Below are positions 1-39,087 of a stretch of DNA of 39,087 bases, piece by piece. Source of the DNA: Collinsella sp. 4_8_47FAA (GTDB lineage: Bacteria > Actinomycetota > Coriobacteriia > Coriobacteriales > Coriobacteriaceae). Every line of letters starts with the position of its first letter. The first letter of the stretch is position 1. The notes under the pieces are model-generated. The model worked only from the letters and a program-made list of their open reading frames with translations, was not told the origin of the DNA and made no database searches. The stretch lies in contig NZ_KN214134.1 in assembly GCF_000763055.1 (NCBI RefSeq), positions 393,310 to 432,396 of the forward strand, in the 5' to 3' direction. The position numbers and the translations under genes were made by a program.

Positions 1-328
1 GCGCCCTCCTGGCGCTGTAGAACACCCTGGGCCTCCTCGAGCAGCCGTAGCCCCTCCTGTGCGAGCAGCCGTTGCAGCACCTCGGCCACGCGGAGAGCCT
101 GGGGCAGGCCCCCGACAGGTCCGCGGGCGCGGGCTCGCCGTAGCGCGAGCGCGGCGCGGTGACGTAGCGGTGCGCCGCCACCTCCCTGGTCACGGTCGAG
201 GGCGACCTGCCGAGCTCCGCGGCGATCTCGCGGGCGCTGCGGTTGCGGTCGAGCATCCTCTCGACCGTGTTCCTCTCGTGCCTCGTGAGCCTCCCGTACG
301 ACCTTCCGGACGGCTTGGGTCTGGACAT
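1..328 (-). CDS. IS30-family transposase, N-terminal part (runs off window)
   Basis: This reading frame is open from the ATG at 326-328 on the minus strand to the window edge, giving 109 codons of an incomplete protein. The N-terminus has the IS30-type helix-turn-helix: LTRHERNTVERMLDRN followed by SAREIAAELGRSPSTVTREV. In this family that region recognises the terminal inverted repeats. A Cys-rich stretch (CCNGCSHRRGYGC) follows, as in other IS30 transposases. A strong GGAGGGAGG ribosome site lies about 7 nt before the ATG. The DDE catalytic domain would lie outside the window, so completeness cannot be judged. The very high GC content and Arg-rich composition differ somewhat from the neighbouring genes. 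Confidence 0.85.
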   Translation of the reverse strand, partial: MSRPKPSGRSYGRLTRHERNTVERMLDRNRSAREIAAELGRSPSTVTREVAAHRYVTAPRSRYGEPAPADLSGACPRLSAWPRCCNGCSHRRGYGCSRRPRVFYSARRA

Positions 329-393
329 GCCGGCCTCCCTCCATCGCGGGCCGGGGGATTCCGGCCCCTCTGGGGTTGCCTACCCGGATTCGC

Positions 394-435
394 GCCTCAG
401 GACTCAGCGCAACGCGTTGCGCTGAGTCCTGAGGC
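394..435. repeat. Perfect 42-bp palindrome beside the IS30 transposase
   Basis: Two 20-bp arms (394-413 and 416-435) are perfect inverted copies separated by GC. The left arm lies 66 bp upstream of the transposase start, where an IS30 left terminal repeat is expected. Two abutted terminal repeats with a 2-bp spacer match the IR-IR junction known as an IS30 transposition intermediate. IS30 elements also insert next to IR-like sequence. An alternative is a simple hairpin terminator, although no U-tract follows. Confidence 0.7.
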
Positions 436-508
436 TGTTGCAATGAAAATGAGAATCAAGGATTTATAGAACCGAGGCTGTGCTCAAAAACTTTTTTAAA
501 ATTCTCGG

Positions 509-536
509 TTGACCGGAACGCGTCCTTGGTTATACT
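509..536 (+). promoter_or_regulatory. Promoter of tRNA-Phe
   Basis: TTGACC (509-514), a 16-nt spacer and TATACT (531-536) lie 32 nt before the tRNA. An A/T-rich box at 489-503 (AACTTTTTTAAAATT) precedes the -35 like an UP element. Similar boxes precede the tRNA-Leu and tRNA-Arg promoters. Confidence 0.75.
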
Positions 537-568
537 AATCAAGCCTTGAAACAAGGCACACCTCAAAT

Positions 569-623
<55 letters not shown>

Positions 624-641
<18 letters not shown>

Positions 642-873
642 CCTTGAATTGACTAGGACCTCTGCAAAGGGGTCCTTTTCTTTTATGAAGCTCCCGCATG
701 GAATCGAACCCTGTGAGGGCGCGGAGCTGAGTAAACGCGTAAGCGTTTGCCAGCGCAGCTCGCAAGGCGCGTAAGCGCCGCAGCGGTCCGTCCGCGCAGC
801 GCGCGGACGCGATTCCCTTCCCCGCCACCTTGAATTGACTAGGACCTCTGCAAAGGGGTCCTTTTCTTTTATG
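624..873 (+). repeat. tRNA-Phe 3'-linked repeat unit
   Basis: The tRNA 3' end, its terminator and the following bases (624-687) are repeated exactly at 810-873, 64 of 64 bases at offset 186. Between them, 688-809 holds GGAATCGAACCC (700-711), an inverted copy of this tRNA's own T-arm. Three hairpins follow: AAACGC/GCGTTT (733-748), GGCGC/GCGCC (near 763-776) and TCCGCGC/GCGCGGA (791-807). GGAATCG (700-706) can pair with CGATTCC (810-816) of the second copy, closing the core. The layout matches the Leu and Arg units but the core sequence differs. Confidence 0.9.
655..686 (+). terminator. Intrinsic terminator of tRNA-Phe
   Basis: AGGACC (655-660) pairs with GGTCCT (671-676) and is followed by a T-rich tract. 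An identical second copy lies at 841-872 in the downstream repeat. Confidence 0.85.
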
Positions 874-882
874 TAGGGTTCT

Positions 883-1113
883 GCGGAAACTGCGTCCCGG
901 AATTTGGCTTCAGAGTGGGATGCGTTTTCCGCTTTGAGGCCGCTTGGGAAAGCACGACCCGGAATCGCGTCAGAATGGGACGTGCTTTCCTTTTTCGGCC
1001 TTTGGCGGAAACTGCGTCCCAGATCCCGCGCTCAGAACGGGATGCATTTTCCGGTTGAGGCCTCGAACGGAAAATGCATCCCAGTCTTTTGCGAAAAACG
1101 GGACGCGCTTTCC
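883..1113. repeat. Array of four related hairpins
   Basis: Four imperfect inverted repeats follow each other at 883-932, 947-990, 1007-1052 and 1069-1113. Each has an arm of the form GGAAA-N5-CCC and a partner GGG-N5-TTTCC, 14-16 nt long, around a 16-18-nt loop. Arms vary between copies but stay largely complementary within a copy, for example GGAAAGCACG against CGTGCTTTCC. They fill the gap before the GH5-like gene. No gene is supported here; the short ORFs crossing the array are by-products of the repeats. Confidence 0.8.
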
Positions 1114-1292
1114 GGCGCTTACTTCCGACGTGCGTGCACATCTCGGGTCCGCCCGCTCAGACATTCCTCCCGCTTTTGCGCCACTTTACAGACCGTTCGG
1201 TCGTCTGTCCGCACGCGCGGGTATACTCAAAACGATACTTTTCCTATGCAATACGATGCAGGCTCGGCCTGCACGATCCGAAGGGGGCAGTG

Positions 1293-2354
1293 ATGGAGAG
1301 GATACTCGGCGTTAATCTCTCTGGCTGGTTTATTCCCGAGCCTTGGGTGACCCCGTCGCTATACGCGGCGACCGGTGCATCCAATGCGGCCGAGCTGCAG
1401 GAGGCCATGGGCACCGCCGCCTATAACGAGCGCATGCGCCGTCATTACGAGACGTTTGTGAGCGAGGATGATTTCCGTCGCATGGCGCAGATCGGCCTCA
1501 ACGCCGTGCGCCTGCCGGTGCCTTGGTATGCCTTTGGCTCACAGGAGTCCGATGCCTCCTACATCTCGGTTGTCGATTACATCGACCGCGCGATTGAGTG
1601 GGCTGCCAAGTACAACATTCGCGTGCTGCTTGACCTGGCGACTGTGCCCGGTGGCCAGGGCGATTCCAACGATTCGCCCGCCACGCCGGAGGCTGTTGCC
1701 GAGTGGCATTCGTCCACTAACGGCCGCCATGTCGCACTTGACGTGCTCGAGCGCTTGGCCGAGCGTTACGGCGAGGCCGAGAGCCTGCTGGGCATTGAGC
1801 TGCTGGATACGCCGCAGATGAGTGTCCGTAAGAGCCTCTTCACCATGACGGATGGCATTCCTGCTCACTACCTGCGCAATTTCTATCGCGATGCTTACGA
1901 GCTCGTCCGTTCGTATATGCCCGAGGATAAGATCGTCGTTTTCTCGTCGTCGGGGCATCCCAGCGAGTGGAAGCATTTTATGCGCGGCGCCAAGTACAAG
2001 AACGTCTACATGGACCTTCACCTGTACCATTACCGCGACGAGCATGCGCTCGACATCACGAGCCCCCGCGGGCTGACGACGGCGATTTCGCGTAACAAGC
2101 GCGAGCTTAAAGAAGCGATTTCAACTGGGTTCCCCGTGCTGGTGGGCGAATGGTCGGGCGCGGCGATCTTTGCCAACTCGTCGGTTACGCCCGAGGGCCG
2201 CAATGCCTACGAGCGCGTGTTTATCGCCAATCAGCTGGCTTCGTTTGCGCCGGCTGCCGGTTGGTTCTTCCAAACGTGGAAGACCGAGAAGCGCATTGCA
2301 GCATGGGACGCCCGCGCGGCGCTCGGTACGCTCGAGCGTGGCATGATTGAATAG
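1293..2354 (+). CDS. GH5-like glycosidase protein lacking the usual acid/base Glu
   Basis: The 353-aa protein begins MERILGVNLSGWFIPEPWV, close to the GVNLGGWLVLEPWITPSLF start of exo-beta-1,3-glucanase-type glycoside hydrolase family 5 proteins. Other GH5 landmarks are NAVRLPVPW, DLHLYHY, the nucleophile region LVGEWSGA (Glu286) and GWFFQTW near the end. The usual acid/base motif LLNEP reads LLDTP here (residues 170-174), so the catalytic Glu is Thr173. The protein has no signal peptide, so it is probably cytosolic. The start is the ATG at 1293 behind AAGGGGG; GTG at 1290 is possible, and an upstream extension to 1074 runs through the hairpin array and is unlikely. It ends 6 nt before rsmI. 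Fold assignment is firm; activity and substrate are uncertain. Confidence 0.82.
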   Translation: MERILGVNLSGWFIPEPWVTPSLYAATGASNAAELQEAMGTAAYNERMRRHYETFVSEDDFRRMAQIGLNAVRLPVPWYAFGSQESDASYISVVDYIDRAIEWAAKYNIRVLLDLATVPGGQGDSNDSPATPEAVAEWHSSTNGRHVALDVLERLAERYGEAESLLGIELLDTPQMSVRKSLFTMTDGIPAHYLRNFYRDAYELVRSYMPEDKIVVFSSSGHPSEWKHFMRGAKYKNVYMDLHLYHYRDEHALDITSPRGLTTAISRNKRELKEAISTGFPVLVGEWSGAAIFANSSVTPEGRNAYERVFIANQLASFAPAAGWFFQTWKTEKRIAAWDARAALGTLERGMIE

Positions 2355-2360
2355 GTTGAT

Positions 2361-3239
2361 ATGACGCAAAACAGCGCCCATACGGGCAAACTCTATGTGG
2401 TCGGCACGCCCATCGGCAACTTGGGCGACCTGTCCCCGCGCGTTGGCGAGGCCTTTGCCGCCGCCGATGTCATCTGCTGCGAAGACACGCGTGTGACGTC
2501 AAAGCTGCTGATGCACCTGGGCATTTCCAAGCCGCTTGTCCGTTGCGACGAGAATGTGATCGCCAGCCGCGCCGCCGGCCTGGTCGACCGTCTGCTGGCG
2601 GGGGAGACCCTCGCCTTTGCCTCGGACGCCGGCATGCCGAGCGTGTCCGATCCCGGCCAGGCGCTGGTCGAGGCGGCACGTGAGGCCGATGTGCCCGTCG
2701 AAGTTATTCCCGGGCCCTCCGCTTGCGTCACGGCGCTCGTTTCGTCCGGCATTCCCTGTGAGCATTTTTTCTTTGAGGGCTTTTTGGGCCGAAAGCACGG
2801 CGACCGCGTGCGTCGTTTGCAGCGCCTTGCCGTGGTTCCCGGCGCACTCATCTTCTACGAGTCTCCACATCGCATCGTGGCGACGCTCGAGGCCGTGGCA
2901 GAGGTTTTTCCCCAGCGTGAGGTTGCCGTCTGCCGCGAGCTCACCAAGCTGCACGAGGAAGTCTTGCGCGGGCCCGCTGCCCAGCTTGCTGAGGAGCTGC
3001 GTGCTCGCGGCGAGGTAAAGGGCGAGATTGCGCTGGTCATCGCGCCGCCGAGCGAGGATGAGGAGGCCGGTATCGTGCCGGTTGGCGCCGCGGCAGCGGA
3101 TCCCGACGAGGCCCTGCGCGAGGATATCCGCGCCGCGCTCGAGGAGGGGGAGCCCGCGTCTGCGGTGGCCAAGCGCCTGTCTCAGAAGTATTCGCGCCGC
3201 AAGCGCGATGTCTATGCCATGGTGCTCGATATGCAATAG
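2361..3239 (+). CDS. rsmI: 16S rRNA (cytidine1402-2'-O)-methyltransferase RsmI
   Basis: This 292-aa protein has the start typical of RsmI, KLYVVGTPIGNLGDLSPR, then CCEDTRVTSKLL, SDAGMPSVSDPG and the FFFEGFLGRK stretch. RsmI 2'-O-methylates C1402 in the decoding centre of 16S rRNA using S-adenosylmethionine and belongs to the SAM-dependent tetrapyrrole methylase fold. The length is normal. The C-terminal part (EGEPASAVAKRLSQKYSRRKRDVY) is the usual basic helical domain. It starts 6 nt after the GH5-like gene, so the two are probably cotranscribed. Its ribosome site is weak, which would fit translational coupling. Confidence 0.95.
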   Translation: MTQNSAHTGKLYVVGTPIGNLGDLSPRVGEAFAAADVICCEDTRVTSKLLMHLGISKPLVRCDENVIASRAAGLVDRLLAGETLAFASDAGMPSVSDPGQALVEAAREADVPVEVIPGPSACVTALVSSGIPCEHFFFEGFLGRKHGDRVRRLQRLAVVPGALIFYESPHRIVATLEAVAEVFPQREVAVCRELTKLHEEVLRGPAAQLAEELRARGEVKGEIALVIAPPSEDEEAGIVPVGAAAADPDEALREDIRAALEEGEPASAVAKRLSQKYSRRKRDVYAMVLDMQ

Positions 3240-3308
3240 ATGGAGGATATCCAGCCCTTGCGCTAGAATCATCCTCTGTATGCAACGTTTTTCTGGAGGA
3301 CAAACCCC

Positions 3309-4910
3309 ATGGATCAAAGCAAGCCTTCGTTCTTTATCACGACGCCCATCTACTACGTCAACGCCGATCCGCACCTGGGCACGGCTTATTCCACCATCAT
3401 CGCCGACGTTCAGGCCCGTTATCGTCGCTCCGCCGGCTATAACGTCAAGTTCCTGACCGGCATGGACGAGCACGGCGAGAAGGTCGCCGAGGCCGCAGCC
3501 AAGCATGGCATGACGCCGCAGGAGTGGACCGACAGCCAGGCCCCGCACTTCAAGGAGCTTTGGAGCAAGCTCGAGATTTCCAACGACGACTTCATCCGCA
3601 CCACCGAGCCGCGCCAGCATCATGCCGTGCAGTACCTGTGGGAGCGCATGAAGGAGTCCGGTTACCTGTATAAGGGCAGCTACGACGGCTGGTATTGCGT
3701 GCCTGATGAGACCTACTTCACCGATACACAGGTCCAGAAGGGCGACGAGGAGTACGGCAGCGTCGGCCAGCACCTGTGCCCCGACTGCCACCGTCCGCTT
3801 GAGCGCGTGCAGGAGGAGTCCTACTTCTTTAAGCTTTCCGCCTTCCAGGACAAGCTGCTCAAGCTCTATGACGAGCACCCCGACTTTGTCGAGCCTGCGT
3901 TCCGCATGAACGAGGTTCGCAGCTTTGTCGAGGGCGGCCTTAACGACCTATCCGTGAGCCGCACGAGCTTTGACTGGGGCATTCAGGTCCCGTTTGACGA
4001 GGGTCACGTGACCTACGTGTGGTTCGATGCGCTGCTCAACTATATGACGGCCGTCGGCTACGGTGTCGACACCGACGAGGCGCGTGCCGAGCTGGCCTAT
4101 CGCTGGCCCGCGCAGTTCCACATCGTGGGCAAGGACATCATCCGCTTCCACTGCGTCATTTGGCCCGCCATGCTCATGGCCATCGGCGAGGCCCTGCCCG
4201 AGCACGTCTTTGCCCACGGCTTCCTGACCGTGCGCAATGCCGAGACCGGCAAGGCCGAGAAGATGTCCAAGAGCCGCGGCAACGCCATCGCTCCGCAGGA
4301 CGTTATCGATATGTTGGGCGTCGAGGGCTATCGCTACTACTTCATGACCGACGTCGTCCCCGGTACCGACGGTGCCATCAGCTTCGATCGCATGGAGCAG
4401 GTCTACAACGCCGACCTGGCCAACAGCTGGGGCAACCTTATCTCGCGTTCGCTCAACATGAGCGGCAAGTACTTTGATGGTTGCGCGCCCGCCAAGCCCG
4501 CATCGTTCGATGCGTTCGACAACCCGCTGGCAAAGATCGCCGATGGTCTGGTCGAGCGCTACATGGCCAAGATGGACGTGCTCGATTACGGCGGAGCCAA
4601 GGACGAGGTCATGGAGCTCATCCATGCCGCCAACCACTACATCGAGGACTCCGAGCCTTGGGCACTTGCCAAGGACGAGGCCAAGGCTGACGAGCTGGCG
4701 TTTGTGATCTACAACCTGCTCGAGGCCATCCGCATTGCCGCCCACCTGCTGATGCCGCTCATGCCTCAGACCTCTGCCGAGGCCCTGCGCCGCCTGTCCT
4801 GCGAGGACGAGGCCGCGACCGACGACCTCAAGGGCATTTGCGCTTGGGGCCTGCTTGCCGGCGGTCAGCCTGTCGAGAAGGGCGAGCCGCTGTTCCCGCG
4901 TCTGGGCTAA
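3309..4910 (+). CDS. metG: Methionyl-tRNA synthetase
   Basis: This 533-aa class I synthetase charges tRNA-Met. The HIGH-type motif appears as DPHLGTAY near the N-terminus and the KMSKS loop as EKMSKSRGN. Length and ending match the short form without a C-terminal tRNA-binding (EMAP-like) domain. In the connective peptide, WYCVPDETYF has one Cys where zinc-binding forms have a CxxC pair, while the second knuckle CPDC is intact. The metal site is therefore incomplete or altered. TGGAGGA precedes the ATG by about 10 nt. A TAGAAT box at 3264-3269 could be its -10, but no clear -35 is visible. Confidence 0.97.
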   Translation: MDQSKPSFFITTPIYYVNADPHLGTAYSTIIADVQARYRRSAGYNVKFLTGMDEHGEKVAEAAAKHGMTPQEWTDSQAPHFKELWSKLEISNDDFIRTTEPRQHHAVQYLWERMKESGYLYKGSYDGWYCVPDETYFTDTQVQKGDEEYGSVGQHLCPDCHRPLERVQEESYFFKLSAFQDKLLKLYDEHPDFVEPAFRMNEVRSFVEGGLNDLSVSRTSFDWGIQVPFDEGHVTYVWFDALLNYMTAVGYGVDTDEARAELAYRWPAQFHIVGKDIIRFHCVIWPAMLMAIGEALPEHVFAHGFLTVRNAETGKAEKMSKSRGNAIAPQDVIDMLGVEGYRYYFMTDVVPGTDGAISFDRMEQVYNADLANSWGNLISRSLNMSGKYFDGCAPAKPASFDAFDNPLAKIADGLVERYMAKMDVLDYGGAKDEVMELIHAANHYIEDSEPWALAKDEAKADELAFVIYNLLEAIRIAAHLLMPLMPQTSAEALRRLSCEDEAATDDLKGICAWGLLAGGQPVEKGEPLFPRLG

Positions 4911-4949
4911 GATGCAGCGCGCCATATCGGCAATTTGCTGTTTAGCTGT

Positions 4950-4986
4950 AAGGGCATGGCCGCCACGGTCCATGCCCTTTTGTTTC
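4950..4986 (+). terminator. Intrinsic terminator after metG
   Basis: AAGGGCATGG (4950-4959) pairs perfectly with CCATGCCCTT (4970-4979) around a 10-nt loop, followed by TTTGTTT. Confidence 0.9.
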
Positions 4987-5017
4987 AAGACGCCGCCATC
5001 ATGCTGAGGAGGCAACC

Positions 5018-5878
5018 ATGACAACTTCGCCTTTGGCAAACCCCACGGCCACCAGGGAGCTGCTGGAGGAGTTTGGCCTTGCGACCAAGCATCGCCTGGG
5101 CCAGAATTTCCTGATCGACAACCATGTAATTGAGCGCATTTGCGAGCTTGCCGAGCTTGTAGGCGATGAGCGCGTGCTCGAGGTTGGTCCGGGCGTTGGT
5201 ACGCTCACGCTTGCGCTGTTGCAGGAGGTGGCGTGCGTCACGTCGATCGAGGCCGATCCCGAGCTCGAGCCGGTGCTCGATGCTCACGCCGCCGACTACG
5301 CCAACTTCCGCTTTATCATGGGCGACGCGCTTAAGGTGACGCCGGAGCAGATTGAGCAGGCCGCCGGCGGTGAGCCGACGGTATTTGTCGCGAACTTGCC
5401 CTATAACGTGGCGGCGACGATCATCTTGCAGTTTTTTCAGACGATGCCCGCGCTCAAGCGTGCCGTGGTCATGGTGCAAAAGGAGGTTGCCGATCGCATT
5501 GCCGCAGTGCCGGGCAACAAGACCTATGGCGGCTATACGGCAAAGCTCGGCCTGTATGCGCAGGTGACGGGTCGCTTTGAGGTGCCGCCGCGTTGCTTTA
5601 TGCCAGCGCCGCACGTGGACTCGGCCGTCGTGCGTATCGACCGTGTTGACGGCGTGGTGCCCGAGGGGCTCGATCGCGAGTTCGTGGCTCGTGTGATCGA
5701 CGCTGCATTTGCTCAGCGGCGCAAGACCGTCCGAAATTCCATGAGCGCCAACGGTTTTGCCAAGGACGTGCTCGATGCCGCTTTTGAGGTTTGCGGTATC
5801 GCACCCACCACGCGCGCCGAGACGCTCGATGTTGCCGACTTTGTCCGTCTGGCCCGGGAGCTAATCCATGACGCCTAA
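5018..5878 (+). CDS. rsmA: 16S rRNA (adenine1518/1519-N6)-dimethyltransferase RsmA/KsgA
   Basis: The 286-aa protein shows the RsmA signature KHRLGQNFLID, the SAM-binding motif VLEVGPGVGTLT and the catalytic NLPYNVAA (N-L-P-Y). It dimethylates two adjacent adenines in helix 45 of 16S rRNA late in 30S assembly. The ATG at 5018 follows a strong GAGGAGG. Its last 11 nt overlap the start of tatD, so the two are translated from one mRNA, a common pairing in Gram-positive bacteria. Confidence 0.97.
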   Translation: MTTSPLANPTATRELLEEFGLATKHRLGQNFLIDNHVIERICELAELVGDERVLEVGPGVGTLTLALLQEVACVTSIEADPELEPVLDAHAADYANFRFIMGDALKVTPEQIEQAAGGEPTVFVANLPYNVAATIILQFFQTMPALKRAVVMVQKEVADRIAAVPGNKTYGGYTAKLGLYAQVTGRFEVPPRCFMPAPHVDSAVVRIDRVDGVVPEGLDREFVARVIDAAFAQRRKTVRNSMSANGFAKDVLDAAFEVCGIAPTTRAETLDVADFVRLARELIHDA

Positions 5879-6785
5879 TGCCGAACGCGTGACGTTTACC
5901 AAGAAAAAGAAGACGGTTGCTTGTCCCGTGCCCTTGGCGCCGCTTGCCGACACGCATGCACATCTGCTTTCGTTTTGGGGCAAGGATGTGCCCGAGACGC
6001 TCGTGCGCGCCAAAGCCGCGGGCGTCGACCTGTTGGTGACGATGTTCGACCCCATTGCCGACAAGCGCAGCGTGGCGGACTATAGCGACTGGCTGGTGCG
6101 CGAGATTCTTCCGATGCAGGATATCCCGCAGATCAAGTATCTTGCCGGCGTGCATCCGTATGGCGCGCCGGACTATACCGACGACGTTCATGCACAGGTC
6201 GTTGCGGCACTTGATGACCCCTTATGCGCCGGTATTGGCGAAATCGGCCTGGACTACCACATGGACTATGACGACGATATCGCGCCGGCACCCCATAACG
6301 TGCAGATTGATTGCATGGCGCGCCAGCTCGAGCTTGCCGTGCGCCGCAATGTGCCGGTGGAGCTGCACCTGCGTCACGAGGACTCGGATGGGGAGCGCAC
6401 CTCGCACGTTGATGCGTACAACGTGCTTCGTGAGGTGGGCGTGCCCCAGGCCGGTTGTGTGCTGCACTGTTTTGGCGAGGACCGCGCCACGATGGAGCGC
6501 TTTGTGGAGCTGGGCTGCTATATCGCCTATGGTGGTGCGGCCACCTTTAAGCGCAACGACGACGTGCGCGAGGCATTTGCGGCAACCCCACTCGATCGAA
6601 TTTTGTTCGAGACGGATTGCCCGTATATGGCTCCAGAGCCCATCCGCGGTCTTGAATGCGAGCCCGCAATGATCTCCATTACGGCAAACACGCTGGTCAA
6701 CGATCGTGTCGATCGTACCGGCGAGGATGCTGAGGCAATCGCGCGAGCAGCTTGGGAAAATGCCTGTAAACTTTTTCAAAAATAG
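5868..6785 (+). CDS. tatD: TatD-family metal-dependent hydrolase
   Basis: This 305-aa TIM-barrel amidohydrolase-like protein has the TatD metal ligands: DTHAHL near residue 27, GEIGLDYH mid-protein, PVELHLRH, VLHCFG and ETDCPYMAPEP. TatD proteins are Mg-dependent DNases or related phosphoesterases. It overlaps rsmA by 11 nt. It carries a roughly 25-residue Lys-rich N-terminal addition before DTHAH. Its final codons (CTTTTTCAAAAATAG) double as the A/T-rich box upstream of the tRNA-Leu promoter, leaving no terminator between the two genes. Confidence 0.92.
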   Translation: MTPNAERVTFTKKKKTVACPVPLAPLADTHAHLLSFWGKDVPETLVRAKAAGVDLLVTMFDPIADKRSVADYSDWLVREILPMQDIPQIKYLAGVHPYGAPDYTDDVHAQVVAALDDPLCAGIGEIGLDYHMDYDDDIAPAPHNVQIDCMARQLELAVRRNVPVELHLRHEDSDGERTSHVDAYNVLREVGVPQAGCVLHCFGEDRATMERFVELGCYIAYGGAATFKRNDDVREAFAATPLDRILFETDCPYMAPEPIRGLECEPAMISITANTLVNDRVDRTGEDAEAIARAAWENACKLFQK

Positions 6786-6788
6786 TTC

Positions 6789-6817
6789 TTGCGTTCGCGA
6801 TGGCGCTCCGTTATTCT
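6789..6817 (+). promoter_or_regulatory. Promoter of tRNA-Leu
   Basis: TTGCGT (6789-6794), a 17-nt spacer and TATTCT (6812-6817) precede the tRNA by 11 nt. The upstream A/T-rich box is the end of the tatD coding sequence. Confidence 0.7.
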
Positions 6818-6828
6818 AATTCCTGCAC

Positions 6829-6915
6829 GCGGGCGTGGCGGAATTGGCAGACGCGTACGGTTCAGGTCCGTATGGGGGCAACCCCATGAAGGTTCAAGTC
6901 CTTTCGCCCGCACCA
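6829..6915 (+). tRNA. tRNA-Leu (CAG)
   Basis: This class II tRNA of 87 nt has a perfect acceptor stem (GCGGGCG with CGCCCGC), an anticodon loop TTCAGGT with CAG, a long variable arm, T-loop TTCAAGT and an encoded CCA (6913-6915). Confidence 0.96.
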
Positions 6916-7146
6916 TTAAATTAAAGAGCTCCCAGCAATGGGAGCTTTTTTGTTATGGGCCCTTCACAGGGACTTGAACCTGTGAAGGAGCGAGCGTAAA
7001 GAAAACGCGGAGCGTTTTTAGCGAGCTGGCGAGGACGCCGGCAGGCGGCCGAAGCCGGTGCGGATCCGCGAAGCGGATACGCGGACGTCCTTTCGCCCGC
7101 ACCATTGAATGAAAGAACTCCCAGCAATGGGAGCTTTTTTGTTATG
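6898..7146 (+). repeat. tRNA-Leu 3'-linked repeat unit
   Basis: The tRNA 3' part and terminator (6898-6957) recur at 7087-7146, offset 189, with 3 mismatches. The core opens with a 10-bp hairpin, CCTTCACAGG against CCTGTGAAGG (6961-6988), whose centre GGGACTTGAACC inverts the tRNA-Leu T-arm. The rest of the core (AAAACGC/GCGTTTT hairpin, CCGGC/GCCGG, ATCCGC/GCGGAT) is near-identical to that behind the tRNA-Arg genes at 11.8-13.0 kb. GGAC (6970-6973) can pair with GTCC (7087-7090) to close it. Confidence 0.9.
6927..6951 (+). terminator. Intrinsic terminator of tRNA-Leu
   Basis: AGCTCCCA and TGGGAGCT form an 8-bp stem with a GCAA loop, then six T. A second copy at 7116-7140 has one stem mismatch. 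Confidence 0.92.
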
Positions 7147-7203
7147 TACGATCTCCTTGTACGGGTATCCTAATGCCAACGTGTGCCTATCAGAGGAGAG
7201 ACC

Positions 7204-8142
7204 ATGCTGTTGTCCGGTATCATCGCCGCCCTTACCAGCCTTTTGATTCCCATCATCATTCTGTTGCTACTGCTTCCCAACGCCTGCTATGTCGTTGAAC
7301 AACAGCATGCCGTGATCATCGAGCGCCTGGGCAAGTTTAACCGCATCGTCAACGCGGGCTTCCACATGAAGGTGCCCGTGATCGACCGCAAGGCCGCCAC
7401 GGTGAGCCTGCGCACCATGAAAAACGGTTTTGGCATCGACGTTAAGACCCAGGACAACGTGACCATCGGCCTTGAGGTCTCTGCTCAGTACCACGTGAGC
7501 TATGACATGGGCGCCGGCCCGGCAGATTCGGGTATCTACAAGAGCTACTACATGCTGCAGGAGCCCGTCGACCAGATGCGTGACTTCATCACCGACGCCC
7601 TACGCTCTTCGATTCCCGTCTACACACTCGATGAGGTCTTTGCCAAGAAGGATGACATCGCCAAGGATGTCAACGCTACCGTTTCCGAGCAGATGGCCGC
7701 CTACGGCTTCACCCTCGTGTCGACGCTCATCACCAAAATCGCACTGCCGACCGAGGTCGAGAACTCCATGAACGACATCAACGCCGCCCAGCGCAAGCGC
7801 GCTGCGGCACAGGAGCTCGCCGAGGCCGACCGCATCAAGCGCGTCACCGAGGCGACCGCCGAGGCCGAGGCTATGGAAAAGGCGGGCGAGGGCATCGCCA
7901 ACCAGCGCAAGGCCATTGCACTGGGTATCAAAGATTCGCTCGAGATCATCCAGGAGACGGGTGTCGGCAATGACGAGGCCAACCAACTGTTCATGTTTAC
8001 GCAGTGGTCCGAGATGATGACGGAGTTCGCTCGCACGGGTAAAACCTCGACGGTCGTGCTGCCGAGCGACTTTTCGCAGTCGGCCTCTATGTTCGAGCAG
8101 ATGCTGGCTGCCGGTAAGGTTCAGAACGAGTCAAAGGAGTAG
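7204..8142 (+). CDS. SPFH/Band 7 (stomatin-like) membrane protein
   Basis: The 312-aa protein has one N-terminal membrane segment (LIPIIILLLLLPNACYVV), then a Band 7 domain (QQHAVIIERLGKFNRIV, GFHMKVPVID) and a long Ala/Glu-rich helical region (AAQRKRAAAQELAEADRIKR). This is the usual layout of prokaryotic SPFH proteins such as the QmcA type, which form oligomeric membrane microdomain scaffolds or protease regulators. The start is the ATG at 7204 behind GAGGAGAG; a GTG at 7183 in frame lies upstream of that ribosome site and is rejected. rlmH starts 6 nt after the stop. No NfeD-type partner gene is adjacent. Confidence 0.9.
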   Translation: MLLSGIIAALTSLLIPIIILLLLLPNACYVVEQQHAVIIERLGKFNRIVNAGFHMKVPVIDRKAATVSLRTMKNGFGIDVKTQDNVTIGLEVSAQYHVSYDMGAGPADSGIYKSYYMLQEPVDQMRDFITDALRSSIPVYTLDEVFAKKDDIAKDVNATVSEQMAAYGFTLVSTLITKIALPTEVENSMNDINAAQRKRAAAQELAEADRIKRVTEATAEAEAMEKAGEGIANQRKAIALGIKDSLEIIQETGVGNDEANQLFMFTQWSEMMTEFARTGKTSTVVLPSDFSQSASMFEQMLAAGKVQNESKE

Positions 8143-8148
8143 GCACGC

Positions 8149-8619
8149 GTGAAATACACCGTCGTTTGTGTTGGCAAGCTCAAAGAGCGCTTTTGGAAGG
8201 ACGCGTGCGCTGAGTACACCAAGCGCCTAGGCGCCTATGCCAAGGTGGATATCCGCGAGGTGGCCGATATCGACCCGGCTAAGGCGGGCGGCGTGGATGC
8301 CGCGCGCGACAAGGAGGGGGCGGCAATTCTTGCTGCATTGCCGTCTCGAGCGCATGTGATCCTGCTGGCTATCGAGGGCAAGGAGCGTTCGAGTGAGGAG
8401 CTCTCGGCGAGGCTCGACGATCTTATGCTGCGAGGCAGCAGCGACATCGCCTTTGTGATTGGCGGTTCGGACGGCGTGAGCGATGAGGTGCGCGCCCGCG
8501 CCGACGAGATGCTCAGCTTTGGACGCATTACCTTGCCGCATAACTTGGCGCGCGTGGTGCTGCTGGAGCAAATCTACCGCGCCTGCAAGATCAGCCGTGG
8601 CGAGCCGTATCACAAATAG
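8149..8619 (+). CDS. rlmH: 23S rRNA (pseudouridine1915-N3)-methyltransferase RlmH
   Basis: This 156-aa SPOUT-class methyltransferase ends in the diagnostic YRACKISRGEPYHK and contains the SAM-binding FVIGGSDGVS and ILLAIEGKE. RlmH methylates pseudouridine 1915 in helix 69 of 23S rRNA. The start is GTG at 8149 with AAAGGAG 9 nt upstream, inside the end of the SPFH gene, so the pair is cotranscribed. Confidence 0.96.
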   Translation: MKYTVVCVGKLKERFWKDACAEYTKRLGAYAKVDIREVADIDPAKAGGVDAARDKEGAAILAALPSRAHVILLAIEGKERSSEELSARLDDLMLRGSSDIAFVIGGSDGVSDEVRARADEMLSFGRITLPHNLARVVLLEQIYRACKISRGEPYHK

Positions 8620-8692
8620 GTCGGCAATACGAAACAATGGCGTGGGACAATAGCTTTCGTTTTGAAGAGCGTGTCTGAGAGGACTATGAGAT

Positions 8693-9463
8693 ATGAAGAT
8701 TGGATTTGTCGGTTTTGGCAATATGGCGAGCGCTATGGCCGATGGCTGGATCGCTGCCGGTGTAGCTGCGAGCGACATGTGCGCCTGCGCGGGTCGCTAC
8801 GACGCACTGGTTGAGCGCTGCGAGGCGCGCGGCATGGTCGCCTGCCACGATGCCGCCGAGGTTGTCGCCGCATCCGATATCGTGGTCGCTGCGGTCAAAC
8901 CGTACATGATCGAGAAGGTATTCGCCCCGCTCAAGGATGCTCTTGCCAAAAAGGTCGTTCTGTCGGTTGCCTGGACCTGGGACAGTGCCAAGTGGGAGCA
9001 GGTCCTGCCGGGCGTCGCGCATATCTCGACGGTGCCCAACACACCGGTTTCGGTGGGCGAGGGCGTCATCGCTTGCGAGAAGGCTTCCACGCTTAGTGAT
9101 GAGCAGAGCGCCGTGGTGCTTGATCTGCTTGGCAAACTCGGTGCGGTGGTCGAGCTCGATACGAGCCTGCTGTTTGTGGGCGGCACGGTGGGTGGTTGCG
9201 CTCCGGCATTTGTCGCCATGGCAATCGAGGCCCTGGGCGATGCGGCGGTCAAGCACGGTATTCCGCGTGCCGATGCCTATCGCATTGTGAGCCAGATGGT
9301 GTTGGGTACGGCAAAGCTGCAGCTTGCAACTGGCCAGCATCCTGCGGCGATGAAGGATGCCGTATGCTCGCCCGGTGGCGCCACCATCAAGGGCGTCATC
9401 GCGCTCGAGGATGCCGGCATGCGCAGTGCCCTGGTCAAGGCAATCGACGCAACTCTCCAGTAA
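8693..9463 (+). CDS. proC: Pyrroline-5-carboxylate reductase
   Basis: The 256-aa protein has the N-terminal Rossmann motif MKIGFVGFGNMASAM and the C-terminal signature DAVCSPGGATIKGV of ProC, plus the PNTPVSVGEGV segment. It performs the last step of proline synthesis, NAD(P)H-dependent reduction of pyrroline-5-carboxylate. It is slightly short for the family (usually 265-280 aa). TGAGAGGA lies about 9 nt before the ATG. The stop codon is followed at once by the large inverted repeat 9464-9622. Confidence 0.95.
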   Translation: MKIGFVGFGNMASAMADGWIAAGVAASDMCACAGRYDALVERCEARGMVACHDAAEVVAASDIVVAAVKPYMIEKVFAPLKDALAKKVVLSVAWTWDSAKWEQVLPGVAHISTVPNTPVSVGEGVIACEKASTLSDEQSAVVLDLLGKLGAVVELDTSLLFVGGTVGGCAPAFVAMAIEALGDAAVKHGIPRADAYRIVSQMVLGTAKLQLATGQHPAAMKDAVCSPGGATIKGVIALEDAGMRSALVKAIDATLQ

Positions 9464-9622
9464 AACCTGCCATTTAGGGACAGGTTTATTTTGGCAGGTT
9501 TTTCCTGCGGTTTTGTTGTATGTGCGAAAAGCGCCCCGCAACCGGATCGTTACCGGTTGCGGGGCGCTTGCGTTTGCCCAGATAAAACAGACCAAAATAA
9601 ACCTGTCCCTTTTTGGCAGGTT
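9464..9622. repeat. Nested inverted repeat between convergent genes
   Basis: Outer arms of 31 nt (9464-9494 and 9592-9622) match at 28 positions as inverted copies. Inside is a perfect 16-bp stem, AGCGCCCCGCAACCGG with its partner (9530-9568), and a small GCAGG/CCTGC hairpin follows the left arm. The element starts at the first base after the proC stop codon and ends inside the stop codon of the convergent small gene, so it occupies the whole intergenic space. It may act as a two-way terminator. Confidence 0.85.
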
Positions 9623-9794
9623 AGTCCCAGAAGCTGTCTTCCTCATCCTCGGACTTGGGTCCGCGGTCGACGTACATCTTATGGGTACGCTTCTCCATTA
9701 CAAAGGCAAGAATCGCAAATAACAGGATGCCGCCGGCGAAAAGGATGGCAAAACCGGTGCGGGTGCCAAACAAAAAGGAAAAAACTGCGTCCAT
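9621..9794 (-). CDS. Small single-pass membrane protein, 57 aa
   Basis: The minus-strand frame runs from ATG (9792-9794) to TAA (9621-9623). It encodes MDAVFSFLFGTRTGF, a hydrophobic helix (AILFAGGILLFAILAFVM), a basic stretch EKRTHKMYVDRG and an acidic tail ending EDEEDSFWD. AAGAAGG lies 7 nt before the ATG. One transmembrane segment, a positive-inside flank and an acidic cytoplasmic tail suggest a small inner-membrane adaptor, but I do not recognise a named family with confidence. It diverges from serS. Confidence 0.75.
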   Translation of the reverse strand: MDAVFSFLFGTRTGFAILFAGGILLFAILAFVMEKRTHKMYVDRGPKSEDEEDSFWD

Positions 9795-9905
9795 TGGGTG
9801 CCTTCTTGCGTAGTTGAGTTGGGTCGTAAACGCTCATAAGTATATACTTGCCCATACATGTACAAGGTTGCAACCTAAATGGAATGTATATCGCCGGAGG
9901 ATCTA

Positions 9906-11189
9906 ATGCTTGATATCAAGTTTGTTCGCGAGAACCCCGATGCCATCGATGTCGCCATGGCTAACCGCCAGACGTCTTGGGATCGCGAGAAGTTCTTTGA
10001 GCTCGACGACGAGCGCCGTGCCGTCATCACCGAGGTCGAGGAACTCCAGGCTACGCGCAATGCCGAGTCCAAGAAGATCGGCGCCCTGATGAAGGAGGGC
10101 AAGAAGGAGGAGGCCGAGGCCGCCAAGGAGGCCGTGCGCGCCGTCAACGAGAAGATTGACGGTCTGGCCGAGCGTCGTACTGCCCTCGAGCAGGAGCAGT
10201 ACGACTTCATGGCTCACCTGCCCAACATTCCTTGCGAGGCCACGCCGTACGGCAAGGACGAGGACGAGAACATCGAGCGTCGCCGCTGGGGCACCCCGCG
10301 CGAGTTCGACTTCGACTTTAAGCCGCACTGGGATCTGGGCACCGACCTCGACATTCTTGACTTCGAGCGCGGCAACAAGCTCTCCGGCAGCCGTTTCACC
10401 GTTCTCGGTGGCGCCGGTGCCCGCCTGGAGCGTGCCCTCATCAACTTCTTCCTCGATACGCACACCAGCCGTGGCTTCAAGGAGTGGTGGCCGCCTATCG
10501 TCGTCAAGCGTCAGACCATGTTTGGCACGGGCCAGCTGCCCAAGTTCGAGGACGACGCCTATCACGTCTCGGGCGACAACTTCCTGATCCCCACCGCCGA
10601 GGTCGTGCTTACCAACCTGCACGCCGGCGAGGTCCTCGATGCCGACACCCTGCCGCGCCGCTACACCGCCTTCACCCCCTGCTTCCGCGAGGAGGCCGGT
10701 TCCGCCGGTCGCGACACCCGCGGCATCATCCGTCAGCACGAGTTCGACAAGGTCGAGATGGTCAAGTTCGCTAAGCCGGAGGAGTCCGACGAGGAGCTCG
10801 AGAGCATGACCGCCGAGGCCGAGTACCTGCTGCAGCAGCTGGGCCTTCCGTATCGCGTGATTAGCCTGTGCACCGGCGACTTGGGCTTCTCTGCCCGTCA
10901 GACCTACGACGTCGAGGTCTGGCTGCCGAGCTACAACGCCTACAAGGAGATCAGCTCCTGCTCCAACTGCGGCGACTTCCAGGCCCGCCGCGCCAACATC
11001 AAGTACCGCGACCCCGAGAACTTCAAGGGTTCGCGCTACCTGCACACGCTCAACGGTTCCGGCCTGCCGGCCGGCCGCACCATGGCCGCCATTCTGGAGA
11101 ACTACCAGAACGCCGACGGCACCATCACGATTCCCGAGGTCCTGCGTCCTTACATGGGTGGTCTCGAGAAGATCGAGCCGGTCGCGTAA
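9906..11189 (+). CDS. serS: Seryl-tRNA synthetase
   Basis: The 427-aa class II synthetase has an N-terminal antiparallel coiled-coil tRNA-binding arm (about residues 30-105). Motif 2 reads [20 protein letters not shown] and motif 3 reads [18 protein letters not shown]. It charges tRNA-Ser, one of which is encoded at 17011. The ATG at 9906 is preceded by GGAGG at a 5-nt spacing; an in-frame upstream ATG at 9879 lacks a ribosome site. Confidence 0.97.
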
Positions 11190-11212
11190 GTTGGCTGCAT
11201 AGGGGATATGCA

Positions 11213-11240
11213 AGGGCGCTCCTTCGGGGGCGCCCTATTT
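11213..11240 (+). terminator. Intrinsic terminator after serS
   Basis: A 10-bp stem (AGGGCGCTCC with GGGGCGCCCT) is capped by a TTCG tetraloop and followed by ATTT. Confidence 0.88.
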
Positions 11241-11362
11241 CGTGCGCAGGTCCATACCATGCCGTGCGGACAGCTCAATAGAAAACACACGAACAACTGT
11301 TCTGTATACAGCCATCTACCTGCTATGCTTTTGCTAAATAAGAGCGAGAGAAAGGGGACGCG

Positions 11363-11740
11363 ATGGAGCTGTTTGATGATCGGGTGGTTTTGTTTGAGAG
11401 CGACGAGGGCGGGGAGTACCTGCTTGTAACGTGTGAGCCGTCTGGCATGGGCGGCCTGGTGGTTCGGCAGACGAGTGAGGGTCCGTTGACACAATGGTGC
11501 TTTGAGGAGTCGCCGCATGTGGTCGAGACCTTTGTGACGCACGAGGGACTTGTGGCGCTGGAGCACTTCTATGGAGTTGGGACTTCCAACCAGGTCGCGC
11601 GCATGCTGAGCATCTCGTTTGCCGATTATGATTGTGCCCAGCGGGTGAGATCGCTCCTGAGGGAACTTGATGCCAAGTTTGACGTGATCGAAAAGCCAAT
11701 CGATCGTACGGGGAACAGCGGTATATGCGGAGCAGCATGA
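11363..11740 (+). CDS. Conserved-looking protein of unknown function, 125 aa
   Basis: The frame starts with ATG behind AAAGGGG and encodes an acidic, soluble protein (MELFDDRVVLFESDEGGEYL) with no membrane segment or signal peptide. Alternating hydrophobic segments near the start suggest beta strands and the middle and end look helical. The codon use matches the neighbourhood, supporting a real gene. I do not recognise a family. It sits alone between the serS terminator and the first tRNA-Arg, whose promoter region begins within about 40 nt of the stop. Confidence 0.65.
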   Translation: MELFDDRVVLFESDEGGEYLLVTCEPSGMGGLVVRQTSEGPLTQWCFEESPHVVETFVTHEGLVALEHFYGVGTSNQVARMLSISFADYDCAQRVRSLLRELDAKFDVIEKPIDRTGNSGICGAA

Positions 11741-11776
11741 CAAAACTGCGTTCCACAAAAAAGTTTGAGATTGTGC

Positions 11777-11806
11777 TTGACTCCAATAAGCTAAAGTGGT
11801 TTTATA
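11777..11806 (+). promoter_or_regulatory. Promoter of first tRNA-Arg
   Basis: TTGACT (11777-11782), an 18-nt spacer and TTTATA (11801-11806). An A/T-rich run (AAAAAAGTTT) lies upstream. Confidence 0.65.
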
Positions 11807-11817
11807 TGTCTTGCGCT

Positions 11818-11894
11818 GCGGCGTTACCTCAGCTGGATAGAGGGTCTGACTACGAATCAGAACGTCATAGGTTCGAATCCTATACGCCGCACCA
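11818..11894 (+). tRNA. tRNA-Arg (ACG), copy A
   Basis: The acceptor stem GCGGCGT/ACGCCGC is perfect, the anticodon loop is CTACGAA (ACG), the T-loop is TTCGAAT, and CCA is encoded. The ACG anticodon implies A34-to-inosine editing to read CGU, CGC and CGA. Two identical genes follow at 12250 and 12675. Confidence 0.96.
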
Positions 11895-12170
11895 ATTGAA
11901 ATTGAAAGCCTCCGGCAACGGGGGCTTTTCTTTTACGTCGGCACTGCCTGGATTCGAACCTCGGTCGAGGCGCGGGCGTAAAGAAAACGCGGAGCGTTTT
12001 TAGCCCGCGGGCGAGCGCGCCGGCAGGCGGGCGAAGCCGGTGCGGATCCGCGAAGCGGATGCGCGGAATTCTATACGCCGCTCCAATCGAAATTGAAAGC
12101 CTCCGGCAACGGGGGCTTTTATTTTATGGCGGTATCCCATGGATCCGAATCTCGGTCGAGGCGCGGGCGT
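11875..12170 (+). repeat. tRNA-Arg A 3'-linked repeat, one full and one partial unit
   Basis: The stretch 11875-11979 (tRNA 3' end, terminator, inverted T-arm and core start) recurs with scattered mismatches at 12066-12170, offset 191. One unit is complete and a second breaks off after GCGGGCGT. In the second copy CCGCACC has become CCGCTCC, so it is decaying. The core carries the same AAAACGC/GCGTTTT, CCGGC/GCCGG and ATCCGC/GCGGAT hairpins as the Leu unit. Confidence 0.9.
11905..11934 (+). terminator. Intrinsic terminator of tRNA-Arg A
   Basis: AAAGCCTCCG and CGGGGGCTTT form a stem with a GCAA loop, followed by TCTTTT. Confidence 0.88.
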
Positions 12171-12208
12171 CTCAATCATCACTTCGTAAAATTTTTCCAA
12201 ATTGTCGC

Positions 12209-12237
12209 TTGACCCATCGAGGGGTCACGTGCATAAT
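12209..12237 (+). promoter_or_regulatory. Promoter of second tRNA-Arg
   Basis: TTGACC (12209-12214), a 17-nt spacer and CATAAT (12232-12237), with an AAATTTTTCCAAATT box just upstream. Confidence 0.75.
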
Positions 12238-12249
12238 AATCCGTGCGTT

Positions 12250-12326
12250 GCGGCGTTACCTCAGCTGGATAGAGGGTCTGACTACGAATCAGAACGTCAT
12301 AGGTTCGAATCCTATACGCCGCACCA
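12250..12326 (+). tRNA. tRNA-Arg (ACG), copy B
   Basis: Identical in sequence to copy A, including the encoded CCA. It has its own promoter and terminator, so the three Arg genes are separate transcription units. Confidence 0.96.
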
Positions 12327-12558
12327 ATTGAGTTTTAAGCCTCCGGAAACGGGGGCTTTTCCTTTACGGGGGCATTGCGGAGATTCGAACCTCGTTCGAG
12401 GCGCGAGCGTCAAGAAAACGCGGAGCGTTTTTAGCGAGCGGGCGAGTCCGCCGGCAGGCGGGCGAAGCCGGTGCGGATCCGCGCAGCGGATGCGCGGAAT
12501 CCTATACGCCGCACCAACTGAACTTTAAAGCCTCCGGTAACGGAGGCTTTTCTTATAT
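12307..12558 (+). repeat. tRNA-Arg B 3'-linked repeat unit
   Basis: GAATCCTATACGCCGCACCA starting at 12307 recurs from 12497 (offset 190), followed by a diverged copy of the terminator. The core between them matches units A and C closely. The third hairpin loop is GCA here, GAA in A and GCG in C, while the ATCCGC/GCGGAT stem is constant. Confidence 0.9.
12337..12365 (+). terminator. Intrinsic terminator of tRNA-Arg B
   Basis: AAGCCTCCG and CGGGGGCTT form a stem with a GAAA loop, followed by TTCCTTT. Confidence 0.85.
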
Positions 12559-12633
12559 CGCGATGCGTCGAAGATCGCATCAGGTGGTCAAAATGAGTAA
12601 AAATCAAATTTGATAACTTTTTTCGAAAATTGC

Positions 12634-12662
12634 TTGACCTTTATTCAGTCGATGTGCATAAT
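12634..12662 (+). promoter_or_regulatory. Promoter of third tRNA-Arg
   Basis: TTGACC (12634-12639), a 17-nt spacer and CATAAT (12657-12662). The box AACTTTTTTCGAAAATT from 12615 closely resembles the one before tRNA-Phe. Confidence 0.78.
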
Positions 12663-12674
12663 AATCAACAAGTC

Positions 12675-12751
12675 GCGGCGTTACCTCAGCTGGATAGAGG
12701 GTCTGACTACGAATCAGAACGTCATAGGTTCGAATCCTATACGCCGCACCA
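12675..12751 (+). tRNA. tRNA-Arg (ACG), copy C
   Basis: Identical to copies A and B, with encoded CCA. Confidence 0.96.
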
Positions 12752-13012
12752 TTTGAGATTAAAGCTCCCGGCGACGGGGGCTTTTCTTTTACGTAAACAC
12801 TGCGTGGATTCGAACCTCGGTCGAGGCGCGGGCGTAAAGAAAACGCGGAGCGTTTTTAGCCCGCGGGCGAGCACGCCGGCAGGCGGGCGAAGCCGGTGCG
12901 GATCCGCGCGGCGGATGCGCGGAATCCTATACGCCGCACCATTTGAGATTAAAGCTCCCGGCGACGGGGGCTTTTCTTTTACGTAAACACTGCATGGATT
13001 CGAACCTCGGTC
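12732..13012 (+). repeat. tRNA-Arg C 3'-linked repeat, one full and one partial unit
   Basis: The 91-bp block 12732-12822 recurs at 12922-13012 (offset 190) with a single mismatch at 12804/12994. It covers the tRNA 3' end, terminator, inverted T-arm and the start of the core. It is, after the Phe copy, the best-preserved duplication in the window, so it is young or kept uniform by conversion. The closing stem GGATTC (12806-12811) with GAATCC (12922-12927) and the hairpin AAAACGC/GCGTTTT (12840-12856) are intact. Confidence 0.92.
12761..12790 (+). terminator. Intrinsic terminator of tRNA-Arg C
   Basis: AAAGCTCCCG and CGGGGGCTTT pair around GCGA, followed by TCTTTT. The downstream copy at 12951-12980 is identical. 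Confidence 0.85.
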
Positions 13013-13114
13013 AAAGGGGACTATTTCTCATCGACTCGTGTAAGATTTCGAGTATGCGCCTCGGTGAGCCCGTGGCGCGCTCTTTCTTTAGACGACCGAT
13101 CAGGGTGATATTTC

Positions 13115-15556
13115 GTGGCAGAGCGTCCGACATACAAGCTCCGGTTTCTTGATCCCAAAAAGCGCTTTCCGGCCATGCCCGAGCAGCCTGCGGGACGCTC
13201 ATATGGCGTGGTCTGGAAACTCTTTGGCGAGGATCAGCATGAATCTTGTTATGTCGTCGAATTCGTTGGCAAAAGTCATGTGTCGCTTTTGGGCTACGTA
13301 AGCGTTTCGGGTGAGGTGTACAAGGTGGACCGCCCCGTTAGCGAGGCTCCGCTGCCCAACGATCCCGACATGGAACTGGTCCTTGACGAGTCGGATTCCA
13401 GTATTGGTGAGATTATGGTAAGGGAAGCCAGCGGTGCAATGCGCACGTGCGCGCGAACCGTCGGCTCTCCCGAAGGCCCCATGCGCGAGCAGTCCGATCA
13501 CGAGACATGGAATTCGGCCCGCTCCCTTCCTTACGGCGAGTTCATGGCGTCGATGTTCCTGCGCTACGTGATATTTGCCAACTCCGAAAGCGCTATTGCG
13601 AACACGGCGGGCGTCGACGGTCTCGATGCGGACATGCAAAACGTTGTCGACAAGATCAAGCTCGTAAAGTTGCCCGAGCCGGTCGAGGTGTTTTTGGGCT
13701 TTAACACGGCACCGCTCCCCGATGCTATCGAGACGCTGCTTTACCGCGTTGACCATGCCGAGAATCCGAGCGGTATCGAGCGCTATGCCGCCACCCTTAT
13801 GAGCGAGGTCGACTTGCCCCGTCTGCGCACCATTGCCGCCAAGTCCGAAATGAGCCTGGCGCGCATCGACCGGTCAAAGCTGTTTTATCTCAATTTTGAT
13901 CGTAGCCTGCTGGACCAGGACGAGATTGACATGCTGCTTGCCATCGAGTGCCGTCTCAACCGCCTCTCCGGCATCCTTGAGCGCATCGGGGCCGGATTGG
14001 TCCCTGCGGCATCCTCGCCGAGCCTTGAGGGCTGCGCGCTCTTTGATTCGTGGCATATCGCCAAGACGACCAACGATGTTCCCCGACTGCTCGATACGGC
14101 CTCGAGCGATAACCCGTGGGGCAAACCGGGTACGGTGGCTTGCCAGCCGGGCGGCGAGTGGGACGTGCGCACCCGTTTTGCGCGAATCGTTGAGGCGCTC
14201 AACGTGGTCACGCGGCTCGACTATACCTATCGAGTAAACGTTGCCGAGGGGATTATGCTCGTTCGGTTTGGGCGGTCTGTCGTGGATGCCATGCCACAAC
14301 GTGAATACGACGCTCAGGATGACGCCTGGCGCGAGCTGGACGAGGACATGCGCGCGATCTGGGCCGCGGAGCACGATGCGCGCGTGGCACTTACGCTTGC
14401 GGCAGCGTGTTTTGCCGCGGGCACCTGCATCACGCGCTGCTATGTGCAGATTGCTGCTCCCGACAGTGAGCAGGGCGAGCGCGTTGTCGCAACGTATTTC
14501 TTTGGGCGTGCGGCCTATCTGGCCGATTGCGTGCCTGTCGCCAAGGATCTTGAGAGCATGGACATGGACGATATGCCGTGCAAGCGTGTGCTTGAGGCGT
14601 ATGAGTCAACCGCTCCGGAGACGATTGAGCCTGCGGAGGTTCATGCTCGTCCGCGTGATGACCATCGCACGCTGCCGCCGGCGCTGCGCGATCTGCTACT
14701 TGCCGATACGGCTGACGAGTTGGAGGTCATGGAAGAGGACGACGACCCATACGTGGCCCGTGTTGTTGAATTGCGCGAGCAGGCAAAAGTCGACCGTACA
14801 GGTGCTTTTGAAGGCTTTTCCCGTCTTGTCGAGGAGTTGGAGGCTAAGTGCGCCGTCGCCGAGCTTTTGGCGACAGGTCCGGTTCAAACGCAGTTTTGTG
14901 ATAACCAGCTGGTGCGCATGGTGCTACCGGTGTTGGAAGAAGACCGCTCGGTGCGAATCCTTCGTGCGCCCGATGCGCTGTACTTTGCCCAGCACGAGAT
15001 CTGCAGCTTTTACGCCGAGCAAGAGGACTTTGAACGAGCGCTGCCCGAGGTGCGCCATCTTTACGATCTGGCGCGCTCGTCCATGCAATCGCACTTTGCG
15101 CTCATCAACGTGCTTGCGCGTCTGGAGCGCTTTGACGAGATTATCGAGGTGGCGCGCCACGGCCTACGTATTGCCAGCGATCGTTCTGCAATTGGCTACC
15201 TGTTCTATCGCTTGGCGTTTGCCTATTGGAATTGCGATCAGCTCGACCTGGCGCTGGCTTGTTACCGTCTAGTGCCGCGCGGCGAGGAGTCGGGCAGCAG
15301 CGCGCTGGAAGAAATGCAGGGCCTCATGAACGAGATGGGCGTCAGCGAGCCGCCGACGTTCGAGGAAGCGGTCGAGACCATCCGCACGGCTGGACTTGAG
15401 CTGCCGCCAGTGTCCGCCGTGACGAATCAGCTGGCGGATGCCGCCGTGCAACTGGTCGACAACGGCTTCTTTTTCCTTGCACGCGGTTGCATCTTCCAAA
15501 TGTGGCGCACCATGGGTAACGACGAGCTCGGCTCCCTCAACCGCTCGCTGGGGTAG
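13115..15556 (+). CDS. Large TPR-containing protein of unknown function, 813 aa
   Basis: The protein starts with GTG (MAERPTYKLRFLDPKKRF) behind AGGGTG. It has no signal peptide or convincing membrane helix, so it is probably cytosolic. Residues about 621-720 look like tetratricopeptide repeats: FYAEQEDFERALPEVRHLYD, ALINVLARLERFDEIIEVAR and LAFAYWNCDQLDLALACYRL. The first 600 residues are acidic and match no family I recognise. TPRs suggest a protein-interaction role. It ends with a short gap before the repeats preceding the AAA ATPase. Codon use is host-like, so it does not look recently acquired. Confidence 0.8.
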   Translation: MAERPTYKLRFLDPKKRFPAMPEQPAGRSYGVVWKLFGEDQHESCYVVEFVGKSHVSLLGYVSVSGEVYKVDRPVSEAPLPNDPDMELVLDESDSSIGEIMVREASGAMRTCARTVGSPEGPMREQSDHETWNSARSLPYGEFMASMFLRYVIFANSESAIANTAGVDGLDADMQNVVDKIKLVKLPEPVEVFLGFNTAPLPDAIETLLYRVDHAENPSGIERYAATLMSEVDLPRLRTIAAKSEMSLARIDRSKLFYLNFDRSLLDQDEIDMLLAIECRLNRLSGILERIGAGLVPAASSPSLEGCALFDSWHIAKTTNDVPRLLDTASSDNPWGKPGTVACQPGGEWDVRTRFARIVEALNVVTRLDYTYRVNVAEGIMLVRFGRSVVDAMPQREYDAQDDAWRELDEDMRAIWAAEHDARVALTLAAACFAAGTCITRCYVQIAAPDSEQGERVVATYFFGRAAYLADCVPVAKDLESMDMDDMPCKRVLEAYESTAPETIEPAEVHARPRDDHRTLPPALRDLLLADTADELEVMEEDDDPYVARVVELREQAKVDRTGAFEGFSRLVEELEAKCAVAELLATGPVQTQFCDNQLVRMVLPVLEEDRSVRILRAPDALYFAQHEICSFYAEQEDFERALPEVRHLYDLARSSMQSHFALINVLARLERFDEIIEVARHGLRIASDRSAIGYLFYRLAFAYWNCDQLDLALACYRLVPRGEESGSSALEEMQGLMNEMGVSEPPTFEEAVETIRTAGLELPPVSAVTNQLADAAVQLVDNGFFFLARGCIFQMWRTMGNDELGSLNRSLG

Positions 15557-15645
15557 GGGCGATATAGAGGGGCTGCACCGCGCTATTTGTATCGGCGCGG
15601 GCGGGAGGACCCGGCAGGATTGGTAAGGCATAAAGCCGCCGAGCC

Positions 15646-15699
15646 TGCTAAAACTGTTAAACTCTGCTAAAGTTGCTAAACTTTGTTAAAGTTGTTAAA
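15646..15699. repeat. Six iteron-like TGYTAAA direct repeats
   Basis: TGCTAAA or TGTTAAA starts at 15646, 15655, 15665, 15674, 15684 and 15693, spaced 9 or 10 bp apart. The array is AT-rich in a GC-rich setting and lies just upstream of the ATPase ribosome site. It could be an operator for autoregulation, or a polymer-binding site for the ATPase. Confidence 0.85.
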
Positions 15700-15718
15700 A
15701 CTAGCAGAGGAGGGCAGA

Positions 15719-16801
15719 ATGATGAAAGCTGTTAACCCCTTTAAGCCAACGGCGGGCATGAATCCGCCTGAGCTTATCGGACGGGACACTGTTTTGGATG
15801 ACTTTGCCGAGGCTCTTGAGAATGGTCCTGGTGCCCCCGATCGACTCATGCGCATCTCGGGCGTCCGAGGCACAGGTAAAACGGTGCTCCTTAATGCATT
15901 GGGTGACCTTGCACGCAAAAAAGGATTCGAGGTCGTTGACGTTGCCTCCAATGCTGGTTTTTGCAATAGAATCCTCGAGGCTCTGCAGCGAAACGTTCGT
16001 CTTGAATCAATCTCGATTTCCCCATCGATTTTAGGGGTCAGCCTTGGCTCCATGGAGATGTCGAAGTCGGCCTCTCATCTGGGCGAGGCGATGTACGATG
16101 CTGCGAAGCGCGGTGGTTTGCTCATCACACTCGACGAGATCCAGGATGCCTCAACTGAGGAAATGCGCGAGCTAGGCAATGAGATGCAGCTCTTGATCCG
16201 CCAAGGAGCGAATGTCGCTTTCGCTTTCGCCGGGCTGCCGACATCGGTAGATGGCGTGGTGGTGGATGATACGTTGACGTTCCTTCAGCGAGCCAAACAT
16301 GTTGAACTTACTCGGCTTTCCGATTTTGAAGTTGGCGGATCGTTTGAGGATACGATGAGACGAGCGGGCAAGGAGCTCGACAAAGGTGCCGCTGAGCTAT
16401 TAACAAAAGCTTCGGCAGGCTATCCCTTTATGGTCCAGCTGGTCGGATATTACGCTTGGCAGGTTGCTGCGCGCAGTGGGGCGGAGAGCGTGAGCGAAGA
16501 GGCGGCTCGTAAGGGTATCCAGGCGGCTCTTGATAGCTTTAATGCTATGGTGATTGCCCCAGCGCTGCGCAGGGTGTCGGAACGGCAGTTTCAGTATCTC
16601 GCGGCGATGGCTCAATGCGAGGGCGTCGATATCGCCAACGGCGATATCGCCAAGAAGATGGGTTTGTCGGCGAACAAAGTTGGGTCATATCGCAAGCGTC
16701 TGATCGATGCGGGGTTGATTGAGCCCGCGGGCTATGGCTGTGTTTCGTTTGCAATTCCGTACATGCGCGATTATCTGTTGGAGACCGTTCGAGAGGACTA
16801 A
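15719..16801 (+). CDS. AAA ATPase with C-terminal winged helix (Orc/Cdc6-like ATPase family)
   Basis: The 360-aa protein starts MMKAVNPFKPTAGMNPPELI behind GAGGAGG (ATG 15719; ATG 15722 is equally possible). Walker A is GVRGTGKTVLL (about residues 48-58) and Walker B is LLITLDEIQDA (about 134-144). A helical lid follows (GYPFMVQLVGYYAW). The end looks like a winged helix: GDIAKKMGLSANKVGSYRKR then LIDAGLIEPAGYGCVSFAIP. This is the layout of STAND/archaeal-type ATPases and Orc1/Cdc6-like proteins that bind DNA in an ATP-dependent way. Its direct-repeat array upstream makes self-regulation plausible. Codon use is slightly more AT-rich than in neighbouring genes. The cellular role is not known. 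Confidence 0.85.
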   Translation: MMKAVNPFKPTAGMNPPELIGRDTVLDDFAEALENGPGAPDRLMRISGVRGTGKTVLLNALGDLARKKGFEVVDVASNAGFCNRILEALQRNVRLESISISPSILGVSLGSMEMSKSASHLGEAMYDAAKRGGLLITLDEIQDASTEEMRELGNEMQLLIRQGANVAFAFAGLPTSVDGVVVDDTLTFLQRAKHVELTRLSDFEVGGSFEDTMRRAGKELDKGAAELLTKASAGYPFMVQLVGYYAWQVAARSGAESVSEEAARKGIQAALDSFNAMVIAPALRRVSERQFQYLAAMAQCEGVDIANGDIAKKMGLSANKVGSYRKRLIDAGLIEPAGYGCVSFAIPYMRDYLLETVRED

Positions 16802-16850
16802 TAAAGAATGGGCTGTCCGCGCTGTCGCTGGGGCCGTTCTTGTATCTTTG

Positions 16851-16905
16851 TCTCAACCTGTAACATCTGGAGGGGATTACGGCCTGCAGATGTTACAGGT
16901 TGAGA
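16851..16905. repeat. Perfect 19-bp hairpin after the ATPase gene
   Basis: TCTCAACCTGTAACATCTG (16851-16869) and its exact inverse (16887-16905) enclose a 17-nt loop. No T-run follows on either strand, so it is not a standard terminator. Its stem and loop sizes resemble other long hairpins here (30346, 38877, 39015), although the sequence differs. Confidence 0.8.
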
Positions 16906-16967
16906 TGATTGACTGAGACGTTTACTGGTAAAAGAGAGGTAAAAGAGGAAACGCCTCAAAATTCCCC

Positions 16968-16996
16968 TTGCCCAACTTCGGCTGTTTGGTTACTAT
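16968..16996 (+). promoter_or_regulatory. Promoter of tRNA-Ser
   Basis: TTGCCC (16968-16973), a 17-nt spacer and TACTAT (16991-16996), ending 14 nt before the tRNA. Confidence 0.6.
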
Positions 16997-17010
16997 AGAA
17001 CGGCTGTTAC

Positions 17011-17101
17011 GGAGAGCTGACCGAGAGGCCGAAGGTGCTCGCCTGCTAAGCGAGTATGCCCCAAAAGGGCATCTGGGGTTCGAATCCCCAGCTCTCCGCC
17101 A
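17011..17101 (+). tRNA. tRNA-Ser (GCT)
   Basis: This 91-nt class II tRNA has a perfect acceptor stem (GGAGAGC with GCTCTCC), an anticodon loop CTGCTAA (GCT), a long variable arm, discriminator G and encoded CCA. Unlike the other tRNAs here, no second copy of its 3' end follows. After the terminator, CAGCTGGGGATTAGAGTCC (from 17157) faintly resembles an inverted T-arm. Confidence 0.95.
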
Positions 17102-17117
17102 GTATGACTTTGAAGAA

Positions 17118-17141
17118 GGGTCCCATTTGGGGCCCTTTTTT
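17118..17141 (+). terminator. Intrinsic terminator of tRNA-Ser
   Basis: GGGTCCC and GGGGCCC pair over 7 bp (one G-T) around ATTT, then six T. Confidence 0.88.
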
Positions 17142-17277
17142 ATTATCAAGAATGGCAGCTGGGGATTAGAGTCCGAAAGGGCGTGAACATTAGGCAAACA
17201 CGGGGCGCTTGAAAACGGGGAGACCCAGGCGTGCTCGTGCACCCCGGTGTGGGGTTCCGAGGGGATGGAGTAGAAAT

Positions 17278-18429
17278 ATGGTAAAGGTCGGGCTGCGTAA
17301 GCCGAATCTAAAGACATCACTCAAGGCAAGAACGACCGGCAGAGCGAAGCGCGCGGTAAAGCGGGCGATAATCCCCGGCTATGGTAAGAAGGGCATGGGG
17401 TGGATCAAAAATCCGAAGAAGGCTGCTTACAATGCCGTATACAGCAGAACGACCGTCGGAGTTGGGGATGTCGCTCGCGCCGTTGCTAAATCAGGCGCTC
17501 GGAGCTCGGCGTCAAGGACGTCCTCAATTACTGTTTCATCGCATGAAATTACACCTTTGGCGAAGCCTGAACAGAAATCTCTCACTCGAGAGATTACGTC
17601 GGTTGACAGGGCAAACAAGGCGCTTTTGCTATGCTTCCTTCTTGGGTGGTCGGGCGCTCATAGGGCGTATGCACGGATGTGGGGTAGCTTCTTTCTATAT
17701 CTCTTTACCTTTGGCCTTTTTGGATTTGGTTGGCTGTTTGATATTGTGACACTACTGATGAGACGCTCCGAGCTAAGGCGTCTCGGCGACAGTGATCAGA
17801 CTCAACAGCAAGCGCCATGTTCCGTTGATTCTACATTCGATCGAAATGTCGCCGACTCCGGAAATTGGGAACAGCGTGGAGATGGGGAGGCTGCGGCTCG
17901 GCTAGAGCTTCAACGTAAAAACCGTGCCTATATGGAAGAAAACGGCATCGACGTGGAGATGTTTACCGAGGAAAAGGTCGCGGCGGACGCCTTGCGAACC
18001 ATTGAGTCGGTATGCCCGTGCATGCTTAGGTTTGACCGAGGCATGAGCGAAGAGGAGCCAAGCATCAGCTTTTGCTCTCCAACAAAGACGGGGAAGATGC
18101 CCAAGAATGTCGTCGAGGCCCGCATTTACCATCAGGACGTGAAGCTATTGATGGATTCCCACGGCTTCGAATTGCCGGAGTATGGTGACAGCATCAATGT
18201 CATGATTAGTTATCTAGCTGATGGGCGCATAAATAAAGTCGATATCCATGGGTTCCATAATGGCCGCTCCGTTAGTGTTTCCATTCGCAGGCGGAGCGAC
18301 GATCTTGTTATGACGAGTGCGGGCACCATCGGAGAAACGGGTGCCTGGCAATCGCTGTGTCCTGGGGCAGACCCCTCAGCTGGGGATCTTTTCAGGGCCT
18401 TGACCAAGGAGGTCGAAAGGATCTACTAG
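17278..18429 (+). CDS. TM2-domain protein with basic N-terminus, 383 aa
   Basis: Three parts are visible. Residues 1-60 are very basic and end in KKGMGWIKNPKKAAYNAVYS, a motif seen in small Gram-positive proteins of unknown role. Residues about 113-163 form a TM2 domain: ALLLCFLLGWSGAHRAYAR, then FFLYLFTFGLFGFGWLFD, two membrane helices with a short turn. The rest is a soluble domain with mixed strand and helix. ATG 17278 follows GGAG; an upstream extension to 17209 has no support. It lies downstream of tRNA-Ser and its codon use is less GC-rich, so transfer is possible. Its biochemical role is unknown. Confidence 0.75.
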   Translation: MVKVGLRKPNLKTSLKARTTGRAKRAVKRAIIPGYGKKGMGWIKNPKKAAYNAVYSRTTVGVGDVARAVAKSGARSSASRTSSITVSSHEITPLAKPEQKSLTREITSVDRANKALLLCFLLGWSGAHRAYARMWGSFFLYLFTFGLFGFGWLFDIVTLLMRRSELRRLGDSDQTQQQAPCSVDSTFDRNVADSGNWEQRGDGEAAARLELQRKNRAYMEENGIDVEMFTEEKVAADALRTIESVCPCMLRFDRGMSEEEPSISFCSPTKTGKMPKNVVEARIYHQDVKLLMDSHGFELPEYGDSINVMISYLADGRINKVDIHGFHNGRSVSVSIRRRSDDLVMTSAGTIGETGAWQSLCPGADPSAGDLFRALTKEVERIY

Positions 18430-18532
18430 CATGCCCGGTGGACCCGTTTTCAAGGTCCGAAAAGACACAGCGAAGGTAAACGGCTAGCAATGTCGCTTTG
18501 GTGATTCTGACGCATCCCGTTTAAGAGGTATT

Positions 18533-18560
18533 CAAAAAGAGGCGCCCGTTGGACGCCTCT
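18533..18560 (-). terminator. Intrinsic terminator of the carboxypeptidase gene
   Basis: AGAGGCG (18538-18544) pairs with CGCCTCT (18554-18560), with an inner CC/GG pair. On the minus strand the stem is followed by TTTTT, so it serves the gene ending at 18590. Confidence 0.85.
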
Positions 18561-18589
18561 CCAATCTCAAATGTAATGTTCCCCCAGCC

Positions 18590-19930
18590 CTACATCTCAG
18601 GAGCCTTGGCTACGGTCTCGCTCTCTGCCGCAAGTGGGCGGTTGTCGATGCGGCGGCCCAGGCGGTCGAGCTTCACAAGGAGCCACTCAATGGGATTCGG
18701 CCCTGCGCCTTCCTCGTCGGCAACCAGGTCCATAACGGCGATTTTGGTGCCGTCCTGCTTGAGAGTAACGCTGCCCACCTTGTCGCCCACATGCACCGTG
18801 CCCGAAAGATCGTCGTAGCTAACCTTTTCGGTCACCTCGCCGGCAAGGGAAAACACGGTCGCTTGCGCCGTAGGATCGGCGAGTGTGGCGTCGATTGTCT
18901 TATCCGTCCAGTCGGTTTGGCCAATGCGCGCCATAAGCGGGTTGCCGTTCGCGGTCTTTTCCTGCGTGTTGGCGATTGCGACCGTCACCTTGTGGCCGTA
19001 GTACCAGTTGGCAAGGGTGGCGGTATCGGTAAAGCGCTGATCGGTGGTGGTGGAGTTCAAAATAACGGTGTAGATCTCGTCGCCGTCGCGGTTGTAGGCG
19101 CTCGTAAAGCAATAGCCCGCGTCGTCGGTGGTGCCGGTCTTGCCACCGATGTTGCCATCTTGGCCCAGCAAATAGTTATGCGTGTCCATGGAATGCGAAT
19201 GGTCGGTGCCGTCGGCGCCCGTGACCTCGATCCAGGAATCCTCGCTCGCTACGACCTCGCGGATCGTGTCGTTTTTCATGGCCTCCTGCATCATCAGCGC
19301 CACGTCATGTGCGGTTGAGTGCATATCGCCAGCCCACTCATCAAAGTCCAGACCATGCGGGTTTTCAAAAAGCGTACCGGTACAGCCGAGCTTCTTAGCG
19401 CGCTCGTTCATGGCCTTCACAAATGTGGCCTCGGCGTCTTTGGTCTTAGGGTCGATCTTCTTGCCCACATATTCGGCGAGCACGATGGCGGCGTCGTTGC
19501 CCGAGGGAATCATCAGGCCGCGCAGCGCCTGCTCCACGGTAAGCTCGTCGCCTTCGAGCAAGCCGGCGGTCGAATTGCCCACGGTGGCTGCGGCGTTGCT
19601 CACCGTGACCTTCTCGTCCATCTTGCAATTCTCGACGGTTAGGATTGCGGTCATGACCTTGGTGATCGAGGCAATCTTGACCTGCTCATCGGCGCCGCGC
19701 CCATAGTAGACGGTGCCGTCTTTGCCCATGACGAGGGCATTGGTCGCATCGATATCGGGCAGGTTTTCGGCCGTGATGCCGCGCGCATCGGCGGTTTTGC
19801 CGCAAACATTGTCGGTCGTGAGCACTTGGGCGCCGGCGACGGTGGGCACGCCAGCGGCAAGGGCGATAGCGCAGACAAAGCTGGCGGCAAGCTGGGCTGA
19901 GCGCTTTGCAAAAGGGGTGAGGGACTTCAC
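18590..19930 (-). CDS. Serine-type D-alanyl-D-alanine carboxypeptidase (PBP5/DacA-like)
   Basis: All three penicillin-binding motifs are present, counted from a GTG start at 19930: S88-I-T-K, S143-G-N and K264-T-G. The enzyme removes the terminal D-Ala of peptidoglycan stem peptides outside the cell. A signal peptide (MKSLTPFAKR, then AASFVCAIALAAGVPTVAGA) supports this GTG start, although its ribosome site is weak; the frame stays open up to 20041. The C-terminus, WLLVKLDRLGRRIDNRPL, fits the amphipathic membrane anchor of the PBP5 group. A TATACT box (minus strand, 19970-19975) is a likely -10. It diverges from a VanR/VanS-like pair, which suggests regulation by it. Confidence 0.9.
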   Translation of the reverse strand: MKSLTPFAKRSAQLAASFVCAIALAAGVPTVAGAQVLTTDNVCGKTADARGITAENLPDIDATNALVMGKDGTVYYGRGADEQVKIASITKVMTAILTVENCKMDEKVTVSNAAATVGNSTAGLLEGDELTVEQALRGLMIPSGNDAAIVLAEYVGKKIDPKTKDAEATFVKAMNERAKKLGCTGTLFENPHGLDFDEWAGDMHSTAHDVALMMQEAMKNDTIREVVASEDSWIEVTGADGTDHSHSMDTHNYLLGQDGNIGGKTGTTDDAGYCFTSAYNRDGDEIYTVILNSTTTDQRFTDTATLANWYYGHKVTVAIANTQEKTANGNPLMARIGQTDWTDKTIDATLADPTAQATVFSLAGEVTEKVSYDDLSGTVHVGDKVGSVTLKQDGTKIAVMDLVADEEGAGPNPIEWLLVKLDRLGRRIDNRPLAAESETVAKAPEM

Positions 19931-20101
19931 GGATTTCGCTTTCGACGGGATGGTCTCTTCTGGAACTAGAGTATATCGTTTGCCGGCGTCGGCGATCATC
20001 GCGTGCGTGCGTGGCCCACATCCGCTCCCGAACGGGCACAAGGGCGCTTAAGGCCGACTTAATCACCCACGCTTGTTGTGTGTGGCGTGCGTCGCCTCGG
20101 G

Positions 20102-20107
20102 CATAAT
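20102..20107 (+). promoter_or_regulatory. Likely -10 box of the VanR-like regulator gene
   Basis: CATAAT lies 20 nt before the ATG at 20128. No good -35 is seen at 16-18 nt, which fits an activator-dependent promoter but does not prove one. Confidence 0.4.
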
Positions 20108-20127
20108 GGAGCGCGAGAGGAGCACGC

Positions 20128-20823
20128 ATGAACGAGCGCATACTGGTAGTTGATGACGAGAAGGCCATCGCCGACTTGGTTGGTATCTACCTTACAAAAG
20201 AGGGCTTTGATGTCCAGATTGCCTATAGCGGGGCCGATGCTGCCAAGGCGATTTTGGAGCAGGAGTTCGATCTGGCGCTGCTTGATGTCATGCTGCCCGA
20301 TATCGATGGGTTTGAGCTGCTGCGTACGATCCGTTCCAGCCATACCTATCCCGTGATCATGCTGACGGCGCGCGATGCCCAGCAAGACAAGATCGGGGGC
20401 CTTTCGCTTGGCGCGGACGATTACGTGGTTAAGCCGTTCCGTCCGCTGGAGCTCATCGCGCGCGTGCACGCTCAGCTTCGCCGCTACACCAGCTACGGTA
20501 GCCGTGCACAGGCGGCCGAGTCGCCGACCATTCAGCTCGACGGCTTGGAGATCAACCGCGATGCTCGTTCCGTGACAGTGGACGGTTCACCGGTTCGCCT
20601 CACGCCCACCGAGTATTCAATCTTGCTGTATCTGGTCGAGCATCGCGGCAGCGTGGTGGCCGTGGAGGACCTGTTCCGCGCGGTGTGGAACGAGGACTTT
20701 ATGCCCGGCTCCAACAATACGGTGATGGTGCATATTCGCCACTTGCGCGAAAAGATCGGCGACGACGCACAAAAGCCACGCTTTATCAAAAACGTCTGGG
20801 GCGTCGGCTACATCATCGAATAA
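20128..20823 (+). CDS. VanR-like OmpR-family response regulator
   Basis: The 231-aa protein has a receiver domain with phosphoacceptor Asp53 (LALLDVMLPDIDG), conserved Lys in DDYVVKPFRPLELIARV, and a C-terminal OmpR-type winged helix (RLTPTEYSILLYLVEHRGSV, VWGVGYIIE). The receiver follows VanR very closely, including ADLV near the start and the KPFRPLELIARV stretch. The ribosome site GAGAGGA precedes the ATG. The kinase gene follows after 26 nt. No vanHAX-type resistance genes are in the window. Confidence 0.92.
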   Translation: MNERILVVDDEKAIADLVGIYLTKEGFDVQIAYSGADAAKAILEQEFDLALLDVMLPDIDGFELLRTIRSSHTYPVIMLTARDAQQDKIGGLSLGADDYVVKPFRPLELIARVHAQLRRYTSYGSRAQAAESPTIQLDGLEINRDARSVTVDGSPVRLTPTEYSILLYLVEHRGSVVAVEDLFRAVWNEDFMPGSNNTVMVHIRHLREKIGDDAQKPRFIKNVWGVGYIIE

Positions 20824-20849
20824 CGCTTTTCGCTTGTGAGGATCTTGAT

Positions 20850-22088
20850 ATGACAAAAGGCGATAGGCAAGCGTTCGAGGTGCCCGATCGGCTCTTTGAA
20901 TACGTGAGGTCGGTCGTCGACAACCGCGCGCTTGCAACGGTGCTGCTCTTTTTGCTGAGCCTGCTGCTGATTGGCATCGACAACATCGTCGGAATCTTGG
21001 CGGTGCTGCTTGTCGGCTTTTTGCTGATCGATCGATTTGAGATCGTGTGCCGCTGCGTGGTGATTGGCGGCGCCGCGTGGGCCATGACGTTGGCGATTGG
21101 CGCCATGGCGCTCGGCGGCATCGAAGGGCCGGTGCTGTTCGATGCCGGCTTTGTATTCAACATGCTTGGCTTTGTGCTGGCGCTTGCCGCGTGCGTGCTG
21201 TTCTTGTGTGGCCGCGCCCTGTACTACCAGGGCTACGAGCAGGGCGAGCAGCATGCCGATTGTGTGCTGGCCGCTCGTATTCAAGATCGCCTGATCGATC
21301 ACCCCGACACCTGGGATAACATCGACGGCGACTTCTTGGAGGTCGAGGGCGCCCTTAACCGCGTGCGTGACCGTGAGCGCAAGGTGCAGCAAGCTCTGCG
21401 TGACGAGTCGCATCGCAAGGACGATTTGGTCACGTACTTGGCACATGACCTACGCACCCCGCTTGCCAGTGTGGTGGGCTATCTTTCGCTGCTGCAAGAG
21501 GCTCCCGAGCTGCCGGTTGAGCAACGTGCGCACTTTACGGGCGTGGCGCTCGACAAGGCGCACCGGCTCGATACGCTCATCGAAGAGTTCTTCGATATCA
21601 CGCGCTTTGACTTCCACGATATCGTGCTCACGCGCGGCTATGTTGATCTGGGGTTGCTGCTGGCTCAGGTGACTGACGAGTTCTATCCCATCCTCAACGA
21701 GCAGCATAAGGAAGTCCAAGTTGATATTCGCGAGGACCTGACGGTGCTCGTGGATGGCGACAAAATGGCTCGCGTGTTCAACAACATCATGAAAAACGCT
21801 ATTGCCTATAGCTATGAGGGCTCGACCATCACGATCGAGGCCAGACGCCGGGACGGCGGTGGCGTGCGCGTGCGCTTTATCAATCAGGGCGATCCCATCC
21901 CTGAGGCAAAGCTCAAGGTGATCTTTGAGAAGTTCTATCGCCTGGATGCGGCGCGTGCGACCAATCGCGGCGGCGCTGGACTGGGGCTTGCCATCGCCAA
22001 GGAGATCGTATGCGCGCACGGCGGTACCGTTGCATGTGAATCGACGCCCGAACACACGATATTCACCATCGAGCTGCCCGCCGCATAG
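20850..22088 (+). CDS. VanS-like sensor histidine kinase
   Basis: The 412-aa kinase has several N-terminal membrane helices (residues about 25-125, for example ALATVLLFLLSLLLIGI and GFVFNMLGFVLALAACVLF) with little extracellular sequence. The dimerisation helix is VTYLAHDLRTPLASVVGYLS with His199. The ATPase domain has the N-box NNIMKNAIAYS and G-box GGAGLGLAIAKEI. The region around His199 matches VanS strongly. Four or so membrane helices and the absence of a large sensor domain suggest it senses within the membrane. ATG 20850 is favoured. Confidence 0.9.
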   Translation: MTKGDRQAFEVPDRLFEYVRSVVDNRALATVLLFLLSLLLIGIDNIVGILAVLLVGFLLIDRFEIVCRCVVIGGAAWAMTLAIGAMALGGIEGPVLFDAGFVFNMLGFVLALAACVLFLCGRALYYQGYEQGEQHADCVLAARIQDRLIDHPDTWDNIDGDFLEVEGALNRVRDRERKVQQALRDESHRKDDLVTYLAHDLRTPLASVVGYLSLLQEAPELPVEQRAHFTGVALDKAHRLDTLIEEFFDITRFDFHDIVLTRGYVDLGLLLAQVTDEFYPILNEQHKEVQVDIREDLTVLVDGDKMARVFNNIMKNAIAYSYEGSTITIEARRRDGGGVRVRFINQGDPIPEAKLKVIFEKFYRLDAARATNRGGAGLGLAIAKEIVCAHGGTVACESTPEHTIFTIELPAA

Positions 22089-22109
22089 CCAGTGTGCCCT
22101 TACAAACAC

Positions 22110-22136
22110 TTGACAATGCGCTCACGTGCATATGAG
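22110..22136 (+). promoter_or_regulatory. Possible promoter of pstB
   Basis: A perfect TTGACA at 22110-22115 is followed after 15 nt by TATGAG. The spacing is short, so the -10 is uncertain. Confidence 0.35.
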
Positions 22137-22191
22137 CCGCGATTCCTACTATCGATACTGCTGAATTGATATTGATGTGGAGGTATGCGGT

Positions 22192-23067
22192 ATGACGGCT
22201 GCTGCGGCTGTGGAGCCCACGGAGCTTGAAGAACTCATGAAAGCGCAGGCCGAGGCCGCGCACGAGCGCGAGGTTGGGGATGCGACTCGCCCCACGGCAG
22301 AGGATCTTGCCGCCTCGCCGACGCGAATCGATGTTGAGGGCCTCGACCTGTTCTATGGCGACCACCATGCGCTCAAGGACGTGAATATCAAGATCCGCGA
22401 CAAGCAGATTACCTCGTTCATCGGGCCTTCGGGCTGCGGAAAGTCCACGTTGCTGCGCTGCTTTAACCGCATGAACGACGGCATCAAGGACTGCCGCATC
22501 GAGGGCAAGATTGCGCTCGATGGTCAAGATATCCTGGGCGACTACGACATCTGCCGCCTTCGCCAGCGCGTGGGCATGGTGTTCCAGCGCCCCAACCCGT
22601 TTCCCATGAGCATCTACGACAACGTCGCGTATGGTCCGCGCGGTATGGGTGTGCGCGATCGCGCTGCGCTGGATGAGCTGGTCGAGGACTCCCTTCGTCG
22701 CGCTGCGCTATGGGATGAGGTCAAGGACAAGCTCAAAGAGTCGGGTCTGGGTCTTTCGGGCGGCCAGCAGCAGCGTCTGTGCATCGCCCGCGCACTTGCC
22801 GTGCAGCCCGACATTCTGCTGATGGACGAGCCGACCTCGGCACTCGACCCTGTGTCGACGCTGGTGGTGGAGCAGCTGGCCTGCGAGCTCAAAGAGACCT
22901 GCACGCTCGTGGTCGTTACGCACAATATGCAGCAGGCGGCGCGTATCTCCGATTCGGTCGCATTCTTTTTGCTGGGTGAGCTGGTGGAGCACGCGCCCAC
23001 CGCGCAACTCTTCAAGAATCCGACCGATCCGCGCACGGCGGATTATTTGACGGGGCGTTTTGGCTGA
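22192..23067 (+). CDS. pstB: Phosphate ABC transporter ATP-binding protein PstB
   Basis: The 291-aa ATPase has Walker [10 protein letters not shown] (residues 78-86), signature LSGGQQQR, and Walker B with [12 protein letters not shown]. Around them are PstB-specific features: [39 protein letters not shown] and the closing [16 protein letters not shown]. PstB energises high-affinity phosphate uptake. It has an unusual N-terminal addition of about 43 residues, acidic and Ala-rich, before the ABC domain. Start ATG 22192 follows GTGGAGG. The membrane subunits PstA/PstC and the binding protein PstS are not adjacent; PhoB/PhoR-like genes follow. Confidence 0.94.
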
Positions 23068-23131
23068 TACCATCTAGTGAAGGTACCTTTAGGGTTAAGA
23101 TGCGGTCATGCCGGCCGCAAAGGGGTTCAAC

Positions 23132-23860
23132 ATGATCTATTACGTCGAGGACGATGACAACATCAGGGATTTGACGGTCTATGCGCTGCGCAAGCAGGGG
23201 ATTGAGGCCGAAGGCTTTTCGTGCGACGGTGAGTTTAAGGCTGCCGTGGCGCGACGGGTACCCGATGCCGTCCTGCTCGACATCATGCTGCCCGATACCG
23301 ATGGCTTGGCGATTATGCGTCGACTGCGTGCCGATCGCCTGACGGCGACGGTGCCCATCATGATGCTTACCGCCAAGGATACCGAGCTCGACAAGGTGAT
23401 GGCGCTCGATGGCGGTGCCGACGATTACCTGACTAAACCGTTTTCGCTCATGGAGCTCGCCAGCCGCTGCCGCGCACTGCTGCGTCGCGGCGGCATGGTC
23501 AAACAGGCAAGCGATGTGCTCAGCGTGGGCGACATTGTGCTCTCGCCCAGCCATCGTGAGGTGACCGTTGCCGGCGAGTCGCTTAAGCTCACCCTGCGCG
23601 AGTTCGACCTGCTCGAGTACCTCATGCGCAAGCCCGGCGTGGTCTTTACCCGCGAGTCGTTGCTGCAGAGCGTGTGGGGCTGGGACTTCGACGGCGGTTC
23701 GCGCACTGTTGACGTGCACGTGCAGACGCTTCGCCAAAAACTGGGCGAGCATGCCAGCGCCATCGAGACCGTGCGCGGCGTGGGCTACCGCTTGGCCGAG
23801 CCTTCTGCCGGTGATGGTGCCGAAGGTGACGTCACCGCGGCCACCGCATCGGAGGAGTAA
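23132..23860 (+). CDS. PhoB/RegX3-like response regulator
   Basis: The 242-aa OmpR-family regulator has a receiver with Asp50 (AVLLDIMLPDTDG) and Lys in DDYLTKPFSLMELASR, then a winged helix (LKLTLREFDLLEYLMRKPGV, VRGVGYRLAE). ATG 23132 is chosen because AAAGGGG lies just upstream; an upstream ATG adds MPAAKGFN. The position after pstB and before a kinase supports phosphate-starvation control. The kinase starts 3 nt after its stop. Confidence 0.88.
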   Translation: MIYYVEDDDNIRDLTVYALRKQGIEAEGFSCDGEFKAAVARRVPDAVLLDIMLPDTDGLAIMRRLRADRLTATVPIMMLTAKDTELDKVMALDGGADDYLTKPFSLMELASRCRALLRRGGMVKQASDVLSVGDIVLSPSHREVTVAGESLKLTLREFDLLEYLMRKPGVVFTRESLLQSVWGWDFDGGSRTVDVHVQTLRQKLGEHASAIETVRGVGYRLAEPSAGDGAEGDVTAATASEE

Positions 23861-23863
23861 CCC

Positions 23864-25288
23864 GTGGTCTTCGCCCCCCAGGGAAAACATACGCTGTCGC
23901 ACCGCGTTTTTGTGACGATCTTTGTCTGCGCCATGGCGGTTATCGTGGCGTTTACGGTGCTGGGTGCGTTCTTTGTGCAAAACACCTTGGCGGATGCCAC
24001 GAGTGCCAATCTGGCGCAGGAAACCGAGCTCATTGCTGCCGCCCTCGACGAGCAGCAGGAGCCCATCCCGTTCTTGCGTAGCCTCGATCGCGAGGACTTG
24101 CGCATCACGCTGATTAACAAGGATGGATCGGTTGCCTACGACAACGAGGCGTCGCCTTCCACACTGCCCAACCATGGCGATCGCCCCGAGGTCATCGAGG
24201 CCTTTGAGAATGGTTCGGGTTCCGCGGAGCGCGCAAGCTTTACGCTCGACGAGATTATGCTGTATCGCGCCGTCGCCCTTGATAACGGCCAGGTTGTCCG
24301 CTTGGCGCAGGCCCAGCCTGGCGTTGCGGCGATTTTGCTGTCGATGGTGGCGCCGATGCTGCTTATCGCAGCAGCGGGCGCGGTACTCTCGTTTTTTATG
24401 GCGCGCCGCGAGTCCCGTGCCATCATCGCGCCGTTGCAAGAGGTGGATTTGGACCACCCACGCCGTAGCTATGAGCACGCCTATGCCGAGATGGTCCCCA
24501 TGCTTGAGCGTATCGAGTCGCAGCGCCAGGAACTCAAGCGCCAAATGGCGGTGCTAGCGGACAACGACCGTATGCGCCGCGAGTTCACGGCGAATATCAC
24601 CCATGAGCTCAAGACGCCGCTTACGGCGATTTCGGGCTATGCCGAGCTCATCGCAAACGGTATGGTCGAGGGCGAGGGCGACCTGCGCAACTTTGGCGGT
24701 CGCATCTATCGCGAGGCGGGCCGCTTGGCAGCGCTTGTCAACGATATCCTTACGCTGTCTAACTTGGACGAGGCCGAGCGTGCAACTGAGGGCGAGGCGG
24801 TGCCCATTGGTTCCACGGAGCCTATTGAGCTCTCGCGTGCCATCTACGCGGTTGAGCAGCGTCTTGAACAGGTCGCCCGTCAGGCGAATGTGACGATAAG
24901 TCATGAGACCAAGCCTGTGGTCATCGAAGGCGTGTCGCGCTTGATTGACGAGCTCATCTATAATCTGGCGAGCAACGCCATCCGCTACAATCGACCCGGC
25001 GGTGCGGTTACGCTGCAGTGCGGCACCAACGACGAAGGCCATCCGTTCCTTGCGGTCGCCGACACGGGAATCGGTATCGCGCCTGAAGAACAGGGCAAGG
25101 TATTTGAGCGGTTCTATCGCGTGGACAAGAGTAGGTCCAAGGCGCGCGGCGGAACCGGTCTGGGGCTTGCAATTGTCAAGCATGCGGCCCTGTATCATCA
25201 CGCCACGCTCGATCTGTCGAGCGAGTTGGGCGTGGGAACCACCATTACGGTGACGTTTCCCATACGGCAGGACGAGCCATTCGCATAG
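23864..25288 (+). CDS. PhoR-like sensor histidine kinase
   Basis: This 474-aa kinase starts with GTG behind GGAGGAG. Two membrane helices (about residues 15-42 and 145-175) frame an extracytoplasmic sensor region. The phosphoacceptor is His247 in HELKTPLTAISGYAELI. The N-box LIYNLASNAIRYN, G1 VADTGIGIAPEEQ and G2 GGTGLGLAIVKHAA are intact. YcbM/PhoR-like proteins in Gram-positives share this layout. Pairing with the upstream regulator is clear; the phosphate role rests on the pstB neighbour. Confidence 0.9.
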   Translation: MVFAPQGKHTLSHRVFVTIFVCAMAVIVAFTVLGAFFVQNTLADATSANLAQETELIAAALDEQQEPIPFLRSLDREDLRITLINKDGSVAYDNEASPSTLPNHGDRPEVIEAFENGSGSAERASFTLDEIMLYRAVALDNGQVVRLAQAQPGVAAILLSMVAPMLLIAAAGAVLSFFMARRESRAIIAPLQEVDLDHPRRSYEHAYAEMVPMLERIESQRQELKRQMAVLADNDRMRREFTANITHELKTPLTAISGYAELIANGMVEGEGDLRNFGGRIYREAGRLAALVNDILTLSNLDEAERATEGEAVPIGSTEPIELSRAIYAVEQRLEQVARQANVTISHETKPVVIEGVSRLIDELIYNLASNAIRYNRPGGAVTLQCGTNDEGHPFLAVADTGIGIAPEEQGKVFERFYRVDKSRSKARGGTGLGLAIVKHAALYHHATLDLSSELGVGTTITVTFPIRQDEPFA

Positions 25289-25313
25289 CGATACAACATA
25301 GATATTGATGCAG

Positions 25314-25346
25314 ACGCCGCATTTGACTTTCGGGTGCGGCGTTGTT
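25314..25346 (+). terminator. Intrinsic terminator after the PhoR-like gene
   Basis: ACGCCGCA (25314-25321) pairs with TGCGGCGT (25335-25342); the T-run is interrupted by G (TTGTTGT). Confidence 0.65.
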
Positions 25347-25407
25347 GTGCAATTTTACGATTGCTTCCGACATTTTTACAGGAGAGCCTGTTTCTTATGT
25401 ATAGAGT

Positions 25408-25436
25408 TTGGTCTCGGTAAAAAGATGCGATAACAT
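25408..25436 (+). promoter_or_regulatory. Possible promoter of the polysaccharide module
   Basis: TTGGTC, a 17-nt spacer and TAACAT lie about 47 nt before the first gene. Confidence 0.4.
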
Positions 25437-25483
25437 ACGGACAGTTTTGTCAATCCGAACTGGGGAAATGAAAGGCAAGCTGC

Positions 25484-26140
25484 ATGACCCTTCTCGAACT
25501 GTTCCAGCTGCTGAAGAAGCACCTTCAGCTGGTCATCACCCTTCCGGTGGTCTGCGCGATCGCCATGGGCATCGTGTCCTTCGTTGCGATGGACAACACC
25601 TATACCGCGACGACGAGCATGTACATTCTCGCCAAGACCGACGATAGCGGTCAGATGAGCTACAACGATCTCTCGGCGAGTCAGATGCTTTCCAACGATA
25701 TCGCCACGCTGCTGGATAGCGATAGCGTTAAGAGCGGCGCAGCCAATGAACTGGGCCTCACCGATCTGGATGACTACAAGGTGTCTGTTTCCTCCGAGAC
25801 CACCACGCGTGTCATTACGCTTTCGGTTACCGGCACCGATGCCAAGGAGACGGCTAAGGTCGCAAAGGCCATGGCCAGCTCGGTGAGTACGGTCGCTCAG
25901 AACGTCGGCGCTGCCCAGAGCATCAACGTTATCGACGAGGCTAAGACTCCCGAAGTCCCCAGCGGCCCCAAGCGTATGCTGTACGTTGCTGTCGCGTTCC
26001 TCGCGGGCATCTTTATCGCAGTTGCCTATGTCGTTTTGGCAGACATGCTCAACACCCGCATCCGCGGTGCCGAAGAGGCAGAAGAGCTCCTGGGCATTCC
26101 CGTTGTTGGCCGAATTCCGGCTATGAAAGGTGGTAAATAG
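25484..26140 (+). CDS. Polysaccharide co-polymerase / BY-kinase activator (YveK/CpsC-type)
   Basis: The 218-aa protein has the Wzz-type layout: a membrane helix near the start (LVITLPVVCAIAMGIVSFV), an extracytoplasmic domain opening with YTATTSMYIL, and a second helix near the end (MLYVAVAFLAGIFIAVAYVV) preceded by the Pro-rich KTPEVPSGPKR. In Gram-positives this protein activates the separate tyrosine kinase encoded next, which here starts 2 nt downstream. Its C-terminal tail (RGAEEAEELLGIPVVGRIPA) is typical. It probably controls chain length or export of a surface polysaccharide. Confidence 0.92.
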   Translation: MTLLELFQLLKKHLQLVITLPVVCAIAMGIVSFVAMDNTYTATTSMYILAKTDDSGQMSYNDLSASQMLSNDIATLLDSDSVKSGAANELGLTDLDDYKVSVSSETTTRVITLSVTGTDAKETAKVAKAMASSVSTVAQNVGAAQSINVIDEAKTPEVPSGPKRMLYVAVAFLAGIFIAVAYVVLADMLNTRIRGAEEAEELLGIPVVGRIPAMKGGK

Positions 26141-26142
26141 GC

Positions 26143-26880
26143 ATGGCTAAGGCAAAGAACACCGATAAGCTCGTTGTACAGAATGCCGCCAAGACCCTTC
26201 TGGCCAACATCCGCTTTGCGAGCGTGGACGACCCCATTCGCACCATCACCGTTACGTCCTCGATTCCCAACGAGGGCAAGTCTACGGTTTCCATCAACCT
26301 TGCCCAGGCTATCGCCACCAGCGGCAAGAGCGTCCTGCTGGTCGAGGCTGATATGCGTCGCAGGTCCCTTGCCGATATGCTTGGCGTCCGCTCCCGCGGC
26401 GGACTCTATGCAGTCCTTTCCGAGCAGGTTTCTATTGACCAGGCGATTGTCGAGACGGGGCAGAAGAACTTCTACTTCCTCGATGCCGAGCCGCATATTC
26501 CCAATCCTGCCGACATCATCGTCTCTCACCGCTTTGCCAAGCTGGTAAAGGCACTGTCCGCCAAGTTCCAGTACGTTATCTTTGATGCTCCCCCGGTCGG
26601 CACCTTCATCGATGCTGCCGAGATCGCAAGTCTGACCGACGGTGCGCTTTTTGTCGTGCGTGAGGATTTCACCAAGCGCGAGGAGGCGCTCAACGCCATC
26701 GGTCAGCTTAAGAAGTCCGAGAAGGTCAAGCTCATCGGTACCGTTATGAACTACTGCGAGACCGAGACCAGCGAGTACTACTACTCCTACTACACCAAGG
26801 ACGGTAAGAAGGTGAAGAAGGGCTCCGACGATCAGGGGACTTCCAAAAAGGGCATCTTCACCAACCGAGCAAACGTTTAG
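26143..26880 (+). CDS. Bacterial tyrosine kinase (CpsD/YwqD-type)
   Basis: The 245-aa BY-kinase has Walker A SSIPNEGKST (residues 39-48), Walker A' VLLVEADMRRR (64-74) and Walker B FDAPP. Its C-terminal tyrosine cluster SEYYYSYY (210-217) is the site of autophosphorylation in this family. It works with the co-polymerase upstream and is countered by the phosphatase downstream. The three genes are tightly spaced and read as one operon. Confidence 0.94.
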   Translation: MAKAKNTDKLVVQNAAKTLLANIRFASVDDPIRTITVTSSIPNEGKSTVSINLAQAIATSGKSVLLVEADMRRRSLADMLGVRSRGGLYAVLSEQVSIDQAIVETGQKNFYFLDAEPHIPNPADIIVSHRFAKLVKALSAKFQYVIFDAPPVGTFIDAAEIASLTDGALFVVREDFTKREEALNAIGQLKKSEKVKLIGTVMNYCETETSEYYYSYYTKDGKKVKKGSDDQGTSKKGIFTNRANV

Positions 26881-26897
26881 TTGATTAAGGCTGACCT

Positions 26898-27548
26898 ATG
26901 CGTGACATTCATTGCCATATCTTGCCGGGTGTAGACGACGGCGCCGCCGATCTCGATGAGAGCTTGGCGATGCTCGAGGCTGCCAAGCGGGCCGGTGTAA
27001 CCAGAATCGTTTGCACTCCTCACTGCCGTGATCCCTATTTTGATTACGACAAGATGTGGGATGCCTTTGAGCTGCTGCGTGATAACGCTGACGGTTTTCC
27101 GCTCCAGATGGGCTTCGAGGTCAACCATCGAAAGCTCGTTGAGCTTGGTATCGATGCCGCGGAGCACTTGCATTTCGATGGGACCAACGAGTTTCTGCTC
27201 GAACTTTCGACGCATGCCGATGCGTATGCGTTTAGAGAGTACGAGAACACGATTTACGATTTGCAGTGCCGTGGCTACCAGGTGATCATCGCTCATCCTG
27301 AGCGCTATCGTGCGGTTCAAAAGGATGTAAGCGTGGCGGAGCGTCTGGTCGATATGGGCTGCAAGCTGCAGGCTTCGGCGGACTTTATTGCCGGCGGTCG
27401 CTTTGGTCGCGAGAAAAAGCCGGCACAGCGCCTGTTCGATCAGAACCTGTACAGCTTCATCGCGAGCGATGCCCATAACGTGGGTCATTACGACTGCCTG
27501 GCGAAGGCTCGCGCGAAGTTTAGCGTACGCGGAGCTCATTTTCGCTAA
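26898..27548 (+). CDS. PHP-domain tyrosine phosphatase (CpsB/YwqE-type)
   Basis: The 216-aa metal-dependent phosphatase starts MRDIHCHILPGVDDGA, with the metal ligands His5 and His7, and continues with VCTPHCRDPY, IIAHPERY and FIASDAHN. Members remove phosphate from BY-kinase tyrosines and need manganese. It completes a kinase-activator-phosphatase module. No glycosyltransferase, flippase or polymerase gene follows; the next gene is an unrelated GNAT protein. Confidence 0.94.
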   Translation: MRDIHCHILPGVDDGAADLDESLAMLEAAKRAGVTRIVCTPHCRDPYFDYDKMWDAFELLRDNADGFPLQMGFEVNHRKLVELGIDAAEHLHFDGTNEFLLELSTHADAYAFREYENTIYDLQCRGYQVIIAHPERYRAVQKDVSVAERLVDMGCKLQASADFIAGGRFGREKKPAQRLFDQNLYSFIASDAHNVGHYDCLAKARAKFSVRGAHFR

Positions 27549-27587
27549 AATCTGTCCCTAACGTTCGCATTGAATGAAAGGGCAGCC

Positions 27588-28088
27588 ATGGATATCCAAC
27601 TTAAGACGGGATGCTTTGATGACGCGGCGTTGGTGCGCCGCGTCGTTTTTATGGACGAGCAGGGCTACGAGAATGAGTTCGACGCTATCGACGAGGATCC
27701 AAACTGCATTCATGTGACGCTCTATGTAGACGGCGAGCTTGCCGGTTGCTCGCGCGTGTTTCCCGAAGAGCTTGAGCGCGTGGCTGACGCAGAGGCCCCG
27801 GTGTTGCCGGCATGCGACATGGACGAAGGCGTTGCGGCGGGGGAGACCTACATTATGGGGCGCGTCGCCGTGCTGCCGGCTATGCGTCGTCGCGGACTGG
27901 CGAGTGCGATCGTGGAGACCAGTGCTTCGTGTGCACGCGATGCCGGCGCCAAGCTTATTAAGCTGCATGCGCAGGAATACGTGCTGCCGCTCTATGTAAA
28001 GGCGGGCTACACGCAAATTGCCCCGGTAGATTACGAAGACGAGGGCCAGTCCCATGTCTGGATGGCCAAGCGCGTAGATGGCAGATAG
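27588..28088 (+). CDS. GNAT-family N-acetyltransferase
   Basis: The 166-aa protein resembles ElaA/GNAT proteins: VFMDEQGYENEFDAIDED is the acceptor-side start, RVAVLPAMRRRGLASAIV is the acetyl-CoA pyrophosphate loop (R-x-x-G-x-A type), and AQEYVLPLYVKAGYTQI is the C-terminal strand-helix. The acceptor is not predictable; VFMDEQG resembles families acting on small amines. ATG 27588 behind AAAGGG is preferred over an upstream in-frame ATG at 27570. Confidence 0.88.
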   Translation: MDIQLKTGCFDDAALVRRVVFMDEQGYENEFDAIDEDPNCIHVTLYVDGELAGCSRVFPEELERVADAEAPVLPACDMDEGVAAGETYIMGRVAVLPAMRRRGLASAIVETSASCARDAGAKLIKLHAQEYVLPLYVKAGYTQIAPVDYEDEGQSHVWMAKRVDGR

Positions 28089-28152
28089 GGACGTTCCTTT
28101 TCTGCCGGCAGCTGGGGACACTCCTTGGCAATTGACGCATTGGAGCGCTCGG

Positions 28153-28178
28153 ACATACAGTTTTTCGATTCCGTATGT
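28153..28178. promoter_or_regulatory. Inverted repeat in front of the htpG promoter
   Basis: ACATAC (28153-28158) and GTATGT (28173-28178) lie just upstream of a TATAAA box (28199-28204). It could be a repressor site for heat-shock control; it is not the CIRCE element. The -35 (TGTATA, 28176-28181) overlaps it. Confidence 0.3.
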
Positions 28179-28235
28179 ATATATGCGCGCTATTGGGTTA
28201 TAAAATCTAAGTCTGAACATAGCAGGTCTGCGATG

Positions 28236-28260
28236 CGGCTCGGGCAACCGGGCCGTTTTT
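28236..28260 (+). terminator. Terminator-like hairpin 30 nt before htpG
   Basis: An 8-bp stem (CGGCTCGG with CCGGGCCG, one T-G pair) with a GCAA loop is followed by five T. If the TATAAA box at 28199 is the htpG promoter, this hairpin is in its leader and could attenuate it. Otherwise it ends the GNAT transcript. Confidence 0.7.
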
Positions 28261-28290
28261 GCGGACGGGGGTAGCGCGAAAGGACTGCAC

Positions 28291-30315
28291 ATGCGTCAAT
28301 TTAAGACCGAGAGCAAAAAACTGCTCGACCTCATGATCAACTCCATCTACACCAATAAGGAAATCTTCCTGCGCGAGCTTATCTCTAACGCGAGCGACGC
28401 CGTCGACAAGCTCAACTTTAAGAGCCTGCAGGACCCGAGCGTCAAGATCAACCAGGGCGACCTAGCTATTCGCGTCTCTTTCGACAAGGATGCCCGCACC
28501 ATCACGATCTCGGATAACGGCATTGGCATGACCGCCGAGGAGCTCGAGCGCAACCTGGGCACCATCGCCCATTCCGGCTCCGAGGAGTTTAAGACCGAGA
28601 ACGCCGAGCAGCAGGGCTCCGATGTCGACATCATCGGTCAGTTTGGCGTGGGCTTCTACTCGGCTTTTATGGTCGCCAGCCATGTGAAGGTCGTCAGCCG
28701 CGCCTATGGCGAGGATGTCGCCCATGTGTGGGAATCCGACGGTCTTGAGGGCTACACCATCGAGGACGGCGAGCGCGCCGAGCACGGTACCGATGTCATC
28801 CTGACGCTGCGCGAGAACGAGAAGCTCGATGCCGACGGCGAGGCCGAGACCTACGATCGCTTCCTGACCGAGTGGGGTCTCAAGAGCCTGATTCAGCAGT
28901 ACAGCAACTATGTGCGCTACCCGATTCAGATGATGGTGTCCAAGAGCCGCCAGAAACCCAAGCCCGAGGACGCTGGTGACGACTATAAGCCCGAGTACGA
29001 GGACTATCAGGAGCTCGAGACCGTCAACTCCATGACGCCGATCTGGAAGAAGCGCAGCTCCGATGTTGAGCAGAAGGACTACGACGAGTTCTACAAGTCT
29101 ACGTTCCACGACTTTGACGATCCTGCGCGCACCATCAGCTTCCACGCCGAGGGCACGCTCGAGTACGACGCCCTGCTGTTTGTGCCGGGCCGCGCGCCGT
29201 TCGATCTGTACAGTAAGGACTACGAGAAGGGCCTGGCGCTCTACAGCTCCAACGTCCTGATCATGGAGAAGTGCGACGACCTGCTGCCTGACTACTATAA
29301 CTTTGTCCGCGGCGTCGTGGATTCTGCCGACGTGTCGCTTAACATCTCGCGCGAGACGCTGCAGCAGAACCGTCAGCTCAAGGCCATTGCCAAGCGTGTG
29401 GAAAAGAAGATTACCGCCGACCTTGAGGATATGCGTGACAACGACCGCGAGGCCTACGAGAAGTTCTTTGAGAACTTTGGCCGCGGTCTTAAGTACGGCA
29501 TCTACTCGAGCTATGGCATGAAGGCCGATGAGCTCGCCGATCTGTTGCTGTTCTGGTCTGCCAAGGAACAGAAGATGATTACCCTGGTCGAGTATGCCAA
29601 GGGCATGCCCGGGGATCAGAAGGCCATCTACTACGCCGCCGGCGACTCGCGTGAGCGCTTGGCCAAGATGCCCGTGGTAAAGGGCGTGCTCGACCGCGGC
29701 TATGACGTGCTGCTGCTGACGCAGGACGTGGATGAGTTCACCTTCCAGGCTATGCGTGAGTACGTTGCCGCCGATATGCCCAAGATCTACGAGGACGATG
29801 CCGCCCGCGAGGCTGCCGAGAAGGCCGTGGCCGATGGTGCCGAGCCCGAGGTTGAGGATCGTCACCTGGAGCTCAAGAACGTCGCAACCGGTGATCTTGA
29901 CCTGGCGACCGAGGACGAGAAAAAGGAGGCCGAGGACGCCACCAAGGAGAACGAGGACCTCTTTAACGCCATGAAGGAGGCACTCGGCGACAAGGTCGAG
30001 AAGGTTGCCGTCTCCGCGCGCCTGACCGATGCCCCCGCTTGCATCACCACCGAGGGTCCGCTTTCGCTTGAGATGGAGAAGGTACTCCAGAAGGGACCCG
30101 AGGGCGCGCCCGACGGCATGCCCAAGAGCCAGCGCGTGCTCGAGCTCAACGCCAAGCACCCGGTCTTTGACAAGCTTGTCGCTGCCCAGAAGGCAGGCGA
30201 CGCCGACAAGATCAAGCAGTACTCTGGTCTGCTCTACGATCAGGCCCTGCTGGTCGAGGGTATCCTCCCCGAGGACCCCGTTGCCTTCGCGGCGGCTGTT
30301 TGCAACTTGATGTAG
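28291..30315 (+). CDS. htpG: Molecular chaperone HtpG (Hsp90)
   Basis: The 674-aa protein has the Hsp90 N-terminal ATPase signature IYTNKEIFLRELISNASDA, the ATP-lid region GQFGVGFYSAFMV, the middle-domain Arg loop in LNISRETLQQNRQLKAI, and a C-terminal dimerisation domain. It lacks a eukaryotic-type acidic linker. It is an ATP-dependent cytosolic chaperone. Length is somewhat above that of E. coli HtpG (624 aa), partly from acidic insertions such as EKKEAEDATKENEDLF. Confidence 0.97.
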   Translation: MRQFKTESKKLLDLMINSIYTNKEIFLRELISNASDAVDKLNFKSLQDPSVKINQGDLAIRVSFDKDARTITISDNGIGMTAEELERNLGTIAHSGSEEFKTENAEQQGSDVDIIGQFGVGFYSAFMVASHVKVVSRAYGEDVAHVWESDGLEGYTIEDGERAEHGTDVILTLRENEKLDADGEAETYDRFLTEWGLKSLIQQYSNYVRYPIQMMVSKSRQKPKPEDAGDDYKPEYEDYQELETVNSMTPIWKKRSSDVEQKDYDEFYKSTFHDFDDPARTISFHAEGTLEYDALLFVPGRAPFDLYSKDYEKGLALYSSNVLIMEKCDDLLPDYYNFVRGVVDSADVSLNISRETLQQNRQLKAIAKRVEKKITADLEDMRDNDREAYEKFFENFGRGLKYGIYSSYGMKADELADLLLFWSAKEQKMITLVEYAKGMPGDQKAIYYAAGDSRERLAKMPVVKGVLDRGYDVLLLTQDVDEFTFQAMREYVAADMPKIYEDDAAREAAEKAVADGAEPEVEDRHLELKNVATGDLDLATEDEKKEAEDATKENEDLFNAMKEALGDKVEKVAVSARLTDAPACITTEGPLSLEMEKVLQKGPEGAPDGMPKSQRVLELNAKHPVFDKLVAAQKAGDADKIKQYSGLLYDQALLVEGILPEDPVAFAAAVCNLM

Positions 30316-30345
30316 TTCGGGGATACGGCACCGTAACTAGATTAG

Positions 30346-30415
30346 AACGAGAGTGGATAATCTCCCACTTTTGGCTCGAATGCGGGCTTGAAGTGGGAGA
30401 TTTTCCACTCTCGTT
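30346..30415. repeat. 25-bp-stem hairpin after htpG
   Basis: Arms 30346-30370 and 30391-30415 pair at 24 of 25 positions around a 20-nt loop. On the plus strand it ends in TTTCCTTTT, so it may terminate htpG, but the stem is far longer than a usual terminator. Confidence 0.8.
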
Positions 30416-30423
30416 TCCTTTTG

Positions 30424-30452
30424 AATGATCCCTTCGTCCCCAAGGGATCATT
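30424..30452. repeat. Hairpin with CGTCCCC loop
   Basis: AATGATCCCTT and AAGGGATCATT pair perfectly around CGTCCCC. The CGTCCCCAAGGGATCA core recurs at 38967-38981. Confidence 0.8.
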
Positions 30453-30472
30453 TATTTGTGCGGGTTGTGGTT

Positions 30473-30514
30473 TTGTGACCTGCTGAAATTTAGGATACTG
30501 TACATCTGTACGTT
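30473..30514 (+). promoter_or_regulatory. Possible promoter and operator of the YhgE pair
   Basis: TTGTGA (30473-30478), a 17-nt spacer and TACTGT (30496-30501). The -10 overlaps an inverted repeat GTACATCTGTAC (30500-30511), a plausible repressor site. YhgE genes are often controlled by TetR regulators; none is nearby. Confidence 0.35.
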
Positions 30515-30590
30515 AACTCATCTTCGTAGTATATTGCTACCCGCAAAACTCAACACCATTGTGCTTTGAGACGTTAAAGCGCCTACTACA

Positions 30591-33407
30591 ATGGTTGTCG
30601 ATAGTACGATTCGATTTAACGACAGGATGGATGGTCCAAGCGTGAGTCTCGGCAGCAAACTATCCAATGCAAAGGTGTCCTTTGCGATATTTAAGCGCGA
30701 CATTAAGCGACTGCTTGTGAACCCCGTCGCCCTGGTGGTTACCCTAGGCGTGTGCGTTATTCCCTCGCTGTATGCCTGGTATAACATCGTGGCAAACTGG
30801 GATCCGTATGGAAACACCCAAGGCATCAAGATTGCTATCGCCAACAACGATCGAGGCACCCAAAACGACTTGGTGGGTGAGCTCAACGCTGGCGACAAAG
30901 TGGTCGACCAGCTCAAGGAGAATCATCAGTTGGGCTGGACGTTCGTCGACTCGACGGCCGATGCCAAGGAGGGCGTCGAGAGCGGCGAGTACTATGCCGC
31001 TATCGTGATTCCCAAGAACTTCTCGGATAACCTGGTTTCGATGCTCGACGGCAACTACCATCAGCCCAAGCTCACGTACTACGTCAATGAGAAGAAGAGC
31101 GCCATTGCGCCCAAGGTTACCGATACCGGTGCAAACACCATCGAGGAGCAGATCAACTCGGAATTTGTCTCTACGGTAGGCAAGACTGTTGCCGGTATCG
31201 CCAAGGATGCCGGAGTCGATTTAAAGGACAAGGCAACCCAGACTCAGGATTCGTTGGCCGGTTCGGTATCAGAGGCTTCCGATACGTTGGGCGAAGTGCG
31301 TGATTCGATTGGCGACATGAATGCCGCCATCGATAAGACGAGTGGTTCCATTGCCTCGGCAGATGCGGCACTTGCCGGTCTGCAGGGTCAGGCGCCGTCG
31401 CTGACGCAGGCGATCTCCCAGGGCAATGACCTGCTGGGCGAGGCTCGCGCCACGGCGGGCAACTCTGTCGCCTCGCTCTCCAAGGCGCTCTCGGAAGGCA
31501 GCCTTGCGCTCACCAAGACGTCAGCCTCCGCAAACGCTGCGATTGGCAAGCTGACGGGCACGGTCGCATCTACGACTACCCGTATCGACAACTCGCTTGA
31601 GTCTCTCCAAGCGACGATCGACCACAATAAGGCCGTTATCGGGCACTTGGAAATTCTCGTCAATGACACGTCGACAGGTTCCAAGGAAATTGACGCGCGC
31701 ATTGTATCGATCATCGATTTGCTCTGCGAGCAGAATGAAAAGCTTCAGAGCATCAAGGACGGTCTGTCTGCGCAGTCGAGCGCCATGGCGAATGACGCTG
31801 CGGCTGTCTCGGGTGCCAGCGACGCTATCAATAATGCAATTCAGACCGGTGCGACCAACCTTGGCCAGGCTCAGACGGACCTGGGTCAAAACGCGCTGCC
31901 GAAGGTCTCGAGCGCACTTGATTCGTTTGCCGCCGTCTCGGGTGATCTGACGGGAATCGTGTCTGGCCTCACGCCTACTATTGCAAGTGCGCGCGGTACA
32001 CTTTCGCAACTCAACGCCACGCTCGGTCAGGCCAAGACCACGCTGTCCCAGACCGATGCCTCGCTTGCCAAGGTCCAGGACAAGCTCGCAACCGCCGCCA
32101 ACGACATCGCGGCGCTACAGACCTCCGAGTCCATGGGCGAGCTGGCCGGCCTGATGGGCGTCGACGTCGATGATGTTGCAGACTTCATGGCATCTCCGGT
32201 CGAGCTGACCTCAAAGTCAATTTACCCGGTCAAGAGCTTTGGTTCGGGCATTGCCCCGTTCTATACCAATCTGGCGCTGTGGGTGGGCGGCTACGTGCTT
32301 ATCGCTATCTACAAGCTCGAGGTCGACCGCGAAGGCATCGGCAGCTTTACCGCGCGTCAGGGCTACTTTGGCCGCTGGTTGCTCCTGGTGATCCTGGGCG
32401 CGTTGCAGGCCATCATCGTTACGGTAGGCGATCTGGTGATCGGCGTGCAGTGCGTCAGCCCGCTGCTGTTCGTGCTGGGCGGCATCGCCATCTCGTTCAC
32501 CTACGTCAATATCATCTATGCGCTGTCCACCACGTTTAAGCATATCGGCAAGGCTATCGGCGTCATTCTGGTTATCGTGCAGATCCCGGGTTCGTCGGGC
32601 ATGTACCCCATCGAGATGATGCCAGGCTTCTTCCAGTGGCTGCACCCGCTGCTGCCCTTTACCTACGGCATCAATCTGCTGCGCGAGACGGTCGGCGGCA
32701 TGTATTCGTTCAACTACCTGTTTAACCTGTGCATTCTGGGCGTGTTCTTGATCGTGGCGCTCTTTATCGGTCTGCAGCTGCGTCCGCTGCTGCTCAACCT
32801 TAACCTGCTCTTTGATAAACAGCTTTCCACGACCGGTATGATGATTTGCGAGTCCAACGACCTGCCGCGCCAGCGCTACTCGCTGCGCACGGCCATGCGT
32901 GTCATGCTCGATTCCGATTCGTACCGTCGCGAACTGCTCGATCATGCGGTCGCCTTTGAACATCGCTACCCGTACTACATCAAGGGCGGTTTTGCCGCCG
33001 TGGTGGGCGTTCAGGTCCTGCTCTTTGTCCTGTCGACGGTTCTCGATATCGACAATAACGGCAAGATCATCCTGCTTGTCATTTGGATCATCTCGGTTAT
33101 TGCCATCTGCGGCTGGCTTATCAATATCGAATATATCCGCGCGAGCCTCAATACCCAGATGCGCATCTCGGCGCTTTCGGATGAGGACCTGCGTCGCGAG
33201 ATGCGCGAACACACGGCCGCCATTCCTGCCGCCCGCCACATGTTTGGCCTCAACGCCAGCGAGCGTGGTGCCAAGGGCGGCGATCAGTCCACGGGCCGCT
33301 TGCCGCATATCGGCTCGCACCATAAATCTCAGGGCAGCGACAGCACAGCCACAAATGATGGAGATACCACCGCGCTTGGCAAGCACTCCAAAGGAGGTGA
33401 GGCATAA
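30591..33407 (+). CDS. YhgE/Pip-family membrane protein, 938 aa
   Basis: The N-terminus has the YhgE/Pip signature: a membrane helix (ALVVTLGVCVIPSLYAWYNI) followed by WDPYGNTQGIKIAIANND. A long extracytoplasmic Ser/Ala-rich coiled-coil region (about residues 200-530) follows, then at least six membrane helices that resemble an ABC-2 permease. Phage infection protein in Lactococcus and the ESX-like secretion-linked YueB belong to or near this group. After the usual end it carries an extra pair of helices (VVGVQVLLFVLSTVLDI and ILLVIWIISVIAICGWLI) and a charged tail. Start is uncertain: ATG 30591, ATG 30627 and GTG 30642 are all possible. The next gene starts directly after its stop. Confidence 0.88.
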   Translation: MVVDSTIRFNDRMDGPSVSLGSKLSNAKVSFAIFKRDIKRLLVNPVALVVTLGVCVIPSLYAWYNIVANWDPYGNTQGIKIAIANNDRGTQNDLVGELNAGDKVVDQLKENHQLGWTFVDSTADAKEGVESGEYYAAIVIPKNFSDNLVSMLDGNYHQPKLTYYVNEKKSAIAPKVTDTGANTIEEQINSEFVSTVGKTVAGIAKDAGVDLKDKATQTQDSLAGSVSEASDTLGEVRDSIGDMNAAIDKTSGSIASADAALAGLQGQAPSLTQAISQGNDLLGEARATAGNSVASLSKALSEGSLALTKTSASANAAIGKLTGTVASTTTRIDNSLESLQATIDHNKAVIGHLEILVNDTSTGSKEIDARIVSIIDLLCEQNEKLQSIKDGLSAQSSAMANDAAAVSGASDAINNAIQTGATNLGQAQTDLGQNALPKVSSALDSFAAVSGDLTGIVSGLTPTIASARGTLSQLNATLGQAKTTLSQTDASLAKVQDKLATAANDIAALQTSESMGELAGLMGVDVDDVADFMASPVELTSKSIYPVKSFGSGIAPFYTNLALWVGGYVLIAIYKLEVDREGIGSFTARQGYFGRWLLLVILGALQAIIVTVGDLVIGVQCVSPLLFVLGGIAISFTYVNIIYALSTTFKHIGKAIGVILVIVQIPGSSGMYPIEMMPGFFQWLHPLLPFTYGINLLRETVGGMYSFNYLFNLCILGVFLIVALFIGLQLRPLLLNLNLLFDKQLSTTGMMICESNDLPRQRYSLRTAMRVMLDSDSYRRELLDHAVAFEHRYPYYIKGGFAAVVGVQVLLFVLSTVLDIDNNGKIILLVIWIISVIAICGWLINIEYIRASLNTQMRISALSDEDLRREMREHTAAIPAARHMFGLNASERGAKGGDQSTGRLPHIGSHHKSQGSDSTATNDGDTTALGKHSKGGEA

Positions 33408-35597
33408 ATGAAGAACATCCTGCATCTGTTTAAGCGCGATGTCCAAAACGTGTCTCGCTCCGTGATCGGCTTGGTTGTCGTGATGGGCCTCATTATCGTA
33501 CCGTGTCTGTACGCGTGGTTTAACATCGCCGGCAGCTGGGATCCGTACGGCAACACCGGCAATCTTAAGATCGCCGTGGTCAACACCGATGAGGGCTACG
33601 AGAGCGATTTGATCCCCGTCGAGGTTAACGTGGGCGAAAACGTGACCGCCACCCTACGCGGCAACGAGAGCTTCGATTGGGTTGTGCTCAACAATCGCGA
33701 AAAGGCTATCGAGGGCGTTAAGTCGGGCGCGTACTATGCTGCCGTCGTTATCCCCAAAACGTTTAGCGCTGACATGATGACGCTTTTCTCGACCGACGTG
33801 AAACACGCCGATATCGAGTTTTACGAGAACCAGAAGGCCAACGCCATTGCGCAGATCGTGACCGAGAAGGGTTCGAGTGCCGTTCAGAGCCAGGTTAACG
33901 AAACTTTTACCGAGACCATTACGAGCATCGGTCTTAAGACGGTGTCCAGCCTGCTCGATTACATGAGCACCGACCAGGTCAGCAACTTTATCGCCAACCT
34001 GTCCTCGACGCTTGGCGACTCGGTTCAGGACCTGCAGGACATCAAGGCCAGCGCTACTTCGCTTGCGGGCATTTTGAGTTCGACCTCCGATTCGCTGACG
34101 TCGGCGGGCGGCCTGCTCAAGCAGACCGGAACTACCGATCAGTCGGTGAAGCAGCTGATGGAGCATGCCGAGAGCGGTATTGCCGATTCCGAGCAAGCGC
34201 TCAAGGCTGCCAGCGATACCATTGATGCCGCGATTGAAGGAAGTGCCGGGTCGTTCGACAACGTGTCCACCGAGCTTGCAAAGGCCTTTGACGCCGCGAA
34301 CCAGCATGTCGATCTTACGGTGTCTCAGCTCAACGATGGCGCGGCGTCACTCAATGCACGTGCCGACGAGATTGATGCCGCGGCAGATAAACTCCGTAGT
34401 CTTGCTGGGCAGGTGAGTAACGATAAGCTCAAGGCAGGGCTTGAGGACGCGGCTGCTGAGCTTAACAAAACCGCGACGGAGTACCGCAACAATGCCAAGG
34501 AGCTGACGAGCATCGCGACGTCGCTCTCGGACAGCATGGCAAAGGTTAACGATGTCCGCGCCGAAACCGACCAGGCGATCGCCGACGCCAAGGCGGGTAT
34601 CTCGGGTGCCAAAATCGATTACGACTCCACGTTCTCGGCCAAGGCAAAGGAGCTCAAGAAGACCATCTCGGGCGTTTTGGATTCGCTGAACGGTATTTCG
34701 AACGATCTGGATAGTGCTGTTGCCGGCCTGACCGACGCATCCGGTTCGCTGGCAAAGGGCCTCTCCAAGGCTGCAAAGCTGGTCAACAAGGCTTCCGATC
34801 AGCTGGGTGAAGCGTCCGATAAGATCAGTGCCTTTAAGGACGAGCTCGACGGCGCCCTTATGTCGGACGATCTGGCCACGATCAAGACGATGATTGGCAA
34901 TGATCCCGAGGGTTTGGCCGTGTCGCTTTCCGGTCCCGTCGCGCTCGATCGCAAGCCGGTCTATCCGATCCGCAACTACGGCTCGGCCATGGCGCCGTTC
35001 TACACGATTCTGTCGCTCTGGGTCGGCTCGATCGTGCTGGCGGCCATGATGAAGGTGTCGGTTGACGACGAACTCATCAATGAGTTAATCCCCGTGCGCT
35101 TGCACGAGATCTACCTGGGCCGCTACCTGTTCTTTGGCGGTCTGGCCCTGCTGCAGGCAACGCTCGTGTGCGCGGGCGACATCCTGTTCTTTGGCATTCA
35201 GTGCGACAACCCGCTGCAGTTTGTGCTGGCGGGCTGGGTCGCGAGTCTCGTGTTCTCCAATATCGTCTACACGCTTACGGTTTCGTTTGGCGATATCGGC
35301 AAGGCTTTGGCCGTTGTGCTGCTGGTCATGCAGGTCGGCGGTTCGGGCGGTACGTTCCCCATCGAGATGACCGGCCCTGTGTTCCAGGCGATCTATCCGT
35401 TCCTGCCGTTTACCCATGGCATTAACGCCATGCATGCCGCCATGGCTGGCGCCTACCATATGGAGTACTGGGTTGAGCTGGGCATTCTGGCGAGCTATCT
35501 GATTCCGTCGCTGGCCCTGGGCGTCGTCTTCCGCCGTCCGGTCATCAAAGCCAACGACTGGATCATCGAAAAGCTGGAGTCGACAAAGCTAATTTAG
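33408..35597 (+). CDS. YhgE/Pip-family membrane protein, 729 aa
   Basis: This paralogue of the upstream gene has the same plan: LVVVMGLIIVPCLYAWFNIA, then SWDPYGNTGNLKIAVVNTDE, a Ser/Ala-rich extracytoplasmic helical region (about 190-490), and C-terminal membrane helices with GGSGGTFPIEMTGPVFQ. The upstream gene has the matching PGSSGMYPIEMMPGFFQ. It has a near-perfect ribosome site (AAAGGAGGTG) and its ATG follows the previous stop at once, so the pair is cotranslated and may form a heteromer. It lacks the extra C-terminal helices of its partner. Confidence 0.9.
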   Translation: MKNILHLFKRDVQNVSRSVIGLVVVMGLIIVPCLYAWFNIAGSWDPYGNTGNLKIAVVNTDEGYESDLIPVEVNVGENVTATLRGNESFDWVVLNNREKAIEGVKSGAYYAAVVIPKTFSADMMTLFSTDVKHADIEFYENQKANAIAQIVTEKGSSAVQSQVNETFTETITSIGLKTVSSLLDYMSTDQVSNFIANLSSTLGDSVQDLQDIKASATSLAGILSSTSDSLTSAGGLLKQTGTTDQSVKQLMEHAESGIADSEQALKAASDTIDAAIEGSAGSFDNVSTELAKAFDAANQHVDLTVSQLNDGAASLNARADEIDAAADKLRSLAGQVSNDKLKAGLEDAAAELNKTATEYRNNAKELTSIATSLSDSMAKVNDVRAETDQAIADAKAGISGAKIDYDSTFSAKAKELKKTISGVLDSLNGISNDLDSAVAGLTDASGSLAKGLSKAAKLVNKASDQLGEASDKISAFKDELDGALMSDDLATIKTMIGNDPEGLAVSLSGPVALDRKPVYPIRNYGSAMAPFYTILSLWVGSIVLAAMMKVSVDDELINELIPVRLHEIYLGRYLFFGGLALLQATLVCAGDILFFGIQCDNPLQFVLAGWVASLVFSNIVYTLTVSFGDIGKALAVVLLVMQVGGSGGTFPIEMTGPVFQAIYPFLPFTHGINAMHAAMAGAYHMEYWVELGILASYLIPSLALGVVFRRPVIKANDWIIEKLESTKLI

Positions 35598-35637
35598 TGC
35601 GGCAACGTTAACGCTGATGTAGCACTAATGCCAGCGA

Positions 35638-35737
35638 GCGAGCCGCATTTGCGCCAAGGTGACGTGAAATGAAAGGGCGCTGACCTTCTGGTCGCGCCCT
35701 TGAAATTGAACGTCAGATTGGCGTGAATGCGGCTCGC
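35638..35737. repeat. Nested inverted repeat with internal terminator hairpin
   Basis: Outer arms 35638-35657 and 35718-35737 match at 18 of 20 positions. Inside, AAGGGCGCTGACC and GGTCGCGCCCTT (35673-35702) form a hairpin that probably ends the YhgE transcript. The layout resembles the element at 9464-9622. Another perfect 10-bp hairpin with a GGTA loop lies at 35752-35775. Confidence 0.75.
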
Positions 35738-35831
35738 GCAGCGACGGCCGGTCCGCCGTTCGGTAGAACGGCGGAACAAAACGCTTTAGTGGGCTGGATT
35801 GCGATGCAACGCCGGTTGTTGCTACAGTAGC

Positions 35832-35865
35832 GGGGCGTGCCGGGGGTCCGGTGCGCCCTGTTTTT
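35832..35865 (+). terminator. Terminator-like hairpin 70 nt before the EamA gene
   Basis: GGGCG-CCGG and CCGG-CGCCC helices flank a GGGT loop, followed by five T. It could be a read-through barrier or leader attenuator. Confidence 0.6.
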
Positions 35866-35936
35866 ATTTGACCATGAGGCGGCACGCAGCCATACGCGTG
35901 CGGACACCACGCCAAGATTGAGTGTGAGGATGTTCC

Positions 35937-36920
35937 ATGGCCCAATACGCTGCCAACGAAATCGAAAACATGCCCGATAGCCCTGTCGCACGGGAGGACC
36001 TGGGCGCCGGCGGCACCTCCCGCGGCGCCGGCGCGCGTTCCCCGTTCTTCTGGAAGGTCTTGCTGCTATCGGTGGCGGTCATCTGGGGCTATTCCTTTAC
36101 CACCATGAAAGATGCGCTCGACACCATTCCGGTGTTCGAACTGCTCTATATTCGTTTTCTTCCGGCTTCGCTGGTTATGTTTGCCATCTTCCACAAACGC
36201 ATCATCGCGCACTTTAATGCCCGCAACCTTATCGTCGGACTTGGTATGGGCGCACTTATGTGGGGCGCGTACGGTTTGCAGACGATTGGCCTGGCACAGA
36301 CCACGGCGGGCAAGAGTGCATTTTTGACGGGTACCTATTGCATCCTCGTGCCGTTTGCGAGCTACGTCCTAAGCGGCGAAAAGCTTACCCGTTACAACTT
36401 GGGCGCCGCGTTGCTGTGCCTGGCGGGCATTGGTCTGGTGGCGCTCGATAGCGTCGAGTTCAATGTCGGCGATGTCATCACACTGGGCGGTGCGGTCTTC
36501 TTTGCCATCCAGATGGCGGTGACGGCCAAATACGGTCGCAAGATGGACATCAACGTCATCACATTTTGGATGTTTGTGGGCAATGGCGTCTTGAGCTTGG
36601 CAACGTCGCTGCTATTCGAGACCCAAGCGCCCGCGTCCGTGTGGACGCCGAGCTTTATCGGTGTGATGGCGTTTCTATCGGTGGGCTGTACGTGTGTGGC
36701 TCTGCTCATCCAAAACGTCGGCCTGGCGCATGTCCCGGCCTCAACGGGCTCGCTGCTCCTTTCGATGGAGTCGCCTTCGGGTGTGCTGTTCTCGGTGCTG
36801 CTGATGGGGGAGGCGCTCACCTCGCGCCTGCTCGCCGGCTTCGCGCTCATCTTTCTTTCGATTATCTTGAGCGAGACGCATTTCGATTTTTTGCGTCGAA
36901 AGCCGCGTCCGCAATTGTAA
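35937..36920 (+). CDS. EamA/DMT-family transporter
   Basis: The 327-aa protein has ten predicted membrane helices in two EamA repeats, for example LLLSVAVIWGYSFTTMKDAL, FELLYIRFLPASLVMFAIF and the second-half LVPFASYVLSGEKL, ending SLLLSMESPSGVLFSVLLMG and LLAGFALIFLSIILSE. This superfamily exports metabolites such as amino acids or nucleosides; the substrate cannot be read from sequence. The start gives a 35-residue polar leader before the first helix. GAGGA precedes the ATG. Confidence 0.88.
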   Translation: MAQYAANEIENMPDSPVAREDLGAGGTSRGAGARSPFFWKVLLLSVAVIWGYSFTTMKDALDTIPVFELLYIRFLPASLVMFAIFHKRIIAHFNARNLIVGLGMGALMWGAYGLQTIGLAQTTAGKSAFLTGTYCILVPFASYVLSGEKLTRYNLGAALLCLAGIGLVALDSVEFNVGDVITLGGAVFFAIQMAVTAKYGRKMDINVITFWMFVGNGVLSLATSLLFETQAPASVWTPSFIGVMAFLSVGCTCVALLIQNVGLAHVPASTGSLLLSMESPSGVLFSVLLMGEALTSRLLAGFALIFLSIILSETHFDFLRRKPRPQL

Positions 36921-36932
36921 ACAATTTGTTGC

Positions 36933-36956
36933 GCCGCCTCCCGGGGCGGCATTTTT
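36933..36956 (+). terminator. Intrinsic terminator after the EamA gene
   Basis: GCCGCC and GGCGGC form the stem, followed by A and six T. Confidence 0.85.
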
Positions 36957-37035
36957 TATGCGTCGCCCTTAAAGTAGTACCTTGCACTTTACGCTATCAA
37001 AGTGCTTGCTGCAAAAACGTTACTGGAGGGCATCT

Positions 37036-38331
37036 ATGGCACCAGCACCGTCCGATCTTCAACCGCAATCAGCGCCCAAGGCCACCGCGGCGGCGCAGAC
37101 CGCTATCGGTGACGGTCTTGTTGCAGAAGCTCAGGCTTTTGCAGATGAGCTCGCTGCGTGGCGACACGATTTACATCAGATGCCCGAGCTGGGTAATAGC
37201 CTCCCGCAGACCTCTACGTATATCCAAGCGCGCCTGACCGAGATGGACATCCCATTTGCTACGCTCGTCGATGGTTCCTGCGTTGTGGGCCTTGTCGGCG
37301 CCGGTGCCGCCGCGGCCCAAGGCAATGGCATCTGCACGAATGAGCAGGCCGGTACGGTCATCATGCTTCGTGGCGACATGGACGCCCTGCCCGTTGCCGA
37401 GGAATCCGGCGAGCCCTTTGCATCCACCAACGGCTGCATGCACGCTTGCGGTCACGATATGCACGCGACGGCGCTGCTTGGTGCGGCTCGTATGCTCAAA
37501 GCGCGCGAGGCAGAGCTTGTTGATGCCAACGCTACGGTTAAGTTGCTGTTCCAGCCGGGCGAGGAAACCTTTGAGGGTGCCCGCGCCGCCATCGCCGACG
37601 GTCTGCTGCAGAACCCGCGCCCTCAGGCGGCCTTTGCCATGCACGTTAACAGCCAATCGCCGCTCGGCCTGGTGCTCTATGGGAGCCCGGCGCTTTCGGG
37701 CGTGTATGGTTTCCGCATCACGCTGCAGGGCAAGGGCGGCCATGGCTCGAGCCCCGAGATCTGCATCGACCCCATCACGACCGGCGTCCATGTGCACCTG
37801 GCGCTTCAGGAGCTCATCGCTCGCGAGGTGCCGGCCGCCAAGGAGGTCGCACTGACCGTGGGTAAGTTTGCCGGTGGCCAAGCGGCCAACGTCATCCCGG
37901 ATACCTGCGTGCTCGAAGGCACGCTGCGCGGCTTCGACGTCGAGCTCATGGAGCACCTCAAGACCCGCATCGCGGAGGTCGTTAACGGCGTTGCCACAAC
38001 ATATCGTACGCCGGCGACCATCGAGACGCTTTCGGATGTTCCGCCGCTTGTACTCGACAGCGATATGACTCAGGCGTCGCTTGGCTACGTGGGCGCAGTG
38101 CTGCCCAAGGCGGCTTTCTTGCCGCTTTTCCATGCCATGGCGAGTGAGGACTTCGCGCTTATCTCGAGCGAGATTCCGAGTGCGTACTTTACCGTGGGCG
38201 CGGCCGTAACCGACACGGACGAACACTTTGCCCAGCACCATCCCAAGGCACGTTTTAACGATGCCGAGCTGCCGCTCGGTGCTGCGGCTTATACCGCCGT
38301 CGCTTTGGGCTATATCGCCGACCACCGGTAG
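37036..38331 (+). CDS. M20-family amidohydrolase (N-acyl-amino acid or hippurate hydrolase type)
   Basis: The 431-aa enzyme has the M20D signatures: WRHDLHQMPELGN, RGDMDALPVAEESG, HACGHDMHATALLGA (metal ligands Cys138 and His140), FQPGEETFEGA and GKGGHGSSPE, with the late HAMASEDFALI. These enzymes remove acyl groups from N-acyl amino acids, including hippurate and some bile-acid-like conjugates. It has a roughly 45-residue N-terminal addition rich in Ala, Pro and Gln before WRHDLH. ATG 37036 follows TGGAGGG; a longer frame from 36982 lacks support. The substrate is not predictable. Confidence 0.9.
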   Translation: MAPAPSDLQPQSAPKATAAAQTAIGDGLVAEAQAFADELAAWRHDLHQMPELGNSLPQTSTYIQARLTEMDIPFATLVDGSCVVGLVGAGAAAAQGNGICTNEQAGTVIMLRGDMDALPVAEESGEPFASTNGCMHACGHDMHATALLGAARMLKAREAELVDANATVKLLFQPGEETFEGARAAIADGLLQNPRPQAAFAMHVNSQSPLGLVLYGSPALSGVYGFRITLQGKGGHGSSPEICIDPITTGVHVHLALQELIAREVPAAKEVALTVGKFAGGQAANVIPDTCVLEGTLRGFDVELMEHLKTRIAEVVNGVATTYRTPATIETLSDVPPLVLDSDMTQASLGYVGAVLPKAAFLPLFHAMASEDFALISSEIPSAYFTVGAAVTDTDEHFAQHHPKARFNDAELPLGAAAYTAVALGYIADHR

Positions 38332-38357
38332 CACCCAACCTTGCCTTTCAAGCCTGC

Positions 38358-38390
38358 GGGCATGGCCATAAGGCCTATGCCCTTGTCTTT
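38358..38390 (+). terminator. Intrinsic terminator after the amidohydrolase gene
   Basis: GGGCATGGCC and GGCCTATGCCC form a stem with an ATAA loop and one bulged T, then TTGTCTTT. TTGCCTT (38341-38347) and AAGGCAA (38392-38398) make an outer stem around it. Confidence 0.75.
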
Positions 38391-38454
38391 CAAGGCAATC
38401 TTGGGCACTACCGGCGCCCGGCGCAGGCTATTCGTTTGTTAAATAAGGAGCAGT

Positions 38455-38841
38455 ATGCCCCAGCAGCGTAAGTTCTTCCCCGGCTGGCTCGTGGTGGCCT
38501 CCGGCTTCGTGATCATGGCCACGTGTTGGGCTCGCTCACCGTTATCGCTACCTCGGCGGTGCTTGCTGGCATGAGCTTTGTGGGTGAGCTGTGGCAGGTC
38601 TACGTGCTCCTTGCCGTTTCCATCGCACTTTCGGGTTCGGGCTTTGGCGGAGCCGTTCTCTCGCCGATCGTGAGCTCGCTTATCGTGAGTGTGGGCTGGC
38701 GTTCCGCTTTCCTGGTGCTCGCGGCTATCTGCATGGTGGCGGCGCTGCCCAGCCGCGTCCAAGCAGTTTGGCATGGCCGACCTCGGCAAGGTCACGGGCA
38801 CCATCACCTCCAAGCTGCGCGCGAGCGTGGCGGGGGAGTAG
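38455..38841 (+). pseudogene. Remnant of an MFS transporter gene
   Basis: A good start (AAGGAG before ATG) encodes MPQQRKFFPGWLVVASGFVI, a normal first helix of MFS transporters. After MAT the frame breaks. In another frame, VLGSLTVIATSAVLAGMSFV and VYVLLAVSIALSGSGFGGAV and the MFS-like SSLIVSVGWRSAFLVLAAI continue. The frame breaks again near 38752, and a third segment, KQFGMADLGKVTGTITSKLR, ends in TAG. A full gene would be about 1.2 kb, so two internal deletions with frameshifts have reduced it to about 390 bp. The last segment may come from the C-terminus of the same protein. Confidence 0.85.
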
Positions 38842-38876
38842 GCGTCCGTCGCTCTTTTCTGTTCGTCCCGTTCTGT

Positions 38877-38940
38877 CCGTGGCCGCCTTGGAAGCCGAAT
38901 GGATGCTCGTACCATCATTCGGTTTCCAAGGCGGCCACGG
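38877..38940. repeat. Long hairpin, about 28 bp
   Basis: Arms 38877-38905 and 38913-38940 pair throughout except one bulged G and one G-T, around a 7-nt loop. Confidence 0.85.
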
Positions 38941-38950
38941 GCCTACGAAA

Positions 38951-39014
38951 TGATCCCTATTCCTCCGTCCCCAAGGGATCACGTGATCCGAAGGGGACGG
39001 AGGAAAAGGGATCA
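38951..39014. repeat. 22-bp inverted repeat with central palindrome
   Basis: TGATCCC-N8-GTCCCC type arms (38951-38972 and 38993-39014) match at 21 of 22 positions. The centre is a perfect 14-bp palindrome GGATCACGTGATCC (38976-38989). The CGTCCCCAAGGGATCA stretch is shared with 30435-30450. Confidence 0.85.
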
Positions 39015-39087
39015 CAAACAGCGGCGGCGCGTCTGGCCGAACGAGTCCCCACTACCCTCGTTCGGTCAGACGCGCCGCCGCTGTTTG
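39015..39087. repeat. 31-bp hairpin ending at the window edge
   Basis: Arms 39015-39045 and 39057-39087 pair along all 31 positions (one G-T) around an 11-nt loop. It begins directly after the preceding repeat. Confidence 0.85.

Follow-up and report, generated by a model that had tools for sequence, protein, structure and literature searches.

Here we show that several tRNA genes of Collinsella sp. 4_8_47FAA are followed by a repeating module that begins in the T-loop with the tRNA 3' end and continues with CCA, often a terminator, an antisense copy of the T-arm (anti-T) and a structured core, and that the number of modules varies by whole units. We consider these units to be tRNA-tail modules of the RtT-like class, with a probability of about 0.53. 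If the units of Coriobacteriia, Clostridia and enterics do form one class, then a large tRNA-linked RNA family has so far escaped notice, possibly owing to the fit of every unit to its own tRNA and to the drift of the core by lineage. The units were recognised in a window of 39,087 nucleotides (contig NZ_KN214134.1), the whole stretch of DNA analysed here, to which all coordinates refer (+ strand).

ARAGORN placed six tRNAs within the window. Behind tRNA-Phe, tRNA-Leu(CAG) and three tRNA-Arg(ACG) genes, the tRNA 3' end and terminator were directly repeated over a length of 60-105 nt, at offsets of 186 (Phe), 189 (Leu) and 191, 191 and 190 (three Arg), thereby confirming the duplication at offsets of 186-191 reported in a first-pass annotation of this DNA. 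Each unit spans about 190 bases and runs from the terminator through the anti-T and a hairpin-rich core of about 105 nt to the second tRNA 3' end, which begins within the T-loop; the core thus sits between both 3'-end copies, and the terminator separates it from the tRNA in 5/5 units. The anti-T is a 12-nt reverse complement of the T-arm of the unit's own tRNA and lies about 55 nt past it. Two core types were present, A (Leu, Arg) and B (Phe), and the near-identity of cores noticed earlier holds for Leu and Arg but does not extend to Phe. The type-B unit is hosted by tRNA-Phe(GAA) (569..643), with the anti-T at 700..711 (reverse complement of 619-630, 12/12 pairs), the core at 712..809 and the second copy of 3' end and terminator at 810..876 (99% to 624-690). 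tRNA-Leu(CAG) (6829..6915) hosts a type-A unit, in which the anti-T (6970..6980) matches the tRNA's own TTCAAGT loop and is followed by the core (6981..7086) and the second copy of 3' end and terminator (7087..7146, 95%). Type-A units also follow the three tRNA-Arg(ACG) copies. Behind copy 1 (11818..11894) lie the anti-T (11950..11961, pairing 12/12 with 11869-11880), the core (11962..12065) and a stretch carrying the second 3' end, terminator and beginning of the next unit (12066..12170, 88%). Copy 2 (12250..12326) is followed by the anti-T (12382..12392), core (12393..12496) and second 3' end with terminator (12497..12555, end point set by eye), and copy 3 (12675..12751) by the anti-T (12806..12817), core (12818..12920) and a second 3' end with terminator and second anti-T (12921..13012, the latter at 12996-13007).

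In the genome as a whole, full or truncated units were found behind 14 genes including that of tmRNA, with truncated ones behind Val, Gln and Gly(GCC). When 300 nt on each side of the genes were searched on the same strand with tRNA genes masked, own-genome loci carried an anti-T downstream of 15/57 genes and a full unit downstream of 10/57, as compared to 1/57 for each upstream. At loci L056-L098 full units occurred at 17/63 genes downstream and 4/63 upstream, and the non-Coriobacteriia loci (L099-L135, omitting the clostridial match L134) showed units at 0/10 on either side; the loci overlap, and a few genes may have been counted twice. The upstream matches were taken to be units belonging to neighbouring Arg genes. 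A chance origin of the units was ruled out by this control.

A covariance model (R1) detected units in at least 88/296 Coriobacteriia genomes, where up to 11 candidates per genome were scored, and in at least 28/196 genomes of one clostridial class; both are lower bounds, since the RNAalifold structure holds just 15 pairs and the model is therefore mostly sequence-based. Among 30 distant Coriobacteriia, 111 of 114 distinct matches lay 10-447 nt 3' of a recognised tRNA or tmRNA and the remaining 3 behind broken or contig-edge tRNA sequence (6 of the 120 matches, at places doubly listed in overlapping loci, were omitted). The core thus stays attached to tRNA 3' ends, as had been expected, and no match in Coriobacteriia was clearly away from a tRNA gene, the outcome that would have spoken against the first-pass reading; in Clostridia, however, 6/28 loci had no intact tRNA upstream, which counts against our reading. 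Tandem arrays of units were present in genomes G184, G268 and G276, and the architecture is common to three phyla. Repeats are prone to misassembly, but the units recur in many separate assemblies, including the single-contig genomes G142, G184 and G276 and E. coli chromosomes. An assembly artefact is thereby refuted, its likelihood being negligible.

The core is closed by a stem, P1, in which the anti-T pairs with the following 3'-end copy at its T-loop end; P1 nearly always fits the local tRNA, while cores are common to different tRNA genes of a genome. The anti-T was exact at the three variable loop positions of its own tRNA in 150/157 units (including 4 behind tRNA-Tyr of E. coli), with a mean of 0.045 mismatches as compared to 0.76 in a shuffle test of these three positions only. 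This own-match is partly by construction, since unit picking required a near-matching anti-T (≤3 mismatches in 13 nt) and 3' copy (≤1 in 10 nt); a false unit, L186 (offset 101), was removed before counting. Anti-T matching was 89-100% over 12 nt, about 50% at the next two positions and 23-39% outside. The second copy matched the tRNA at 7-10% at T54/T55, 52% at position 56, 86-87% at 57-58 and 97-99% at 59-60, the match from position 61 onwards being a selection criterion. The units behind these own-match and seam values are phylogenetically non-independent.

The T-loop is a typical integrase crossover site, and such a seam could also be left by a tiny non-autonomous element integrated there by a phage or island tyrosine or serine recombinase, with the element supplying the left 3' end and the old chromosomal end forming the right. 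The first-pass annotation had offered an element of this kind, and we regard it as unlikely. Besides the junction in the T-loop, it would account for the precise presence or absence of whole units in E. coli, the tandem arrays and the rtT matches in 27 records of a plasmid collection. At L300, a prophage with an apparent serine-recombinase gene end adjoins a unit-bearing tRNA-Lys end, as this explanation would have it. However, both the acceptor strand and the terminator of the left copy are the local ones and differ per tRNA, which speaks against an integrase, since a mobile element would be expected to import its own versions from one tRNA to the next. Integrating islands and prophages likewise repeat the tRNA 3' end directly with a junction in the T-loop; unlike them, the units measure about 190 bp, being too short to hold any gene, have no integrase within, contain an inverted T-arm and duplicate a stretch that spans the local terminator. 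No enzyme was identified in the families searched (Y1_Tnp and RVT_1), and blastn of one unit against plasmids and of another against phages gave no match. Of the 27 rtT-matching plasmid records, 15 were listed, and 4 of those listed are chromosome-sized (4.8-5.4 Mb); of three smaller ones examined, two have the chromosomal purU-nar neighbourhood and one (28 kb) is without annotation. The other 20 are below chromosome size as far as listed. The phage collection contained one record with an rtT match (515 kb), and two exact-pattern scans of viral contigs returned 0 and 1 contigs. A phage or plasmid vehicle is thus unsupported by blastn, the collections and the viral contig scans.

The earlier proposal that the core moved or was copied between tRNA loci was borne out by comparison of the cores. 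Identity was 0.724 between cores at different tRNAs of the same genome and 0.626 at the same tRNA in different genera, against a background of 0.606. Since cores are closer within a genome across tRNAs than across genomes at the same tRNA, they have spread between loci. Vertical inheritance per locus was therefore ruled out, as the cores track the genome more than the tRNA. Letter-shuffled cores of five genomes gave 0.55-0.63, which rules out base composition alone as the cause of the likeness.

The strand with the tRNA sense folds, as judged from covariation and mismatch bias. P3 covariation was far above that of shuffles, counting only units in which P3 was parsed at ≥8/12 pairs (37/113 and 10/26), a restriction that favours pairing. 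Stem mismatches were G.T in 12 cases vs A.C in 1, G.A in 22 vs T.C in 0 and G.G in 8 vs C.C in 0. The GNNA loops of P2 had a purine as third base in 62/68. Tandem-GA hairpins were detected in 52/113 units, as compared to 9.3 after shuffling and 1 on the antisense strand, and in 9/26 clostridial units vs 2.0, the test being strict and its positives under half of the units. The units behind the loop, mismatch, covariation and tandem-GA counts are again not independent phylogenetically. Of the explanations first offered, the tRNA-linked RNA is the one that covariation, mismatch bias, P2 loops and tandem-GA hairpins appear to favour. Counting against our reading, the five window units folded as RNA with z of only -1.8 to -4.0 relative to shuffles. 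Moreover, the core may fail to be transcribed because a terminator stands between tRNA and core (79/124 units in a strict test).

Single-stranded DNA parameters gave z of -7.3, -4.1, -5.0 and -5.3 for four units. The P3-P5 loops included GNA triloops in 102/282, and GNYA in 14 vs GNRA in 29; the GNA triloops and GNYA loops are no less fitting for ssDNA than for RNA. The ssDNA fold and these loops also weigh against our reading. The very stable ssDNA fold and the common GNA triloops would suit a hairpin element that relies on a Y1/HUH transposase for its movement, in the manner of REP/RAYT, as would the orphan copies in Clostridia and an overall enrichment of Y1_Tnp in unit-bearing genomes (60/88 vs 80/208 others, p 4e-6 without correction for kinship). 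We judge this very improbable. Outside the family to which the genome studied here belongs, the enrichment vanished (20/42 vs 77/202, p 0.30), and Y1_Tnp was absent from 28/88 unit-bearing genomes, among them G155, G184, G186 and G217 with 13, 5, 20 and at least 11 unit matches, respectively. In addition, P2 loops favour GNRA, and the closing stems track the tRNA and not a fixed transposase site. A Y1/HUH carrier, though enriched overall, is thus not required; the overall enrichment is nonetheless a point against our reading. REP/BIME elements are not known to be tied to tRNA genes and need a Y1 transposase. They resemble the units as short non-coding hairpin repeats spread within a genome, but differ in this need, given the 28/88 unit-bearing genomes without the enzyme. 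A reverse-transcriptase carrier is also unsupported, RVT_1, the one such family searched, being present in 1/12 unit-bearing genomes and absent from 11/12.

The lack of Y1_Tnp in G155, G186 and G217 and of RVT_1 in 11/12 genomes would equally suit a passive origin, in which tRNA 3' ends were duplicated in tandem long ago and gene conversion has since kept the copies similar, with neither function nor element-like spread. Direct repeats readily expand and collapse, the units behind Val, Gln and Gly(GCC) are truncated, and E. coli genomes having any unit have 1-9 places. Such passive duplications nevertheless seem distinctly unlikely, as they leave unexplained the compensatory changes across lineages, the strand-specific mismatches, the fixed T-loop seam and the occurrence of one architecture in three phyla.

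RtT has been described at E. coli tyrT, and its neighbours in Pasteurellaceae are Asn and Lys tRNA genes (PMC4986893). It carries a tandem GA motif (PMC7657543), a Salmonella study lists an 'rtT RNA 175 bp VNTR' (PMC2658671), and rttR is named among REP-containing sRNAs (PMC12306157). In the open-licence papers retrieved, titles and abstracts described no such units outside RtT. RtT and the new units are alike as tandem tRNA-tail units with a second tRNA 3' end to CCA, a P1 stem that pairs the T-arm copy with an antisense T-arm, GNA-capped hairpins, one tandem-GA hairpin and copy-number variation by whole units. When RtT features were tested on the new units, three were found, namely the position 3' of a tRNA whose 3' end recurs where the unit ends, the P1 pairing and the tandem-GA hairpin. 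The rtT repeats, named earlier as the closest precedent, indeed remain so. The new units differ in that a terminator is often included, in the wide range of tRNA isotypes, and also tmRNA, that they follow, and in their occurrence in Coriobacteriia and Clostridia. The belief that the rtT repeat belongs to a single locus proved wrong, as one Klebsiella chromosome has 17 RtT matches (12 above cut-off) behind Tyr, Pro, Lys, Ser and Arg tRNAs. The Klebsiella Tyr, Pro and Ser units differ from the new ones in P2 length and in the anti-T loop, the latter counting against our reading.

The Rfam model RF00391 scored 132.9-137.5 bits on E. coli tyrT as positive control; it gave no match, let alone one above its gathering score, to the new units in the window, at L058 15300-15700 (up to E=5) or in 14 loci (up to E=0.05). 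Conversely, model R1 was placed on the RtT units of E. coli and Klebsiella with a best E of 0.056, which is not significant. With no significant match either way, common descent of RtT and the new units is not established. At E. coli tyrT, strains with 0, 1, 4 or 5 units were examined, and 2 and 3 are listed. The strains with 0 to 5 units offer a ready natural experiment. Empty sites seen may be deletions, and no insertion event was caught, which also counts against our reading.

For tRNA-tail modules of the RtT-like class, we infer the following course. Read-through of the terminator would yield RNA that is cleaved at the CCA ends, in line with the annotation of E. coli rtT. P1, the acceptor 3' strand and CCA would resemble a tRNA 3' end in the unit RNA, and because of this resemblance tRNA 3' processing could release and stabilise it. 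P1 and P2 may hold the antisense T-arm away from the real tRNA. Cores would reach new tRNA genes via template switching during replication or recombination, with the near-universal T-arm (GGTTCGANNCC) as the seam, whereby the local 3' end and terminator would be duplicated; P1 might afterwards be fitted to the new tRNA through copying or selection. Host enzymes would suffice for such spread. The RNA may benefit the cell, or the module may be a passenger that is tolerated well. How a short element rewrites its closing stem for a new tRNA is the question raised. More tentatively, and on balance doubtfully, the units may represent a bacteria-wide tRNA/tmRNA-tail element that folds as RNA and re-templates its ends to each T-arm with no dedicated enzyme, RtT being its first branch.

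The anti-T, the T-loop seam and the units elsewhere in the genome, including that of tmRNA, go beyond what was first observed, as does a decayed anti-T/P2 remnant at 17157..17185 (+ strand) behind tRNA-Ser(GCT) (17011-17101).

ARAGORN placed tRNA-Phe, tRNA-Leu(CAG), three tRNA-Arg(ACG) and tRNA-Ser(GCT) in the window. The first-pass annotation had claimed that the tRNA 3' end and terminator are repeated at 186-191 bp behind the Phe, Leu and three Arg genes, and this was borne out. It had overlooked the reverse complement of the host tRNA's T-arm (anti-T), which lies about 55 nt after each of these tRNAs. The genome of the window (G000; 2.28 Mb in 40 contigs), whose SerS matches the one from Collinsella aerofaciens strain D40t1 at 100% identity, has 57 tRNAs by the Rfam tRNA model. 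A scripted scan of tRNA tails located the module additionally after Gly(CCC), Lys(CTT), Lys(TTT), Glu(TTC) and Leu(CAA), anti-T being partial in the Leu(CAA) tail, as well as truncated modules in the tails of Gly(GCC), Val(TAC) and Gln(TTG) (loci L018, L028 and L041), which are solo units and probably collapsed arrays. A module also follows the tmRNA, whose identity was confirmed (locus L003). Two core types occur in this genome. The covariance model built from units (R1) gave at least 11 matches there in the class-wide scan. On 12 own loci, at E up to 0.001, it gave 16 matches behind 14 genes, namely Arg x3, Leu(CAG), Gly(CCC), tmRNA, Phe, Lys x2, Glu, Val, Leu(CAA), Gln and Gly(GCC), with two matches each behind Gly(CCC) and tmRNA; ten scored 84-131 bits and the remainder 22-61, the training sequences of R1 being partly these same units.

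The structure observed runs from the tRNA 3' end (T-loop onward) through CCA, often a terminator, anti-T and core to the next 3' end, and the order of parts is the same in the units of E. coli tyrT. Across 157 units, including 4 from E. coli, the match of the second copy to the tRNA was 7-10% at T54/T55, 52% at 56, 86-87% at 57-58 and 97-99% at 59-60, placing the seam in the T-loop; the match from position 61 onward was the criterion by which units were selected. Anti-T comprises 12 nt at 89-100% match, outside which the match falls to about 50% and then to 23-39%. It pairs with the 3'-end copy as the closing stem P1, and its remainder supplies the 5' strand of P2, a short hairpin with a GNNA loop in 68 of 111 parsed units. 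The hairpins P3, P4 and P5 follow, many of which have GNA or GNNA loops and tandem GA pairs. Anti-T was exact at the three T-loop/T-stem border positions of its own tRNA in 150/157 units (mean mismatch 0.045 vs 0.76 with shuffled tRNAs; 2000 shuffles, minimum 0.64), and where the T-loop is unusual (66 units), 62 fit their own loop over 7 nt. The fit was looser over a 7-nt stretch including the T-stem (mean 1.78 mismatches vs 2.93 shuffled). Since GGTTCGA itself is near-universal, this match to the own tRNA is mostly P1 pairing with the local copy.

R1 matched in 88 of 296 Coriobacteriia genomes and 33 of 125 genera (E 0.001). Thirty R1-positive genomes were picked for placement and yielded 120 matches in 90 loci, 114 of them distinct. 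The expectation that matches follow tRNA genes held in Coriobacteriia, where 111/114 lay 10-447 nt downstream of a tRNA or tmRNA on the same strand, and the other three (L209, L226, L242) behind a broken tRNA or at a contig edge. At L209 (Phe-like) and L226 (Arg-like) units are kept although the tRNA 5' half looks broken, as if the tail had outlived the tRNA. Host tRNAs in the class were Ala, Arg, Gln, Glu, Gly, Leu, Lys, Met, Phe, SeC, Ser, Thr, Trp and Val, with Pro in addition in Clostridia; no units were seen behind Asn, Asp, Cys, His or Ile tRNAs in the Coriobacteriia and Clostridia sets examined. Outside Coriobacteriia, 6 of 36 genomes reached via other loci were R1-positive (E 0.05), one being that of locus L093, as were 28 of 196 (E 0.01) in the class of a Clostridia MAG (G296). 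The expectation had exceptions in this clostridial class. Among its 28 loci (L267-L294), 16 had a clear full unit downstream of a tRNA, L288 a putative one and L270, L278 and L286 a partial one, but six (L268, L272, L273, L274, L284, L287) had no intact tRNA upstream; L280 and L290 were counted in none of these groups. The six are orphan or near-orphan units, with a tmRNA-like 3' end at L268 and L273.

Cores were compared among 114 units from 35 genomes and 27 genera. Median identity was 0.724 within a genome between different tRNAs (262 pairs); within a genus, between genomes, 0.812 for the same tRNA (29 pairs) and 0.717 for different tRNAs (286); and between genera 0.626 (213) and 0.606 (5629), respectively. 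For 55/114 units the nearest core belonged to a different tRNA of the same genome, and for 5/114 to the same tRNA of another genus. Letter-shuffling lowered the within-genome median to 0.55-0.63 in five genomes. On these medians, nearest neighbours and control, cores pass from one tRNA gene to another within a lineage and P1 remains local, in agreement with the earlier proposal that the core moved or was copied between tRNA loci; some locus memory is left within a genus.

Single mismatches in otherwise paired stems were G.T 12 and A.C 1 (binomial p 0.003, which ignores relatedness), G.A 22 and T.C 0, G.G 8 and C.C 0, and A.A 1 and T.T 1. Tandem-GA hairpins occurred in 52 of 113 units vs 9.3 in shuffles and 1 on the opposite strand, and P3 positions changed among several pair types with Watson-Crick pairing retained (e.g. 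36/37 vs a shuffled mean of 12.9). Judged from these sequence biases, the folded strand is the tRNA-sense strand. We lean to its folding as RNA, because the annotation of E. coli rtT has it processed out of the tyrT transcript and Northern signals of RtT RNAs are reported for Actinobacillus pleuropneumoniae (PMC4986893). The third base is a purine in 62 of 68 GNNA P2 loops, which is GNRA-like and favours RNA. The strand may instead fold as single-stranded DNA: DNA folds of four units gave z -4.1 to -7.3 against shuffles, and RNA folds of the window units, at only z -1.8 to -4.0, showed no preference for RNA. The 282 P3-P5 loops included 102 GNA triloops, 29 GNRA, 14 GNYA and no UNCG. Judged by known stable DNA hairpins, this mix of loops is also compatible with single-stranded DNA. 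What speaks most against strong expression as RNA is the terminator ahead of the core, which a strict test placed in 79/124 units.

The first-pass annotation took the rtT repeat as the closest precedent and assigned it to one locus. It is no one-locus repeat in one Klebsiella chromosome, where the Rfam model of RtT (RF00391) gave 17 matches, 12 of them above cut-off, in the tails of Tyr, Pro, Lys, Ser and Arg tRNAs. The new units resemble RtT in anatomy and behaviour, yet RF00391 had no match on those examined, so that formal membership fails, and anti-T loop and P2 length differ; hence we call them RtT-like. R1 on RtT units reached a best E of 0.056.

Whole-unit variation was observed in both groups. 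An rtT unit matched in 4680 of 5426 E. coli genomes at 1-9 places each (median 2), and tyrT carries none in strain 98203, one in MEI008 and SMN152SH1, four in K-12 and five in 98192. What separates empty from filled tyrT sites is exact modules that run from one CCA end to the next, which may have been gained or lost. At tyrT of E. coli ST131 (L296), fatty acid and sterol desaturase genes after tRNA-Tyr replace the rtT units and narI. In Collinsella, the Gly(GCC) unit is full in G172 and truncated in G000; the Ser tail has a full unit in L058 and a solo one in L056, and has decayed in the window and in L057. Triple arrays occur in G184, G268 and G276. We infer that RNA would be released at CCA ends, that template switching would occur at the T-arm and that P1 would be re-fitted; any function of the units would likewise be putative.

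No carrier emerged from searches for Y1_Tnp and RVT_1 or from the plasmid and phage comparisons. Y1_Tnp was absent from 28 of the 88 unit-bearing genomes, including G155 (13 R1 matches), G184 (5), G186 (20) and G217 (at least 11). It was present in 60/88 vs 80/208 other genomes (p 4e-6), an enrichment that kinship may explain because outside the own family the figures were 20/42 vs 77/202 (p 0.30). RVT_1 was found in 1 of 12 unit-bearing genomes tested, G000 (G000:C1:263364-263945, a 474 aa open frame), and not in the other 11. One unit as blastn query had no match in plasmids, and another had none in phages. Matches to rtT occurred in 27 plasmid records, 4 among the 15 listed being chromosome-sized; of three smaller records inspected, two had the chromosomal purU-nar neighbourhood and one had no annotation there. 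CP125156.1 (5.37 Mb), CP101972.1 and NZ_CP031350.1, labelled plasmid, carry tyrT's chromosomal purU (and nar) neighbourhood. In a viral contig (IMGVR_UViG_2921084881_000004; L300, 6700-7470), the end of a putative serine-recombinase gene lies directly against a CCCACCA end, after which come a terminator, anti-T and a type-B core; this looks like prophage integration at a tRNA-Lys that carries a unit. Directly downstream of the Phe unit, window 883-1087 holds REP-like direct and inverted repeats of about 52 nt, 77% alike, and by eye similar repeats lie behind the tmRNA unit (L003, 1740-1960).
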